DNA of 59,658 bases, taken from NCBI GenBank assembly GCA_020848635.1, contig JADLHS010000241.1, positions 1 to 59,658 of the forward strand, in the 5' to 3' direction. Shown here piece after piece: positions 1 through 59,658 of this stretch (position 1 is its first letter; the number at the start of each line of letters is the position of its first letter). The position numbers were made by a program, and so were the translations under genes. This DNA is from Limisphaerales bacterium. Lineage in GTDB: Bacteria > Verrucomicrobiota > Verrucomicrobiia > Limisphaerales > JADLHS01. A model generated the notes under the pieces. The model was not told where the DNA came from, made no database searches, and was given only the letters and a program-made list of their open reading frames with translations.

Positions 1-817
1 ATTGGCCATCCTCGCTGGCTTCGAGGTCAATCTCCGCGATGCGGGGAAACTCGCGGCCAATCTCGAAGGTGTCGGCGCTTTCCGGTGTGCCGAGTTTGTG
101 AAACCAGACCTGCTGGTAAAAATGCCGATCGGCCTCTGGACGTTCGCCCGGCCTTGGGTAGCGGGTGTAAAAGGCCCCGGTTCCATCGGCCTTCCACGCG
201 GCGCTGCCGCCGCCGGTGGGATATTGCACGCCCGGAATTGTGTCGGGCAGCTGGCGGCCCGAGTCCGTTGCGAAGAAATGGAGCGTGCCATCTTCGCTGC
301 CTTTCTCGGACAGGCAAATCGCCACCAGCCGACCGTCCGGCGACGGCACGAACCAATCCATCGCGGTGGTGCCGTTGGAGTTCCAAGCGTTCGGATCGAA
401 GACGACCTGCCGTAGCGCGGGCGGATAAACGGAATTGAGCCGGACCAGCACGGGTTGTTGGGCCGGCGGTTTGTGGCGCAGGGCGAAAATATTGTCCCCG
501 CGCTTGAACGCGAGCGCGTAGCTGGCCGATTCTTCCAAGATCAATTCCTCAAGCGCCTGCGCCAGGCCAGCGTAAAACGGGAGCCCGGCGAAATAGGCGC
601 GGGTGCGTTCGTTCTGCTGGCGAGTCCAATCGCGCACGGCGACGTTGGTGGCGGTTTCGAGCCACTGGTAATCTTCAATGACCGGAGTGCCGTGATAGGT
701 ATTGGTGACCGGTTCACGGGCGGTCGGAACCACTGGAAGCTGCGCGAGACTGCTGCGCGCGTCGGCGAAGCTGATCAGCGTCAGACAAACGGCGGAGATT
801 TGAATTCGGTAGCCCAT
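1..817 (-). CDS. Prolyl oligopeptidase family protein (S9), N-terminal part, cut by window edge
   Basis: Reverse-strand reading from an ATG at 817 is open to the window edge (272 codons), so the C-terminal catalytic domain is missing. A signal-peptide-like start (MGYRIQISAVCLTLISF) is followed by features of S9A prolyl oligopeptidases: an early YHGTPVIEDYQWLE segment, where family members usually have a D-PYRWLE motif, and then propeller-like stretches such as MDWFVPSPDGRLVAI and PTGGGSAAWKADGTGAFYTRY. Family knowledge: these are serine peptidases cleaving after proline in short peptides. The Ser-Asp-His triad would lie beyond position 1, so activity cannot be judged. Probably periplasmic. 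Confidence 0.8.
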   Translation of the reverse strand, partial: MGYRIQISAVCLTLISFADARSSLAQLPVVPTAREPVTNTYHGTPVIEDYQWLETATNVAVRDWTRQQNERTRAYFAGLPFYAGLAQALEELILEESASYALAFKRGDNIFALRHKPPAQQPVLVRLNSVYPPALRQVVFDPNAWNSNGTTAMDWFVPSPDGRLVAICLSEKGSEDGTLHFFATDSGRQLPDTIPGVQYPTGGGSAAWKADGTGAFYTRYPRPGERPEADRHFYQQVWFHKLGTPESADTFEIGREFPRIAEIDLEASEDGQ

Positions 818-890
818 GGGGTGGAGCCTAATCTGTGACGCCCCAGCGGCAAGGATTTTGAGAATCCTTCCGCCAGTCGGCGGTTTTCAG

Positions 891-932
891 GCAAACAAAA
901 GGCGCGGCCCTTGCGGGCCGCGCCTTGTTTGC
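891..932. terminator. Bidirectional hairpin terminator
   Basis: A long inverted repeat: the left arm GCAAACAAAAGGCGCGGCCC pairs with the right arm GGGCCGCGCCTTGTTTGC around a TTGC loop, with only a two-base bulge. A-rich and T-rich flanks within the arms fit rho-independent termination in both directions. It sits just past the stop of the GSII gene (959). Confidence 0.7.
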
Positions 933-958
933 AGCGGTTTCGGCCGTAAGGCCGACGC

Positions 959-1999
959 CTATTTCTTGCCGGCCTTCTTGGTCGGCACGGTTGCGATCGT
1001 TTGCAGGATACGGCTGGCGATCTTGTAGGGGTCGCCCTGCGAGTTCGGACGCCGATCCTCCAGGTAACCCTTGTAATCGTTGTTGACGAAGCTGTGCGGC
1101 ACGCGAACAGAAGCGCCTCGGTTAGCGATGCCGTAGTTGAACTTGTCGATAGACTGCGTCTCGTGCAGGCCAGTCAGGCGCAGGTGATTGTCCGGGCCAT
1201 ACACCGCAATGTGTTCGTTCTTGTATTTGTCAAATGCCGCCATGAGCGCTTCGAAGTATTCCTTGCCGCCGACTTCGCGCATGTAAGTGGTCGAGAAGTT
1301 CGAGTGCATGCCGGACCCGTTCCAGTCCACGTCTTTGCCGAGCGGTTTGCAATGCCAGTTCACGTCCACGCCATATTTTTCGCACAGGCGCAGGAGGAGA
1401 TACCGCGCAATCCACATCTGGTCAGCGGCGTTTTTCGAGCCTTTGCCAAAGATCTGAAATTCCCATTGGCCCTTGGCCACTTCGGCGTTGATGCCTTCGT
1501 GGTTGATGCCGGCATCGAGGCAAAGGTCAAGGTGCGCCTCCACGATTTCGCGAGCAATGTTACCCACGTTCTTGTAGCCGACTGCCGTGTAGTATTCGCC
1601 TTGTGGTGGGGGAAAGCCACCACCCGTGGGAAACCCGAGCGGGGCGCCGTCTTTATAGAGGAAATATTCTTGCTCGTAACCGAACCACGCGCCGGGATCG
1701 TCGAGGATGCTCGCGCGGGAGTTGCTCGGATGCGGCGTCTTGCCGTCCGGCATCATGACTTCGCACATGACGAGGACACCGTTCTTCCGGGTGGTGTCCG
1801 GATAGGCCGCCACGGGTTTGAGCATGCAATCCGAGGTTTTGCCTTCCGCTTGCCGCGTGGAACTGCCGTCGAAGCCCCACATGGGCAACTCTTCCAGCTT
1901 GGGAAAGCTTTTGAATTCCTTGACTTGGGTCTTGCCGCGGAGGTTGGGAACGGGCTCGTAACCGTCGAGCCAGATGTATTCTAATTTGTATTTGGCCAT
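959..1999 (-). CDS. glnII: Glutamine synthetase, type II (eukaryote-like GSII)
   Basis: 346 aa, the length of GSII enzymes and much shorter than the ~470 aa GSI. It catalyses ATP-dependent glutamine synthesis from glutamate and ammonium in the cytoplasm. Visible motifs: MWGFDGSSTRQ near residue 45, WFGYEQEYFL (catalytic glutamates), GINAEVAKGQWEFQ, and the C-terminal NRGASVRVP arginine motif. The start chosen is ATG 1999 (MAKYKLEYIWLDG); a longer in-frame start at 2077 adds 26 residues with no family match. It stands alone, but amtB and PII lie 1.7 kb away on the same strand, a nitrogen-assimilation neighbourhood. Confidence 0.95.
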   Translation of the reverse strand: MAKYKLEYIWLDGYEPVPNLRGKTQVKEFKSFPKLEELPMWGFDGSSTRQAEGKTSDCMLKPVAAYPDTTRKNGVLVMCEVMMPDGKTPHPSNSRASILDDPGAWFGYEQEYFLYKDGAPLGFPTGGGFPPPQGEYYTAVGYKNVGNIAREIVEAHLDLCLDAGINHEGINAEVAKGQWEFQIFGKGSKNAADQMWIARYLLLRLCEKYGVDVNWHCKPLGKDVDWNGSGMHSNFSTTYMREVGGKEYFEALMAAFDKYKNEHIAVYGPDNHLRLTGLHETQSIDKFNYGIANRGASVRVPHSFVNNDYKGYLEDRRPNSQGDPYKIASRILQTIATVPTKKAGKK

Positions 2000-2091
2000 G
2001 ATGTGGTTGTTATTTGTTCGTGTCTGTGAATTCAGGTTTGTTCGATCAGCCGAAGTTCCGTCCCGCGGTCCGATCAACGGTTCGCCATTTC

Positions 2092-2107
2092 AGCAGGCGC
2101 GATGCCT
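2092..2107 (-). promoter_or_regulatory. Weak sigma-54-like promoter candidate for GSII
   Basis: On the reverse strand the sequence reads AGGCATCGCGCCTGCT, with the GG-N10-GC spacing of sigma-54 promoters but two departures from TGGCAC-N5-TTGC. It lies about 90 bp upstream of the GSII start. Listed only because the PII-amtB operon shows a better match; it could be chance. Confidence 0.25.
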
Positions 2108-2202
2108 CATCGCAAGATTTTTACGGGCGGGACTTACCAAGATGGCGTTCGCGCCCTGTCTGCAAGGGTTTTATCGGGGTGAAAAATCTGTTACGCCTGT
2201 CC

Positions 2203-2233
2203 GGCCGGGTGGTTTGGCCGGGTGGTTTGGCCG
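2203..2233. repeat. Short tandem repeat, 13-bp unit
   Basis: Two exact copies of GGCCGGGTGGTTT followed by a partial third copy (GGCCG). It lies in the ~355-bp intergenic space between GSII and the small kinase, which otherwise holds no gene I can support. Confidence 0.7.
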
Positions 2234-2354
2234 CCAAGTACTGCTTATTTTTGACCGCGGTGAGCAAAATGCCTCGTTCGTCGGGGCGATCGGACTTCCT
2301 ATTGCTGCGGCCTTCAGCAATCATTGGCGGCGAAGTGCGGTCAGCGGTTCGATT

Positions 2355-2753
2355 ATGCTCAAAGTCAAAGACACACTCCGGGCGACGGTGCATCTGACCT
2401 TTGATGGGCGGGTGATCAAAAGCTATCACGGTCCGGATGCCAAAACGCGATTCGAGAATGAGGTGCGGATTCTACGCCATCTCGAAGCGCGCGGGTGCAA
2501 CTTCGTTCCCAAACTGCTCGAGGCGGATGCCACGCAACCCCGGATCATCACCTCCAATTGTGGCGCCCGGGTGCAGCATCTGGACGAGCTGCGAACGAAA
2601 GAGCTCTTCGCCGAGCTCGAACCCTATGGCGTGCGCCACGACGACCCGGATATACGGAACGTGACTTATCGCCAATCGGATGGCCGTTTCTGCGTGATTG
2701 ATTTTGAGTTTGCCACCTTGTTGTCCAACGCCCAACCGTCGCCCGCCGCATGA
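2355..2753 (+). CDS. Minimal serine/threonine kinase-like protein
   Basis: 132 aa. Kinase hallmarks are present in miniature: Lys22 (VIKSYHG) as the beta-3 lysine, Glu36 in FENEVRIL as a possible alpha-C glutamate, a catalytic-loop pattern H95-x-D97-x4-N102 (HDDPDIRN), and D116-F-E in place of DFG. A normal kinase domain is ~250 aa, so it resembles compact Bud32- or lipopolysaccharide-kinase-like folds. The stop overlaps the start of the PP2C gene by 4 bp (ATGA), so the two are translationally coupled and probably act as a kinase/phosphatase switch. The ATG at 2355 was chosen because upstream in-frame sequence has no kinase character. Confidence 0.7.
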   Translation: MLKVKDTLRATVHLTFDGRVIKSYHGPDAKTRFENEVRILRHLEARGCNFVPKLLEADATQPRIITSNCGARVQHLDELRTKELFAELEPYGVRHDDPDIRNVTYRQSDGRFCVIDFEFATLLSNAQPSPAA

Positions 2754-3592
2754 TTCACACCCCAGTGACGACAACCGCAATGGCCCTGAAATGGTCCGGT
2801 TGGACCGATGTGGGCAAGGTGCGCAAGAACAACGAGGATTCCTTTCTCGGCCTCCAGTTCGACGCGCGCGAGGTGCAGCGACTCGGAAAAGTGGGCGAAG
2901 CTTCAACGGCGAATGCCGACTTTGCATTTGCCGTTAGTGACGGGATGGGCGGAGCCTTGGCCGGCGAGTACGCCAGCCAGATCGCCGTGGACAAGATCAC
3001 GACGTTGCTGCCGCGGTCGTTTGGGCAGCGCGCCGCCGGCTTGGACGCCGGGTTTGGCGATGTGCTCACGGAGTTGTTCACCCAAGTGCACCGCGCGCTC
3101 GCTTATCTTGGTCAGAGCTACGAAGAGTGCAGCGGCATGGAGACGACCTTGAGCTTATGCTGGTTCACGCCGGGCTGGATGTATTTTGGCCACATCGGGG
3201 ACAGCCGGATTTATTATCTGCCGGCGCGCGAGGGTGGCATCAAACAGATCAGTTATGACGATACGCACGTCGGCTGGCTGTTTCGCGCGGGAAAGATCAA
3301 CGAAAGGGAGGCCCGAACGCATCCGCGGCGAAATGTGCTCCAGAAGGCGCTCGGCGGTGGCAATCAGTTCGTGGATCCGCAGGTCGGCGCGGTGGGGTGT
3401 GAGCCGGGCGACATTTTCCTGATCTGCTCGGACGGCTTGACGGAAGGGCTCTACAACCATCACGTACTGGATTTGCTGCGCCCAGAAAAACCGATGAAGG
3501 CGGGCGACAATCCCGCGCAACGCCTCGTCCTCGAAGCCGTCAAGAATGATGGTCGCGACAATACGACGGCGGTGGTGATCCAGGTGGTTTAA
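2750..3592 (+). CDS. PP2C-family protein serine/threonine phosphatase
   Basis: 280 aa. Stp1/PrpC-type metal-dependent phosphatase: an early GWTDVGKVRKNNEDSFL motif, then SDGMGGALAGEYAS, GDSRIYYLP, ICSDGLTEGLY and the closing GRDNTTAVVIQV, which supply the metal-binding aspartates. Expected role: dephosphorylation of Ser/Thr-phosphorylated proteins, here most simply the partner or targets of the coupled small kinase. The start at 2750 is favoured by the ATGA overlap; an alternative ATG is at 2780. No membrane segment is seen. Confidence 0.9.
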   Translation: MIHTPVTTTAMALKWSGWTDVGKVRKNNEDSFLGLQFDAREVQRLGKVGEASTANADFAFAVSDGMGGALAGEYASQIAVDKITTLLPRSFGQRAAGLDAGFGDVLTELFTQVHRALAYLGQSYEECSGMETTLSLCWFTPGWMYFGHIGDSRIYYLPAREGGIKQISYDDTHVGWLFRAGKINEREARTHPRRNVLQKALGGGNQFVDPQVGAVGCEPGDIFLICSDGLTEGLYNHHVLDLLRPEKPMKAGDNPAQRLVLEAVKNDGRDNTTAVVIQVV

Positions 3593-3633
3593 ACCGGGGA
3601 GACAGCTTCGAAACGTTTTAAGGGCAAAAAGTT

Positions 3634-3667
3634 CGCGCCGCTGACGGATTGCTCCGACAGCGGCGCG
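3634..3667. terminator. Hairpin terminator between convergent genes
   Basis: Perfect 10-bp stem CGCGCCGCTG / CAGCGGCGCG with a 14-base loop, placed between the PP2C gene (+) and amtB (-). An A-rich run lies on its left side, which becomes a T-run for minus-strand transcripts. Confidence 0.65.
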
Positions 3668-3695
3668 TGTGGGTTAACCGACTCTGATGGCCAGG

Positions 3696-5180
3696 TTATC
3701 CGCGGGCTTGGTGATAGCCCTCTTCGCCGTGTTCCGCGAGGTCGAGACCCGCGACTTCGACTTCCTCGCTCGGCCGCAGACCGACGACCGCTTTCACGAT
3801 GTAGGCGATGACCACCGTGCCGACAATGGCAAGCACCAGCGTCACGCCGATCGCTTTGATTTGCTCAATGAACAGGGGTTGAAAGAACGTGTCCGTCACT
3901 TTGTCCTTGAGGTTGGTGGCTAGGTTGGCGTTGGCGGAATTGCGCGCCAGGAAACCGGTCATCAAGGCGCCCAAGGTGCCGCCGACCGCATGAACCCCGA
4001 ACGTGTCCAGGGCGTCGTCATAACCGAACCAGCTCTTGACCTTGTAGCAGAAGAACCAGGGAATAATTCCCGCCACGATCCCGATCACAAGCGCGCCCCC
4101 GGCCGTAATGAAGCCGCAAGCGGGCGTCACCACCACGAGTCCGGCCACCGCACCGGAGCAGAATCCCAGCACGCTCGGTTTGCCGCGCACGATATACTCC
4201 GCCAGCGGCCACACAAAGGAGGCCACAGCCGTCGCAATCGTCGTCGTCATAAAGGCATTCGCCGCGACGCCATCGGCCGCCACCGCGCTACCGGCATTGA
4301 AGCCGTACCAGCCCACCCAAAGCATGCCGGTGCCGATGGCGCAGAGCACCATGCTGTGCGGTGGCATCGCTTCCTTCGGGAAGCCGAGGCGTTTGCCCAG
4401 GATTAAACAGAGGATCAAGGCCGACCAACCTGATGACATATGCACCACGGTTCCTCCCGCGAAGTCGATCGCCTTGATCGAAGCGTCGGCGTTCCAGACG
4501 CCGTTCATGAATCCATTGATGCCCCAAACCATGTGGGCCAGCGGGAAGTACACCACCACCATCCAAAGCGCCACGAACAGGAGGATGGCCGTGAACTTCA
4601 TGCGTTCAGCGATGGCGCCAAGAATCAGGGCTGGCGTGATGATCGCGAACATCATTTGATACATGCTGAAAACGTTGTGCGACACCCAGTAGGCGTAGTT
4701 CGTATTCGGGAGGGAATCCACGCCATGAAGCATCGCAAATTTCATGTTTCCGAAAAACGGGCCGGAGCCGTCGGCGAAGACCATGCTGTACCCGAACACG
4801 ACCCAAAGAATCGTCACCAAGCCTGCGATGCCGAAGCATTGGGCGATGACGGAGAGAATGTTTTTCCGGCGAACCAAGCCGCCGTAGAACAGGAACAAGC
4901 CCGGCAGGGTCATGAATAAAACGAGGGCCGCACTGGTCATCATCCAGGCGTTGTGACCCGGGCCGGGATTACCAGAAGCCACCGTTTTCAGGCCGTCAGG
5001 AATCTTGCCATCCTTGTCTTTGAGCGGGGCTGTGGGGTCGGTGTTGGCGACATATGCTTCCAACCCCGCGACCCGTTGTTCGATCGTGGGTTCGGGGGCG
5101 GGCGCGTCCGCCGCGCGCAAGTTCAACAAACTGGAGGCGGTTAGTGCCGCCAAAGTCAGACCGAGGAAAAGTTTTTTCAT
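3696..5180 (-). CDS. amtB: Ammonium transporter (Amt family)
   Basis: 494 aa. A signal peptide (MKKLFLGLTLAALTASSLL) and a periplasmic stretch of ~60 residues precede about 11 membrane helices. Amt motifs include FYGGLVRRKNILS in an early helix, WGINGFMNGVWNADASIKAIDFAGGTVVHMSS (described in part here: the DFAGG-VVH motif), and FGVHAVGGTLGALMTG near the C-terminus. It conducts ammonium across the inner membrane and is normally gated by a PII trimer. The PII gene lies 40 bp upstream on the same strand, so the two form a glnK-amtB operon. Confidence 0.95.
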   Translation of the reverse strand: MKKLFLGLTLAALTASSLLNLRAADAPAPEPTIEQRVAGLEAYVANTDPTAPLKDKDGKIPDGLKTVASGNPGPGHNAWMMTSAALVLFMTLPGLFLFYGGLVRRKNILSVIAQCFGIAGLVTILWVVFGYSMVFADGSGPFFGNMKFAMLHGVDSLPNTNYAYWVSHNVFSMYQMMFAIITPALILGAIAERMKFTAILLFVALWMVVVYFPLAHMVWGINGFMNGVWNADASIKAIDFAGGTVVHMSSGWSALILCLILGKRLGFPKEAMPPHSMVLCAIGTGMLWVGWYGFNAGSAVAADGVAANAFMTTTIATAVASFVWPLAEYIVRGKPSVLGFCSGAVAGLVVVTPACGFITAGGALVIGIVAGIIPWFFCYKVKSWFGYDDALDTFGVHAVGGTLGALMTGFLARNSANANLATNLKDKVTDTFFQPLFIEQIKAIGVTLVLAIVGTVVIAYIVKAVVGLRPSEEVEVAGLDLAEHGEEGYHQARG

Positions 5181-5220
5181 TTTTTGGTAGTTGAAGTGTT
5201 TGCTAGTTATGATTGATCAG

Positions 5221-5559
<339 letters not shown>

Positions 5560-5656
5560 TCAGTGTTTTTGTTTGTTGGCGCGCGGTTGTTCGGACCAGT
5601 CCGCTCGCAGATTGTTCCATGGACTCATAGCCCGTGGGTCTGGTGAGTGCGGCTTT

Positions 5657-5672
5657 AGCAGCGGCAGTGCCA
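5657..5672 (-). promoter_or_regulatory. Sigma-54 promoter candidate for glnK-amtB
   Basis: The reverse strand reads TGGCACTGCCGCTGCT: a perfect -24 TGGCAC, correct GG-N10-GC spacing, and CTGC where TTGC is usual. The transcript start would fall near 5645, leaving an 86-base leader before the PII ATG. Nitrogen operons of this kind are classically sigma-54/NtrC controlled, and two sigma-54 activators occur elsewhere in this window. Confidence 0.5.
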
Positions 5673-6156
5673 CGCAGTTGGAGTGCGCGGGGCAGGCTCA
5701 TGAAACACCTGATTTCATTGAGGAAGTAAAATCCCTGATGCGCCGGTGGATTCCTTTGTCGCACCCCGCCATATGACGCGAATTGCACAAGTCGAACAAA
5801 TCGCAGCAGGGGAGATGGGCCGACCACTCCGAAAGGGAACGGCAGAAAAATGCGGCGGCGGACACCCAACATGTCCGCCGCCGCAACCAACCCAACAACC
5901 ACTAACCACCACATTGCCCGGCCAATTCACCCAAACCGCCGGACAAAATCCTCGCGGTTCGGCCCGCCCGTTTGCCACCGCACTGCCTCCAGCTGTCCGG
6001 GGCGATCCAGGCCGAGCATTGATCTGGCTACTATGAGCAGCGCTGGTGCCATCGCAGCCTTCTGCCCCGAACTGGACGCCCGGATGCAATGCGACCGACA
6101 GTGACGAAATAGATACGAAAGAAAAACCATGGGCCGGAATTGCCGCAGAAGCAAAA
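5673..6156. other. Intergenic stretch without a supportable gene
   Basis: About 480 bases between the PII promoter and the tRNA fragment. Short open frames exist on both strands, but none shows family motifs or a plausible ribosome site. The only structure I see is the strong hairpin at 5851-5885. The stretch may be degraded sequence left at an island edge. Confidence 0.4.
5851..5885 (-). terminator. Strong rho-independent terminator, minus direction
   Basis: Perfect 14-bp stem (TGCGGCGGCGGACA / TGTCCGCCGCCGCA) with a 7-base loop. On the minus strand the stem is followed by ATTTTTC, a proper U-tract. It has no obvious gene to terminate: the region just upstream on that strand contains only the tRNA-Pro fragment. 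Confidence 0.65.
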
Positions 6157-6180
6157 TGGTCGGAGCGACAGGATTGGAAT
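6157..6180 (-). other. 3' fragment of a tRNA-Pro gene (probable attachment-site scar)
   Basis: Read on the minus strand, these 24 bases end in CCTGTCGCTCCGACCA, which I recognise as the 3' end of bacterial tRNA-Pro (T-loop, acceptor stem and CCA), with about two mismatches to the usual sequence over the 24 bases. The rest of the tRNA is absent: the expected 5' acceptor strand and anticodon arm are not found in the ~60 bases beyond. Short 3' tRNA copies are the usual footprint (att site) of integrative elements that insert into tRNA genes. Confidence 0.55.
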
Positions 6181-6217
6181 CAGACTCACCGTTGCGCCGG
6201 CGAATCGGCGGATGATC

Positions 6218-6687
6218 ATGTGCCTTTCCATGCGCTATTACCGAGCCGCCAGAGCAGAGGAGGTTGCAAACTGGTTTTCTCCTTTTCGTGCCTGTCTTCC
6301 TGGCGGGTTATTTCCCGCAACGAAATTCCTTCCCGCCGTGCTTCAGCAGACCCCCACTGCCGAACGCAGCCAGTTTGCCACCGCCGCGGTGAGAGTGAAA
6401 CTTCCCGCTGGCAAACAAATTCTCGCCTCGCGCGAAACACCCGGTGTCATGGCTTTCCCCATCACGGAAGCCATGCGGGCTTAGCTCGTCGGCCGGGAAG
6501 GTCGCCAAATCACTCTCTACCGCATCAAACTCGGCGGATCGTGTCTGCTGACGGCCTCGTGCATTCTTGGCGAGTCGAGTTTCCTGCGCCGGCAGAAATG
6601 GAAACGGACGTTCTCGCGTGGGCCGTGCCGGCGGTGTTTCGTGACTGGGGGGTGCGCTCAGAGTTTTGGCGCAACTCTGCTCGGTGA
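6218..6687 (+). pseudogene. Decayed Crp/Fnr-family regulator
   Basis: Crp/Fnr-like segments are recognisable in order but cannot be read in one frame. RVKLPAGKQI appears in the first frame, then a TAG stop at 6482-6484. In the same frame, GREGRQITLYRIKLGGSC and LLTASCILGES follow. Then, after a shift near 6580, the +1 frame gives FPAPAEMETDVLAWAVPAVF, matching the usual end of the cyclic-nucleotide-like beta-barrel. The frame stops at 6687 before any helix-turn-helix. Functional intact relatives are ~230 aa and often control redox genes like those next door. The ATG at 6218 is only the earliest plausible start. Confidence 0.7.
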
Positions 6688-6754
6688 CTTCATCACCGAA
6701 GGCCAAACCTTCCTCGTGCAAAGTGTGAGCGTTGAAACATTCAACCCAAACACT

Positions 6755-6988
6755 ATGAAAAAACACATTGGAGCCGGTGATTGTGTTAGTCGCTTCGTTG
6801 CCGGTGCCGGGCTGATTGCCGGGGCGCGGTGCGGCGGACCGGTTTGGTTTGGGGATGGCGTTTTGCCGCTGCTCATCGCCCTGATTGGCTTCTGTCCAGC
6901 TTACACCTTGTTCGACTTGCGGCAAGAGTTGAAAGCATCGTTTCAACGAAAACTGGTCGCGAGCAGCACGCCGAGAACTGCGCCGTAG
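6755..6988 (+). CDS. DUF2892 (YgaP-like) small inner-membrane protein
   Basis: 77 aa starting at ATG 6755 (MKKHIGAGDCVSRFVAGAGL). It follows the family pattern: N-terminal GxxDxxxRxxxG, a first helix (AGLIAG), a second helix (LLIALIGFCPAYTLF) and the diagnostic GFCPAY motif. This domain is a two-helix membrane anchor found alone or fused to rhodaneses; its biochemical role is unknown to me. The last 46 bp overlap the 3' end of the convergent DUF6132 gene. It lies directly after the dead Crp/Fnr gene, which may once have regulated it. Confidence 0.7.
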   Translation: MKKHIGAGDCVSRFVAGAGLIAGARCGGPVWFGDGVLPLLIALIGFCPAYTLFDLRQELKASFQRKLVASSTPRTAP

Positions 6989-7110
6989 ATTGTGCTAATG
7001 ATTGGATTGCTGGTTAGCGGACATGTGCCGGTCGAACAGCCGACGAATTTGTAGTAGCCGAAGCCGAGTCCGCCGCCGACGAGAATTCCGATAGTGATGC
7101 GCAGAATCAT
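6943..7110 (-). CDS. DUF6132-like small membrane protein
   Basis: 55 aa from ATG 7110 (MILRITIGILVGGGLGFGYY). Two short hydrophobic helices bracket the family signature GCSTGTCPLTSNPIIST, which has two conserved cysteines, and the protein ends YGAVLGVLLATSFR. Function is unknown; it commonly sits beside thioredoxin or rhodanese genes, as here (thioredoxin starts 14 bp upstream on the same strand). It likely belongs to the thioredoxin transcript and so to the TGTAAC-type promoter. The 3' end overlaps the convergent DUF2892 gene. Confidence 0.7.
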   Translation of the reverse strand: MILRITIGILVGGGLGFGYYKFVGCSTGTCPLTSNPIISTIYGAVLGVLLATSFR

Positions 7111-7123
7111 GGTGCGTTTCAGT

Positions 7124-7468
7124 TTAAGGTGTAACTGCTGTGTTCGCCGCAGCATCCAGCCAGGCTTTGAACTGGCGCGATCCGGGGAAACCCACCAACT
7201 GACCCAGCGGTTTGCCGCGGCGAAACAGAATTAGCGTCGGCACCCCGGTGATCTCCAGCCCCGTCGCCAAGCCGGGCGTTGCATCCACGTTCGCCTTGGC
7301 GAACTTCAACCGGCCCGCAAACTCGCCCGCAAATTGCTCCAGCAAAGGAGCGATCACTTTGCACGGCCCACACCAAGGGGCGTAAAAGTCCACAACTACC
7401 GGAATGGCTGCCGACAGGACTTCCGTTTCAAAATTGGCCTCGGTTAACTCTACCAGGTTGCTGTTCAT
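7124..7468 (-). CDS. trxA: Thioredoxin
   Basis: 114 aa from the chosen ATG 7468. Classic active site WCGPCK (Cys33, Cys36) and the cis-proline motif GVPTLILFRRGK. A cytoplasmic disulfide reductase. Longer starts exist at 7486 and 7531, but the 7531 start lies upstream of the -35 element of a promoter-like motif (7496-7525) and so cannot be on that transcript. 7468 leaves a normal leader. It is followed by the DUF6132 gene. One of four thioredoxin-fold proteins in the window. Confidence 0.9.
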   Translation of the reverse strand: MNSNLVELTEANFETEVLSAAIPVVVDFYAPWCGPCKVIAPLLEQFAGEFAGRLKFAKANVDATPGLATGLEITGVPTLILFRRGKPLGQLVGFPGSRQFKAWLDAAANTAVTP

Positions 7469-7495
7469 AGCTTCGACGTTCTTCATCTCTTTGAA

Positions 7496-7525
7496 AACCG
7501 AGCCACGAACATCAAAAAGGTTACA
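7496..7525 (-). promoter_or_regulatory. TGTAAC-N17-CTCRRT promoter-like element, copy A (thioredoxin)
   Basis: On the minus strand: TGTAAC, 17-bp spacer CTTTTTGATGTTCGTGG, then CTCGGTT. It is one of five copies with identical spacing. The downstream gene is thioredoxin, with its chosen ATG 27 bases after the -10-like element. A predicted element, not experimentally known. Confidence 0.65.
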
Positions 7526-7580
7526 AATCATGCCGTCATGCCCCGCATATGGGGTAAGCTCTTAACCAAGAAACGAAGCT

Positions 7581-7730
7581 ATGCCGGTCAAATTGCCAAA
7601 CGAGAATCCAGTAAATAAGACTGTCTCTGCCATGCTGGTTGCCGTTCCGGCTAATCAGTCTGGCGGCATGCAGGTTCCCAAACTCAAAGCGAGCATGGCG
7701 AAGGAAGCCCTGGAATTCGCCCCCCGATGA
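7581..7730 (+). CDS. Hypothetical 49-residue protein upstream of proton ATPase
   Basis: An ATG at 7581 opens a 49-codon frame whose TGA overlaps the ATPase ATG (ATGA). The product (MPVKLPNENPVNKTVSAML...) has no motif I know. The 4-bp overlap suggests translational coupling or a leader ORF, but a chance frame or a relic is also possible. Confidence 0.3.
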   Translation: MPVKLPNENPVNKTVSAMLVAVPANQSGGMQVPKLKASMAKEALEFAPR

Positions 7731-10219
7731 GCGCGACCACAGATAAACCCCAAGCGGAGGCGGAATCCGCGAAGCCAGCAGACACGAAGCCTCCAGGCAT
7801 CGTCTCCTCGTCCATTGCCGACACACTCGCGGCGCTCAAAGTTAATCCTGACACCGGGCTGACGCGTACCGAAGTGGACGCTCGCCGAAAGGAGAACGGC
7901 TTCAACGAAGTGGCTGAACAAAGGAGTCACCCGGCTCTCAAATTCCTAAAGAAGTTTTGGGGAATCTCGGCGTGGATGCTCGAACTGATCATGGTTCTGT
8001 CCGCTGTTCTCGGCAAATACTCCGACCTCATCGTGGTGGGCGCGTTGCTGGTAATCAACGCCGTGTTGAGTTTCAAGCAGGAAAGCCGGGCCGCTGGGGT
8101 TGTTGAAGCCCTGCGAAAACGATTGCAGGTCAATGCGCGCGTCCGGCGCGATTCGAGTTGGCAGGTCGTTCCCGCCCGGGAGTTGGTCCCTGGTGACATC
8201 GTCCGGGTGCGACCTGGCGACATTGTCCCGGCGGATGTCAAACTTCTCACGGGAGCGATGACCATTGACCAGTCGGCGCTCACCGGCGAATCAAAGGACG
8301 CGGACAAATCGCCGGGCGAAGTCCTCGCCTCGGGGTCCATCGTCCGCCGGGGCGAAGGCAATGGCGTGGTGTTGTTGACCGGGGCGAAGACTTACCTCGG
8401 CCGCACCACGCAGCTCGTGCAAGAGGCCCGTCCGAAACTCCACATTGAAGCGGTGGTGGCAAAGGTCGTCCGCTGGCTCTTCGTCATCGTCGGGGCGCTG
8501 CTGGGCCTGGTGATTGTGTTGTCGCTGATTCGCGGCACACCACTCCTGGAGGTGCTTCCGCTTATGCTCGTTCTCTTGATGAGCGCGGTGCCGGTCGCCC
8601 TCCCGGTCATGTTCACGGTCAGCATGGCCGTCGGATCGAAGGAACTGGCCAAACGCGGGGTGCTTGTGACACGTCTCAGCGCGGCGGAGGATGCCGCGAC
8701 GATGGATGTGCTTTGCGTGGACAAAACGGGCACGATTACCATGAATCAATTGGCCGTCATCGGCGTGATCCCGCTGGCGCAGACGACCGAGGCCGATGTC
8801 TTGTTTGCTGGGGCACTCGCTTCGCAGGAATCCAACCAAGATCCAATTGATCTCGCGTTCCTCGCGGCCGCCAAGGAGCGGCATATTTTCGACAATCTGC
8901 CCAAGGTCGCGCCGGTTTCTTTCGTGCCGTTCGATGCAAAAACCCGGCGGACAGAAGCCGTGGTTGAGCAGAACGGGAAACGACTGCGATTAATGAAAGG
9001 TGCCGTGCGGACCATCGCTGAAGCCTGTGGACTTCAGCCCCTGGCAATCGAGGCGTTGGAAGCTCGCGTGAGCGAATCCGCATTGAAGGGATACCGAACC
9101 CTGGCGGTCGCACACGGCCCTGAGAAGGGCACACCCGCTTTGGTCGGGTTGGTGACGCTGTATGATCCGCCGCGACCGGATGCCAAGCAACTCATCGCCA
9201 CACTCCACGACCTCGGTGTTTCGGTGAAGATGCTCACCGGCGACGCACTCGCGGTCGCGAGCGAAATCGCACGCGGGGTCGGGTTGCCCAACATTCGGCG
9301 CGTGGCGGACCTGAAAACCGCAGGCTCTCAGGCGGGCAACGAGGCGGTGGATTTGTTGGCGGGAGCCGATGGCTTTGCCGAAGTGTTTCCAGAAGACAAA
9401 TACATTGTGGTGCAACACCTGCAAGCCGCCGGGCATGTGACCGGCATGACGGGCGACGGCGTGAATGATGCACCCGCGTTGCGGCAAGCCGAAGTGGGCA
9501 TTGCTGTCAGCACCGCGACAGACGTGGCCAAAGGTGCCGCCAGCGTCGTCCTGACCGAATCGGGACTGACAAACATCGTAACGCTGGTCGAACAAGGGCG
9601 GACAATTTATCAACGCATTCTCACGTGGATCATCAACAAGATCAGCCGGACGATCCTGAAAGCGGCCTTTGTGGCCATCGCATTCGTGGTCACTGGGAAG
9701 TTCGTTGTCTCGGCTTTTGCCATGCTGCTGCTCGTCTTCATGACGGATTTTGCAAAAATTTCCCTGGCCACCGACCACGTGCGACCGTCCAAGAAACCGG
9801 AAACGTGGAACATTGAAGGTTTCATCGTAGTGTCGGTTGTGCTGGGGATTGCGATGGTCTTGGAGGCGCTCGTGCTCCTGTGGATTGGATGGTCGCATTT
9901 CGGATTGGCGACCAACGAAAACGCCCTCTACACCTTCAGCTTCCTGACTATGCTCTACTTTGCCGCATTCTCCATTGTATCCGCGCGCGAGCGCCGCTGG
10001 TTCGGAGCGACCATGCCCAGCAAAACACTTGTCGCGGCTCTCATCGCAGATGCGCTTACCGGCACCATCCTCACGCGCGTGGGACTTCCGGGACTGCTAC
10101 CCTTGCCCTGGTGGCAAACATTCGCGATTTTCGGCTACGCGCTGGTCTCATGTCTGCTCGTCAACGACGCCGTGAAGGTCGCGATGATCAAATGGCGCAT
10201 GCCCACGGCGGCAGCCTGA
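7727..10219 (+). CDS. P3A-type proton-translocating P-type ATPase
   Basis: 830 aa. Domains in order: cytosolic N-terminus, TM1-2 (~75-115), actuator domain with TGES (186-189), TM3-4 with SAVPVALPVM near 290, phosphorylation site DKTGTITMN (Asp332), a nucleotide-binding domain, the hinge GDGVNDAP (~576), and six C-terminal helices. It lacks a metal-binding N-terminus and CPC motif; overall it matches plasma-membrane H+-ATPases (P3A) found in plants, fungi and some bacteria. It would pump protons out at the cost of ATP, building membrane potential or resisting acid. It may be cotranscribed with the small ORF at 7581. Confidence 0.88.
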   Translation: MSATTDKPQAEAESAKPADTKPPGIVSSSIADTLAALKVNPDTGLTRTEVDARRKENGFNEVAEQRSHPALKFLKKFWGISAWMLELIMVLSAVLGKYSDLIVVGALLVINAVLSFKQESRAAGVVEALRKRLQVNARVRRDSSWQVVPARELVPGDIVRVRPGDIVPADVKLLTGAMTIDQSALTGESKDADKSPGEVLASGSIVRRGEGNGVVLLTGAKTYLGRTTQLVQEARPKLHIEAVVAKVVRWLFVIVGALLGLVIVLSLIRGTPLLEVLPLMLVLLMSAVPVALPVMFTVSMAVGSKELAKRGVLVTRLSAAEDAATMDVLCVDKTGTITMNQLAVIGVIPLAQTTEADVLFAGALASQESNQDPIDLAFLAAAKERHIFDNLPKVAPVSFVPFDAKTRRTEAVVEQNGKRLRLMKGAVRTIAEACGLQPLAIEALEARVSESALKGYRTLAVAHGPEKGTPALVGLVTLYDPPRPDAKQLIATLHDLGVSVKMLTGDALAVASEIARGVGLPNIRRVADLKTAGSQAGNEAVDLLAGADGFAEVFPEDKYIVVQHLQAAGHVTGMTGDGVNDAPALRQAEVGIAVSTATDVAKGAASVVLTESGLTNIVTLVEQGRTIYQRILTWIINKISRTILKAAFVAIAFVVTGKFVVSAFAMLLLVFMTDFAKISLATDHVRPSKKPETWNIEGFIVVSVVLGIAMVLEALVLLWIGWSHFGLATNENALYTFSFLTMLYFAAFSIVSARERRWFGATMPSKTLVAALIADALTGTILTRVGLPGLLPLPWWQTFAIFGYALVSCLLVNDAVKVAMIKWRMPTAAA

Positions 10220-10233
10220 ACTATTCAATGGGT

Positions 10234-10980
10234 TCACAACAGGAGCACCAGATTCCGTGTAACCAGCGCAACACCCAGCAGCACCACGCCCCAAGCGAAG
10301 CCACACCGCAACACGGCAGCAGACAAGCGTTTTGCCAATGACGATCCCGCAAGCATTCCGACAATGGCCCCCACCAAGAAACCCACTGTAAGCAACCAGT
10401 CGAAGCTTACGTAGTGCATTTGGCCGATCAGCCCGCCGAAGCAATTGACGGCGATGACCGCCAGTGATGTTCCAATGGCCGGCTTCATCTCCAACCCTGC
10501 GAAGAGCACGAGCGCCGGTAAAATCAGAAATCCACCGCCCACGCCGAGAAATCCGGTCAGCAGACCCACGGCAACGCCGGTCGCCAAACAACGCATTGGC
10601 CGGCATTCATGTGAAACGGTTTTTGCCTCACCGCATCGCAGCATCTGGGTCCCGACGACGAGCATCAACGCTCCAAACAGCAGCAGAAGCGTGGGCGCGG
10701 AAATCAGGTGCGTAAATTACGCCCCCACAAACGCGCCGCCCATTCCGCTCACAGAAAAGTACATGGCCGCACGCAAGTCGAAGGCGCCTTGCCGCAGATA
10801 AAGAAGGCTGCCGAGCGCGCTCGTGCCGCCCACGATAACCAGCGACATTCCCACCGCTTGCGGTGCGGGTATTCTTGCGACATAGACCAACACCGGTAGC
10901 GTGATGATCGAACCGCCACTGCCGAGCAGTCCCAGCGAAACGCCAATTAACGCCGCCAAGACAAGGGCGAAACCGAGCAT
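10234..10980 (-). pseudogene. TauE/SafE-family sulfite/anion exporter interrupted by a stop codon
   Basis: A single reading frame from ATG 10980 encodes a full ~248-residue TauE/SafE permease, with repeated half-motifs GLLGSGGSIITLPVLVY in the N-half and GFLGVGGGFLILPALVLF in the C-half. It is broken by one in-frame TAA at 10717-10719 (codon 88), in the loop between the halves (FVGA, stop, FTHLISAPTLLLLFGALM). Both sides stay in frame, so this is one nonsense change, perhaps recent or a sequencing error. Family members export sulfite, sulfoacetate or related anions. It is the third gene of a zinc-finger/UspA/TauE operon. Confidence 0.75.
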
Positions 10981-10984
10981 GAGC

Positions 10985-11878
10985 TTAATGTGGCACGACG
11001 AGCACTGGCGCAGGGGCGTGACGCAGCACCGATTCCGTTGTGTCACCCGAAAACCAAGTCTGAAGTGAACTGCGACGCTGTGCGCCCATGACTACCAGAT
11101 CGGCTTGCATTTTTTCCGCCAGCGTCACGATGCGTTCGGCGGCCTGCCCGCTCTTCGTTATAATGTGAGCATCACATTCTCCGGTGGCTGTTTCGTCCAG
11201 CCACGCGGCCAATTCACGCCTGGCTTCAGCGATTCCCAGTTTGTCCCCGGGTTCGATGATGCACGGGGTAATTAACCGCGCCTTGAACTGCCGCGCGAGG
11301 GACGCCGCATGCCACAGGGCGGAACGCGATGCTTCACTGAAATTGACCGGGCACAGAATGTTCGTCAAACCGGGCGCGGACTGCGGGTCGGAGGGGTTGA
11401 TGAAGTCATGCTGTTTCTGCCGCACGACGAATACCGGGACTTCCGCCTGGCGGACCACATTTTCTGCGACCGACCCAAGCCAGAGCCGACTGGCACCGCC
11501 CCGGCCATGCGTGCCGATCACAATCAAACCAGCCTTGCTCTTCCGGGCGGCGGCCAGCGTGGCATCCACCGGATGCGCGTCCGCCGTCCCGAACCGGAGG
11601 TGAATGCGGCCCGCCTCCTGACCGAGCAACTTCCGGGCGTGGAGACGCAGGAAGACTTTCACCTGCTTTTGTTGATCCTGACGTTGTCGCTTCAACGCGT
11701 CCGCCTGGGCACTGGTGAAATAGGCGGGCAACTCAAACCTTGCCGCGTGAAATACCACGAGTGTGGCGTCGAACACCCGCGCTCCGGCAGCGGCATATTT
11801 CAAGGCCAGGTCCGAAAGCTCGCTGAAGTCAACGGGGCAGAGGATGCTTGCAGGATGAAAGGCAGTTGGGGTTTTCAT
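10985..11878 (-). CDS. Tandem universal stress protein (UspA x2)
   Basis: 297 aa from ATG 11878 (MKTPTAFHPASILCPVDFSE). Two UspA domains: residues ~12-150, with ATP-binding GTHGRGGASRLWLGSVAENVVR, and ~165-297, with the shorter GAQRRSSLQTWFSGDTTESVLR. In both the final strand carries the hydrophobic P-V-VV motif (VPVFVV, APVLVV). The second glycine-rich loop is altered, so it may bind nucleotide poorly. It starts inside the 3' end of the zinc-finger gene and ends 4 bp before TauE, so it belongs to the operon under promoter copy B. Confidence 0.9.
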   Translation of the reverse strand: MKTPTAFHPASILCPVDFSELSDLALKYAAAGARVFDATLVVFHAARFELPAYFTSAQADALKRQRQDQQKQVKVFLRLHARKLLGQEAGRIHLRFGTADAHPVDATLAAARKSKAGLIVIGTHGRGGASRLWLGSVAENVVRQAEVPVFVVRQKQHDFINPSDPQSAPGLTNILCPVNFSEASRSALWHAASLARQFKARLITPCIIEPGDKLGIAEARRELAAWLDETATGECDAHIITKSGQAAERIVTLAEKMQADLVVMGAQRRSSLQTWFSGDTTESVLRHAPAPVLVVPH

Positions 11879-12158
11879 GGTTTTGATCGTTTGTTGGAAG
11901 GCCGTTTGTGGGGTGATTTGCGCGCATGGGTTCCTTCCAGCGTTCGCGTAAAGCGGCGTGCAGTCGTTCTTGAAATGCCCGCGGCAACTCGCAGGGGTGC
12001 CCCGCTTGGTAGAGGATGATTGTTTTGCGGACGTTGTCCACCACGCCCCTGCAAGGACTGCATCCGGCCAGGTGCTGCTCGAACTCGCGGCAGACGGATG
12101 GGTCAAGCACCCCGTTCACGGATTCGTTCAACATTGCCAGTAGCTCTTCGCACTTCAT
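11829..12158 (-). CDS. Zinc-finger (anti-sigma-factor-like) protein
   Basis: 109 aa. The N-terminal zf-HC2 signature is clear: Cys23 (SVCREFEQH) and H29-x3-C33-x2-C36 (HLAGCSPC), preceded by the helix MKCEELLAMLNE. This is the zinc-binding anti-sigma domain that clamps ECF sigma factors and often senses thiol oxidation. No membrane segment is visible, so it would be a cytoplasmic ZAS-type protein. No sigma-factor gene adjoins it, and a promoter of the shared TGTAAC type lies 18 bases upstream, which suggests autoregulation by a sigma encoded elsewhere. Its C-terminal ~17 codons overlap uspA and may be incidental. Confidence 0.65.
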   Translation of the reverse strand: MKCEELLAMLNESVNGVLDPSVCREFEQHLAGCSPCRGVVDNVRKTIILYQAGHPCELPRAFQERLHAALRERWKEPMRANHPTNGLPTNDQNHENPNCLSSCKHPLPR

Positions 12159-12175
12159 GTGTCGCTCGCTAAATC

Positions 12176-12205
12176 TACCGAGCCGCGAGGTGTTGAAAAG
12201 TTACA
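12176..12205 (-). promoter_or_regulatory. TGTAAC-N17-CTCRRT promoter-like element, copy B (zinc finger/UspA/TauE)
   Basis: Minus strand: TGTAAC, 17-bp spacer TTTTCAACACCTCGCGG, then CTCGGTA, 18 bases before the zinc-finger ATG at 12158. Same spacing and same CGCGG extension as copies C and E. Confidence 0.7.
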
Positions 12206-12245
12206 GGCCAGCTTGCACAGCCCGACGATGAAGCTTTGCGCGCCA

Positions 12246-12479
12246 TCAACCAATCCAACGAAGGAAACGGCGAACTTGTTGAGCGTAACCGCCGTAGTCA
12301 GGGAACTGTTGGCGCACCCAGCGTTTCTCGCGCGGCGCCTTCGCATCAAAGAATACTGCCTGAGCCAATGAAGCCGCCAATGCCAGCCGGCCTTGACGAA
12401 TCAGCGACCAGCCGACGGCGGCGCAAATGCCGGTGGTATAAAGCGGGTGGCGAATCAGGTTGTGGATGCCATGCTGCAC
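12246..12479 (-). pseudogene. Isoprenylcysteine/phospholipid methyltransferase-like protein, N-terminal half missing
   Basis: The frame codes for the C-terminal half of a small-membrane methyltransferase (ICMT/PEMT type): HGIHNLIRHPLYTTG (the cofactor-site RHP-Y motif), a helix, and REKRWVRQQFPDYGGYAQQVRRFL near the end. A GTG at 12479 is the nearest start. The homology continues upstream (LTPFPKPAAKAELV) but meets an in-frame TAG near 12560, just beyond the cydB stop. Intact relatives have two or three further helices before this point. I read it as a 5'-truncated remnant, though a short functional form cannot be excluded. Confidence 0.5.
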
Positions 12480-12572
12480 GAGTTCTGCTTTGGCGGCTGG
12501 TTTGGGAAACGGTGTTAATGCGAAGCGCAGTCGTGGTTGTTCGAAGGGCAGGGTCTATGATTCCCATTGCCA

Positions 12573-13604
12573 TCAGTAACTCATTTTGTCCAGCTTCACC
12601 TTGCCCCGAAAAATCCAGTAGATGCTCACGGTATAGGCGAGCACGATGGGCACGCCGATCAACGCAATGGTCAGCATCACGCCGAGGGTTTTCTGTGAGG
12701 AGGAAGCGTTGTGAACCGTGAGGCTGTTCGCCACTTCCGGATTGCTGAGCACGAGATTCGGATACATCTCCAGGCCGAACAACCCCATCAAGGCGATCAT
12801 CGCAACACAGGAGGAAAGAAACGCCCGCCAGTCACGGCCATGATGAATCTCGCGGGGGATGTTCGCAATGGCGAGCATATTGACCAGCGCGATGCTGAAC
12901 AACCACGGATTAGCCCGCACGCGCGCCGCCATGTGCGGCACATAAAGCAGTGTCGCCATCGTCGTTACCGCGTAACAGATGATAAAGAAGATCATACAGT
13001 TGATGACCCAGCGGCGCAGTTTGTCGTGCAGCGGGCCTTCGGTTTTCATCAGCGCGTAAATTGCTCCGTGCATCATGAACAGAGCCACCGTGGTCACACC
13101 CACCAGCAGCGGGTATGGTCCAAGCAACCCTAAAAATGTGCCTGCGAATTCGCCGCGCCCGTCAATTGGCACGCCGCAGGCGATGTTGCCCATCGCCACT
13201 CCGATGAGCAGGCTGGACAGAATACTGCCCGCGCTGAACCCCACGTCCCACATCTGCCGCCACCAACGCATCGGCTGCTTGCTGCGGAACTCAATCGCCA
13301 CGGCGCGAAAAATCAGCGCCACGAGCAGCAGCACGAACGCGAGGTAAAAACCCGAGAAAACCGTCGCATAGACATTGGGGAACGCGGCGAACAACGCGCC
13401 ACCCCCTGTGACCAGCCAGACTTCGTTGCCATCCCAGACCGGCCCGATGGCGTTGAGCATGATGCGGCGGTCTTCATCCTTTTTCGTGAAGAGATGCAGC
13501 GCGCCGACACCGAGGTCGAACCCATCGAGCATTGCATAGCCGGTGAACAGCACGCCGATGAGAATGAACCAGGTCGTGTTGAGATCGAGCGAGCCGAAGT
13601 TCAT
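12573..13604 (-). CDS. cydB: Cytochrome bd-type quinol oxidase subunit II
   Basis: 343 aa with about eight membrane helices. Subunit II motifs: TGYAMLDGFDLGVGAL in helix 1, PVWDGNEVWLVTGGGALFAAFP, and FRAVAIEFRS. It partners CydA in the high-affinity terminal oxidase that reduces O2 to water at low oxygen, in the inner membrane. The start overlaps the cydA stop by 4 bp. No CydX-like small subunit gene was identified after it; the next frame is a truncated methyltransferase remnant. Confidence 0.95.
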   Translation of the reverse strand: MNFGSLDLNTTWFILIGVLFTGYAMLDGFDLGVGALHLFTKKDEDRRIMLNAIGPVWDGNEVWLVTGGGALFAAFPNVYATVFSGFYLAFVLLLVALIFRAVAIEFRSKQPMRWWRQMWDVGFSAGSILSSLLIGVAMGNIACGVPIDGRGEFAGTFLGLLGPYPLLVGVTTVALFMMHGAIYALMKTEGPLHDKLRRWVINCMIFFIICYAVTTMATLLYVPHMAARVRANPWLFSIALVNMLAIANIPREIHHGRDWRAFLSSCVAMIALMGLFGLEMYPNLVLSNPEVANSLTVHNASSSQKTLGVMLTIALIGVPIVLAYTVSIYWIFRGKVKLDKMSY

Positions 13605-14974
13605 GCTTTATTCCTTTCCGGCAACGCCAGTTTTCCAGAGGGAGTCAGGTCGGCTTCGTCCGGCCCGTGCTGGATTTTGTCATTGAGCAAATACACGAAC
13701 ACGGCAAAGAGCAGTACGTAAACAGCGGTGAACAAGATCATGGAGGTCAGCACCATGTTGGCCTTGACCACAGCAGACAAACCTTCCGACGTTCGTAGTA
13801 ATCCCTGAACGATCCACGGCTGGCGACCCACCTCCGCCGCGAACCAGCCGGCCTGATTGGCGATCTGCGGGCCAAGCACGGACAGCACCAGCACCCAGAG
13901 CATCCAGCGCTTTCGGAACAGCACCCCACGCCAGCAGAAAAATGCGCCGAATGCCGCTACTGCGATCATGCCTAAGCCAATCACCACCATGAGATGAAAC
14001 ATTTGAAACGTGAAATTAACCGGCGGCCGGCCTTTCGGATCCGGTGCGGCTTCGCGCAAACCGGTAACGGGTTTCGCAGTGTTGTTGTGCGCGAGGAAGC
14101 TCAACATTCCCGGAATCGCCGATCCGATGACCTTTTCGTTTTTCTCATCCACCCAACCAAACAGGGTCAAAGGCGCGTTGGTGGTTGTTTCGTAAAGTCC
14201 CTCGAATGCCGCGAGCTTGACCGGTTGATTCTTCGCCACGCCCTGGGCACTGGTGTGGCCGGTCACCAGTTGCAGCAACGAAGCTACCAGTGCAACCGCC
14301 AGTCCCACGCGCATCGAAGTCTTGGCGAACGCTTCGTGCTTCTTTTTAAGCAAATACCACGCGCTCACACTTACCACGAGAAAAGCTCCGGCCTGCCACG
14401 CGCCGCACAACGTGTGAAACAAGCGATCCATCGAAGACGGATTGAACACCATCCCCCAGAAGTCCGTGATCTCCGCCCGCGCCTTCATCCCTTCGCCGAC
14501 GATGTGATAGCCAGCGGGCGTCTGCATCCATGAGTTGGCAACCACGATCCAGATGGCACTGAAGTGTGCGCCGAGGCAGACCATGCAGGTGGCGAAGAAA
14601 TGCAGTTTGCGTCCGACTTTATCCCAGCCAAACAGCAGCAACGCGAGGAAACCGGATTCCAGGAAGAACGCGAAGATGCCCTCCGCCGCAAGTGCGCTTC
14701 CGAACACGTCACCGACATAGCGCGAATAGGTGGCCCAGTTCGTGCCGAACTCAAATTCCATGACGATGCCCGTGGCCACGCCGATGGCAAACGTCAGCGC
14801 GAACACCTTGGTCCAGAATCGCGCCATCTGGTGATAGATCGCCTTGCCCGTCTTGAGCCACATGCCTTCCATCAGCACGAGCATCACCCCCAACCCGATG
14901 CTCAGCGGCGGGTAGATGTAGTGAAACGAAATCGTCAGCGTGAACTGGATTCGTGAAAGCGTTAGAACATCCAT
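13601..14974 (-). CDS. cydA: Cytochrome bd-type quinol oxidase subunit I
   Basis: 457 aa, nine helices. A haem-ligand histidine is visible early ([13 protein letters not shown]), the GRQPW motif occurs as [14 protein letters not shown], and a conserved glutamate helix reads [20 protein letters not shown]. The length and short loop before GRQPW fit the short-Q-loop (CIO-like) class. It oxidises quinol and reduces O2 without proton pumping, often with tolerance to sulfide, cyanide or NO, which suits the sulfur-rich neighbourhood. Likely last functional unit of the long minus-strand gene train. Confidence 0.95.
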
Positions 14975-15034
14975 AAGCCAATCAATGGTGTAAGCATTAT
15001 CATGAACGCAAGTGACCCGCGAGCATGGAAAAAT

Positions 15035-15952
15035 TCACAGGCGCCGTTGTGAACAGGCTTTCTGCACGTTGCTTTCGAGCGAACCTTTGGCAAAAGGCTG
15101 TTCCGATGCCTGGTCGTGATTGTGGCCGACATGACCAAAGCGCGTGATGACCACGGCGACCGCCAGTCCGGCGAGCAGGGCCAGGGAAAGTGCGAGGCGG
15201 TCATGCGTATGAAATTGCAGTTCCGGCAGAAGGTCTGCGCACGCGATGCAGAGAAATGTTCCGGCACAAAATGCCAGCGCGCATCCAAGCAAGGATGGAT
15301 GGGTGTGCGTCCACGTTCCCGCCCCAAAATAAAAGAGCAGCGCGCCCAGCGGCGTTACCACGGCGAACGCCAGATTCACAAGGCGCTTTGACCCGCCCGC
15401 CGACCCACTTGCCGCCATGAGAGTAATGATTGCCAGCGCGCCGAAGGGTTTGTGCAGAATCACTGCCAGCGCCGTACCCAAGCCGAGCGCCTCGCCGTGT
15501 CCATGCCCGCCCGAGGCCACGGCGGCGGCCATCGCCACACCGTCGAAAATGGAATGGAGTGACAAACCTAACGCAACTCCCATCCAACTCAAATGGCGTG
15601 CCGAGCGTTCCGCCAGAGAATGCGGATGGCCACAAGGCTCGGCTGGACTGCCTTCGGCGACATCGTGATGGTGGAATGGCAGGAAACGCTGGAGAAAGAA
15701 CATGAAGAGGAAGCCACCCAGCAGCCAGGCCATCGTCTGGTGAACCGCGGTCAGTTCGCCAAGAGCGTGCGGCAGCAGACCGAGCAAGGACAGCCCCAGC
15801 ATCAAACCGGCGACGAAGCTGATGGCGATTTGCAGACGCGGGTGAGTGAGTTTGAACAGCGTCGGTAACGCACCACCCGCCAAGGCCGCGACGAAGGCGA
15901 GAACGCAGTAGCAAACCAGCAGCACCGTTGGGGAAGCCAGAGACGAGTTCAT
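15035..15952 (-). CDS. ZIP-family metal transporter
   Basis: 305 aa, eight helices. A His-rich cytosolic loop (PFHHHDVAEG...CGHPHS) lies between helices 3 and 4; helix 4 carries SLHSIFDGVAMAAA and helix 5 AVILHKPFGALAII, the paired ZIP metal-site helices. HKPFG replaces the usual HE-PEG, so metal preference may differ. ZIP proteins move Zn, Fe or other divalent metals into the cytoplasm. Its ATG overlaps the stop of the P1B ATPase by 4 bp, so an importer and an exporter are translationally linked. Confidence 0.88.
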   Translation of the reverse strand: MNSSLASPTVLLVCYCVLAFVAALAGGALPTLFKLTHPRLQIAISFVAGLMLGLSLLGLLPHALGELTAVHQTMAWLLGGFLFMFFLQRFLPFHHHDVAEGSPAEPCGHPHSLAERSARHLSWMGVALGLSLHSIFDGVAMAAAVASGGHGHGEALGLGTALAVILHKPFGALAIITLMAASGSAGGSKRLVNLAFAVVTPLGALLFYFGAGTWTHTHPSLLGCALAFCAGTFLCIACADLLPELQFHTHDRLALSLALLAGLAVAVVITRFGHVGHNHDQASEQPFAKGSLESNVQKACSQRRL

Positions 15953-17979
15953 GGCGATAAAGCGGGGTGTGGGTGGATAAGTGGAACGTGATTGGTTGAT
16001 GAATAAACCGGAGAGCTTTTTGCCGGGACGACTTCGACTGACTTGCGTTCGTGTGGTTCAAGTTCTTCGCCCTGCCGTACCAGGCGAAAGCTGTTGGATA
16101 CGACCAACAGCGAACCGGACACATGGAAGAGGGCCGCCACGATGGGGCTGATGTAGTTCATCGCTCCCAACGCCATACCGCCGACCACAAAGCCGAGCCC
16201 GAGGAGGAAATTCTGGTTGATCACGCGGCGCGTTTCGCGTGAGATCTGCACCAGAAACGGCAGCCGACGAAGGTCATTGTTCATTAGCGCAATGGTCGCA
16301 CTGTGAATGGCCACTTCGCTTCCTGCCGCGCCCATGGCAATCCCGAGGTCGCCCGCAGTCAACGCGGGGGCGTCATTCACGCCATCACCCACGACGGCCA
16401 CGCGATAGCCCTTGGCGCGGGTTTGGCGGACGAAGTCCACCTTGTCCTGCGGGAGGCAATCACCCACGACTTCGTCGCAGCCAAGCTCTAGCGCCACGCG
16501 GGCGGCAACGGGTTGCCGGTCGCCACTGACCATCGCGATGCGACGCACGCCATTCAATCTGAGTTCGGCCAGCGACTCCTTGGCTTCGCCGCGGGTTTGG
16601 TCCTGCAAGCCCACCCAGCCGATGCATTGGTTGTTCCGTGCGACGAACATCAGACTCCAGCCTTCAGCCTCGTTCAGGTCCACCGACTTTAGAAAATCCC
16701 CGTCCACACCATTGTCCTGAAGCCATTGCGCCCGTCCGATGACCACCTTGTCGCCGGCCAAATTCGCCTGGATGCCGCGCCCGGCGGTTTCGGCAAAGTC
16801 CGTTGCTTCGATGAGTGGAACGCGGGTTTCCGTCGCCAGTTGGACGAGCGCCCTGGCGGCGGGATGGTTGCTGTATTTTTCCGCCGAGGCCGCCAACCGC
16901 AGCAACTCCGCCGGAGTTGCCTTTCCCAGAGGCGCGAGCCGGCTGATGGCCAGTTTGCCAGTGGTCAGCGTGCCCGTTTTGTCGAAAACAAATGCGTTCA
17001 CCTTGGCTGCCAGTTCGAGGTCACCCACGTTTTTGATGAGGATGCCCAACCGGGCCGCAGCGGATAGTGCCGCGACCATTGCCGTGGGGGACGCCAAAAC
17101 AAAAGCGCACGGACACGAAACAATGAACACGGAAACCACCCGGTTCAGATCGTGCGTGAACATCCAAACGAGACCGCCGATGCACAACACCAGCGGGGTG
17201 TAAAAGCCCATGTATTGATCCATAATGCGGACGATGGGCAGTTTCGTTTTTTCGGCAGCCAGAATCAGATCGCGCACGCGGCCCAGCGTGGTGTCCTGTC
17301 CGGCGCGTGTGACGCGAATATCGAGCACGCCTGTCAGGTTGGTGGTTGCCGCAAACACTTCGTCGCCCGTTTTCTTATCCACCGGCAATGATTCGCCGGT
17401 GATGTTCGCCTGATTGAACGAGCCTTGTCCGTTCAAGATGATTCCGTCCGCTGCCACATTGTCGCCGGGGCGAACCCGGATGATGTCACCTACGGACAAT
17501 TCATGCACAGCCATTTCCTGTTCGTCACTGCCAGTTACGCGCCGCGCCTTGGTGGGTGTGAGCTTGATGAGCGAATGGATGGAAGCCAACGCGCCTTCCG
17601 CCGTGCGGGTTTCGATGATCTGGCCCAGCACCATGAAGAACGAAACAATGCCAGCTTCCTGAAAATGCCCCGAGGCAAACAACGCCATCACCGCCAGCGC
17701 TACGAGGACGTTGGTGTTGAACGAACCGACCCGCAGGTCTTTGAACGCAACGCGAACGATAGGAAACCCGAGGATGAACGCACCCGCCATCGCACTGAAT
17801 CCGGCTACTGCCTCATTGTCCATAAAGAACCAAGCCACTAGGAACGAATTGAACACCAGCACCAAGCCGATCACCGTATGAGCCAATTGCGCCTGAACGT
17901 GCGAGTGGTGCTCCCCGCATGCACACGCGCCATCGTGCTCGTGCTCGTGCAAGTGTTCCGTGTGGGAGGCAACTCTCAT
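15949..17979 (-). CDS. P1B-type heavy-metal-translocating ATPase
   Basis: 676 aa. His/Cys-rich N-terminus (HTEHLHEHEHDGACACGEHH) instead of an HMA domain, actuator TGES (194-197), SCPCAF with the CPC metal site (289-291), DKTGTLTTGKL (Asp333), SNHPAA (the HP motif of P1B ATPases), GDGVNDAP (~557), and a TM8 reading FHVSGSLLVVSNSFRL. It exports a soft or divalent metal (Zn, Cd, Co or Cu; not resolved). The C-terminal tail ends LIHPHPALSP, which looks like read-through into a short repeat-derived sequence. Overlaps at both ends place it within the coupled gene train. Confidence 0.93.
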   Translation of the reverse strand: MRVASHTEHLHEHEHDGACACGEHHSHVQAQLAHTVIGLVLVFNSFLVAWFFMDNEAVAGFSAMAGAFILGFPIVRVAFKDLRVGSFNTNVLVALAVMALFASGHFQEAGIVSFFMVLGQIIETRTAEGALASIHSLIKLTPTKARRVTGSDEQEMAVHELSVGDIIRVRPGDNVAADGIILNGQGSFNQANITGESLPVDKKTGDEVFAATTNLTGVLDIRVTRAGQDTTLGRVRDLILAAEKTKLPIVRIMDQYMGFYTPLVLCIGGLVWMFTHDLNRVVSVFIVSCPCAFVLASPTAMVAALSAAARLGILIKNVGDLELAAKVNAFVFDKTGTLTTGKLAISRLAPLGKATPAELLRLAASAEKYSNHPAARALVQLATETRVPLIEATDFAETAGRGIQANLAGDKVVIGRAQWLQDNGVDGDFLKSVDLNEAEGWSLMFVARNNQCIGWVGLQDQTRGEAKESLAELRLNGVRRIAMVSGDRQPVAARVALELGCDEVVGDCLPQDKVDFVRQTRAKGYRVAVVGDGVNDAPALTAGDLGIAMGAAGSEVAIHSATIALMNNDLRRLPFLVQISRETRRVINQNFLLGLGFVVGGMALGAMNYISPIVAALFHVSGSLLVVSNSFRLVRQGEELEPHERKSVEVVPAKSSPVYSSTNHVPLIHPHPALSP

Positions 17980-18206
17980 GGCGATCCGGTTTGTGGGGAT
18001 GATTGGTGGCCTGCTGCTGCTTCGTGCGCTGGTCGCCCATGTACGCGTTCATAAGCACGGCAAAATGGGCACAGTCTGGCCTCGACGTGCTTTACCAACC
18101 AGAATGCGAGTCCGCGTTGCTGTCGTCGGGCGCGCCGGCAGGCCAGACAGTTCGCGCAGACCTTGGCCAGGGCTCTGTCGAATGAGGATGGATTGCGGGT
18201 GCTCAT
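17976..18206 (-). CDS. Small cysteine-rich (zinc-ribbon-like) protein
   Basis: 76 aa starting at ATG 18206. Two cysteine pairs: C17-x2-C20-x2-C23 and C46-x2-C49 (RLCPFCRAYERVHGR), with basic residues between. It resembles a compact metal-binding ribbon; I recognise no named family. The gene overlaps both TrmO and the P1B ATPase by 4 bp, so it is translated with them; a metal-chaperone or sensor role for the ATPase is a guess. Confidence 0.65.
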   Translation of the reverse strand: MSTRNPSSFDRALAKVCANCLACRRARRQQRGLAFWLVKHVEARLCPFCRAYERVHGRPAHEAAAGHQSSPQTGSP

Positions 18207-18697
18207 GTTGATTTGCTTTCGGCAACTTTTGTGAACCGGTCATCGGCAATTCGTGAACCACGAGCATGGGCATACCACCCAACACGCTCGGCCGCGAATG
18301 CGTCGAGATCAGGCACGTTGGGTTTGATGTCGAGCAATGGTGTGCCATCCAGCACGTCCAAATCAGCCACTCGGAGCAGCGCCCCTTCGACCGCCAACAA
18401 GCGCACGCAGGAGAGACCAATAGGATTGGGCCGGCTCGGGGCACGGGTAGCGAAGACGCCGTGCGACTGCGTGTCGCGATAGGGAACGACCTCCAGCCGC
18501 GCCTCCCCAGCCCGATCACACCAGAACAACAGCCAGATGCGCTCGAAGCCCGCGAGGTCCCGCAAGCCCGGCGCGAACTCAGGAAGCACTTCCACCCTGC
18601 CCTCGACGCCGGCCGCCCAGCGCGGTTGGATCGGCGTGCCTTCCGCCTCGCGGTGTGGCGAGTGAATCAGGCCGATGGGTTTTAGTTCGGGTTTCAT
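18203..18697 (-). CDS. tRNA (N6-threonylcarbamoyladenosine-N6)-methyltransferase TrmO-like (YaeB/TsaA domain)
   Basis: 164 aa. TsaA/TrmO signature: IGLIHSPHREAEGTPIQP at the N-terminus, HGVFATRAPSRPNPIGLS (the R-P-NPIG motif) in the middle, and LLDIKPNVPDLD near the end. In E. coli this enzyme methylates t6A37 of tRNA-Thr(GGU) using SAM. The E. coli protein has a longer C-terminal domain; this is the short archaeal-like form, whose substrate may differ. The start at ATG 18697 overlaps the racemase stop; a longer frame upstream has no homology. Confidence 0.82.
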   Translation of the reverse strand: MKPELKPIGLIHSPHREAEGTPIQPRWAAGVEGRVEVLPEFAPGLRDLAGFERIWLLFWCDRAGEARLEVVPYRDTQSHGVFATRAPSRPNPIGLSCVRLLAVEGALLRVADLDVLDGTPLLDIKPNVPDLDAFAAERVGWYAHARGSRIADDRFTKVAESKST

Positions 18698-19443
18698 GCG
18701 TGAAGGGCTTCGTTCGCTTGCGGCTGCAAGGCATATTCCACCGCGGCGAGCGCGTGTAATCGGGTGGTCTCGAAGAGCGGCACGTGCGTATCTCCGGCAT
18801 CGAGGAGCAAACCCAGCTCCGTGCATCCCAGGATGATTCCTTGGGCGCCCATCTCAACCAGCCGGCTCATGATGCCGGCCAGTTGCACTTTTGACTCGGG
18901 CCGAATCGTGCCGACGCAGAGTTCCTCGTAAATGATTCGATGCACGTTGGCCCGGTCCTCGGGGTTCGGAATCACAACCTGCAATCCGTGCTGGTTGGTC
19001 AGGCGGTCTCGATAGAAACCGTCCTCCATCGTAAATCGCGTGCCCAACAATCCCACCCGCTGAAGGCCGGCCTGCTTTACCTTCTCAGCGGTGGCATCGG
19101 CGATATGCAGAAGCGGAATGCCGATGCCGGCCTGAATCAAAATGGCCAGCTTGTGCATGGTGTTGGTGCAAATGAGCACGAAGTCCGCGCCGGCTTTCTC
19201 AACACTTTGAGCCGCACTCGTCAGGAGTTGAGCGGCCTCCGCCCACTGCCCCTGCCGTTGCAACTCCGCCACCTCCGCAAAGTCCACCGAGTAGAGCACG
19301 CATTTGGCGGAATGCAGCCCGCGCAGCTCGTCTCTCACCGATTCGTTGATGATCCGGTAGTATTCCAGCGTGGATTCCCAACTCATTCCGCCAATCAGTC
19401 CAATCACTTTCATACGCATTTGTTGAGGAGCCATTTTGGTCAC
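18694..19443 (-). CDS. Aspartate/glutamate racemase family protein
   Basis: 249 aa. Start region VIGLIGGMSWESTLEYYR and the two catalytic-cysteine motifs ICTNTMHK and LGCTELGLLL are those of PLP-independent aspartate racemases (YgeA type). It would interconvert L- and D-Asp or a related acidic amino acid in the cytoplasm. The annotated start is a GTG at 19443 overlapping the deformylase stop; ATGs at 19434 and 19413 are alternatives, the latter giving MKVIGLIGG. Context gives no specific substrate. Confidence 0.85.
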   Translation of the reverse strand: MTKMAPQQMRMKVIGLIGGMSWESTLEYYRIINESVRDELRGLHSAKCVLYSVDFAEVAELQRQGQWAEAAQLLTSAAQSVEKAGADFVLICTNTMHKLAILIQAGIGIPLLHIADATAEKVKQAGLQRVGLLGTRFTMEDGFYRDRLTNQHGLQVVIPNPEDRANVHRIIYEELCVGTIRPESKVQLAGIMSRLVEMGAQGIILGCTELGLLLDAGDTHVPLFETTRLHALAAVEYALQPQANEALHA

Positions 19444-20042
19444 CGCCGCGGGTTGGGGCGGGACCGGTGTTTACGTTGTTCAATCAGTTTCGTGGGCAGT
19501 TCCAGCGGACAGTGCTGGCACTGATCCGTCTCATGTTGCTTGTAATCGCAGATCAACACGCCGTTGAGATGATCCAGTTCATGTTGAAGCACCCGCGCCC
19601 AGAGTCCCACTGCGCCAAAACTCCGCCGCTGGCCGTGCTGGTCGTAACCGGTCACGCGGATGCGTTCCGGTCGCCGCACGTTGACCTGAACGCCGGGCAA
19701 GCTGAGACAACCCTCGATAAAGTCGCGCGGCTCCGTGGAATCCTTCACCTCCAGATTGGCCAACACCAATGGGTGATCTTGGATGCGGGAGACGATCAAT
19801 CGGTGGCGGAGGCCGACTTGTGGCGCGGCCAAGCCGATGCCCCGGTGGTGTTGCATCAGGGATAACATTTCATCCGCGAGATCGCGCAACGCGCTGTCGA
19901 ACGTTTCCACCGGCTGACAAACGGAGCGCAGGACCTGGTCGGGATAAAGCACCAGACTCAGCCGGGGGATGAATGACTGGTTCTCCAGCGCCTCGTCCAC
20001 GAGGTGCGTATGATTGCCCGCGTTGGAAGTTGGGGAGTTCAT
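19440..20042 (-). CDS. def: Peptide deformylase
   Basis: 200 aa. All three deformylase motifs: GIGLAAPQVG (68-77), EGCLSLP (110-116) and QHELDHLNG (HELDH 154-158, metal ligands). It removes the formyl group from nascent N-terminal methionine. Unusual features: a ~25-residue N-terminal extension and a C-terminal tail holding CQHC and many basic residues, beyond the ~170-aa core. Its place among metallocofactor genes rather than next to fmt suggests a secondary deformylase. Confidence 0.92.
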   Translation of the reverse strand: MNSPTSNAGNHTHLVDEALENQSFIPRLSLVLYPDQVLRSVCQPVETFDSALRDLADEMLSLMQHHRGIGLAAPQVGLRHRLIVSRIQDHPLVLANLEVKDSTEPRDFIEGCLSLPGVQVNVRRPERIRVTGYDQHGQRRSFGAVGLWARVLQHELDHLNGVLICDYKQHETDQCQHCPLELPTKLIEQRKHRSRPNPRR

Positions 20043-21061
20043 GGTTCAGAAGAGGACGACAACCTCCCAGCATCGCGCGTCGGAGTGACGATTCCGGGGG
20101 AGACAGGGGCGCGGAGACCAGTTGCATCGTGAGGCTCGGCGGATGAGACGTTTTTGCTGAATAAGGCGGGCCGCTGATGATGGAGCACCAAGCTGCCCAG
20201 CGGCCAACCAAGGCTCTGACTCAACACTTCGCATTTGATTTTCAGCAGGAAGAAGATGTGTTTGCCCGGATCGGTGAGGCTTTCGTAGTTGCCCTGACCC
20301 TTGGCAATGATCAGATCCGCGGCGGCAAACCGCTCACGGAAAGCCGGGGAACAATCTTCCAGCACAGTGCCCGGGGCGTCCGAGCCGTTGGAAATGATTT
20401 CACAGTAATCGGGCAAGCCGGCCTGTTCAGCGTCGGCCAGGGTGGCGTCGTTGAGCACGGGGCTGCCGCGCACGGCGACGACGAACTTGCCCAGCGGCAA
20501 CTGCGCGAGCAGGTCGCGGTCGAACACAATTTCGCCCGCGTTGTCCGCCAGATACAGAATGGAGCGCGCGCTGCGGATGGCTTCGGCAAATTCATCAATC
20601 GAGCCACGCAGCGGGGCGGACAGCGCGCCTTCGAACGCCGTGCGCACGCTGGCGGCATCCAACTGCGTTTTCGCCCCCACGTCCAACAGATTGCCGACGA
20701 TGGCCACCCGCACAGCGGCATCCAATGGCGAGTGCGCCTGCCGGAAAATGGTATGCCACATCGGATACAAATGGGCAGCCTGCTGGTTCATCCGTTCCTT
20801 GATGGCGGCGTAAGGATCAGAATTGCCGGTCAATTGGCGGATGAGCCGATGCACCTGTTGTCCCAAGACCGGGGGCGGGAGAGTCCAATCCAATTCGCTC
20901 ATCAACCGCAACACCCGGCGGAGCACCTCGAAGCCGGCTTCCGTTTCCACGCCGGAGAACGCAATCGCCTCCCGCGCCTGGCGGAGCATGCAGGGCACGC
21001 ACTCCAGATGTGGCACAAGCCCGATTTCACCCGCTGCAGTTCTTGACGGATTGGTTTTCAT
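20039..21061 (-). CDS. DUF89 / ARMT1-like protein
   Basis: 340 aa from ATG 21061. Family signs: N-terminal ECVPCMLRQAREA (CPxC-like pair), the central LYLADNAGEIVFD metal-site motif, VVAVRGSPVLNDATLAD, and LIIAKGQGNYESL. DUF89 proteins are metal-dependent hydrolases proposed to act as damage-control phosphatases on sugar or cofactor phosphates. The C-terminal ~45 residues are low in family similarity. It overlaps both neighbours by 4 bp. Substrate unknown. Confidence 0.85.
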   Translation of the reverse strand: MKTNPSRTAAGEIGLVPHLECVPCMLRQAREAIAFSGVETEAGFEVLRRVLRLMSELDWTLPPPVLGQQVHRLIRQLTGNSDPYAAIKERMNQQAAHLYPMWHTIFRQAHSPLDAAVRVAIVGNLLDVGAKTQLDAASVRTAFEGALSAPLRGSIDEFAEAIRSARSILYLADNAGEIVFDRDLLAQLPLGKFVVAVRGSPVLNDATLADAEQAGLPDYCEIISNGSDAPGTVLEDCSPAFRERFAAADLIIAKGQGNYESLTDPGKHIFFLLKIKCEVLSQSLGWPLGSLVLHHQRPALFSKNVSSAEPHDATGLRAPVSPGIVTPTRDAGRLSSSSEP

Positions 21062-22221
21062 GGCCGGACAACTGGTTGGTGCAAACTCATGCGGTCGCCC
21101 TGGCGACTGGCATGCTTCGCACCCTGCTTTGCTAAATCCTTTCGCGGGCGGTGACAAATCCAGCAAAGGCCGTCCGCGCTGAAAATCTCAGAGTCACGAA
21201 TGCCGACCGTTTTGCCGGGGTGATTGGTTCGCCGCTCCATCGAGTTCCGCCACGGTTTGGTTTTGCGCTTGGTGAACGCGCCAAAGGGGATAACGCCGAC
21301 GACGTCTTCGCCGGGATTCACCTTCGCGCGGACATTCAGATCGTGCACGATTCCATTCGTCCGGGCTCGAATTGCCGCGCGCTCTTCGCTCAATGGATTC
21401 TCAATCGTGGCGAGGAGCTGACCTTTGACGACCGCCTGGCCCAGCGCCACGTGCTGAATCACCAGTCCTTCGATAGGAGCAGGTATCGCCAGATTATCCC
21501 TTCCGGGGAGGAAGAACTGATGTCGGGGCAGGACAAGTTTTCCGGGCAACATTCCTTTGAAGACCAGCAGATTTCGCAGGCCCGTCAGGCCTTTTTCAAT
21601 CAGGTGCTCCCACAAGACCGTCCCCCCGCCAACCTCCACGTGGAAGAAAGGCCGCCGATAACGCTTTCTGGCTTCGATGCTGAGTATACCGTGGTAACCG
21701 GGCGGGAGCGTGGTCTTCATGATGATCTCCGTCCCGAACGCCGCGCCGATGTCGAGCAACTCCGGGTCATGCACGCGTGCATGTGGCAACAGCACACTGC
21801 CCCTTCCCGAGTCGTGAAGATCCACCCCCCAATCGGCGGCGGCCGCCAGCTCGGTAAAGATGTAATAAGCGAACCGTTCACTGAGTCTTCCCTTGGGGTC
21901 GCCGGGGAAACAGCGATTCAAATCCCGGCCGTCCTCGGGCACGGTGCGGCTGCCGGCGTGAAATCCCGAAACATTCGCAACGGGGACAATCAGCAACCGA
22001 CCGGTCAATTGCTTCAAATCAAGTTCCTGCACAAACCGGTGCAGCAGGGCGATGGCGTGGACCTCATCCCCGTGAATGCCAGCGCTCAGCAACGCCGTCG
22101 GCCCCGGCTGACGCCCGGACGCCACCCAAACCGGCAGGTCAACCTGCCGGGCACCGCGACTGATGCGAACGGTGGATCGAACCAGCTCTCCGGGTCGGGA
22201 TTTAGGGGTTCGCGGTTTCAT
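21058..22221 (-). CDS. Succinylglutamate desuccinylase/aspartoacylase family protein
   Basis: 387 aa from ATG 22221. Zinc carboxypeptidase-like motifs: SAGIHGDEVHAIALL (H-xx-E zinc ligands), EDGRDLNRCFPGDPKG (the DLNR-FPG motif) and WGVDLHDSGRG (third zinc ligand). The C-terminal part contains the usual beta domain (PIEGLVIQHVALGQAVVKGQ). A further ~60-residue tail carries a CWICHRPRKDLAKQGAKH stretch, possibly metal-binding, that I do not know from the family. It would deacylate an N-acyl amino acid. Overlaps with both neighbours indicate coupling. Confidence 0.82.
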   Translation of the reverse strand: MKPRTPKSRPGELVRSTVRISRGARQVDLPVWVASGRQPGPTALLSAGIHGDEVHAIALLHRFVQELDLKQLTGRLLIVPVANVSGFHAGSRTVPEDGRDLNRCFPGDPKGRLSERFAYYIFTELAAAADWGVDLHDSGRGSVLLPHARVHDPELLDIGAAFGTEIIMKTTLPPGYHGILSIEARKRYRRPFFHVEVGGGTVLWEHLIEKGLTGLRNLLVFKGMLPGKLVLPRHQFFLPGRDNLAIPAPIEGLVIQHVALGQAVVKGQLLATIENPLSEERAAIRARTNGIVHDLNVRAKVNPGEDVVGVIPFGAFTKRKTKPWRNSMERRTNHPGKTVGIRDSEIFSADGLCWICHRPRKDLAKQGAKHASRQGDRMSLHQPVVRP

Positions 22222-22910
22222 GAACTTGCGCTTGGTCCGGGATGCCCGGGTCGAGGTTTCCGATTCGCCACCCCACGCGCCGGGCTTTTCGCCCTGGCTC
22301 GTCGGGCTGGCGGGGTTTTTATTTTTGTCGGTTTCGATTTCTTCGAAAAACCTGGTCGGGTTGCGGCCCGAACCTTTCGGGGCGCGTGAAGCACGCAAAA
22401 TTGTTTCGCCCCTGACCTTCCCGATTTCTCCGGCTTCGGGGTGATGCAGCCCGGGCAGCCCAACCCGGGCATGTGTCCGCTGAAAAAGGCCACGCCGGCC
22501 CGTTCCGAGTGCGTGCGCAGAAACTGCTCGACCAGCATGGCCTCCAACTGCCGCGGCGCGTTGGTCCCACTCAGAAACGCCACGGCCCCGCGGTTCGCCT
22601 TGACTGACGGCAAGAGCGAGGTGACGGCGGCAAGGGTTTCTCGCGGTAGCGTTGCACTGCAACTGGCGGCCAGGAATACCACCTCAATGCGCGGCGCCGG
22701 CCTTCCCTCGTCACGGTGGCGAAGTTCTTCGAGCCGCTGATAAGCGCAGGCCATGCGCACGCTGCCACCAAGGCGGCTCCGGATCCGGCCGAGCAAACGT
22801 TCCACCCGCTGGCGAGCCCGCAGACCGTCATGCACGACCAATACGTGCAGCGGCTCCGAACGGTCGCGTCCGGTTCGCTGCAACTGGCCGAGGAGGGTGG
22901 CGTTTGTCAT
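22218..22910 (-). CDS. Hypothetical protein with basic tail
   Basis: 230 aa, no family recognised. The N-terminal ~150 residues look like an alpha/beta domain (HVLVVHDGLRARQRVERLL, IEVVFLAASCSATLP) with a mid-region GHMPGLGCPGC cysteine motif. The last ~60 residues are rich in Lys, Arg, Pro and Ala. It lies 31 bp after thioredoxin and overlaps the aspartoacylase-like gene by 4 bp, so coding status is supported mainly by context. The first part could be a receiver-like fold without the phosphorylation site. Confidence 0.55.
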   Translation of the reverse strand: MTNATLLGQLQRTGRDRSEPLHVLVVHDGLRARQRVERLLGRIRSRLGGSVRMACAYQRLEELRHRDEGRPAPRIEVVFLAASCSATLPRETLAAVTSLLPSVKANRGAVAFLSGTNAPRQLEAMLVEQFLRTHSERAGVAFFSGHMPGLGCPGCITPKPEKSGRSGAKQFCVLHAPRKVRAATRPGFSKKSKPTKIKTPPARRARAKSPARGVANRKPRPGHPGPSASS

Positions 22911-22941
22911 GGGACTTCAATGGCTGCCGATGTTTCGCTGG

Positions 22942-23265
22942 TTACTTTGCAATCTTCTCAATCGCCTCAATCAAGTTCGCACTCGAATAGCTGCCGACAA
23001 ACTGGTGCACAATCTTGCCGTTCTTGAAAAGCACCAGGGTGGGGATGCTCTGGATGCCAAAGCGAACAGCCAGTTTCTGCGCATCATCCACGTTGACCTT
23101 GGCAACGGTCGCCTGACCGGCGACGCGGCGGGCGACTTCCTCCAAGACCGGCAGTTGAATCTGGCACGGGCCGCACCAAGGCTCCCAGAAATCCACCAGC
23201 ACTATTTTTTGTTTGAGGGCGGCATGAAAGGACTTGGCGTCGAGTTGAACAATCAATTCGCTCAT
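22942..23265 (-). CDS. trxA: Thioredoxin
   Basis: 107 aa, standard length. Active site WCGPCQ (Cys31, Cys34), cis-proline motif SIPTLVLFKNGK. It acts as a general disulfide reductase. It overlaps the radical SAM gene by 4 bp, yet a TGTAAC-type promoter element lies 75 bases upstream inside the radical SAM 3' coding end, so it probably has its own redox-stress transcript as well as read-through from the long operon. Confidence 0.93.
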   Translation of the reverse strand: MSELIVQLDAKSFHAALKQKIVLVDFWEPWCGPCQIQLPVLEEVARRVAGQATVAKVNVDDAQKLAVRFGIQSIPTLVLFKNGKIVHQFVGSYSSANLIEAIEKIAK

Positions 23266-24329
23266 GATGCCTTTCCCCGGTTTTTCCGGTGCTTACGAGG
23301 ATCCAACGCGGAGGCTCGTGGCCTTGGTAGGTCTATCTTAATTGAGCCGCGACGCTCGAAAACGTTACACGATCCAACGCGCGTGGGCTTGGAGGCGGAG
23401 GGTTGCGTCGGGTGATAATAAACCTGGTCACCGCGCTTTTGACTGACGACCTGCCCTCCCGCTTGCAGGTCTGCCAGGTGCTTCGCCGTTTCGATGGGCC
23501 TCATGGCCAACCCGGCGGCCACGTCCGCTTCGGTGCAGGGACGCCGCCGCAGCAGTTCCAGGATTGACTGTTGATTGGCGTCAGTGGTGAAACGCTTTCC
23601 CTGCTGGTGATACTCGGCAACAACCTCAGCCTTGGGACTGAACACGCCGGCAATTTGGTTCAGCCGGGCCTGCGGCACCGCCATGGCGAAGTCTTCGGCC
23701 GGCGGACGCACAGCCGTGTTTAACTGCACCCTGTCCGGGCGAATGCGCCGGGTCCAATCCGCGAGTTGACGAACTTGCGGCGGCAACGAGGTGTAGCCGT
23801 CGAGCAGCATCACTTCGAGCCAATACTTTCCGGTGAATTGGCGACGAAAGGCCTGCAACCCTTCCACGAGTCGCTCGAAGGTGATGTCTGGATGCGGGCG
23901 GTTGATGAACTCGAACCGCTCCGCATCCGGCGCGTCGAGCGAGGGCAACACCACATCCGCCAACGCCACTTCCTCGCGCACTTCTTTCTGCCAGAGCATC
24001 GAGCCGTTGGTAAGCACCGCCACCGGCACCGCGGTCATGGCCTGGATGTGTTCGATGATTTCACCGAGCCGCGAATGCAATGTCGGTTCGCCCGACCCGC
24101 TAAGCGTGATGTAATCGGGCCGGCAGTTGAGCTTCTGTTTCAACTCGTCCAGCACGGCATCCATCAGCACCCACTCGCGGCGTTTGATCGTCCGGCAGGT
24201 GGTGTGGCCCAACTGACAGTAAATGCAATCGTAGCTGCACGTCTTGAACGGCACCAGGTCCACCCCCAACGAGCGGCCCAACCGGCGGGAAGGCACGGGA
24301 CCGAAGATGTGATTGAGGGTTTCACTCAT
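23262..24329 (-). CDS. Radical SAM protein with C-terminal winged-helix-like region
   Basis: 355 aa. The [4Fe-4S] SAM motif is CSYDCIYC (Cys31, Cys35, Cys38), followed by the GSGEPTLH glycine-rich SAM site and VAVLTNGS. Residues ~245-310 (LELLRRRPCTEADVAAGL...) resemble a winged helix. The final ~45 residues are basic and unlike the family and coincide with promoter copy C, so the tail may be shaped by the regulatory DNA. The substrate is unknown; such proteins are called only radical SAM in databases. It follows the zinc-ribbon gene by 5 bp. Confidence 0.87.
   Translation of the reverse strand: MSETLNHIFGPVPSRRLGRSLGVDLVPFKTCSYDCIYCQLGHTTCRTIKRREWVLMDAVLDELKQKLNCRPDYITLSGSGEPTLHSRLGEIIEHIQAMTAVPVAVLTNGSMLWQKEVREEVALADVVLPSLDAPDAERFEFINRPHPDITFERLVEGLQAFRRQFTGKYWLEVMLLDGYTSLPPQVRQLADWTRRIRPDRVQLNTAVRPPAEDFAMAVPQARLNQIAGVFSPKAEVVAEYHQQGKRFTTDANQQSILELLRRRPCTEADVAAGLAMRPIETAKHLADLQAGGQVVSQKRGDQVYYHPTQPSASKPTRVGSCNVFERRGSIKIDLPRPRASALDPRKHRKNRGKAS
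23340..23369 (-). promoter_or_regulatory. TGTAAC-N17-CTCRRT promoter-like element, copy C (internal, thioredoxin)
   Basis: Minus strand: TGTAAC, 17-bp spacer GTTTTCGAGCGTCGCGG, then CTCAATT. It lies within the last 110 bases of the radical SAM gene, 75 bases before the thioredoxin ATG (23265). The coding location makes it the least expected of the five copies, but spacing and extension match exactly. Confidence 0.6.
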
Positions 24330-24334
24330 GGCAG

Positions 24335-24580
24335 TCAGGCATCACAAGCGGACGAGCCACAGCGCGAATTCCGCCCGCAACAAGTCGTGCCGGTCTGTTC
24401 CAGCGAGCACGATGACCCGCCAGAGCCGCCGCCCTTAAGGATCAGGCCGGCGCCGGCACCGATCAGCCGCCGCACGGGACGCCCGCATTGCGGACACGCC
24501 TTGAGCGGCCTGGCCGACATGCTTTGGGATTTCTCGAAATGGTGGCCGCAGCTCCCACACTCATATTCATACGTTGGCAT
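24335..24580 (-). CDS. FmdB-family zinc-ribbon protein
   Basis: 81 aa. FmdB/CxxC regulator signature: PTYEYECGSCGHHFEKSQS and a second pair in CPQCGRPVRRLI, together one zinc ribbon. The C-terminal half is a Gly/Ser/Cys-rich tail (SCSLEQTGTTCCGRNSRCGSS). These are small putative regulatory or metal-binding proteins; the tail's many cysteines could hold metal. 5 bp separate it from the radical SAM gene. Confidence 0.88.
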   Translation of the reverse strand: MPTYEYECGSCGHHFEKSQSMSARPLKACPQCGRPVRRLIGAGAGLILKGGGSGGSSCSLEQTGTTCCGRNSRCGSSACDA

Positions 24581-24626
24581 GTATCATTTTCTTTCTTTTG
24601 CTTTTGAGCATCGGTTGCCGCTCAGG

Positions 24627-25004
24627 TCAGAGCAATTGTTCGGCGCCGCTGTAAGCCGCTTCGACCCGCAGCCGTGTCGCCGCCACGCCCGGATACTTCG
24701 GGTCATGCCAGGACCGCATGTTCTCGAAGACGGGGCCGTCGGTATGATAGCTGAGCGGACCTTTCACCTGAAACGACTTGCGGTCCTTGGTGAGAAACAG
24801 GATGGCGCCTCTCGATCCGCTTTTAATGTTGGCGCGGGTTTTACAGAAATAATTGTCCGCCACAATGAAACCTGTGCCCGGAACATAGCGGATTTCACCG
24901 ACGTAAATGACGTTGGGCGCTTTTGCCGCGTCCACCGTCGCCAGCACCGCCGGCCCCTCCCGGTTCTCCCAGGCCTGAGCGATGAGTTCCATGCCGTTGG
25001 TCAT
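24627..25004 (-). CDS. Pyridoxamine 5'-phosphate oxidase-family (flavin-binding split barrel) protein
   Basis: 125 aa from ATG 25004. Split-barrel features: REGPAVLATVDAAKAPNVIYVGEIRYV, then DNYFCKTRANIKSGSRGAILFL and FQVKGPLSYHTDGPVF. Such proteins bind FMN, F420 or haem and often reduce small molecules. An upstream in-frame start at 25124 would overlap the CooC-like gene and lacks similarity. It sits 28 bp after that gene. Confidence 0.8.
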   Translation of the reverse strand: MTNGMELIAQAWENREGPAVLATVDAAKAPNVIYVGEIRYVPGTGFIVADNYFCKTRANIKSGSRGAILFLTKDRKSFQVKGPLSYHTDGPVFENMRSWHDPKYPGVAATRLRVEAAYSGAEQLL

Positions 25005-25032
25005 AGACGATATCTTTCTTGGTTGAGGCTGT

Positions 25033-25944
25033 TCATGGCAGAGCGACTCGCCCCCCAGCGAAAGCCCCCCGTTCTTGTTCGAGCGCCCGGACGATCTTCC
25101 CTGCTTCCGCTTCGGCGTGAGCATTGTGTAATGGTGCGCCCTCCAACCAGGCCTGCCGCAGGTCAGTCTCCTCCGGGATGGAGGCCACCACGTTGATCTC
25201 CGCTTCGAGCAGGCGTTGCCATAGGAAGTGCTCGGTGTCCGCGTCCGGCACTTTATTGAGCAAATACAGTGCGCCCTTGGTACGGGCTTCCAGATAATTG
25301 CGCCGCGTCAACTCCACCAACTCAGGCGACGCAAGGTGGCGCGTGGCCGGAAGAAACCCGGCGTGCATTTGGTCCAGCGATGGTTTCATGGTTGCGGCGG
25401 CCCGCACCCCCGCATAGCTGGGGTCCATCACGACGATCACCCAGTCCAGGCGCGTGATGACGCCGCGAGAGGCGTCTTCGATGCCGGCTTTGAAGTCCAA
25501 CACGGTCACCGGTGCGGGGTCGTCCGTCTCGAAGGCAAAATCGCGGGCGATCTTGGTCATCGGACCATCACAGCCTGCACCCGGACCCAGCGGCCCGATC
25601 TTGCCAGCAAGGAACACGCGGATGCCTTCGGAAGTCTGGCCGAAATACCGGGAGGGCAATTGACCTGATCGCACGTGAGCCCCGACAATCGGCACGGGAT
25701 CATCCACCGGACAAGTCACCGGACCGCCGCTGAACACCGTCCCGCCCAACCAGTCCAGGAGCGAGTCGGGGGTCTTGTCCGCGCCCAGCGCCTGGGCCAG
25801 AGCTTCGTTGGTGGAATCGGCGTCCACCACACACACCGCGTAACCGGCCTTGGCCAGTAACACCGTGCAAGTGCTCTTGCCGCTGCCACCGCGTCCGAAA
25901 ATGCCGATGCGCTGGCCCGCGAGCGGTTTGTTTTCTGTGTGCAT
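25033..25944 (-). CDS. CooC/MinD-like P-loop ATPase
   Basis: 303 aa. A deviant Walker A GRGGSGKSTCTVLLAKAG (Lys23) is followed by VVDADSTNEALAQALG and a switch-II DFKAGIEDASRG; the GAGCDGPM segment holds a cysteine where CooC/NifH relatives coordinate metal or a cluster. CooC proteins use ATP to insert nickel into CO dehydrogenase; MinD-like Fe-S carriers (ApbC/NBP35) are close relatives. Neither CODH nor hydrogenase genes are nearby, so the client is unknown. Flanked within 3 bp by ferritin. Confidence 0.85.
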   Translation of the reverse strand: MHTENKPLAGQRIGIFGRGGSGKSTCTVLLAKAGYAVCVVDADSTNEALAQALGADKTPDSLLDWLGGTVFSGGPVTCPVDDPVPIVGAHVRSGQLPSRYFGQTSEGIRVFLAGKIGPLGPGAGCDGPMTKIARDFAFETDDPAPVTVLDFKAGIEDASRGVITRLDWVIVVMDPSYAGVRAAATMKPSLDQMHAGFLPATRHLASPELVELTRRNYLEARTKGALYLLNKVPDADTEHFLWQRLLEAEINVVASIPEETDLRQAWLEGAPLHNAHAEAEAGKIVRALEQERGAFAGGRVALP

Positions 25945-25947
25945 GCT

Positions 25948-26367
25948 CTACATTCCTTTCAACAAACGGCGCAACTCCCGCCCATGGCCGGCTTCATCCG
26001 CGGCCATCTCTTCAAGCTTCATCCGCAAATCCGGGAGCTTCAGTAGTCCAGCAAGTTCCGAGTGCGCCAGGTAATTGGCCACGTCTTCCGCTTCCATCTG
26101 CACGTTGAGAGCAATCATTCCTTTGAGGTCGGCTGGTTTCTCAAATTGCTTGGGCGTGGTCGTCGGTTCGCCACCGAGATCCTGGATCACGTCCATGAGA
26201 TAAGCGGCGTGGCCCAGCTCGTCCAAGGCTTCCTTCGACAGCAGTTCGCGCAACTCCGCTCCCTGCAGTCCGTAGCACTTGGCGGCTTGATAGGTGTAGC
26301 GAATGACCGTGCCGAGTTCGGCGGCGAGGTCCTGGTTTAATCCCTGGATCAATGTTTCTTTGTTCAT
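25948..26367 (-). CDS. Ferritin-like / bacterioferritin-like protein
   Basis: 139 aa from ATG 26367, a four-helix bundle. Diiron ligands can be seen as E in LAAELGTVIRY, the E-xx-H pair in KEALDELGHAAYL, the E in QMEAEDVANYL, and the E-xx-H pair in AADEAGHGREL. It would oxidise and store iron or detoxify peroxide in the cytoplasm. Upstream in-frame extension (to 26574) was rejected as non-homologous. Next to the CooC-like ATPase (3 bp), which suggests iron handling for cofactor assembly. Confidence 0.85.
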   Translation of the reverse strand: MNKETLIQGLNQDLAAELGTVIRYTYQAAKCYGLQGAELRELLSKEALDELGHAAYLMDVIQDLGGEPTTTPKQFEKPADLKGMIALNVQMEAEDVANYLAHSELAGLLKLPDLRMKLEEMAADEAGHGRELRRLLKGM

Positions 26368-26411
26368 GATGTTTTTTGATTGGTTTTTGCGTCTCGTTTG
26401 GGGAAGCGCTT

Positions 26412-26846
26412 CTAGGAGGACGCGATCGGCTGGGGTGCGTCCGTTATCCAGGCGGCCTGTACCGAAGCGACCACCGCGCGCAGCCGGGCGTTGATCGCGC
26501 GGGCGGCTTCGGCCAGGGGCGGATTCGTGTCCGTGTGGCAAAGGTGTTTCAAATCTGCCGTGGCCAGCGTGCACGTGCCGTCGCTATTTTCCCACAGGCA
26601 GACGTGGCTGGGCATGAGCAGGCCGATGTCCGGTTCACGGTTCAGGGCCTCGTACTCCCAAGACGGCACCCAGACGCCAAGGATGGTGTAGGGACGAATC
26701 TTCCGGTTCACTTTCACGGCCAATTGGGCTTGCAGATCAATTTCGGTGATGACGACGAACCCTTCGTCCTTGAGCGCTTGATGCGTTTCGCGAAGCGCCC
26801 GTTCAAAGGGCAGTTTTACGAGCGTGGAGATGCTGAAATGTTCCAT
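26412..26846 (-). CDS. DUF302 domain protein
   Basis: 144 aa. DUF302 pattern: FERALRETHQALKDEGFVVITEIDLQAQL, then YTILGVWVPSWEYEAL and GLLMPSHVCLWENSDGTCTL. A cytoplasmic alpha/beta protein of unknown function often found near oxidases, rhodaneses and thioredoxins. It starts 2 bp after the end of a thioredoxin-like gene. Confidence 0.85.
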   Translation of the reverse strand: MEHFSISTLVKLPFERALRETHQALKDEGFVVITEIDLQAQLAVKVNRKIRPYTILGVWVPSWEYEALNREPDIGLLMPSHVCLWENSDGTCTLATADLKHLCHTDTNPPLAEAARAINARLRAVVASVQAAWITDAPQPIASS

Positions 26847-26848
26847 GA

Positions 26849-27295
26849 CTAATTTCCTTTCGGGTGGGTGCGTTTGGTCTGGAGTGAAACCGTCGCCGCT
26901 GGCTGACGATTCGAGAGTGCGGCTGGTCGGGCCCCACGCCGGTTCCTGCGTGCGTGCAGCAGCGCATAGTCCGCCAGCAAACCCTGTAACTGCGGCTTCA
27001 ATTCACGCGGTGAGCTGGATCCGTCAAAGACCGCGATCGGCGTGCCGCGGTCGAACAGGATCAAGGCCGGAACCTTGGTGAGGTCGTAACGTCGCGCCAA
27101 CTCCGGGTGGTTATCCAGGTTTGTCTGGCGAATGTTCAGTTCCCCGGCCAGTTCAGCAGCGAGCGTTTCCAAGACGGGAAACAGGATGTGGCTTGGGCCG
27201 GACCATGAAGCGTAGAAATGCACCAGTACGGGCTGCCTCGCCGATTGCAGTTGCCGCCCAAACTGGGCGCCGGGGATTTCGATCACATTTTTCAT
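26849..27295 (-). CDS. Thioredoxin-like protein lacking redox cysteines (WSGPS)
   Basis: 148 aa from ATG 27295. Thioredoxin fold: VLVHFYASW, then SGPSH where CGPCK is expected (Ser32 and Ser35 replace both cysteines), and cis-Pro motif KVPALILFDRGT. The last ~40 residues (NRRGARPAALSNRQPA...) are a basic tail. It cannot do thiol-disulfide exchange, so a chaperone, scaffold or decoy role is inferred. Located 2 bp before DUF302 and 10 bp after another thioredoxin-like gene. Confidence 0.82.
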   Translation of the reverse strand: MKNVIEIPGAQFGRQLQSARQPVLVHFYASWSGPSHILFPVLETLAAELAGELNIRQTNLDNHPELARRYDLTKVPALILFDRGTPIAVFDGSSSPRELKPQLQGLLADYALLHARRNRRGARPAALSNRQPAATVSLQTKRTHPKGN

Positions 27296-27305
27296 GGGCA
27301 GCTCC

Positions 27306-27686
27306 TCAATGGTATTGGGCTGCGGCGCTTCGATTCGTAACTGCCTGCGCCAACATTTCGTCCAGTTCGGGTCGCGATAGATCACCGATGAACTGATAGC
27401 TTACCGTCCCGCCGCGGCACAACAGGACTGCGGGCACGGAGCAAATGCCAAATCGTGCTGCCAGCGCTGGAGATTCATTCCGATCGGCTTTGGCGATCGT
27501 CACAAAGCCGCCGCAGCGCGGGGCCGCCGCTGCCAGCAACGTGAGCAATCGGTGGCAGGCAGAGCAGCCGGCGATACAAAACGCGAGCAGCACCGGCGTT
27601 GGCGAGCCCCCGAGGCGCTCCGCAAAAGTGGCGTCGGTGATTTCAACGATGTTGGATTGGAAACCCATGGGAACGTTAGTGTTCAT
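27306..27686 (-). CDS. Thioredoxin-fold protein with CSAC active site
   Basis: 126 aa from ATG 27686 (alternatives at 27707 and 27668). LLAFCIAGCSACHRLL puts a Cys41-Ser-Ala-Cys44 redox pair, plus Cys37, where thioredoxin has WCGPC; the cis-proline motif is CSVPAVLLCRGG. The lost tryptophan and altered dipeptide should change redox potential. The 5' end overlaps the 3' end of the NifX-like gene by about 11 bp. Confidence 0.78.
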   Translation of the reverse strand: MNTNVPMGFQSNIVEITDATFAERLGGSPTPVLLAFCIAGCSACHRLLTLLAAAAPRCGGFVTIAKADRNESPALAARFGICSVPAVLLCRGGTVSYQFIGDLSRPELDEMLAQAVTNRSAAAQYH

Positions 27687-28095
27687 GGTGAGGATGGCCG
27701 TGCTCATGGTCGTGCAAATGACCGTGGTGCTCGCAACCGACCGGCGAAGCGGTCAACCGTCCGGCGAGATAGAGCGCAACGAGGGCATCAATGTGGGCAT
27801 TTATTTCCCCGGCATGCACCGCGATGCCGTGCAAGGCAAAGTTGTCGAGCGCGCGTTTACCGATGCCGCCGGCGATCACCACCCCTACGCCTTGTTCCCG
27901 CAGCCAGCGCGGAAACGCGCCGGGTTGGTGTGGCGGTGCGGGAAGCGTTTGGGTGGCAAGCACGGTCCGCTCCTGGGTGTTGGCGTCCACGAGCGTGAAC
28001 TCGCGGCAGCCGCCGAAATGGCCGTGCAATCGTCCGTCCGCGGACGGGATGGCAATGCGAATGGTGGTTTCTTTTGAAGCAATGGTAGTCGTCAT
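27676..28095 (-). CDS. NifX/NifB-type (dinitrogenase Fe-Mo cofactor) domain protein with His-rich tail
   Basis: 139 aa from ATG 28095. NifX-like domain: IRIAIPSADGRLHGHFGGCREFTLVD and VVIAGGIGKRALDNFALHGIAV. The C-terminus is a histidine run (CEHHGHLHDHEHGHPHHEH), likely a metal store or transfer arm. Family members bind and carry Fe-S or FeMo-co precursors, but many occur in non-diazotrophs near MinD-like ATPases, as here. Start overlaps the methyltransferase stop by 4 bp. Confidence 0.85.
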   Translation of the reverse strand: MTTTIASKETTIRIAIPSADGRLHGHFGGCREFTLVDANTQERTVLATQTLPAPPHQPGAFPRWLREQGVGVVIAGGIGKRALDNFALHGIAVHAGEINAHIDALVALYLAGRLTASPVGCEHHGHLHDHEHGHPHHEH

Positions 28096-28739
28096 GTTTG
28101 TGTTTTCTTTTTTTGGGCAGATGGCGCCGTGGCCACCAGCAGTTCCTGGTTGCAGCCTTTGGATCGTCTGGTTTTCCAGCCGCAACGACGCAACCGGCGT
28201 GCATACTCGGCCAGACTATTTTTCAGGCGGGGATGCGTTCCGCCTTCAAACCGGTGCAGCCGGTCAAAAATCTGAAAACCACGTGGGGAGAGATCGCACA
28301 GGACGAGCTTTCCGCCCGGCTTCAGCACCCGCAGCATCTCCTCCAAAACTTTGTGCGGGTGCTCAAGGTGATGGAAGGTGTTCATGCTGACGACCGAGTC
28401 GAACTTGGCGGTATCCCACGGCAACTGCTCGGCATTGTGGACAAAGAATCGAATCCAGCTGCCGACCCGGGTCTGGCGGATGTGCAGTTTCGCTGCGCGC
28501 TGCTGTTTTGCGTCAACGTCCAAGGTCGTAATGCGGTCCGCGTGCTTCGCCATGGCGGCGAGAAAACGGCCCTTGCCGGTGCCGATTTCCAGCACATGCC
28601 CCGGCAAAGGCAGGGATTTCGCGAGGATGAACTTAAGGCTGGCGCGGGAATCGTAGCCGAAGCGGCGGAACAACCCCTCGCGCTGTTTCATTGCTTGATG
28701 GGTGCGATTCAAGTCGAGTGGCGATTGGTTCATGATCAT
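28092..28739 (-). CDS. Class I SAM-dependent methyltransferase
   Basis: 215 aa. Rossmann motif I VLEIGTGKGRFLAAMA, motif II TTLDVDAKQQ, post-I DSVVSMNTFHHLEHP and LRVLKPGGKLVLCDLSP. Resembles UbiE/Methyltransf_11 enzymes acting on small molecules. A second ATG lies two codons downstream. Substrate unknown; in this cluster a corrinoid, quinone or metalloid (e.g. arsenite) methyl acceptor are possibilities only. Confidence 0.85.
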   Translation of the reverse strand: MIMNQSPLDLNRTHQAMKQREGLFRRFGYDSRASLKFILAKSLPLPGHVLEIGTGKGRFLAAMAKHADRITTLDVDAKQQRAAKLHIRQTRVGSWIRFFVHNAEQLPWDTAKFDSVVSMNTFHHLEHPHKVLEEMLRVLKPGGKLVLCDLSPRGFQIFDRLHRFEGGTHPRLKNSLAEYARRLRRCGWKTRRSKGCNQELLVATAPSAQKKKTQT

Positions 28740-28945
28740 TTTTCTGAATCATCCCGCTGTGCTCACGGGTTACTGCGAAGGAACACCCGGTGAACCAGTT
28801 CGTGGATGACACTCAGCGTCGCCGAACGCGGGCAGGCCAAGCTGCGCTCGCTTCCACCCGGGCAGCCCGTTGATGCGAAGCCAATGCCGCTTGCCGCTGT
28901 GATCTGCCATCTTTCGCGCAGGCAATACATGAGGACGTGGATTTG

Positions 28946-29374
28946 TCATTTGAAAGGGCTGGTTTGAGTTTTTTTCTGGTCGCGCTTATCCGCCCCGGTG
29001 GAGTGCTTTTGATGGCAACAGCCACCGTGCGGATGCGCGCCCCAACAACCCGGCATGCGGAACTCGTCGCGCTGGAGTTGGCGGCAACAGAACGCGTGCA
29101 AGACTTTCTCGACCTGGCCACAAACATGCGGCCTTACCCGCACGCCCCGTTTTTCCAGCGCTTTCAACAGCGGTTCGGACAAGGCGGCGCAGAGGAGCAC
29201 GTCCACGTGGAGCTCGGCCACACTGCGTGCCAGCGCGTCCGGCTCCAGCGGCCCCAGCAGTATTTCCCGCCGCCGCAACTCCGCTCCCCGGCGCAGCGTG
29301 ACGACGAGCAGTCGCGTGGCCGCGTCGAACAATGGCGAAATGCGATCCTGCCAGGTGGGACAAGCTACAGTCAC
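28946..29374 (-). CDS. NifX-like protein with Cys/His-rich tail
   Basis: 142 aa from GTG 29374, giving MTVACPTWQDRISPLFDAA, which matches the usual NifX-like start (A-P-W-xR-SP-FD). The frame could begin at a TTG at 29395. LLGPLEPDALARSVAEL and VDVLLCAALSEPLLKAL continue the fold; the tail (CGQVEKVLHAFCCR, MPGCWGAHPHGGCCHQKH) is rich in Cys and His, unlike the His-only tail of its paralogue 850 bp downstream. First gene of the long minus-strand train; 206 bp separate it from the methyltransferase. Confidence 0.75.
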   Translation of the reverse strand: MTVACPTWQDRISPLFDAATRLLVVTLRRGAELRRREILLGPLEPDALARSVAELHVDVLLCAALSEPLLKALEKRGVRVRPHVCGQVEKVLHAFCCRQLQRDEFRMPGCWGAHPHGGCCHQKHSTGADKRDQKKTQTSPFK

Positions 29375-29442
29375 GACTAGTCCAGAGGCATTCAACGTGC
29401 CAGCCCGAGCCCCACGCGGCGCGAAGGCGAAAGGAGCAAGGA

Positions 29443-29655
29443 ATGGAACAACTCAAGAGCGCTTCAACCGCGCTTCGCGCAAGAACCGTGGCGGAATGCA
29501 ACCGCCGGGCGCGATCACTACGGCAACCTGCAACGGATCGGACGCCGACGGATGCGGATCAGCTTCCCAACAAAAACATTGGCGACATCAGAAACCACAT
29601 GCCCCGCGCCCCCCCCCCGTTTGACAGGAATCGAGCGATTGACCAGAACGGGTAG
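29443..29655 (+). CDS. Possible small ORF of unknown function
   Basis: 70 codons after a purine-rich GGAGCAAGGA directly before the ATG. The product has no recognisable motif, and its 3' end spans a run of nine C. It is the only candidate in the ~320-base gap between the NifX-like gene and the cytochrome terminator; I see nothing else there. Probably not a gene. Confidence 0.15.
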   Translation: MEQLKSASTALRARTVAECNRRARSLRQPATDRTPTDADQLPNKNIGDIRNHMPRAPPPFDRNRAIDQNG

Positions 29656-29695
29656 GGGGAGGGCCAGTACCCCACCATCTTACCACAAATAAAAT

Positions 29696-29721
29696 CCCCG
29701 GACGCCACAAGGCGTCCGGGG
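29696..29721 (-). terminator. Rho-independent terminator of the multihaem cytochrome gene
   Basis: Perfect 11-bp stem CCCCGGACGCC / GGCGTCCGGGG with a 4-base loop; read on the minus strand it is followed by ATTTTATTT. It lies 31 bp after the cytochrome stop codon. Confidence 0.8.
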
Positions 29722-29752
29722 TTCACCGGCCGACACTGACACGGAGTCCAAA

Positions 29753-32700
29753 CTACGGTGAAATTTCTTTGACGCGGAAGAAGCGCCGGGGTTCGGTGCT
29801 GATCTGACTTTGCGGCACCACCATTTCCATTGAGCAGGCGGTCGCGGGCAGGTTGGTCAGCGTCAGCCACGAGCCCGTGTTCAAGTTGGTGGTGCTGAGC
29901 AGCTCATACGTGCGGCCCGGAATCGTGGCCCAACTCAGTTTCAAACCAGAAGCGGTTTGTTCGTAGGTGAACGATTGCACCGCTTGCAGCACGGTTTGCA
30001 AATGGGCGGCTTCGGTTGGCGAGTAGCTCAATGCTTTGAAGTCCATCACCCCCGCCGTCGCGTGGCAATCATTGCAAGTCAGCGCGCCGTCGCGTTTGAT
30101 GGCGTGGCTCAGGCTGATGAAGGAACCGGTGACCTCCGTCGGTGGGGCGGTCGGATCATAGGTGGGATCATACGGATTGTTGGGCAGATCAAGGCCGAGC
30201 ACGTCGCCGCTCCAGAAGTTCGCGCCAACCGCGCTGAGCATTTCCGGCGGAGCCCCCCAGGCATCCTGTCCGCCCATCATCAGCCCCAGCCGGCCGAGGC
30301 CGACGTTGACGGCTTCCTGGATGTTGCCGCTGCGCACGTAGGTTTCCTTGTCGAAGTTGAGCAGGTTCGGGTACTGCGCCAACACCGCGCGTTCCTGCGG
30401 ATTGAGCCCGCTGGGCCGCATGAAGCCCATTTGTTTCAACGGGTCCGCCATCGTGTCCATCGCCGCGAGCATGGTGAAGTTGGTGTTGTAATTCGGATCG
30501 TAACCGAAGCCGCGCCGATCCATCACCATGCCGCTGACGATGAAGCGGAAGGGATAAATCTTCGCCTTCGAGGTGTTCTTCGTTGCGACCTGGAAGTCCC
30601 AGGCGTTGGCGTTGTTCATCGGTTCGGCGAGCATGCTTGCTCCGCCGTTGAACCAGCGATAGGCCGGGCGTTGATTGTATTCCTTGCTGTAAACGCTGTA
30701 TGGCTCATACACGCCGTTCGTCGCGTCAAAGATCGGGATGCTGGACTCGGGTCCGTTGGTGACGCCGAAGGTCGGCGCCCAAACGCGGCGCGCAGCGCCG
30801 GAGGTCCACGGGATGTGGCAGGTTTCGCACGCGATGAGCGAGAGGTGTTCGTTATACATCGCGAGTTCCGGGGCCTGGTGCGGCTTGGTCGCACTGTGGC
30901 AGTTGGCGCAATCCACCTCCACTTTCTGGAGATCCCAACCATGCATGTCGGTGACGCGCGAGCCGCGCGCAATCTTGTGGTCCTCCACCTTGTGGCAATC
31001 GGTGCAGGTCAACCCGGCTGCCGCATGCACGTCATGTTCCGGATCAAACGGCGTTCCGCGTTTGTAGTCCGCGGCGGCCTGGCCGTGTTCGTGACAGCGG
31101 TAGCACTGCGCCGTGCCGACTTTTCCGCCCACACTTTCCGCTGCGCGCAACGAGCGATCTTGGAACCACGCGCGCCGACCACTTAAAGAATTGGTGGTCA
31201 ACCCCCGGTGCGAGGCGTCGGCATCCGCTGCCGTGTAAAGGCCGTCGCCGGTCATGTCGTACTTGCCTTCGGCCGCGTGGCAGATCAGGCAATCCACCCC
31301 GTCTTTCTGCGTCTGGCTGAACTTCCCGGTGGTCGGATCCGGGAAGGGCAACTGGTCGCCCACGTGGCATTTGCCGCAGGCGCTGGAGCCTTTGTGCGCG
31401 CCGAGGTCGGCGTAATAGTTCACCATGGCGTTGGCGCCGACGAGGGCACAGAAACGGTCCACCATGCCGTGCGAGCCGCCGCCGGGATACGCGAGGTTGG
31501 AATTGGTGCTGCGCCAGGTGTAGTGCAGGCTGGCCATGACTTCGTCCACCTTGCCGGAATGACATTCCAGACATGCCGCCGAACTGGCGTAATTGGTGCC
31601 GAAGCGCCCGGTGTGATCCGTGCCCGCGATCATGTTTAGATTTTGCAGCCGCGCGACGCGATTGGATTCGTAGCCGAGTTGCGCGAAGGGGATGCGACCG
31701 TCCTCCACATGGCAGTCCAGGCAGGTCAACGCCTGTTCCTTGGGCGCAACCATGTGGTTTTGAATCCAATACATCTCCGTGTTGACCCAGCCCATTTGCC
31801 CGCTGAAGGTCTGCCCCACCGCGGCCATGCCGGCGTTGATGGCGTTGGTCCAATCGTAGCCTTTCCAATACGCGTTGGTGTCATTCGCATTCAGCGCGAA
31901 CAAATGCGGGATGACGAGCTTGTTGCTGACGACATCGTAAGGTTGCACGGCAGTGAAACGTTTCACCGGGATGATCCGGGCGCGGCCTTGATTCTTGTCG
32001 CCCTGCAATTGGTTCAAGGTGTTCATTTGCGCGGGGTTGATCGTGTCTTTCAACTCCGTCCAGATGACGCCGCCGTTGAACCAGACGTAGTCCGGCACAA
32101 CATTGCTGGCCCAGGTGAACGTGCCCTTCATCGTGTCATAAATGACGTTGCCGGAGGCGTCCTTGATTTGCAGGAGACTGCCATTCGTGCCTTTCACGCC
32201 GGCGGTGGACCAATCCCAAGTCATTTTGGTCGCCTTGCCGCCACGCGCGAAATGCGGAACGTGACAGGTCTGGCAGGCGATGCGGCCCGTGTGGGCGTTG
32301 TAATAGATGCCGTCGTCCGTGTTCCAGTGCGGCGTGGGCGAATGACAATCCTCGCACAGCCAGTTGTCGGGGGCGGGCTTGGAGTAACGCGAGCCGACCA
32401 TGTCATGCGCGCTGCTGCCGGGTTCAACGGAACGGTGGCAATCCGCGCAGGACATGTTCGCGCCGTCCACGCCCATGTGAACATCCAGTTCGCGCGTCGG
32501 GTTGGTCAGGGTGGAATCCAGATCACCATGTTTTACGGCATCGCCGCCCCCGCCGTAAAAATGGCACGCACCACAGGTCGCGCGGCTGGTCTTGCCCGCA
32601 TGCATGGCGACGTTGGTGTGATTCACGCTCGGGTCCGGCACGCCAGCGCCGGTCGGCGTCTTCTTGTAAGTTCCCGTGGTATCGTGGCAGACGACGCAGT

Positions 32701-33097
32701 CAATGTTGGTGACGTTGTTGAAATCAAAAGTATTGTCCCGCCAACCGATGCCGATGTGGCAACTCGTGCACCGGGGTTCGTTCGACGGCGTGGCGATGCA
32801 GTAATTGTTGATGATGTTCCGCTTTCCCATCACCTGCGCGGCATGGCCGGAAGGTTTGTTCGTCGCCGCCCACGTCCAGTGGGTGCCTTTCATGACCTCG
32901 CCCGCACGATCTTCGCCGGGAATCAACCCGCCAACGCCGTGACAATTCAGACAGGTAGCCGTGCCAGTATATGCCAACCGCATCAGGGTGTGGATTTCCG
33001 GTTGTGCGTGGCTCGAATGCGCCGCAACCAAAAAGCTGGTGAGTAGGATCAAGGAACGGAGTGCGGCTCGAGAAGCAGCGGATTGACTTGTTTTCAT
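29753..33097 (-). CDS. Secreted 16-haem cytochrome c: tandem fusion of two octahaem (OTR-like) modules
   Basis: 1114 aa from ATG 33097, with a signal peptide ending near HSSHA (~31). Sixteen CxxCH sites start at C49, 110, 134, 175, 217, 248, 275, 459 and again at C509, 574, 603, 665, 698, 730, 757, 1008: two sets of eight with the same order and flanks (CHIGIGWRD vs CHVGDQLPF; DCVVCH vs DCLICH; CHVPHFARG vs CHIPWTSGA). Module 1 carries NIDCVVCHDTTGTYKK and CHFYGGGGDAVKHGDLD, as I recall from octahaem tetrathionate-reductase-family cytochromes. Residues ~1035-1114 form a non-haem domain ending RRFFRVKEISP. Periplasmic or outer-surface electron transfer is expected; the true substrate (tetrathionate, nitrite, hydroxylamine or none) is unknown. 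An upstream in-frame start at 33283 was rejected because it precedes the sigma-54 promoter. Confidence 0.9.
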   Translation of the reverse strand: MKTSQSAASRAALRSLILLTSFLVAAHSSHAQPEIHTLMRLAYTGTATCLNCHGVGGLIPGEDRAGEVMKGTHWTWAATNKPSGHAAQVMGKRNIINNYCIATPSNEPRCTSCHIGIGWRDNTFDFNNVTNIDCVVCHDTTGTYKKTPTGAGVPDPSVNHTNVAMHAGKTSRATCGACHFYGGGGDAVKHGDLDSTLTNPTRELDVHMGVDGANMSCADCHRSVEPGSSAHDMVGSRYSKPAPDNWLCEDCHSPTPHWNTDDGIYYNAHTGRIACQTCHVPHFARGGKATKMTWDWSTAGVKGTNGSLLQIKDASGNVIYDTMKGTFTWASNVVPDYVWFNGGVIWTELKDTINPAQMNTLNQLQGDKNQGRARIIPVKRFTAVQPYDVVSNKLVIPHLFALNANDTNAYWKGYDWTNAINAGMAAVGQTFSGQMGWVNTEMYWIQNHMVAPKEQALTCLDCHVEDGRIPFAQLGYESNRVARLQNLNMIAGTDHTGRFGTNYASSAACLECHSGKVDEVMASLHYTWRSTNSNLAYPGGGSHGMVDRFCALVGANAMVNYYADLGAHKGSSACGKCHVGDQLPFPDPTTGKFSQTQKDGVDCLICHAAEGKYDMTGDGLYTAADADASHRGLTTNSLSGRRAWFQDRSLRAAESVGGKVGTAQCYRCHEHGQAAADYKRGTPFDPEHDVHAAAGLTCTDCHKVEDHKIARGSRVTDMHGWDLQKVEVDCANCHSATKPHQAPELAMYNEHLSLIACETCHIPWTSGAARRVWAPTFGVTNGPESSIPIFDATNGVYEPYSVYSKEYNQRPAYRWFNGGASMLAEPMNNANAWDFQVATKNTSKAKIYPFRFIVSGMVMDRRGFGYDPNYNTNFTMLAAMDTMADPLKQMGFMRPSGLNPQERAVLAQYPNLLNFDKETYVRSGNIQEAVNVGLGRLGLMMGGQDAWGAPPEMLSAVGANFWSGDVLGLDLPNNPYDPTYDPTAPPTEVTGSFISLSHAIKRDGALTCNDCHATAGVMDFKALSYSPTEAAHLQTVLQAVQSFTYEQTASGLKLSWATIPGRTYELLSTTNLNTGSWLTLTNLPATACSMEMVVPQSQISTEPRRFFRVKEISP

Positions 33098-33162
33098 AAG
33101 CGCCCGGATATGGTTGTTGCCCGCGTGCCGGTTCTGGGAATGGCACGAGTCAACCAACGCAA

Positions 33163-33178
33163 GGCAAGCGACGTGCCA
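33163..33178 (-). promoter_or_regulatory. Sigma-54 promoter of the 16-haem cytochrome
   Basis: Minus strand reads TGGCACGTCGCTTGCC, a full match to TGGCAC-N5-TTGC. Predicted transcript start is near 33152, ~55 bases before the ATG. The palindromic GGCAATTTGCC at 33279-33289 and TGGCAAAACGCC at 33246-33257, ~75-115 bp upstream, could be activator sites. A sigma-54 activator is encoded directly upstream. Confidence 0.8.
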
Positions 33179-33319
33179 AGGTGCAACTCGGCGGTAAATA
33201 CGCGGGAAGTCGCTGGGAAGGGTTCGGGCCACCGTTGCTCGTCCGTGGCAAAACGCCCCGGTCGGGCGCGAATTACAGGGCAATTTGCCATGCCGGCCCG
33301 CACGGCCGAAGCGAAGCCG

Positions 33320-34672
33320 TCACCTGGCGGCAGCGCGATCCGGCGATCCCACCCCCAAGGCTTTGATTTTCCGGAACAACGTGCTGGGGTCCACGCCCAG
33401 TTCGCGGGCGGCGGCAGCGCGATTGCCCTCGTTTCGACGTAGCGCATCGCGCACCAGCAGTTTCTCCATCGCGGCCAAGGTCAGTCCTGCGGGCAAGGCC
33501 AACCCCGACGTTCCGGCGTCGCCGCGCAACTGGGGTGGCAGGTGAGCGGCCTCAATCAGGCCGGTGCGGCACAACACAAACGCATGTTCGATGATGTTCT
33601 CCAACTCGCGCACGTTGCCGGGAAAATCGTGTTCCATCAAGCGCGCCAGCACAGCGTCCGACACCCCGGCAATGTCGCGTCCTTTCAGACGATTAAACCG
33701 CGCCACCAGATGGTCAATCAGCAATGGCAAATCCTCGCGCCGGTCGCGCAGCGCGGGGAGTTCCAAGCGCACCACGTTGACGCGGTAGAACAGGTCTTCC
33801 CGAAACTTTCCCTCGCGCAGCAGCGCCACCAGCGATTTGTTGGTGGCGGCGATCACCCGCACATCCGCGCGCACCGGTTCCACCCCGCCCAATGGCTCGT
33901 AAACCCGCTCCTGCAGGACGCGCAACAATCGCGTCTGCATTGCGGGAGCGATGTCGCCGATTTCGTCGAGAAACAAAGTCCCACCCTCCGCGAGCGCAAA
34001 CCGCCCGGGCTTGTCTTTGCGGGCGTCAGTGAACGCCCCCGCCTTGTAACCGAAGAGTTCGCTCTCCAGCAGCGTGTCGGGCATTGCGCCGCAGTTCAGG
34101 GCGACAAATTTCATTCCTTTGCGGGGTGAAAGTTCGTGGATGGCGCGGGCAAACAATTCCTTGCCCGTACCGCTCGCGCCTTCGAGCAACACAGTGCTGC
34201 CGCTTTCCGCCACGGCCGGAAGCAGTTCAAACAATTGCCGCATCGCCGCGCTACGCCCAATGATGTTGGAGAACGAATCCTGTTGCTCGGCTTGCTCCCG
34301 CAGTTCCGCCAGCAGGCGCAGGTCACGAAAGCTTTCCACGCCGCCAATCACCTTGCCGCGCGCATCCTTGAGCGGTGCGGTGGATATGCTGATGGGAATG
34401 CGTTCGCCCTGGGCGTTCACAATGTAAACGACCTTGTTGGCAATCGAACGGTGCGTTACCAGCGTTTGCCGCAACGCGCAGGCCGTCTCGCAAATGCTGG
34501 CGCGAAAGACTTCGCAGCACCGTTGCCCCACGGCTTCTTCCCGTTTGATGCCCGTGATCCGCTCCGCCGCGCGGTTGAACGAGGTGATGCGCCACTCGGC
34601 GTCCACCGTGAACACGCCGTCGGGCACAGAATCGAGCAGTTGGTTTTTAAGATTTTGATCCATTTCCAGCAT
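33320..34672 (-). CDS. PAS-domain sigma-54-dependent transcriptional activator
   Basis: 450 aa from ATG 34672 (or 34663). PAS domain ~10-120 with several cysteines (GQRCCEVFRASICETACALR), which may bind a redox-active ligand or metal; AAA+ domain ~140-370 with LLEGASGTGKELFARA (Walker A), FGYKAGAFTDARKDKPG (the sigma-54 contact loop, GAFTDA rather than GAFTGA), GTLFLDEIGD (Walker B) and FPGNVRELEN; Fis-type helix-turn-helix at ~405-445 (NRAAAARELGVDPSTLFRKI). Lacks a receiver domain, so it senses directly through PAS. It most likely drives the cytochrome gene immediately downstream. Confidence 0.9.
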   Translation of the reverse strand: MLEMDQNLKNQLLDSVPDGVFTVDAEWRITSFNRAAERITGIKREEAVGQRCCEVFRASICETACALRQTLVTHRSIANKVVYIVNAQGERIPISISTAPLKDARGKVIGGVESFRDLRLLAELREQAEQQDSFSNIIGRSAAMRQLFELLPAVAESGSTVLLEGASGTGKELFARAIHELSPRKGMKFVALNCGAMPDTLLESELFGYKAGAFTDARKDKPGRFALAEGGTLFLDEIGDIAPAMQTRLLRVLQERVYEPLGGVEPVRADVRVIAATNKSLVALLREGKFREDLFYRVNVVRLELPALRDRREDLPLLIDHLVARFNRLKGRDIAGVSDAVLARLMEHDFPGNVRELENIIEHAFVLCRTGLIEAAHLPPQLRGDAGTSGLALPAGLTLAAMEKLLVRDALRRNEGNRAAAARELGVDPSTLFRKIKALGVGSPDRAAAR

Positions 34673-34804
34673 CCGCTGGGAACACTGCGGTGCCAGACTA
34701 TCTTGGTTTGAATCCCGCACGCTGGCAACGTGATTCCAACGGTCGCTGGCCCCGCGCAACTTCTCGCGGCGGGGCTTGGCACCGGCACTGCTTAAGTCCC
34801 AACC

Positions 34805-35248
34805 ATGACCGGTTCCATTCCAATGCCCGATGCCGCCGCACAACTCACCCACGTTCAGGCCACCGCGCATCCGTTTTGTTTCGCCTGCAGCGCCTCCAAT
34901 CCGATGGGGTTGGCGCTGCGTTACAGCACCGCGCCGGACGGCAGCGTCAGCGCACGCTTTATCGGCAACTGCGCCCTGGAAAGTTATCCCGGCGTGTTGC
35001 ATGGCGGTCTGGTCGCCACACTGCTCGACGGGGCCATGACGAACTGCCTGTTCGCGCGGGACATCCGGGCCATGACCGCCGAACTCCGCGTGCGCTATCG
35101 GTCTCCCGTTTCGGCGGCGGAAGAGTTGACGGTTCGCGCGTGGTTGGAATCATCGCATCACGGTCTTTTTGAAATGCGGGCGGAAATCACCCAAAGTGGC
35201 AGCCTCAAAGCCCGGGCTAACGGCCGATTCATCAGTCCCAATGAGTGA
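34805..35248 (+). CDS. PaaI-type hotdog-fold thioesterase
   Basis: 147 aa. Hotdog features: HPFCFACSASNPMGLALRY near the N-terminus and the helix motif YPGVLHGGLVATLLDGAMTNCLF, followed by TAELRVRYRSPVSAAEELTVRA. Expected acyl-CoA thioesterase activity in the cytoplasm. Its last 8 bp overlap the start of the MBL-fold gene, so the two are coupled. Divergent from the sigma-54 activator, with ~130 bp between. Confidence 0.82.
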   Translation: MTGSIPMPDAAAQLTHVQATAHPFCFACSASNPMGLALRYSTAPDGSVSARFIGNCALESYPGVLHGGLVATLLDGAMTNCLFARDIRAMTAELRVRYRSPVSAAEELTVRAWLESSHHGLFEMRAEITQSGSLKARANGRFISPNE

Positions 35249-36083
35249 AAACCTCCGCATCACCTTGCTCGTGGAGAATAGCGTCCAACGTCAGGGACTG
35301 GTCGCCGAACATGGGTTGTCCTTTCACATTCAAATCGGCGAGCGCAGCCTGCTCTTCGATACGGGCCAGACCGACCTAGCGTTGATGAACGCGGAACCCT
35401 TGCGCCTCCCGCTGGACCGATTGCAGGCCATTGTTTTGAGCCACGGTCACTACGACCACACCGGTGGACTGCCCGCAATTCTCGATGCCGCACCGAACGC
35501 TCCGGTTTACCTCCATCCGGCCGCCTTCGAGAAAAAATACAGCAAGAGTCCCAATGGCAAGACGCGGTTCATGGGCATGAATCCGACGACGGCGCAGGCA
35601 CTGCATGGCCGACGCAATTACGTCGAAACCACTCGTTGCACGCAACTCGGGGACGGAATCTTTGTTACGGGAGAAATCCCGCGCGTCAACCCTTACGAAG
35701 ATACTGGCGGCGCATTCTTCCTGAATGCCGATGGCACACGGCCTGACCCGCTCACAGACGATCAAGCCCTGGTGATTGACCTCGGTTGCCGCGTCGTCCT
35801 ACTGCTGGGCTGTGCTCACGCAGGCGTGATTAACACTCTTGATCACGTCCAACATCTGACCGGAGGAAAACCTGTGCGCGCCGTGATTGGCGGATTGCAT
35901 TTGGGTTCTGCCAGTGCAGAACGCATTGAGCAGACCATCGCCCGACTGCGCGAGACAAACCTCGAATGCCTCGCCCCCATTCACTGCACTGGTTGGCCGG
36001 CAACGGCTCAACTGTGGCAGGCTTTTCCAGACATTTGCCGCCCGGCTGGCGTCGGTACGGACTTTGAGTTCAAACGCGATTAG
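35241..36083 (+). CDS. MBL-fold metallohydrolase
   Basis: 280 aa from ATG 35241. The metal motif is LSHGHYDHTGG (His68, His70, Asp72, His73); further ligands in LLGCAHAGVINTLDHV and a late GGLHLG and CTGW. It resembles the group annotated as 7,8-dihydropterin-6-methyl-4-(beta-D-ribofuranosyl)-aminobenzene-5'-phosphate synthases, although that name is rarely meaningful outside methanogens. With a thioesterase before it, and rhodanese and CoA-disulfide reductase genes convergent, persulfide or thioester chemistry is plausible. Confidence 0.82.
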   Translation: MSENLRITLLVENSVQRQGLVAEHGLSFHIQIGERSLLFDTGQTDLALMNAEPLRLPLDRLQAIVLSHGHYDHTGGLPAILDAAPNAPVYLHPAAFEKKYSKSPNGKTRFMGMNPTTAQALHGRRNYVETTRCTQLGDGIFVTGEIPRVNPYEDTGGAFFLNADGTRPDPLTDDQALVIDLGCRVVLLLGCAHAGVINTLDHVQHLTGGKPVRAVIGGLHLGSASAERIEQTIARLRETNLECLAPIHCTGWPATAQLWQAFPDICRPAGVGTDFEFKRD

Positions 36084-36448
36084 GCTTTGCCGCCGATAAT
36101 TTGTTTCGCCCGCCCATGAGAGCCGAGGTTGAAAACATTCGGGTAACCCAACCTTTTCAGTTGGTATTTGGCGATTCCACTGCGTCCGCCGCTCAGACAG
36201 TGAAGGAGCAATACTTGGCTTTTGTCCTTCACCCGGCGCGGCAGGCTTTCGCGCAATTCGCCCAGCGGAATGTTGATCGCGTTCGGAACGTGTCCGCTGC
36301 GAAATTCTTCCGGCGAACGCACGTCAATCACCAGCGCGCCGGTGGCCAGATGTTTCCGGGCCACGTCGGCCGACACAAACAACAAGGGCTTCAGCAGAAA
36401 CACGGCGGCGATCACCCCGCCCACAATTAACAGCAAGCTCCAGAACAT
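36080..36448 (-). CDS. Membrane-anchored rhodanese-like sulfurtransferase
   Basis: 122 aa. One N-terminal helix (SLLLIVGGVIAAVFLL) then a single rhodanese domain: LVIDVRSPEEFRSGHVPNAINIP (in part) and the active-site loop HCLSGGRSG with Cys84. It would move sulfane sulfur from thiosulfate or persulfide at the membrane. It lies 24 bp downstream of the CoA-disulfide reductase and overlaps the convergent MBL gene by 4 bp. Confidence 0.88.
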   Translation of the reverse strand: MFWSLLLIVGGVIAAVFLLKPLLFVSADVARKHLATGALVIDVRSPEEFRSGHVPNAINIPLGELRESLPRRVKDKSQVLLLHCLSGGRSGIAKYQLKRLGYPNVFNLGSHGRAKQIIGGKA

Positions 36449-36472
36449 ATTCTGTCTCAGAAAGCAGACGCA

Positions 36473-38146
36473 CTATGGCGTGGGTAGTTTGGCGGGCGAG
36501 CGCGGGTCAAAGTGGGCGCGGATGCCGCCGGTGAGGGTCGAAACTTGAAATCCGCTTTGCGCGAGGATGCGGGCGGCGAAATACGCGGTCTTGCCGAGCG
36601 CGCAAACCGTCACGACCGGACGGGTGCGATCCAACTCGCCCAAGCGTTGGCGCAGAGCGGTAAGTGGAATGTTCACTGAACGGACCTGCGTCAGTGGGTG
36701 CGCCTGCACCAGCGGCGCCGGACGGCTGTCCACCACCTGCACTGCCGGGTCGTCGGGAATGGCGTCAATGGGCGTCACCAAACCATTGCGGGCGTTGCAG
36801 GCGGCAAAGCCAGCGAGGTTAACGATGTCCTTCGCCGCACCGAAAGGCGGCGCGTAGGCGAGTTCTAGTTGCGCCAGGTCATCAATGGTCAGGCTACCGG
36901 TGATGGCCGTGGCCAGCACGTCGAGGCGTTTGTCCACGCCGAGGAAGCCGGTGACTTGCGCGCCCAGCACGCGCCCCGTTTCAGGTTCCCAGAGCAACCG
37001 CAACAGAAGCGGCTTCGCGCCGGGGTAATAACCGGCGTGGTGGTTGTCGTTGACGGTAACAGCGCGGTACGCGCGCCCCGCCGCGCGAAGGCGTTTTTCC
37101 GACCAACCGGTCAGCCCGGCGGCGACATCGAAGGCGCGCACAATAGCGGTGCCAAGCGCACCCATGTAAGGTTTGGTTTGGTTCGGACGAAAAATATGAT
37201 CCGCCGCCAGCCGACCCTGCCGATTGGCGGGGCCGCCCAGTGGAACGGCTGTCGCTTCACCGCTGACGAAGTCTTTGATTTCGACCGCATCGCCGGCGGC
37301 GTAGATGTCGGGATCGCTGGTCTGCATGAACGGATTAACGCGGATGTGGCCGCGCGGCCCCAGTTCCAGTCCGGCAGCCCGAGCCAGCGCCGTGTCCGGG
37401 CGCACGCCGATGCTGAGCACCACGAGATCAGCCGGGATGGTGCGGCCCGATTTGAGATGGCAAGTGAGGACGGAATCACCAACGAAGCGTTCGATGCCAT
37501 CACCGAGGATCAGTTCAATGCCGTGACGGCGAAGCTCGTCTTCCATCAAGCGCGTCATGTCGCGGTCGAGCGGCGGGAGCACTTGATCCTGGAGTTCAAC
37601 CAGCGTGACCTGCTTGCCGAGCCGCACGAATTGTTCTGCCATCTCGAGGCCGATGAAGCCCGCGCCAATCACGGTCACGCGTTGCGCGCTCGCGGCGGCT
37701 GACTTGATGCGATCCATGTCCTGCAACGAGCGCAGGGTGAAAAGGCGCGGATCATCAATGCCCGGCAGTTTAGGGCGTAGCGGCACAGCTCCGGGCGCAA
37801 GGAGCAGCTTGTCGTAAGACAGCCACTCAGTTGCGCCGGCGGCTACCTCGCGCACCTGGACGCGCTTCCCCGGTCGGTCAATGGCAACCGCTTCGGTGCT
37901 GGTGCGCACGTCGAGCGCGAGCATCGCCTTGAGGGTTTGCGGGGTCTGCACGGCGAGCGCGTCGCGCTGTTTGATTTCGCCGCCGATGAAATAGGGCAGC
38001 CCGCAGTTGGCGAAGGAAACATCCGGGCCGCGCTCAAGCACCGTAATCTGGGCGGCTTCGTCGAGCCGCCGGGCGCGAGCGGCACAGGAAGCCCCGGCGG
38101 CCACGCCGCCGACAATTACCAATCGTTTCTGGTTCGTGAGACTCAT
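36473..38146 (-). CDS. CoA-disulfide reductase-type FAD oxidoreductase fused to rhodanese
   Basis: 557 aa from ATG 38146. N-terminal FAD site IVGGVAAGASCAARARR, active cysteine Cys48 in SFANCGLPYFIGG, NAD(P)H site VTVIGAGFIGLEMAEQ, YAAGDAVE, then a C-terminal rhodanese domain with VVTVCALGKTAYFAARIL. Such fusions (CoADR-Rhd) reduce CoA-disulfide, CoA-persulfide or polysulfide with NAD(P)H. An ATG at 38155 lies only 2 bases after the -10-like element of promoter copy D, so the 38146 start is chosen. Cotranscribed with the membrane rhodanese. Confidence 0.9.
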   Translation of the reverse strand: MSLTNQKRLVIVGGVAAGASCAARARRLDEAAQITVLERGPDVSFANCGLPYFIGGEIKQRDALAVQTPQTLKAMLALDVRTSTEAVAIDRPGKRVQVREVAAGATEWLSYDKLLLAPGAVPLRPKLPGIDDPRLFTLRSLQDMDRIKSAAASAQRVTVIGAGFIGLEMAEQFVRLGKQVTLVELQDQVLPPLDRDMTRLMEDELRRHGIELILGDGIERFVGDSVLTCHLKSGRTIPADLVVLSIGVRPDTALARAAGLELGPRGHIRVNPFMQTSDPDIYAAGDAVEIKDFVSGEATAVPLGGPANRQGRLAADHIFRPNQTKPYMGALGTAIVRAFDVAAGLTGWSEKRLRAAGRAYRAVTVNDNHHAGYYPGAKPLLLRLLWEPETGRVLGAQVTGFLGVDKRLDVLATAITGSLTIDDLAQLELAYAPPFGAAKDIVNLAGFAACNARNGLVTPIDAIPDDPAVQVVDSRPAPLVQAHPLTQVRSVNIPLTALRQRLGELDRTRPVVTVCALGKTAYFAARILAQSGFQVSTLTGGIRAHFDPRSPAKLPTP

Positions 38147-38157
38147 ATCGTTCATAG

Positions 38158-38187
38158 TATCGAGTCACGTTCCCGGAAAAAGTTACA
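38158..38187 (-). promoter_or_regulatory. TGTAAC-N17-CTCRRT promoter-like element, copy D (CoA-disulfide reductase)
   Basis: Minus strand: TGTAAC, 17-bp spacer TTTTTCCGGGAACGTGA, then CTCGATA, 11 bases before ATG 38146. A very short leader would result. Confidence 0.65.
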
Positions 38188-38309
38188 AGTCACCACCAGT
38201 TCATGGGCCACGGCTGGGGGGAATTGCGACCCCACGTTAAACGCGTGACCAAACCGTTATCAGGTGCAACCGATGGCGACAGGGGCAAATCCTCAAACTG
38301 AAGGATGCG

Positions 38310-39635
38310 TTACGGCTTCACCGCTCCCGAGTCAGTCACCAGTGTGCCGGTTTGGAATCGGAGAATCTGCTCCTGAAGCTGGGTCTCGTAGCGGGCGTTG
38401 GCGTTACCAATTTCCGCCCCCACCGCGTTGAGCTGGGCCTGGCTCAGTTCAACGAATGAGCTGCTGCCGATCTGGTAGCGGGCTTCGGCCAGCGCGTAGG
38501 TTTTGCGGGCTTCAACCAGCAGTTCCTCCGAGATCTGGAGGCGCTCCAGCGAGTTGTTCGCATTGAGCCAAGCAATCCGCACATCGCGAATCGCATTATT
38601 CTCCTCGTCCCGCAAGGATTGTTCGGCGACCGCGGCCTTGAGTTCGGCTTCCTTTTGTCGGCTGCTGAAGAGAAACCCTTCGAAGAGTGGCAGACTCAGG
38701 TTGACCCCCGCGGCGGCGTAGTTGTCCTCAAATTGACTGCCATGTACCGGCACGACCCCCGCGCTGACCACGGCGGAAATGGTCGGATAACGGAGCGCGT
38801 GCTCAGCGCGAGCGAACTTGAGGGCTGCGTTGTGTGCGAAGCGAAACCGGATCAAGTCCGGGCGGCGGCTCAAAGCCTCGGCAATGAGCGCATCCGCTGT
38901 CTTGGGAAATGCCACTGGCAACGGTTCTTCCACGATTTGAAACGACTGCGGCTCCCGTTCCCCGAGGAGGGCGGACAAAGATGTGTACGCTGCTTCCAAG
39001 TCGTTACTCGCTCGGGCATGCAAAAGCCGGCCCTCTTCGAACGACACCCGCGCCAGTCCGACGTCCAATTCGGATCTGAGTTTGTTGGAGGCCAGCGCGC
39101 TGATTTGGTCGAGGAGCAACTGCCGTGTGGCCACCGTTTGACTGGTCACTCGGAGGACGGCTTGCGCCTGCAAGGCAGAAAAATAGGCGGCACCGACTTG
39201 AAGTCCGATTTGGGAGCGCGTCGCCAAAGCATTCTCCGCCTCAGCCTGGGCGCGGAATTTGGCACTGGCAGTCAAATTGGCGGTGCGACCGAAGTCGGTG
39301 AGAATCTGGTTAAGAACCAGCCCTTCCGCATTGCGCGGATACACACTCGGGTTGTTGAGCGAACCGGCGGCCAGCCGGGTATTCTCGTCCGCTCCGCTCG
39401 CGGCGGTGACATTGGCAGTCAAGGTCGGAAAGAACCCTGCGCGTGCCTGCCGGGTGACCTCTTTCGCGGCCAATGCCTGAAGTTCCGCCACGCTAATGCG
39501 CGGATGGTTGCGCAAGGCCCGCTCCTGCGCCTGATGCAGTGTCAGCGTGGTTGATTCAGCCGCGGTCAATCCCGTGGCGATGGCAAATGGAAAGAGCCAG
39601 GACACCAGGCAAAGAGTTTTCTTCAACATAACCAT
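38310..39635 (-). CDS. TolC-family outer-membrane efflux protein
   Basis: 441 aa from ATG 39635 (39629 also possible). Signal peptide MLKKTLCLVSWLFPFAIATG, then two OEP repeats of long amphipathic helices: TLTLHQAQERALRNHPRI begins the first, ADALIAEALSRRPDLI the second, each with the family L-xA-x(R)NP/RPDL pattern. It forms a trimeric channel through the outer membrane. Last gene of the RND operon, 5 bp after the pump. Not a lipoprotein, unlike the CusC-like protein at 57.1 kb. Confidence 0.88.
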   Translation of the reverse strand: MVMLKKTLCLVSWLFPFAIATGLTAAESTTLTLHQAQERALRNHPRISVAELQALAAKEVTRQARAGFFPTLTANVTAASGADENTRLAAGSLNNPSVYPRNAEGLVLNQILTDFGRTANLTASAKFRAQAEAENALATRSQIGLQVGAAYFSALQAQAVLRVTSQTVATRQLLLDQISALASNKLRSELDVGLARVSFEEGRLLHARASNDLEAAYTSLSALLGEREPQSFQIVEEPLPVAFPKTADALIAEALSRRPDLIRFRFAHNAALKFARAEHALRYPTISAVVSAGVVPVHGSQFEDNYAAAGVNLSLPLFEGFLFSSRQKEAELKAAVAEQSLRDEENNAIRDVRIAWLNANNSLERLQISEELLVEARKTYALAEARYQIGSSSFVELSQAQLNAVGAEIGNANARYETQLQEQILRFQTGTLVTDSGAVKP

Positions 39636-39640
39636 TTTCT

Positions 39641-42600
39641 TTAGCTGATTGCCGGCTTGGGCACGCTGGCGGGACGCTCGCGATGAACCAACAGATAGGC
39701 TGCCGGTACGATGAACACAGTAAGGATGACCGAAACCGCCAAACCGCCGATGATGGCGCGCGCTAAAGGAGCATAGGCTTCGCTGCCGGTGCCCAGCTTG
39801 AGCGCCATCGGGATCAACCCCATCAGGGTCGCCAGGGACGTCATCAACACGGGGCGCAAACGGACGCGACAAGCCATTACCACGGCTGCGCGCAAGGGCC
39901 GACCTTCTTCGCGCAATCGGTTGGTAAATTCGACGATCAGGATGCTGTTCGACACCACGATGCCCACCATCATTACCACGCCCATCAGCGACATCACGTT
40001 GAGCGTGGTGTCCGTGAGAAACATTATCAACAGCACCCCGGTTAATCCGGTCGGCACCGCCAGCAAAATCAGGAGCGGATCGAGAAACGATTGGAATTGG
40101 GCCACGAGGATCAAATAGACCAGGAACGTTGCGAGAATGAGGCCCAGACCAAAGCTGCGGAAGGATACTTCCATCGCGCGGGCCGAGCCGCGCACTTGGA
40201 CCCGCACGTTTGCCGGCAGCTTGGTGTGCTGAACAATTTGTTGCACCCCGCTCATTACTTTTCCCAGGTCCTCACCCGAAGGCGAAACGTAGACATCCAT
40301 CACGCGGCGGAGTTGGTAATGATCCACCTCGGTGGGCGATGCCACATGCCGGATTCGGCTTACCGTATCCAACCGGGTCGCGTGCGAGGACTTGGGGCCG
40401 CGGAGCGGCACCCCCGCTAGGTCTGTGAGGTTTTTGATGTAATTTTCCGGATATTGCACCGTGAGCATGTAGTCGTTACCGCTCTTGGGATCCACCCAGA
40501 AACTTGGCGCGATCATCTGGTCGGAGGTCAACGCGGTGATGACGTTGCCGACGACTTCCTTCTCGCTCAGGCCAAGCTCACTCGCTCGCACGCGGTCAAT
40601 GTCCAGTTTTAATGACGGATAGTCCACGTCCTGTGGTACCAGCACGTCGCTCACGCCGGGTAGCGTCCGGAATTGTCGGGCGATGTCCGTGGCGGCCTGG
40701 TGGGCCGCCTCGAGATTTGACCCGCTGACTTGAATATCCAGCGGCGCCGGCATGCCGAGATTGAGCACGGCATCCACCAAACCGCCGGTTTGGAAATACG
40801 CGGCCACCTGCGGCAAGTCTTTTCGCAGACGCTGCCGCACCCGGTTCATGTATTCGAAACTGCTCAACTTATGTCCGTCCTCCAGTCCCACTTGTACGAA
40901 GGCCGTGTGCGGCCCGGAATTGGGGGTGTACATCGAGGAGAAGCCCGGCGTGACGCCGATGTTCGAGACAATGATTTTCAACTCCTTCGCCGGCACCACT
41001 TCGCGCACGATAGCTTCAACCTGCCCCACCAATTTGTCCGAGAGTTCGAGCCGGGTGCCGGTGGGTGCTTTGAGGTTGATGACAAACTGGCCGGGATCGG
41101 TGCGCGGAAAATACGCCTGTCCCACCAGCGGATAAAGCCCAAGGCTGAGAATGAAAATGCCGGTGATGCCCAGCACGGTTGCAACGGGACGCAGCAGGGC
41201 CTTGTGGAGCGAACCCTCGTAGCGGTCGAGCATCAGGTTGAATTGGTGGTTAAACCAGGCGTTGAAGCGCTGGCCCCAGCCGTGGGGCTTCGCTTGTCCG
41301 TCCTCGCCGTGCCCAACTTCCTTCCGTTCTTGATGACCTCGGATGAGCTTCGCACAAAACAGGGGCACGACGGTCATCGCCACGAAGTAGGAAGCGAAGA
41401 GCGACAGAATCACCGAAAGCGCCAGCGCGCCAAACAGAAACCGGCTGACGCCGTAAAGAAACGTGACCGGGAAGAACACCACCGCCGTTGCGAGGGTGGC
41501 CGCCAGCACCGGCAGGGCCACCTCCCGGCCCCCACGTTCCGCCGCAACTTCCGGAGTTTCGCCCAATTCCAGATGGCGAAAGATATTTTCCAGTACGACC
41601 ACCGAGTTATCAATCAGTCGCGAAAAGGCCAGCGCCAGCCCCCCAAGAATCATCGCGTTGACGGTGTTGTTACCGGCCGACAAGGCGATGAAGGCGGCGA
41701 GGGCGGAAAGCGGAATGGAGAGAAAGACCGCCACGGTTGCGCGCATGCTGCCGAGAAAAATCAGGATCATCAGGCCGGTCAATATCAGACCAATTGCACC
41801 TTCGTGAATCAAGTTCTCGATCGCGCTGCGCACGAAGACGGATTGATCGAATGCCACCTTGGTCACCAGGTGTTTGGGGACATCGAGCAGATGCGACACG
41901 GCGTCTTTAATGCCATTCACAACCGCGATCGTGTTCGCGTCGCCTCCCTGTTTAAGCACCGGGAGATAGACGGAGGGCTGGCCATCCACGCGCACAACGT
42001 TGTACTGAATCTGGGAGGCGTCCTGAACCTTGCCGACATCCGCGACGAGCACGGAAGCATTCCCGACGGTTTTGAGCGGCAGTTGGTTGAGATCCTGGAT
42101 CGCGCTGATCTGGCTGTTGACGTAGAGGTTGTAATCGTAAGGACCGATCTTCACATCGCCGGCCGGCAGAATCAAATTCGCCTCGTTCACCGTGCGCACC
42201 ACGTCCATCACGCTCAATTGGTGCGATTCGAGTTTGAGCGGGTCCACATAAACCATGATTTGCCGGTATCGCCCGCCGAACGGCTGCGGCACGGAGGCGC
42301 CGGGCACGTTGGCCACCTGATTGCGGATGTTGTATTGGCCGAGATCGCGCAGTGCCGCTTCGTTGAGGCCTTCGCCCTTCAAGGTGATCAAACAGACCGG
42401 TAAACTCGATGCGTCGAATTTCAAAACCACGGGCGGCAGGGTGCTGGGGGGGAGCTTGCGCAAGTTTGCCATCGCCAGATTCGCCACACTCGTGACGGCG
42501 GAGTCGGCGTTGAACCCCGGCTGAAAATAGATCTTGATCAGGCTCACTCCCGGCAGCGAACGCGATTCGATGTGATCCACTCCGCTCGCCAGCGTGAAAA

Positions 42601-42802
42601 AACGCTCGAAGCGGCCCGTGATGTCGGTCTCGACTTGCTCCGGCGGCATGCCGGAAAAAAAGGTGGCGACGACCACCACGGGAATCTTGATCGCGGGAAA
42701 CAAATCCACCGGCATCTTCATCAGGCTCGTCACCCCGACGACACAAGTGATCAGACAGATGACGATGATCAAATACGGGTAGCGGATGGCAAAGCGAGAC
42801 AT
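39641..42802 (-). CDS. RND-family efflux pump, inner-membrane subunit (AcrB/MexF type)
   Basis: 1053 aa with 12 predicted helices and two large periplasmic loops. Motifs: N-terminal YPYLIIVICLITCVVGV, VFFPVTFLYGVSRFLFGALA, and a second-half LVYLILVAQFQSFLDPLLIL, ending LTVFIVPAAYLLVHRERPAS. The proton-relay aspartates of helix 4 are not obvious (LALAFSRLIDNSVVVLEN has one Asp where many have two), as in several environmental HAE1-like pumps. It exports hydrophobic compounds or lipids; substrate unknown. Starts 3 bp after the RraA-like gene. Confidence 0.92.
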   Translation of the reverse strand: MSRFAIRYPYLIIVICLITCVVGVTSLMKMPVDLFPAIKIPVVVVATFFSGMPPEQVETDITGRFERFFTLASGVDHIESRSLPGVSLIKIYFQPGFNADSAVTSVANLAMANLRKLPPSTLPPVVLKFDASSLPVCLITLKGEGLNEAALRDLGQYNIRNQVANVPGASVPQPFGGRYRQIMVYVDPLKLESHQLSVMDVVRTVNEANLILPAGDVKIGPYDYNLYVNSQISAIQDLNQLPLKTVGNASVLVADVGKVQDASQIQYNVVRVDGQPSVYLPVLKQGGDANTIAVVNGIKDAVSHLLDVPKHLVTKVAFDQSVFVRSAIENLIHEGAIGLILTGLMILIFLGSMRATVAVFLSIPLSALAAFIALSAGNNTVNAMILGGLALAFSRLIDNSVVVLENIFRHLELGETPEVAAERGGREVALPVLAATLATAVVFFPVTFLYGVSRFLFGALALSVILSLFASYFVAMTVVPLFCAKLIRGHQERKEVGHGEDGQAKPHGWGQRFNAWFNHQFNLMLDRYEGSLHKALLRPVATVLGITGIFILSLGLYPLVGQAYFPRTDPGQFVINLKAPTGTRLELSDKLVGQVEAIVREVVPAKELKIIVSNIGVTPGFSSMYTPNSGPHTAFVQVGLEDGHKLSSFEYMNRVRQRLRKDLPQVAAYFQTGGLVDAVLNLGMPAPLDIQVSGSNLEAAHQAATDIARQFRTLPGVSDVLVPQDVDYPSLKLDIDRVRASELGLSEKEVVGNVITALTSDQMIAPSFWVDPKSGNDYMLTVQYPENYIKNLTDLAGVPLRGPKSSHATRLDTVSRIRHVASPTEVDHYQLRRVMDVYVSPSGEDLGKVMSGVQQIVQHTKLPANVRVQVRGSARAMEVSFRSFGLGLILATFLVYLILVAQFQSFLDPLLILLAVPTGLTGVLLIMFLTDTTLNVMSLMGVVMMVGIVVSNSILIVEFTNRLREEGRPLRAAVVMACRVRLRPVLMTSLATLMGLIPMALKLGTGSEAYAPLARAIIGGLAVSVILTVFIVPAAYLLVHRERPASVPKPAIS

Positions 42803-42805
42803 GGC

Positions 42806-43501
42806 TCAAATTTCCTTGTGTGCCACGGTGGCCCGTAGTTTTTCCAGCGTGAATTCCGGCGACTGGCATAGCGCGATGATCGCCTGTTTCTTCGCGGTTA
42901 TTCGTGCTGCCACCACAGGAATTTGGCGCGCGAGGCTGAGAGGAATAGACTGGACGCCATGCTGGTCGCCGTGCAGCAGGTCGCCGGAGTTGACTTTGAG
43001 GCCGCCTACTTCGACCGGGGTGCCAAACTCCACAATGTGCGTGTACGCATGGGACACCGACACGCTGCCGGCAAAAATCTGGAACCCCAGCGCCTCGGCC
43101 GTGGGCAGGCCGCGCACGGCGCCGTTTGTGACGATGCCCACGGCGCCCAGCGCCCGCTGGATGTTGAAATGAACCTCCCCTAACAGCGCGCCCAACCCGG
43201 CCCGCGAAGCGATGTCCTGGGCCACGATGATCTGTGGCGCCGGCAGGGACTGGACATAATTCCACCAGTCAGTGCGTTGGGGGTAAAGACCGGCTGTCGT
43301 CGGCGGTGCCGAGCCGCGAACCTTGATCGTGGCGGCGTAGCCGACCACCGGTGGCAGGCGCGGAAAGAAACAGCGCAGGGTCCCGTCGGTGAATCCTTCG
43401 TTGCGCAAGCGCACTTCGAAGCTTTCGATGGCGTTGGCCATCGTACAGGCGTCCAGTTCACGAAGGGCCGCCAGTTGTTCAGGGGTTAGGGGATTCTTCA
43501 T
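42806..43501 (-). CDS. RraA-like (4-hydroxy-4-methyl-2-oxoglutarate aldolase-like) protein within the efflux operon
   Basis: 231 aa. RraA/MenG-like fold: ACTMANAIESFEVRL near the N-terminus, GALLGEVHFNIQRALGAVGIVTNGAVRGLPTAEALG (described in part; the GAVRG segment replaces the usual GxxRD) and HTIVEFG-like HAYTHIVEFGTPVEVGGL. The missing Asp after Arg argues against standard aldolase activity. RraA itself inhibits RNase E. Located between adaptor and pump genes with 4-bp and 3-bp junctions, so its product is made with the pump. Confidence 0.82.
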   Translation of the reverse strand: MKNPLTPEQLAALRELDACTMANAIESFEVRLRNEGFTDGTLRCFFPRLPPVVGYAATIKVRGSAPPTTAGLYPQRTDWWNYVQSLPAPQIIVAQDIASRAGLGALLGEVHFNIQRALGAVGIVTNGAVRGLPTAEALGFQIFAGSVSVSHAYTHIVEFGTPVEVGGLKVNSGDLLHGDQHGVQSIPLSLARQIPVVAARITAKKQAIIALCQSPEFTLEKLRATVAHKEI

Positions 43502-44691
43502 TGGGCGGCTATCAGACTGACGAGTTTGGCCTCAACTTTCTGGCCGGGCTTGAGTTGTCCCGGGTTGCCAAGCATTACCAAATCGCCTTCTTTCAGCCCG
43601 GAGACAACTTCGTATTGGGTGGCCGTTTCCAGCCCCAGCGTCACGATGCGTTCTTCGATTTCGTTGCCAGCGGTGACGACGTTCACAACGGTTTTCTTGC
43701 CCGCGACCACCGCCTCAATTGGGATGGCCAGCGCCAGTGGCCGCTGCGCCACTTTCAACGCCACCTTGGCATACATACCGGGCACAATTGCAAGATCCGG
43801 ATTGTTCACTTCCAGTTCGGCCAGCATGGTCCGGGTCTGGTCGTCCACTTGATGCGTAAACCGCGACACTCTCCCCCTAAAAGTCCGGTCGCCGAGGGAC
43901 TCGACCCGCACGTCCACCGCGGCGCCAACCTGGATGCTCTGGACAAAATCAACCGACACCGGAAAGTCCAGCCGCAGCCGGTAAATGTCCGACAACCGCA
44001 CCAGCGGCAGGGATTGGGATTGTGAGGCCGTGCCGGATTGGATGAGCGCGCCGGGATCGGCATAGCGATGCGTAACCACCCCGGCAAAAGGCGCGGTAAT
44101 TTTCGTGTACGCCACCAACGTTTGATACTTTCCCATCTCGGCCTTGGCCGCCGCGATGGCCGCCGCCGCGATGGCGTCTTTGGCTTCCGCGGCGTCCAGT
44201 TCCTGTTGTGCGACGAGATTGGGATGCCCTTGATCCACCGTCAGGAGGCGGGTGTAAGCCAGATGCGCGTTTTTATAATCGGCCTCGGCCCGTTGTTTCA
44301 GAGCCATGGCGTTGTTGAGTTCATCCTGCAATTCCGGAACTTCCAGCGTGGCCAAGGCCTGCCCGGCTTTGACCTGGTCGCCAATGTCCACATCAATGCG
44401 TTGCAGAAAGCCCGAAACCTTCGCGTGCAACTCAACTTCGGCATAAGGTCGGAATTCCGCCGGAATGGTCATTTCGGTGTCCAGATCGGCGCGCGTGGCC
44501 TTGGCCACGGCGACCGACGGAAGCGCCACCGCATCCAAGCTGGCATTGGCTCGACCGCGCCGGATCGGCAGCAGGAGCAGCATCGCCACGATTAATCCCA
44601 CGACCGATGCGGAGAACTTCCAGCCTTGGTTTGGACTCAGTTGGGTCTTCAATTGATAAAACATGCGTTTAGTTTTTGATTCCGTTTTCAT
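43498..44691 (-). CDS. RND efflux periplasmic adaptor (HlyD/MFP family)
   Basis: 397 aa from ATG 44691. One N-terminal membrane anchor (FSASVVGLIVAMLLLLP), lipoyl half-motif VELHAKVSGFLQRIDVDIGDQVKAGQALATLE, alpha-hairpin ~125-185, second lipoyl half ITAPFAGVVTHRYADPGALI, then beta-barrel and membrane-proximal domain (GLKEGDLVMLGNPGQLKPGQKV). It links the inner-membrane pump to the TolC protein. It begins 17 bp after the histidine kinase stop. Confidence 0.9.
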   Translation of the reverse strand: MKTESKTKRMFYQLKTQLSPNQGWKFSASVVGLIVAMLLLLPIRRGRANASLDAVALPSVAVAKATRADLDTEMTIPAEFRPYAEVELHAKVSGFLQRIDVDIGDQVKAGQALATLEVPELQDELNNAMALKQRAEADYKNAHLAYTRLLTVDQGHPNLVAQQELDAAEAKDAIAAAAIAAAKAEMGKYQTLVAYTKITAPFAGVVTHRYADPGALIQSGTASQSQSLPLVRLSDIYRLRLDFPVSVDFVQSIQVGAAVDVRVESLGDRTFRGRVSRFTHQVDDQTRTMLAELEVNNPDLAIVPGMYAKVALKVAQRPLALAIPIEAVVAGKKTVVNVVTAGNEIEERIVTLGLETATQYEVVSGLKEGDLVMLGNPGQLKPGQKVEAKLVSLIAAQ

Positions 44692-44708
44692 TTTGAATAT
44701 TTGTGTCT

Positions 44709-46124
44709 TTAGATCTCTTTGGAATATTTGCCAGGGGCTAGCGGCAAGGTGACGCGAAAACAGCTGCCATGGCCCGGGGCGCTTTTCACCTGCACCTCGG
44801 CGCCGTGCGCAGTGCAAATGGATTTTACGATGGAGAGCCCCAAGCCCGCCCCGCCCGATTCCCGTGAGCGAGCTTTATCCACGCGGAAAAAACGGTCGAA
44901 GACATGGGGCAACGCTTCCGGGGGGATGCCAATGCCGGTGTCAGCCACTTCCAGCACCGCCTGTTGGGCCTGGGCGGTCACACGCAGGGTTATGAGACCA
45001 CCTTCCGGCGTATACTTGATGGCGTTGTCCAAGAGATTCACCACGATTTGTTTCAGGCGTGCGCGATCGCCTTCGATACAGACTTCTGCTGATGGCGCGC
45101 ACACCAAGGATATTTCTTTATCTTCGGCCAGGAGGTTCATTTGGGCGGCGGTGCTGGCAGCGAGCGTGGCCAGGTCGAAGCAGACCCATTCCCGTTGGGC
45201 TTCTCCTGCGTCCAAGCGGGACAGCGCGAACAAGCCTTCCACGATTTGGGCCAACCGTTCAACTTCCTCCAACACGCTGCCCAGCCGCTCACGCACCGCG
45301 TCGGTCAACGCTTGGCGTTGCAGGATTTCCTCCAGTTCGCCTTGGACGACCGTCAGCGGCGTGCGCAATTCGTGCGAAGCGTCGGCCACAAAACGCCGGG
45401 AGTATTGAAACGCCTCATCCAACCGGGTGATCATGTGGTTGAGCGCGATGGACAGCCGCTCCAGTTCGTCGCCCGTGGACGCAATGGGCAGCCGCTCGCT
45501 GAGGTTGCTCGAGCTGATGCGTTCCGCGCTTCTCGTAATCTTCTCCACTGAACGTAACGCGCGGTGAATCAGTTGGTATCCGCCCGCCAAAGCAATCCCC
45601 GTAACAATAATGAAACCCAGGGCGGGTAAGGTTAGCAGTTGGCGCAATTCATCCAGCGCCGGGGCAAGCGACTCGCCGGTTTCGATAAAAAGTTCGGGCG
45701 CGTTCGCCGGGCCGGCTGGGACGGTCGCGAGAACGAGTTCAGGCCCATCGGGCAACTTTTCCCTGCGGATGCCGATCGTGCGCGTCGGGGCGGAAATCAG
45801 GGAGGGATCGAAACTCCGATCATGCGGGGGGCGCGATTGATAGAGAATGGCCCCGTCGGCCCGAACGATGCGGATAAAACGCTCACTCGCCTCCGGCGCA
45901 AAGCGAGCCGTAATGTCCCCGGCCAGGCTGTTCGGGTTCGTGCGGGTTGATTGCAATGCCAGCGTGGCGATGCGCTGCGCCCGCTGGATTTGTTCCGTGG
46001 CGAGGCTGTGCTCCAAGTACCGCCGCAAACCAAAATAGACCAGCGTGCTGGCGATGACAAAAACCACGCTGAGCCACAGGGCATACCACGCCACCAATCG
46101 AAAGGGCAATGAGCGTGGATTCAT
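44709..46124 (-). CDS. Sensor histidine kinase (OmpR-partner type)
   Basis: 471 aa from ATG 46124. Two membrane helices (~10-35 and ~160-185) around a ~125-residue periplasmic sensor, HAMP linker (RSAERISSSNLSERLP), phospho-acceptor ASHELRTPLTVVQGELEEIL, and ATPase boxes VNLLDNAIKYTPEGG, VADTGIGIPPEALPHVFDRFFRVD and GAGLGLSIVKSICTAHGA. It resembles heavy-metal or antibiotic sensors such as CusS and BaeS. The start overlaps the response regulator stop by 4 bp, and it probably controls the RND operon downstream. Confidence 0.92.
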   Translation of the reverse strand: MNPRSLPFRLVAWYALWLSVVFVIASTLVYFGLRRYLEHSLATEQIQRAQRIATLALQSTRTNPNSLAGDITARFAPEASERFIRIVRADGAILYQSRPPHDRSFDPSLISAPTRTIGIRREKLPDGPELVLATVPAGPANAPELFIETGESLAPALDELRQLLTLPALGFIIVTGIALAGGYQLIHRALRSVEKITRSAERISSSNLSERLPIASTGDELERLSIALNHMITRLDEAFQYSRRFVADASHELRTPLTVVQGELEEILQRQALTDAVRERLGSVLEEVERLAQIVEGLFALSRLDAGEAQREWVCFDLATLAASTAAQMNLLAEDKEISLVCAPSAEVCIEGDRARLKQIVVNLLDNAIKYTPEGGLITLRVTAQAQQAVLEVADTGIGIPPEALPHVFDRFFRVDKARSRESGGAGLGLSIVKSICTAHGAEVQVKSAPGHGSCFRVTLPLAPGKYSKEI

Positions 46125-46801
46125 GTCGCCTCCTCTTCGCTGAGACAATAACCGACGCCGCGCACGGTGCGGAGCAGCTTCTTGCTGTGCCCCTCGTCCA
46201 CCTTAACGCGTAGATGACGCACATAAACATCCACTATGTTCGTAAGCCCCTCAAAACTCTCATCCCAGACGTGTTCGATGATCATGGTGCGTGAGAGGAC
46301 GCGGCCGGGATGCGCCGCGAGGTATTCGAGCAGGGAGTATTCCTTGGCGGTGAGTTCAATTCGCTTGCCCGCGCGCCGGACCTGTTGCGTCAGACGATCC
46401 AATTCCAGGTCGGCAACGCGCAGGACGTGGTTGCGGGTCGGTGGGGGGCGTCGGAGCAACGCCTTCACACGGACCAACAATTCGGCGAACGCAAACGGCT
46501 TGGTTAAATAGTCGTCGGCGCCGGCTTCGAAGTTTTCCACCTTGTCGTTGGTGGCATCGCGGGCTGTGAGCACGAGTATGGCGGCGTTCCCGCCGCGGCA
46601 GCGGAGCCGCCGTAGGATCTCCGTGCCGCTGATCCCCGGCAACATCAGATCCAGGACCACCAGATCGTAATTCACAGCCGAGACCATCTCCCATCCGGCC
46701 ATGCCGTCGCGAGCAACATCCACCGCGAAGCGTTCCGCCCGCAGGCCGCGGGCGATGAAATCCGCCACTTTCTTTTCGTCTTCGATAATTAATAAGCGCA
46801 T
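46121..46801 (-). CDS. OmpR/PhoB-family response regulator
   Basis: 226 aa. Receiver domain: acidic pocket IIEDEKK, phospho-Asp in DLVVLDLMLPGISG, TARDATNDKV and Lys in DDYLTKPFAFAEL. C-terminal winged helix: ELTAKEYSLLEYLAAHPGRVLSR, IIEHVWDESFEGLTNIVDVYVRHLRVKVD (motif seen in part), and RTVRGVGYCLSEE. First gene of the regulator-kinase-adaptor-RraA-pump-TolC operon. Confidence 0.94.
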   Translation of the reverse strand: MRLLIIEDEKKVADFIARGLRAERFAVDVARDGMAGWEMVSAVNYDLVVLDLMLPGISGTEILRRLRCRGGNAAILVLTARDATNDKVENFEAGADDYLTKPFAFAELLVRVKALLRRPPPTRNHVLRVADLELDRLTQQVRRAGKRIELTAKEYSLLEYLAAHPGRVLSRTMIIEHVWDESFEGLTNIVDVYVRHLRVKVDEGHSKKLLRTVRGVGYCLSEEEAT

Positions 46802-46923
46802 TTACAAGTTTACCGACGAGCGAACCGTAGCCGCCCATCATTAAAAAATACTGAAAGTCAGATTAAAACCCGTTCAGAATCTTCCCCTCTGGGTGGAGCA
46901 GTAACATAAACATGGGGAGGAAT

Positions 46924-47644
46924 ATGAAGTCGCTCGGCGTTTTGATGGGGTTTGTGATGAGCTTTTTGCTGCCGGGGTGTTTGTCGAGCCGGAGCGGGCT
47001 GGTTCTCGATTCGGTGGGGCCGGCTCCGGGGAATACGACCACTGCCGGTTCGTATGACACCCTGTTGGTGTTCTCCGCGTTCGCTACCAGCCCCCCGACT
47101 TTCGGATGTCGATCCCTACCGCAGACACTGCACGGATTACACACTATTTGCAGACGACGGCAAACTCGTGCGAACGGGGCCCAACGATTCGGAAACCATG
47201 TTGGAAGGTCCGGTTTTGGTCGAACTGCCGGCCGGCAGCTATCGCATCGTCGCTCGTGCGAATGGTTATGGTTCAGTCACGGTCCCGGTGGTCATCATGA
47301 CGCAGCGCGCCACGACTGTGCATCTTGAGGGTGGAGCTTCGTGGCCTGACCTGGTTGCGATTTCACATTCGAATCCGGTGCGCTTGCCGGATGGCCAGAT
47401 CATTGACTGGCGCGCGGACTATCCATTGCCATTACATGTTGGCCCAAGCCATATTGAAGCTCCTGATCCTTCACTTCGGCTTCAAGGCGCGGAAATCAAA
47501 GCATCCGACTTCCAATTGTTAAAGAATTGTAATACGCGCACGGGCATTCTGTTTAACCAAGTATGGTCTGTTCTATTGAAGCGGGCGCAGTGGATGCGTC
47601 CGACCGTCGAAAGAAACAACAGTCAACAGAAAGAACAGCTATGA
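46924..47644 (+). pseudogene. Lipoprotein gene with a frameshift at a C-tract
   Basis: ATG 46924 opens with a clear lipoprotein signal (MKSLGVLMGFVMSFLLPGC, Cys19 as the lipid site) and reads to LLVFSAFATSPP; there it leaves frame at the run of six C near 47094-47099. The continuation is in the +1 frame as VDPYRRHCTDYTLFADDGK and then VELPAGSYRIVARANGYGSVTVPVV, a PEGA-like beta domain. The second frame reads on to 47644, overlapping the next gene's ATG. Real mutation, slippage or sequencing error in the homopolymer are all possible. Confidence 0.6.
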
Positions 47645-47988
47645 AAAACAAAACACTCGCCGGATTGATCGTCGCGGGATTGGTGATGAGCGGTGCAACC
47701 TTCTCGTTGCTCGCGCAGAATGGATCGGGGCAAGGTCGCAATGGTTGCGGCAAAGGCTACGGCGGACCGCCGCAATCGCAGGAGGAACGCGCGGCCCGTC
47801 AGGGTGCGTGTCTCGAAAAGAATGGCGGCATCTGCCCCAGTGGTGGTCCCCGGACCAATTGTCCAGCCGGCGGTCTCGGTAAAGGCAGGGGCGCGGGCAA
47901 GGGTGGGCAGCATGGATTGCGCGACGGCACCGGCCCACGCAGCGCGAACGGCACCTGCCCGAACACGCCGGCGCAAACGCAGAAATAG
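47641..47988 (+). CDS. Small secreted Gly/Cys-rich protein
   Basis: 115 aa from ATG 47641. Signal peptide MKNKTLAGLIVAGLVMSGATFSLLA-QN, then a low-complexity mature part rich in Gly, Asn, Pro and Cys (GRNGCGKGYGGPPQSQEE, GGICPSGGPRTNCPAGGLG). No family recognised; composition suggests an unstructured periplasmic or surface protein, possibly metal-binding. Precedes the sigma-54 response regulator. Confidence 0.65.
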   Translation: MKNKTLAGLIVAGLVMSGATFSLLAQNGSGQGRNGCGKGYGGPPQSQEERAARQGACLEKNGGICPSGGPRTNCPAGGLGKGRGAGKGGQHGLRDGTGPRSANGTCPNTPAQTQK

Positions 47989-48006
47989 TAGCAGGGGTCA
48001 AGAGAC

Positions 48007-48037
48007 AATTCGGGCGATGAGTTTCGTCGCCCGAATT
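48007..48037. terminator. Hairpin, possible terminator
   Basis: Perfect 11-bp stem AATTCGGGCGA / TCGCCCGAATT with a 9-base loop between the small secreted protein and the sigma-54 regulator. There is no U-tract, so it may attenuate rather than fully terminate. Confidence 0.45.
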
Positions 48038-48075
48038 TGCCGCTGTGCATCGCGGAACTGAAACTGGAATCAATC

Positions 48076-49476
48076 ATGTCGGAACTCGATCTCTCAGGCG
48101 TGGATATCCTGCTGCTGGAGGACGACCCCATGCTGCGCAAGCGCGAAGCGGCCTTGCTGGAAAGGTTGGGGGCGGACGTCAACGCCGTGGACAATCTCGA
48201 AGGAGCGCGCCGACTCATCGCTACGCTGCCGTTTGACTTCGCGGTTCTCGATGTAAATCTGCCGGATGGTTTGGGCACGGATTTGCTGAAGGAAAATATT
48301 TTCGCCCCCGATACCGCGATCATTGTCGTCACCGCGCACGGCGGGGTTGCCGGCGCCGTTGAGGCCATGCGACTTGGTGCGTCGGATTACCTGGTGAAGC
48401 CCTTTGAGACTGAAGAACTGCCGCTCGTCCTGGAGCGGGCGCGGCGTTCACGGCAGACGGCGCGCGTCGAGGAGCATCGGCGGAGTGATCGGGCCAAGGC
48501 GGGCTTTTTCTTTGGCAACGCCTTGAAGCCGCTCGAAGCGCAACTGGAAAAAATCCTAACCGCTGACCGGCGCATGAACGGGCTGCTACCACCGGTCTTG
48601 ATTCAGGGGGAAACCGGCACGGGCAAAACGGCGCTCGCCCGGTGGCTGCACGAGCACGGGCCGCGGGCGACGGGTGAACTGGTCGAGGTGAATTGCTCGG
48701 CGTTGCCGGAGGCGTTGGCGGAATCGGAATTATTCGGACACGAACGTGGCGCGTTCACCGACGCGCGAACGACGCGCATGGGACTGTTCGAAGCCGCACA
48801 GGGCGGCACTTTGTTTCTCGACGAGTTGCCCAGTTTGTCGCCCGCCTTGCAAGCCAAGGTGCTCACGGTGATTGAAGATCACAGGATTCGTCGGGTGGGC
48901 GGAAACAAACCAATCCCGGTGGACGCCCGCATCATCGCCGCGACGCAGTATGAGTTGAAGGAACGCGTGGCGCAGGGATTGTTTCGCGAGGATCTCTTTC
49001 ATCGGCTGGATCTTTATCGCGTCGCCATTCCGCCGTTGCGCGACCGCGGCGATGACATCGTGAAGCTGGCCGAGTGGTTTCTGTGCCAGCTTGCGCACAA
49101 GCACCGGTTGACCGCCCGCCAGCTCTCGGCGACGGGCCGCGCGCGATTGCTGACCCATCACTGGCCCGGGAATGTGCGTGAACTGGCCCATGAACTCGAA
49201 CGTGCTTTGGTGTTCGAGGAAGGCGAGGAACTGAACTTTGCGCAACTGCCCGGCAGCCTTGCCGCCATTCCCACCGGCCAGCCGGAGTGGCTCAAGCCCG
49301 GTTTCACTCTGCCTGATTCGGGCTTCTCGCTGGAAGAATCCATCAATCGGTTTATGCAGCTCGCGCTTGCCCAAACGGATGGCAATGTGTCCGCCGCGGC
49401 GCGCTTGCTCGGTGTGCCGCGCGATTTCGTGCGCTACCGGCTCGGCCTCAAAACCAAACCTCCCGATGGGAACTAG
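48076..49476 (+). CDS. NtrC-family sigma-54 response regulator
   Basis: 466 aa from ATG 48076. Receiver domain ~1-125 with EDDP pocket, phospho-Asp59 (FAVLDVNLPDG) and DYLVKPF; AAA+ domain ~160-390 with LIQGETGTGKTALARWL, FGHERGAFTDARTTRMG, GTLFLDELPS and HWPGNVRELAH; C-terminal Fis-like helix-turn-helix (GNVSAAARLLGVPRDFVRYRL). Its partner kinase is probably the one at 51.5 kb, since the genes between share strand and a sigma-54 promoter with an inverted-repeat site lies just downstream. Confidence 0.92.
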   Translation: MSELDLSGVDILLLEDDPMLRKREAALLERLGADVNAVDNLEGARRLIATLPFDFAVLDVNLPDGLGTDLLKENIFAPDTAIIVVTAHGGVAGAVEAMRLGASDYLVKPFETEELPLVLERARRSRQTARVEEHRRSDRAKAGFFFGNALKPLEAQLEKILTADRRMNGLLPPVLIQGETGTGKTALARWLHEHGPRATGELVEVNCSALPEALAESELFGHERGAFTDARTTRMGLFEAAQGGTLFLDELPSLSPALQAKVLTVIEDHRIRRVGGNKPIPVDARIIAATQYELKERVAQGLFREDLFHRLDLYRVAIPPLRDRGDDIVKLAEWFLCQLAHKHRLTARQLSATGRARLLTHHWPGNVRELAHELERALVFEEGEELNFAQLPGSLAAIPTGQPEWLKPGFTLPDSGFSLEESINRFMQLALAQTDGNVSAAARLLGVPRDFVRYRLGLKTKPPDGN

Positions 49477-49508
49477 AGACCAATTTGCTTTCAGCGCACC
49501 ACGAAAAG

Positions 49509-49588
49509 TTGGGAACACATTCCCGACGGCGTGCGAGTTGAATTGCTTCATGGGTAGCGGAATGTTCGAAAACAGCCGGTGTTCCCAA
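49509..49588. promoter_or_regulatory. Inverted TTGGGAACAC sites, possible activator-binding sites
   Basis: TTGGGAACAC at 49509-49518 (itself inside the palindrome GGGAACACATTCCC, 49511-49524) is repeated in inverse as GTGTTCCCAA at 49579-49588. They lie ~25-100 bp upstream of the sigma-54 promoter at 49611, the distance usual for enhancer sites of NtrC-type activators. The activator gene ends 32 bp before. Confidence 0.5.
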
Positions 49589-49610
49589 TGTTTTCAGAGT
49601 TTTAACACCG

Positions 49611-49626
49611 TGGCACAAGCCGTGCA
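49611..49626 (+). promoter_or_regulatory. Sigma-54 promoter for the secreted coiled-coil and outer-membrane genes
   Basis: TGGCACAAGCCGTGCA: perfect -24 TGGCAC and GG-N10-GC spacing, one mismatch (G for T) in the -12 TTGC. Predicted start ~49638, 60 bases before the ATG at 49698. Confidence 0.65.
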
Positions 49627-49697
49627 AAGGAGAGGCCGGACGGACGGCTCATCGAACGCTGCCCGCCAGCAACGAAAACCAAAAACAGAAAGACATT

Positions 49698-50243
49698 ATG
49701 AAAAAACTCCTCTCCATCGTGGCGGGACTAGTTCTGACCTCCGGACTGGCACTCGCACAAACCGGCCCGGGCTCAGGAACGTCGAGCAACTACTACGACT
49801 TCAATCATTCCTGGACCAACGCGGTCAGCCAGAACAATGACTATAATCATCTCTGGAGCACAAATTGTCTCGCCCTTACCAACGCACCCAAGGCGTGGAG
49901 CAATTATTATCAGCACACGTTCACCGGTCCGGCCAACGCGGGCAATCAAGCCAAGAACCGCTTTGGCAAAACGCAACTGCCAGCCGACGTGGCCACCATC
50001 GTCCAACAATTCCAACAGGACCGCACCAAGCTCATGAGCCAACTCAAGACGTGCTCCGACGAGCAACGCCAGCAAATCCTGAAGGACATGGATCAATTGC
50101 GCATGCAATTGCGCGATGAGGTCAGCAAGATTCGCGACGACGCGCGCCAGCAAGCCGACCAGATGCGCAATCGCTTCGGCAACAATCGTGACCAGATCCT
50201 CGATCAAGGCGCGGGCAACACCGGCACGGGACGCGATCGTTGA
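49698..50243 (+). CDS. Secreted coiled-coil protein of unknown function
   Basis: 181 aa. Signal peptide MKKLLSIVAGLVLTSGLALA-Q; an Asn/Tyr/Trp-rich segment (residues ~28-75) and then a long charged helix (TIVQQFQQDRTKLMSQLKTC... QILKDMDQLRMQLRDEV), predicted coiled coil of ~70 residues; ends with a Gly/Asn/Arg tail. No family known to me. Directly behind the sigma-54 promoter and ahead of an outer-membrane barrel, so probably a regulated periplasmic or surface protein. Confidence 0.75.
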   Translation: MKKLLSIVAGLVLTSGLALAQTGPGSGTSSNYYDFNHSWTNAVSQNNDYNHLWSTNCLALTNAPKAWSNYYQHTFTGPANAGNQAKNRFGKTQLPADVATIVQQFQQDRTKLMSQLKTCSDEQRQQILKDMDQLRMQLRDEVSKIRDDARQQADQMRNRFGNNRDQILDQGAGNTGTGRDR

Positions 50244-50266
50244 CGCCGCTTGCCGAAAGTTCTCCC

Positions 50267-50287
50267 GGGCGTCGGTTATAGACGCCC
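50267..50287. repeat. Short hairpin
   Basis: 7-bp stem GGGCGTC / GACGCCC with a GGTTATA loop, 23 bp after the coiled-coil gene and 7 bp before the stronger terminator hairpin. Confidence 0.5.
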
Positions 50288-50293
50288 ATTCAA

Positions 50294-50320
50294 CATCAGG
50301 CGGCCCACAGCCGCCTGATG
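50294..50320. terminator. Hairpin terminator after the coiled-coil gene
   Basis: Perfect 11-bp stem CATCAGGCGGC / GCCGCCTGATG with a 5-base loop, followed by AATTTGC. It ends 10 bp before the outer-membrane gene start and could reduce read-through into it. Confidence 0.6.
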
Positions 50321-50330
50321 AATTTGCAGT

Positions 50331-51482
50331 GTGAAGCAGTTATTCAGATACCCGTCAGGTCGCCGGACGATCAGCCTTTTCGAGCTGGCCGTCCTGCTTC
50401 TGTCCGGGCGAGATGTCGCGGCGGGCGCGGATTTGTTGAGCGAGGACGCCTTCAAGATTCCACTGTGGAACTACTCAACCTCGCTGCGGGGCGGGTTTGG
50501 CTATCGAGACAACGTTTTACTGAGTCATACCAATGCACAAGGCAGCGCCTACTGGATGTCCGGCGCAGAAATCATGGTGTTTCGCCTGCCGACGCATGGA
50601 TGGCAGTTCAACTTCATCGCGGACGCGACCGACGCGCGTTACTTCAATTCGCCGTCGGTGAACAAGGAACAAGTGGCGCTCGCCATGGCTCAACTCAGCA
50701 AGGATTTCAACAACGGCTGGAAGTCTACTCTCGGATTGAACTACCTCTTTCAGAATCAGGTCTATGACAACTCCGCCAACTACTACAGCAACGTGACGAG
50801 CGTCGGCCTGATTCTGGGCCACACGCTCACGCCGCGCTGGGCGTTGCGCAAAACCATCGGCGCATTTTGGACCGAGGCCGAAATCAGCGGCACCCGGCAA
50901 TGGCTCGACGCGCCACTGGACAGTTACTGGCAGTTCGGTCCTCGCGCAGCCATCGGTTACGGCTGGGGCGGCGCCTCGGAGGTCACACTATCATATCAAT
51001 ACCAGCGCCTCGACTACGACCACCGGCCACAAGTGAATGCATCCGACGAGGTGGTCACAAATTCCTTGCTCGGCTTGAACACGCACCTGGTGGAATTGGC
51101 ACTCACGCACGTCTGGGACCAGCAGAAACATTGGCAGACCATCACCGCTGTAGGTTTCGAGACATGCTTGGATAACGGATCAGGCTTCTACAACTACGAC
51201 TATTATCGGCTCTCCCAGCGACTTCGGTATCGCGACGAGAAATGGGAGGTCACGGCGCAGGCGAGGTTGGGCTACTACGATTACGGAACGCAAACCGTCA
51301 GCGCCACCGACCCGGCCTTGCGGCGCAAGACGATGATCAGCTTGGTGCTGCGCGCCGAGCGCAAGCTGGCCAAACACCTGATTGCCCATGCCAGCTACGG
51401 TTGGGATCGTTCCATCTCAAACCTCGATTTCGATGACTACCAGGCCAGCACAGTGATCGGTGGCTTGGCGTTGACCTTTTGA
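50331..51482 (+). CDS. Putative outer-membrane beta-barrel protein
   Basis: 383 aa. An N-terminal export signal (ISLFELAVLLLSG after basic residues) precedes a mature chain of alternating polar/aromatic strands, e.g. WNYSTSLRGGFGYRDNVLLS, GWQFNFIADATDARYF, RLSQRLRYRDEKWEVTAQAR and a C-terminal STVIGGLALTF, ending in Phe as barrel proteins do. About 14-16 strands are likely. No named family. It stands between the sigma-54 regulator and its kinase, so it may be a regulated porin or export component. Confidence 0.7.
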   Translation: MKQLFRYPSGRRTISLFELAVLLLSGRDVAAGADLLSEDAFKIPLWNYSTSLRGGFGYRDNVLLSHTNAQGSAYWMSGAEIMVFRLPTHGWQFNFIADATDARYFNSPSVNKEQVALAMAQLSKDFNNGWKSTLGLNYLFQNQVYDNSANYYSNVTSVGLILGHTLTPRWALRKTIGAFWTEAEISGTRQWLDAPLDSYWQFGPRAAIGYGWGGASEVTLSYQYQRLDYDHRPQVNASDEVVTNSLLGLNTHLVELALTHVWDQQKHWQTITAVGFETCLDNGSGFYNYDYYRLSQRLRYRDEKWEVTAQARLGYYDYGTQTVSATDPALRRKTMISLVLRAERKLAKHLIAHASYGWDRSISNLDFDDYQASTVIGGLALTF

Positions 51483-51495
51483 ATGAGGAGGCACT

Positions 51496-52959
51496 ATGCG
51501 TTCACAGAATCTTCCCGACGGCAACCACCCCAGCCCGTCATCTGAACACTCCACGCAGTCGCGATCCGTGGCGTGGTCGGCTTGGAGCTTGGCGATGGTG
51601 GTCCTAGCCATCACGGTGGCCGGGGGCACGTTGCACCTGCGCGTTCATCTACGGGAGCATCTAGCGCAACGCGACGGTGAAATCCTCGCCACTGTGGCGC
51701 TGGCCCGGCAATACGCCAATGGCAGTGGCGCTACTCTGACGCAACGGCTCGGGAATCCCGCCGATCAACTTGCGCTCGCGCTGGAAATCTCCCAGATCAA
51801 AGAAGGCGTTCTCGGCGTCCGGTTGTTTGATCGCGATGGTCATTTTGAAACGGCTTTTCCACCTACGCTCCTGGCCAGCAATTTTCCGGTGAAGGATTTG
51901 CCCGCCCTCCAGGCGCTTCAGCCCGTGAGCCGATTTCACGAGCGGGCCTGGCTCGGCGACTACTTCCTGCTGGACGCTGAACCAAATCTCCCCGCCTCCC
52001 GAACCCCGTTGTTGGAGGTGAACATCCCGCTGCACATGCGCGGCAATTCCAATCTTGTCGCCGCCGCCCAACTGCTGCTCGACGGTCATGCCACCGCCCG
52101 CGAGTATGCCCGCGTGGACCAGCATCTCTGGCTGCTGGGATCAGGGCTTTACCTTGGTGGGGCATTGTTATTGTCAGGGGTGCTCCTGTGGGCCTACCGC
52201 CGATTGCGGAAGGCTCATGCGCTCGTGGAGGAGCGCACCGCGCGGTTGCTCCGCGCCAACCACGAACTAGCCCTCGCCGCCAAGACGAGTGCACTCGGTT
52301 CGGTGACCGCTCATCTCATTCACGGCCTCAGCAATCCGCTGGCGAACTTGCAGGATTTTATCACCAACCACGGCAACGGGGCGACGGATGGTGATCTGCA
52401 AGCCCTCGCCACCTCCACGCACCGGATGCAACAACTCGTTCACGACGTGGTGCGCGTGCTGGGCGAGGAACGCGGCGGCGATCAATACCAGATCACGCTC
52501 GCCGAACTGGTGGAGGTAATGAACGGAAAAATGGGTTCTGTCGTAGCGGAGAGCGGCGTCCATTTGGTCACTGTGCTTGACGCCCAAGGTGAGCTCTCGA
52601 ACCGCCACGCGAATCTCATTCTCCTCGTTGTGGAAAACCTGATCCACAACGCGCTCAAGGTCACGCCACGCGGCGGCAAGGTTTGCGTTCGCCTGATCGG
52701 GGACGGGGACAGCGTATGCTGCGAGGTCGCCGATGAGGGCTCGGGAATTTCCAACCAAGTGCTGCTTCGACTGTTCACCCCGTGTCATTCCACCCACGGC
52801 GGCAGCGGACTGGGCCTCGCGATCAGCAAGCAGCTCGCCAATCAGCTGGGCGCGGTTCTGGAACTGAAAACCAATTCACCGGACGGCTGTGTGTTTGCGT
52901 TGCGGCTGCCGCGCAGTCTGCTTGCGGAAACCGAACTGGTCGCCATGGAAATGAATTGA
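51496..52959 (+). CDS. Sensor histidine kinase (NtrB-like)
   Basis: 487 aa. TM1 ~29-48, a periplasmic sensor domain ~50-210, TM2 ~212-234, coiled linker, phospho-acceptor His276 in HLIHGLSNPLANLQDF, then ATPase boxes VVENLIHNALKVTP, VADEGSGISNQVLLRLF and GGSGLGLAISKQLANQLG. Likely phosphorylates the NtrC-type regulator at 48.1 kb. 13 bp after the barrel gene with a GAGGAG-like ribosome site before the ATG. Confidence 0.88.
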   Translation: MRSQNLPDGNHPSPSSEHSTQSRSVAWSAWSLAMVVLAITVAGGTLHLRVHLREHLAQRDGEILATVALARQYANGSGATLTQRLGNPADQLALALEISQIKEGVLGVRLFDRDGHFETAFPPTLLASNFPVKDLPALQALQPVSRFHERAWLGDYFLLDAEPNLPASRTPLLEVNIPLHMRGNSNLVAAAQLLLDGHATAREYARVDQHLWLLGSGLYLGGALLLSGVLLWAYRRLRKAHALVEERTARLLRANHELALAAKTSALGSVTAHLIHGLSNPLANLQDFITNHGNGATDGDLQALATSTHRMQQLVHDVVRVLGEERGGDQYQITLAELVEVMNGKMGSVVAESGVHLVTVLDAQGELSNRHANLILLVVENLIHNALKVTPRGGKVCVRLIGDGDSVCCEVADEGSGISNQVLLRLFTPCHSTHGGSGLGLAISKQLANQLGAVLELKTNSPDGCVFALRLPRSLLAETELVAMEMN

Positions 52960-52981
52960 ATGTCAAGAAACGAGGTTGTCC

Positions 52982-55165
52982 ATGAATGCGAAAGGTATTT
53001 GTAAAATAGCGTTGTCGGAATGGAGCGAAATCAGTTTTCCCGTGACGCCGGGGGTTAACCGGACGTTTCGCCGAATGGCAGCCAACGTCTCACACCGTTG
53101 CCAGGGACCCGAGGGCCTGACTAATTGCGACGAAAATCGAACCAGCCTCACGACGTGGACTGATACAAGACGACGACTTAGCTTGCTGTTCAGCGTCCTG
53201 TTGCTTGCCGCCACTTGGGATGTTTGCGCCGTGACCATCCCACCGCTGTGGCGCTGGTCGAATCCCTCACCGCACGGCGCGAACATTGTGGATCAAGCAG
53301 CCAATACCGCGCTGAGCGTGCAAGTCGGCGAACGTGGGCAGATTTTCCTCAGCGACGATTGGGAGACGTGGATGCCGCGCGACACTTACACGACGGCTGC
53401 CTTGCGGGGCGTCACGTTCTTCAACGGACGGCTCGTCATCACCGGCGAAGCGGGCACAATCGTGTTCGCCGACGATCCCTGGAATTTTCACGGCTTGACG
53501 CTCGGAACATCTGACTGGCTCGAAAGCGTCGCCGCTTCCTCCAACCTCGTCGTTACCGTGGGCGACAACGCCGCAATCTACACCAGCGCCGACGTGGTGA
53601 ACTGGCAGCGCATCGCGCCGTCGTTCACCAACTGGTTGCGCGGCGTGGCGTGCAGTGGGTCAAACTTTATCGCCGTGGGCGAACGTGGTCTGATTGCCAG
53701 CAGCCAAAATGGAAATTCGTGGCAGGTGCGCACTAGCGGCACGACGACGAATCTCAATCGTGTTGCCTGGATGGGTGATCACTTTTTAGTTGTGGGCGAT
53801 GGCGGCAACGCTTTCACAAGCGTGAATGGAAGCCAGTGGACGGCGATCAGCCTGGGCGCGACCAACCATCTCTACGCTGCGACCGGCGTCACGAATTCGC
53901 ACCTCGCCGCTGGTAACCTCGAAGTCCGGCTCTCGGAGGAAGGTAGCGCCTGGTCGAATCAACTCAGCCCCGTGCTGACTACGCCCGCGCCAGCGTGGAC
54001 CTACTATTCGGCATTGTGGAACAGCGGCTATTACCTGCTGGCGGGACGGTCGGGTTTTGCGGTGGAGGGCAGCAAAACAAACTCCGCTGAAACGGTGAAA
54101 TGGCAGCCGCTTACGGAATCGGTCCGCTCCTGGCTTTGGTCGGTGGCCCGAACGCCAACGCATTACGTGGCAGTGGGTGATTACGGAACGATTCTCAGCA
54201 GTCCGAATGGCGTGGATTGGGATTATGAACTCGTGCCCGTTACCGCCACCAACTCCGTGTTGCTCGGCGTTGGCGGCAGTTCCCACCTGTTGCTTGCCGT
54301 CGGCACTCAGGGAACAATCTTATGGGGTACGAACGAGTTCCTCTGGAATGAACTCTTGCCCAAACCGACGACCAATGATTTGCAGGGCGTCTGCCACGAC
54401 GGCGAACAATTCATCCTCACGGGCGGAAATGGAACGATCCTCACCAGTCCGAGGGGCACAAACTGGACTCGACGCCCCACACCGACAAGCACCCTGCTGA
54501 TGAGTGTTGCGCCCTTTCCGGGCGGCCTCGTGGCGGTCGGCGATGACGGTGTGATTCTCACGAGCAGTGATCACGGCACGAATTGGACCGCACGCCTTTC
54601 GGGAACGACGAACTGGTTGAGTCAGGCGCGTTGGTTGAATGACCGGTTGATTGCCGTCGGCCAAAACGGTTGCATCCTGACCAGTGCGGACGGCGTGCAA
54701 TGGCGAACCAACGCCAGCGGAACAACTGCGTGGCTCAACGCGGCGGACTTCGTCGAGGACACCTGGTTCATTGTCGGCAATCAAGGCACAATGCTTGGTA
54801 GTCCCGATGCGACCAACTGGTTCAGCTTCGGCACGCTCACCAAAAAATCACTCTACGGCGTCACGAGTCACAACGGCCAGCTTGTAACCGTGGGCAGCGA
54901 GGGCGCAATCCTGCGCAGCCAGTTAGTTCCCGATCCGACGCCGATCCAGGTGGCGAGCTTCAGCCGGGCCTCGGGGATGGATGTCTTTCTCTTCGCCGGC
55001 GCAACCGACCAGCAGTTCCGCCTCCAATCCAGCACCGATCTCGTGACTTGGACCGACGGGGCGCTGCTCGAATTTCTCGATAGTTCGGGGACGTTGCTTT
55101 TTGTTGAAGACACCGGCACGAACGCGCCGACAACTAAATTCTACCGCGCCCGCCGGACTTGGTGA
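52982..55165 (+). CDS. Large secreted beta-propeller protein (Ycf48/BNR-like repeats)
   Basis: 727 aa from ATG 52982 with ACGAGG 6 bases upstream. A signal-anchor-like helix at ~64-84 (LSLLFSVLLLAATWDVCA) follows an unusually long basic N-terminus. The rest is about 12 repeats of ~45 residues with the pattern VAVGxxGxIxxSxDGxxW (e.g. VAVGDYGTILSSPNGVDW, IAVGQNGCILTSADGVQW), as in Ycf48/BNR propellers. The last ~80 residues form a module ending TKFYRARRTW, like the end of the 16-haem cytochrome. Surface adhesion or assembly-factor roles are possible; function unknown. Confidence 0.8.
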   Translation: MNAKGICKIALSEWSEISFPVTPGVNRTFRRMAANVSHRCQGPEGLTNCDENRTSLTTWTDTRRRLSLLFSVLLLAATWDVCAVTIPPLWRWSNPSPHGANIVDQAANTALSVQVGERGQIFLSDDWETWMPRDTYTTAALRGVTFFNGRLVITGEAGTIVFADDPWNFHGLTLGTSDWLESVAASSNLVVTVGDNAAIYTSADVVNWQRIAPSFTNWLRGVACSGSNFIAVGERGLIASSQNGNSWQVRTSGTTTNLNRVAWMGDHFLVVGDGGNAFTSVNGSQWTAISLGATNHLYAATGVTNSHLAAGNLEVRLSEEGSAWSNQLSPVLTTPAPAWTYYSALWNSGYYLLAGRSGFAVEGSKTNSAETVKWQPLTESVRSWLWSVARTPTHYVAVGDYGTILSSPNGVDWDYELVPVTATNSVLLGVGGSSHLLLAVGTQGTILWGTNEFLWNELLPKPTTNDLQGVCHDGEQFILTGGNGTILTSPRGTNWTRRPTPTSTLLMSVAPFPGGLVAVGDDGVILTSSDHGTNWTARLSGTTNWLSQARWLNDRLIAVGQNGCILTSADGVQWRTNASGTTAWLNAADFVEDTWFIVGNQGTMLGSPDATNWFSFGTLTKKSLYGVTSHNGQLVTVGSEGAILRSQLVPDPTPIQVASFSRASGMDVFLFAGATDQQFRLQSSTDLVTWTDGALLEFLDSSGTLLFVEDTGTNAPTTKFYRARRTW

Positions 55166-55196
55166 TTTGAAACAACGCACCGGTCGGCGTAATGCG

Positions 55197-55760
55197 TCAC
55201 TGGGTCGTGGTCGGCTTGAATCGGGTTTCAATTAACCAGAACATCACGCCTGCGATGGCGGCGAGAATGGCGAACCAACCCCAATCCGGCACTCCGGTGA
55301 TGTCGGGCAGACGAACTTTGCCGAGCGCGGCGACTTTTTGAATATTCGCCTCCACCCAGCTGAAGCTCAGCGCATACAGCACGCCACCAACCAACATCCC
55401 GGCGAATCCCACCGTGGCATGAATGCTTCCGGTGGCCATGGCGGCCACGCCTGTGCCCGGACAGTAACCGTAGAGCACCATGCCGACACCGAACAATGCA
55501 GCCCCCAGCGACACCCCGAGCATGTTGGCGGGTTTGATGTGGTATTGAGCGTGGCCCGTGGTCTTCAGCAGCAAGACGCCGATACCGCCGAAGATGATCG
55601 CGGTGAACATGATTTTGAGAACGGTGAAATCTTTGAACCGAAACTGGTTCACGATCACGTTGTAGTTGGCCACGCCGCCGCGATGCAACAGGACGCCAAA
55701 CAGGATGCCCATGGGAATGGCCAGCAAGCGGGCGGTTTCAGCAGAGACAGGAAAATTCAT
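55197..55760 (-). CDS. YeeE/YedE-family transporter half (second subunit)
   Basis: 187 aa with about five helices. Family features: MGILFGVLLHRGGVANYN in helix 1 and MVLYGYCPGTGVAAMATGSIH with the conserved Cys-Pro-Gly-x-Gly motif. In bacteria the ~350-aa YeeE (TsuA) carries thiosulfate through cysteine-lined channels; here the protein is split into two subunits. Its start overlaps the upstream half by 4 bp. Probably a sulfur-compound importer. Confidence 0.88.
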   Translation of the reverse strand: MNFPVSAETARLLAIPMGILFGVLLHRGGVANYNVIVNQFRFKDFTVLKIMFTAIIFGGIGVLLLKTTGHAQYHIKPANMLGVSLGAALFGVGMVLYGYCPGTGVAAMATGSIHATVGFAGMLVGGVLYALSFSWVEANIQKVAALGKVRLPDITGVPDWGWFAILAAIAGVMFWLIETRFKPTTTQ

Positions 55761-56350
55761 GATTCAGGAGGAGTGTACTGGGGTGTGCTCGCACGTTTGC
55801 GGAAGAGAACCAGCGCCGTCAGGATGCCAAACACGAACATCGTCAGGAAAAACGTCCAACTGCTGAGCGCCAACTGGAGCGAACCGCTGATGCCGTGTCC
55901 GCTCGTGCAACCACCCGCCATGCGTGCGCCGAACATGATGATGACGCCGCCAAGAAATGCCGCCACGAATCGCTTCACCTTCGAGCCGCCAAATTGCTGC
56001 GACCATGTTGCAGGAACTTTCTCTAACCGGAACGTCCGGCTGACTAGAACGCTGATCAGACTGCCGAGAAATGTGCCGACGAGAAACAACATCCCACCGT
56101 CCCATTTGAGCGGATTTTTGATCCAGTAGGCGTTTTGCGCCACGCCTTCACTGCCCATGATTGGCAGAGCGCAAACACTGGAAGCGGAAGAAAGTGCTGT
56201 TGAAATGCCGAGCGGTTGGTTGACGAGGCCGAATGCGAACCAGCTCAAGATACCGATCCCGACCCCCACAAGGTAAGGATTCCAGCGGGCTTTGGCTTCA
56301 GCCCGGTCGACATCACCACATGTCCCGGGTGAGCAGTTTGGATTTTTCAT
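55757..56350 (-). CDS. YeeE/YedE-family transporter half (first subunit)
   Basis: 197 aa, about five helices. An N-terminal Cys-containing leader (NCSPGTCGD) precedes helix 1 (PYLVGVGIGILSWFAFGL); the conserved MFGARMAGGCTSGHGISG motif (GC-SGHG) marks the family. Together with the downstream subunit it would make the thiosulfate-type channel. 16 bases separate its ATG from the -10-like element of promoter copy E. Confidence 0.88.
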   Translation of the reverse strand: MKNPNCSPGTCGDVDRAEAKARWNPYLVGVGIGILSWFAFGLVNQPLGISTALSSASSVCALPIMGSEGVAQNAYWIKNPLKWDGGMLFLVGTFLGSLISVLVSRTFRLEKVPATWSQQFGGSKVKRFVAAFLGGVIIMFGARMAGGCTSGHGISGSLQLALSSWTFFLTMFVFGILTALVLFRKRASTPQYTPPES

Positions 56351-56365
56351 ATTTACTCTGCCGCC

Positions 56366-56395
56366 TATTGAGCCGCGTTCGGCCCAAAAGTTACA
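56366..56395 (-). promoter_or_regulatory. TGTAAC-N17-CTCRRT promoter-like element, copy E (YeeE pair)
   Basis: Minus strand: TGTAAC, 17-bp spacer TTTTGGGCCGAACGCGG, then CTCAATA. Best overall agreement with copies B and C (shared CGCGG-CTC extension). Confidence 0.7.
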
Positions 56396-56617
56396 TTAAT
56401 CTGGAATTGGGCATTTCGCGTGAATCCAGATGTGCGGACGAAAACGGGGGAAGAATCGCAGGTCAGCAACAATTCATGCGCAGACCGTGCCAGCGATGAC
56501 GGGTGAATGATCGCAGGCAAGACTTCCTGCAGTTTACAAGCCCGCGACCTGAAGATAACGGCACTAACTCTCAAAATTAGTTTGAACGAATCCTGCCTTT
56601 CGGGCATCCATGATGGC

Positions 56618-56995
56618 GTGCGGTATTTTAGAAACGTTTTCTTTGCGCTGGCAGCGTTCCTCTGGCTGCCAGTGTCCGCGCATTGCCAGTTAGAAAGAGT
56701 TCCCGGTCTTGAATTCCTCGCCTGCCTGACCGAAAGCGATTGCCACAACGAACAGCGTTCTGATCGCAATGACGATGGATGCTGTTTGGTTGAGAAATCG
56801 GAATATAAGCTCAATCAGACCCGCCTGACGCTCCCAACCCCCGATTTCATTCTGCTCTCCTTGTCGCCGGTGCTGGATTTCGCAAATGTTTTTCCTGCTG
56901 AAGTCAGCGCCAGCATTTTGACCACTGCACCGCCGGAGTTTCCCAAGTGCTGGCAATTCCTATCGCGCACCGCCCTTCCGGTCCGCGCTCCTTAG
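56618..56995 (+). CDS. Hypothetical exported protein preceding a metal-efflux operon
   Basis: 125 aa from the chosen GTG 56618, which gives a fitting signal peptide (MRYFRNVFFALAAFLWLPVSAHC); an ATG at 56507 would add 37 unrelated residues. Mature part has cysteine pairs (FLACLTESDCH, DDGCC) and ends WQFLSRTALPVRAP, a pattern I associate with small proteins placed before CusCBA-type operons in related bacteria. A role in metal sensing or binding is inferred. Overlap with neighbouring genes: none; 106 bp to the TolC-like gene. Confidence 0.6.
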   Translation: MRYFRNVFFALAAFLWLPVSAHCQLERVPGLEFLACLTESDCHNEQRSDRNDDGCCLVEKSEYKLNQTRLTLPTPDFILLSLSPVLDFANVFPAEVSASILTTAPPEFPKCWQFLSRTALPVRAP

Positions 56996-57101
56996 TTTGC
57001 TTCCTGATTAATCCTCGCTTTCGCTGAGAACGTTTCCCGTTTGTTCGGCGTGATCTCGCATCGCGCCTCGTGTTCCCATTTTTGGTTTAAGCCGATTTGA
57101 T

Positions 57102-58493
57102 ATGAAGCAAACAACAATCCGCAGTGTTTTAGTCTTGGCAGGCGTTGGACTCGTGGCCGGGTTCAGTGGTTGCGCTACCAAGCCCGCAACCGAGTTCGAG
57201 GCATGGGCCGAACCGCGCCCGCTGGGCAAGGAACTCGTCACGTTTCGCCCACCCCGAGCGGCGACGAATACGTCCACGCCACCGCGAACCATCGAAGAAC
57301 CAACCGGCGGGCTGACTTTGCGGCAGGCGCTCGCGCTGGCACTGGTGCGCAATCCTGATCTCGCCGCGTTTTCGTGGGACGTGCGAATCGGTGAAACGCG
57401 TATTCTGCAAGCTGGACTGCGACCCAATCCCGAAGCGGGCGTGGAGGTCGAGGATGTGCTGGGCACGGGTGATTTCCAAGGTGTCCGCGAAGCGCAGACC
57501 ACGCTCGCCTTGAGTCAACTCATTGAACTTGGCGGCAAGCGCACCGCGCGCGTGAACGCCGCCAGGTTTTCGCGCGACCTCGCTGGTTGGGATTACGAGA
57601 AGCGCCGCATTGAATTGTTCACGCAGACGGCGGAAGCGTTTGTCGAAGTGTTGAACCTGCAACAACGCCTCGCCCTCGCGGAGGAAACCGTGGGGCTGGC
57701 AGAAAAGGCGGTCGAAGCGGTGAACAAGCGCGTCGAGGCGGCGCGCACGTTCGCGGTCGAAGGCACGAAGGCACAGGTGGCGCTGGCCTCGGTGCAAATC
57801 GAACGCGACCAGACGCAACGGGCGCTCGAAGCGGCGCGGCAACGGCTGGCATCCAATTGGGGCAACTCGCAGCCGCGCTTCGAGCGGGTTGAGGGAAACT
57901 TGGAAAGCACGAAAAGCGTTCCCGATCTGGAGCGATTGCTGGAGCGACTGCGGCAGAATCCTGACATTGCGCGTTGGGCCACGGAGATTTCGCAGCGCGA
58001 AGCGAACGTGAAGCTGGAGAAATCCCGGCGCGTGCCGGACGTCACCGTGGGAGGTGGATACCGACGGTTGAGCGGGCCGGAAGACAACGCTTTTGTCGCG
58101 GGCGTTTCCATCCCTTTGCCGTTCTTCAACAAGAATCAGGGCAACATCAAGGAGGCGGAGTATCAACTCGCTAAGGCGGGCGACGAACAGCGAGCGACGG
58201 AATTGCGCGTGAAGACCTCGCTCGGTCAGGCTTGGCAGCGGCTCGCAGCGGCGGCGGCGGAAGTCGCTGCGCTCAAGGGACAAGTTCTGCCCGGCGCGCA
58301 GCAGTCGTTCGACACGGTGAGCCAGTATTACACCGAAGGGCGGCTTGGTTATCTCGAAGTGCTCGACGCGCAGCGCACCTTGTTTGCTTCCCGCAGCCAG
58401 TATTTTCGCGCCCTCAGTGATTATCATCAGGCCGTGATCGCCATTGAACGGCTCATCGGCGAGCCGCTGGTTTCACCAGCCGACCAGCCATAA
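57102..58493 (+). CDS. CusC/CzcC-like outer-membrane efflux lipoprotein
   Basis: 463 aa. Lipoprotein-type signal (LVLAGVGLVAGFSGC, lipid Cys24), then two OEP repeats beginning LTLRQALALALVRNPDLAAF and VPDLERLLERLRQNPDIARW; long coiled helices between. Belongs to TolC-like subunits of heavy-metal RND systems. The adaptor gene follows after 48 bp, so the operon order is exported protein, C, B, and presumably A beyond the window. Confidence 0.88.
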   Translation: MKQTTIRSVLVLAGVGLVAGFSGCATKPATEFEAWAEPRPLGKELVTFRPPRAATNTSTPPRTIEEPTGGLTLRQALALALVRNPDLAAFSWDVRIGETRILQAGLRPNPEAGVEVEDVLGTGDFQGVREAQTTLALSQLIELGGKRTARVNAARFSRDLAGWDYEKRRIELFTQTAEAFVEVLNLQQRLALAEETVGLAEKAVEAVNKRVEAARTFAVEGTKAQVALASVQIERDQTQRALEAARQRLASNWGNSQPRFERVEGNLESTKSVPDLERLLERLRQNPDIARWATEISQREANVKLEKSRRVPDVTVGGGYRRLSGPEDNAFVAGVSIPLPFFNKNQGNIKEAEYQLAKAGDEQRATELRVKTSLGQAWQRLAAAAAEVAALKGQVLPGAQQSFDTVSQYYTEGRLGYLEVLDAQRTLFASRSQYFRALSDYHQAVIAIERLIGEPLVSPADQP

Positions 58494-58541
58494 AACCCAA
58501 CCCTGAAATCTTAACCCGTTGAAAATCGAAATCATTTCCTT

Positions 58542-59658
58542 ATGAAGAAAAACCAAATCATTGCCATCGTGGTCGTGCTCGCGATCGGCGCGGTAGTCAC
58601 GACGCTGGCGCTCAAGAAAATCAAACCTGCCGCTGCGGTTGACCCGCATGGACACGGCGAGCACGTCGGACACAGCGAGGAGGAGGGCGCGGAAATAGAA
58701 CGTGGCCCGCACGGCGGGCGCATGTTACGCGAAGGTGATTTTGCCACCGAGATCATCATTTTCGAGAGCGGCGTGCCGCCGCAGTTCCGCGTTTACTTCT
58801 ACGAGAAGGACACGCCTGTTGATTCAGTGCAGGTGAAGTTGACCGTTGAATTGAACCGGCTCGGCGGGCGCATGGATGTCATCCAATTCAAGAAGGAGGG
58901 CGATTATCTCGTGGGCGACCAGACGATTTACGAACCGCACTCGTTTGAAGTAAAGGTGACAGCGGAGCGCGGCGGGCAAACGCATCACTGGCAATACGAG
59001 TCGCCGGAAGCGCGCGTCGAACTTTCGCCCGAGGTGGCGAAGACTTCCGGCGTGGTGGTTGAAACCGTCGGGCCGGTGAAGATTAAGGGCACGCTCAAGG
59101 TAAATGGCCGCATCGTTCCGAACGAGGAACAGATGAAGCACGTCGTGCCACGTTATCCCGGCGTGCTTAAGGAAGTTCGCAAGAAGCTCGGCGACCAGGT
59201 GGGCAAGGATGAATTGCTGGCCGTCGTCGAGAGCAACGAAAGTTTGCAGCGCTACGAAGTGAGGTCCGATCTTGCGGGCACCATCATCGAGAAACACGCG
59301 ATTCCCGGCGAGTTCGTCAGCGAGGGCGAACCCATTTACATCGTGGCCAATCTCAGCAACGTCTGGGTGGATTTGAACATCTACCGGCAGGACGCAGCCC
59401 GAGTGAAGGCGGGGCAGACCGTGATGATTGACGGCGGCGACGGCTTGCGTAAAGACAAGGGAACGATTGCCTACATCTCGCCGTTCGGCGCAGAGAACAC
59501 TCAAACGCTGCTGGCGCGCGTGGTGTTGCCCAACCCTGATGGCGATTGGCGGCCCGGCCTCTTTGTCACGGGTGAAATCCTGCTGGAAGAAATGGAAGTG
59601 CCGCTGGCCGTGAAAGCGAGCGCGGTGCAAACCTTCCGTGACTGGACGGTGCTGTTCG
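58542..59658 (+). CDS. CusB/CzcB-type periplasmic adaptor, cut by window end
   Basis: 372 codons seen, no stop before the edge. N-terminal anchor (IIAIVVVLAIGAVVTTLAL), a His/Glu-rich metal-binding stretch (DPHGHGEHVGHSEEEG), then a ~110-residue N-terminal domain, and adaptor motifs: VVPRYPGVLKEVRKKLGDQV and VRSDLAGTIIEKHAIPGEFVSEGE (lipoyl halves), VWVDLNIYRQDAARVKAGQ. Heavy-metal type because of the His-rich region and relation to CusB/CzcB. The pump itself should lie downstream of 59658. Confidence 0.88.
   Translation, partial: MKKNQIIAIVVVLAIGAVVTTLALKKIKPAAAVDPHGHGEHVGHSEEEGAEIERGPHGGRMLREGDFATEIIIFESGVPPQFRVYFYEKDTPVDSVQVKLTVELNRLGGRMDVIQFKKEGDYLVGDQTIYEPHSFEVKVTAERGGQTHHWQYESPEARVELSPEVAKTSGVVVETVGPVKIKGTLKVNGRIVPNEEQMKHVVPRYPGVLKEVRKKLGDQVGKDELLAVVESNESLQRYEVRSDLAGTIIEKHAIPGEFVSEGEPIYIVANLSNVWVDLNIYRQDAARVKAGQTVMIDGGDGLRKDKGTIAYISPFGAENTQTLLARVVLPNPDGDWRPGLFVTGEILLEEMEVPLAVKASAVQTFRDWTVLF

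Follow-up and report, generated by a model that had tools for sequence, protein, structure and literature searches.

Octahaem tetrathionate reductase (OTR), as known from Shewanella oneidensis (SO4144, PDB 1SP3), carries seven bis-His haems together with one catalytic haem that is ligated by a lysine; its natural substrate is obscure even for Shewanella, whose enzyme also acts on nitrite and hydroxylamine in vitro (PMC11024163). MmcA, a methanogen relative of OTR (family TIGR04314), has seven haems and neither the catalytic haem motif nor the lysine, yet it acts as an electron conduit (PMC11024163). Known OTRs consist of a single octahaem unit. The protein described here joins such a unit to a second octahaem module that lacks the lysine, and to a C-terminal domain of Verrucomicrobiota type. 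HmcA, of the Desulfovibrio Hmc family, is made up of cytochrome c3-type repeats. Like the fused cytochrome, this protein of sulfate reducers is a single chain with sixteen haems (PMC5539420, PMC8840924), and among PDB entries no HmcA chain matched the fused protein at E<=1. NrfA and HAO-type proteins are, similarly, multihaem reductases of small substrates, but they gave only non-significant sequence matches (best NrfA chain, E 0.69).

The gene for the fused cytochrome occupies positions 29753..33097, on the minus strand, of a 59,658-nucleotide stretch of DNA (the window) from a Limisphaerales bacterium, whose genome is a MAG-like draft of 706 contigs with 92.6% completeness and 4.95% contamination. 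The sequence-only reading had described an exported protein of 1114 residues with sixteen CxxCH motifs, eight in each of two sets that share their order and have the eighth haem set apart, and this description holds in full. The motifs start at residues 49, 110, 134, 175, 217, 248, 275 and 459 in the first half and at residues 509, 574, 603, 665, 698, 730, 757 and 1008 in the second, whereas shuffled versions of the protein, with composition kept, had a mean of 0.04 and a maximum of 2. The spacings run in parallel (61, 24, 41, 42, 31, 27 and 184 in the first half; 65, 29, 62, 33, 32, 27 and 251 in the second), and the eighth motif is distant from the other seven in both. A Sec-type signal peptide with cleavage after SHA is predicted for residues ~1-32 (33002..33097; minus strand, as for all features of the gene given below), and residues 11-25 form the top hydrophobic 15-residue window of the whole protein. 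Module 1 (residues ~41-486; 31640..32977) is followed by a short linker (residues ~487-505; 31583..31639), module 2 (residues 495-1036; 29990..31615) and a C-terminal domain (residues ~1040-1114; 29756..29980) that is modelled as β-sandwich-like and extends up to the stop codon. The linker has no signal peptide, and a hydropathy scan of the fused protein found no hydrophobic stretch at the module junction. The minus strand is the sole item about the gene that was absent from the first reading.

On its sequence, module 1 is a bona fide OTR-type module. The NCBIfam model for OTR, TIGR04315, which has a curated cutoff of 375 bits, scores the whole protein at 634 bits and module 1 by itself at 500 bits, and the Shewanella enzyme (PDB 1sp3) is matched at E 3e-107. 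A Foldseek search with the low-confidence model of module 1 returned 1sp3 as its single significant match (E 4.5e-26, TM 0.74 by target). The OTR-family signatures DCVVCHDTTGTYKK and YGGGGDAVKHGDLD, singled out in the sequence-only reading, are both present. Exactly seven non-motif histidines (H73, H190, H207, H231, H257, H269 and H448) are invariant across 10/10 OTR modules. So is Lys146 (K146; 32660..32662), which occupies the position of the lysine ligand characteristic of the family (PMC11024163) and which, from this position and its conservation, we take to be the catalytic lysine. One lysine and seven histidines match the seven bis-His haems and single Lys-ligated haem of OTR, supporting a catalytic role for module 1. 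K146 is not the only conserved lysine in OTR.

Module 2 is homologous to OTR yet, judged by its profile scores and key residues, belongs to a distinct family. Searched separately, the two halves align both to each other (25% identity, E 1e-30 by BLASTP) and to the OTR family; hhalign pairs the OTR and module 2 family profiles with a probability of 100% (E 3e-45), and the module 2 profile matches 1sp3 at E 8e-29. However, TIGR04315 gives only 139 bits for module 2, far below its cutoff, and 150 and 164 bits, also sub-cutoff, for stand-alone relatives. The MmcA model, TIGR04314, gives 50.9 bits against a cutoff of 250. In a tree, the OTR modules and the module 2 sequences fall into two clades, each at 100/100. 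With its sub-cutoff score and its missing lysine, module 2 was rejected as an ordinary OTR. The AlphaFold models, neither of which contains haem, are weak (mean pLDDT 54 at full length and 50 for module 2), and the usable parts of the full-length model are module 1 and the C-terminal domain (pLDDT ~80-86) only. Foldseek with the module 2 model (pLDDT 50) gave zero structural matches.

The replacement of GTYKK in module 1 by GKYDM in module 2, noted from the first, is a family trait: the catalytic lysine is a methionine in 8/8 module 2 sequences (M615 here, which aligns with K146). M615 lies within D614-M-T-G-D-G-(5)-D625 (31223..31258), an instance of a pattern, D-x-[NT]-x-D-[GA]-x5-D, that occurs once around this methionine in 8/8 module 2 sequences and in 0/14 other octahaem-containing proteins. 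Such a pattern is typical of the Ca2+ loops of EF-hands or dockerins, and module 2 may bind Ca2+ at this point. Eight non-motif histidines are invariant in 8/8 module 2 sequences, six of them shared with the seven of OTR and two, H543 and H719, new. For eight haems this is enough to allow all-bis-His ligation. The identity of the haem-2 ligand in module 2 is something we infer; His/Met ligation at M615 is weakened as the sole reading, M615 being position 2 of the loop and two extra invariant histidines being available.

Module 2 also exists outside the fusion. Stand-alone proteins comprising module 2 and the C-terminal domain (L036/G458, G019 and G499) are 58-63% identical to the fused protein over these two parts and conserve both the lysine-to-methionine change and the Ca2+ loop. 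They differ from it in having their own signal peptide and in not having the OTR half in the chain. The loss of the lysine stands as first read, but module 2 is not an OTR silenced within the fused gene; it represents a family with free-standing secreted members.

The reading that we favour, with about an even chance of being right, is that the fusion is a secreted or periplasmic reductase with a built-in electron wire, likely to act on a sulfur substrate. The substrate reduced at the His/Lys-ligated haem of module 1 would be small and oxidised, most likely a compound with sulfane sulfur or a sulfur oxyanion; tetrathionate and polysulfide are examples. In module 2 the catalytic Lys haem would have been shut down through the change of lysine to methionine in the Ca2+-loop pattern and the addition of two new invariant histidines. 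Since the lysine is lost and eight invariant histidines are available, all module 2 haems are probably six-coordinate, implying a relay that passes electrons to module 1 or takes them from it. MmcA is a precedent for a relay role in an OTR relative without the lysine (PMC11024163), although module 2, in contrast to MmcA, keeps eight haems. The sequence-only reading had proposed one catalytic module and one wire module; the lysine and histidine ligand counts strengthen this division, which is nevertheless still one that we infer, the AlphaFold models being too weak to show haem ligation. More tentatively, module 2 can be regarded as a new family of octahaem proteins, where the Lys-haem of OTR has turned into an electron-transfer haem controlled by the Ca2+ loop, and the fusion as a soluble, self-wired 16-haem reductase that needs neither anchor nor cytochrome b and that was possibly reached more than once within the order.

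Counted against the interpretation of module 2 as a wire is that it could have an activity of its own. Its retention of all eight CxxCH motifs, its strong conservation (mean column identity 75%), the long insert ahead of haem 8 with conserved residues and its occurrence as a free-standing secreted protein would all suit a second catalytic module. In that case a substrate-binding haem of other specificity (for example His/Met or labile at M615, and controlled by Ca2+) would be kept in module 2, and product would be channelled between the two sites. We consider this unlikely, because the catalytic lysine is absent from every one of the module 2 sequences and the invariant histidines suffice to cap all the haems.

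If module 2 is a wire, what does it connect to? A cytochrome b gene comes directly after those OTRs that carry a membrane helix at the C-terminus (in G039, G477, Photobacterium and Paracoccus), whereas none follows the fused forms or the OTR forms with the C-terminal domain. This difference suggests that module 2 replaces the membrane electron donor. The anchored OTRs of the order would take electrons via the co-encoded cytochrome b; the fused form, which has neither anchor nor cytochrome b, would be supplied by other cytochromes via module 2, and the C-terminal domain would serve to place the protein. This domain was described at the outset as being of Verrucomicrobia type, and the last ~75 residues do match a domain present in many proteins of the order. 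In nearly all unrelated carriers it ends 0-2 residues from the stop, like a sorting domain. A search for SprA, of type IX secretion, gave no match, and the control was also silent.

The sorting-domain-like position also bears on a different role, in which the sixteen haems form an extracellular electron transfer (EET) conduit that links the cell with its surface in either direction, while module 1 has lost its catalytic activity or shows it only incidentally. A 16-haem relative in genome G653, which has the same module 2 behind a different, YRR-type first module, adjoins a nine-haem MtrC/MtrF-like protein, and candidate EET cytochromes have been described in Verrucomicrobia (PMC6344600). However, the catalytic lysine and the OTR signature are kept in module 1 of all four OTR-type fusions, and within the window there is neither a porin-cytochrome partner nor any ORF besides the fused gene with at least two CxxCH motifs. 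We regard a conduit of this kind as improbable, and return to the fusion as a wired reductase.

The favoured assignment of a sulfur substrate draws on the gene neighbourhood. Directly upstream is a regulator with PAS, sigma-54 activator and Fis-type HTH regions (33320..35002, minus strand), which is conserved beside the G600 fusion, as is a metallo-beta-lactamase-fold hydrolase (35169..36083, plus strand). Also upstream, both on the minus strand, are a single-domain rhodanese (36080..36448) and a CoA-disulfide reductase or persulfide reductase (Npsr-like) with a C-terminal rhodanese domain (36473..38155). NADH-dependent persulfide reductase has the same domain make-up as this last neighbour (PMC7969121). 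Downstream, again on the minus strand, lie two NifX/NafY-like proteins conserved in G600, the nearer one a small protein of Nitro_FeMo-Co type (28946..29395) and the second at 27676..28185, then two thioredoxin-fold proteins (26849..27707), and a group consisting of a ferritin-like protein, a ParA-like ATPase, a radical SAM protein and a thioredoxin (22942..26574). Homologues of the members of this group are found beside membrane-anchored OTRs, all four in G477 and all but ParA in G039.

A persulfide reductase gene also adjoins the G600 fusion and the stand-alone OTR of G458. Homologues occur in 12/13 genomes with these cytochromes, compared with 17/54 without them (Fisher p 8e-5, with kinship ignored). 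The fusion loci of G477 and G649, which are on short contigs, do not share this sulfur neighbourhood. In Dethiobacter, rhodanese genes are found near octahaem genes of the OTR/SirA-like type (PMC10376724). The persulfide reductase, rhodanese and thioredoxin neighbours, the co-occurrence and the Dethiobacter precedent together favour sulfur over nitrogen chemistry with moderate confidence, and the finding suggests sulfur redox metabolism within an order of Verrucomicrobiota. The activity of Shewanella OTR on nitrite and hydroxylamine in vitro (PMC11024163) would be in keeping with nitrogen-oxide chemistry, the fusion reducing one or other of these compounds and the sulfur genes being near it by coincidence. 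This is a rather poor prospect, given the persulfide reductase, rhodanese and thioredoxin genes around the fusion, the conservation of the persulfide reductase beside a fusion or OTR in two other genomes, and the scan of neighbouring proteins, none of which exceeded the cutoff for a nitrogen-oxide reductase family.

How widespread is this arrangement? A survey of 320 genomes across the order found full-length OTR-module 2 fusions in the genome of the window and in G600 (72% identity), G477 (68%) and G649 (63%), the last three belonging to three other families of the order. Although the genome is a MAG-like draft and same-genus genomes are without the gene, assembly or binning that artificially joined two neighbouring octahaem genes is very improbable and was rejected, since three independent full-length fusions exist in genomes of other families, their linkers look homologous and no signal peptide remains at the junction. 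The architecture is genuine and recurs, and it combines a known enzyme family with an undescribed sister family. The sequence-only reading had taken the head-to-tail fusion to be new; we found no published description of it, or of a subfamily containing it, in the open-access subset of the literature, but it is not unique, recurring within one order. Module 2 was not found outside the order in a class-wide sample of 384 genomes, where the OTR-like matches were more distant, and a phylum sample of 388 genomes added only one distant octahaem protein. Phage records gave no match, and plasmid records gave OTR-type matches only. The fusion nearest to that of the window comes from a different family, and the patchy presence of the gene may reflect transfer, loss or misbinning of the contig. 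A genome-wide scan with two narrow peptide patterns for module 2 found a single locus, which says little about whether the family is missing outside the order.

How catalytic haems are gained or lost in multihaem enzymes, and how such enzymes come to be connected with new electron partners, is still debated, usually on the basis of distant comparisons. Here the catalyst and the presumed wire are homologous, lie next to each other in one chain and are also found as separate proteins, and the change of lysine to methionine in a Ca2+-loop pattern marks the whole presumed wire family. Anchored OTR with cytochrome b, OTR with the C-terminal domain, module 2 alone and the fusion constitute a natural series that can be tested.

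Stand-alone OTRs are present in seven genomes, and stand-alone module 2 proteins with signal peptide and C-terminal domain in G019, G499 and G458; G458 has OTR and module 2 as separate genes, on different contigs, and its module 2 protein is identical to L036, from a Verrucomicrobiales MAG. Constraining the fused module 2s, four in number, to a single clade is mildly rejected (AU p 0.027), as is the same constraint on the four fused OTRs (AU p 0.015), and in the tree both halves of the G649 fusion group with the separate G458 proteins. These results imply that fusion took place repeatedly, or that it took place once and some of the fused genes later split, and the apparent homology of the linkers is compatible with both.

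The C-terminal domain of the fused 16-haem cytochrome (window 29756-29980), about 70 residues long and ending in F-[FY]-R-V, has no match in Pfam, and it is also present in the sequence records L002-L032. In nearly all carriers the stop codon lies 0-2 residues past the end of the domain, a position at the protein terminus that resembles that of a sorting or anchoring domain. The domain is found again in dozens of the order's proteins, which are otherwise unlike each other.

The radical SAM protein encoded at window 23262-24329 carries an ArsR-type HTH region at its C-terminus. In genomes G477 and G039 its homologues adjoin genes for anchored octahaem tetrathionate reductases (OTRs), accompanied by ferritin-like and thioredoxin genes and, in G477, by ParA; together these may form an OTR-associated gene set.

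Very long open frames run antisense to the fused genes of G600 (1180 aa; L059 10080-13622) and G649 (1224 aa; L061 1943-5617), and are probably an effect of composition rather than genes.

A second type of 16-haem protein occurs in G653 (L042 / L062), in which module 2 is fused to a different octahaem module, whose lysine motif is replaced by YRR. The product of its divergently oriented neighbour is MtrC/MtrF-like, has nine haems and contains Ca2+-binding TSP3 repeats. Decahaem proteins of G653 (L050) and G649 (L051) comprise an octahaem part that resembles OTR but has YKR at the lysine site, two extra haems and a long, haem-free C-terminal extension.

Distant octahaem proteins of 838-970 aa (L007, L009 and L016), from genomes belonging to the same family and order, have CX4CH as their first haem motif. 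In a free-standing octahaem relative of 468 aa (L034, genome G143), which scores 288 bits against TIGR04315, below the cutoff of 375, it is the sixth motif that is CX4CH, and YRR replaces the lysine motif.
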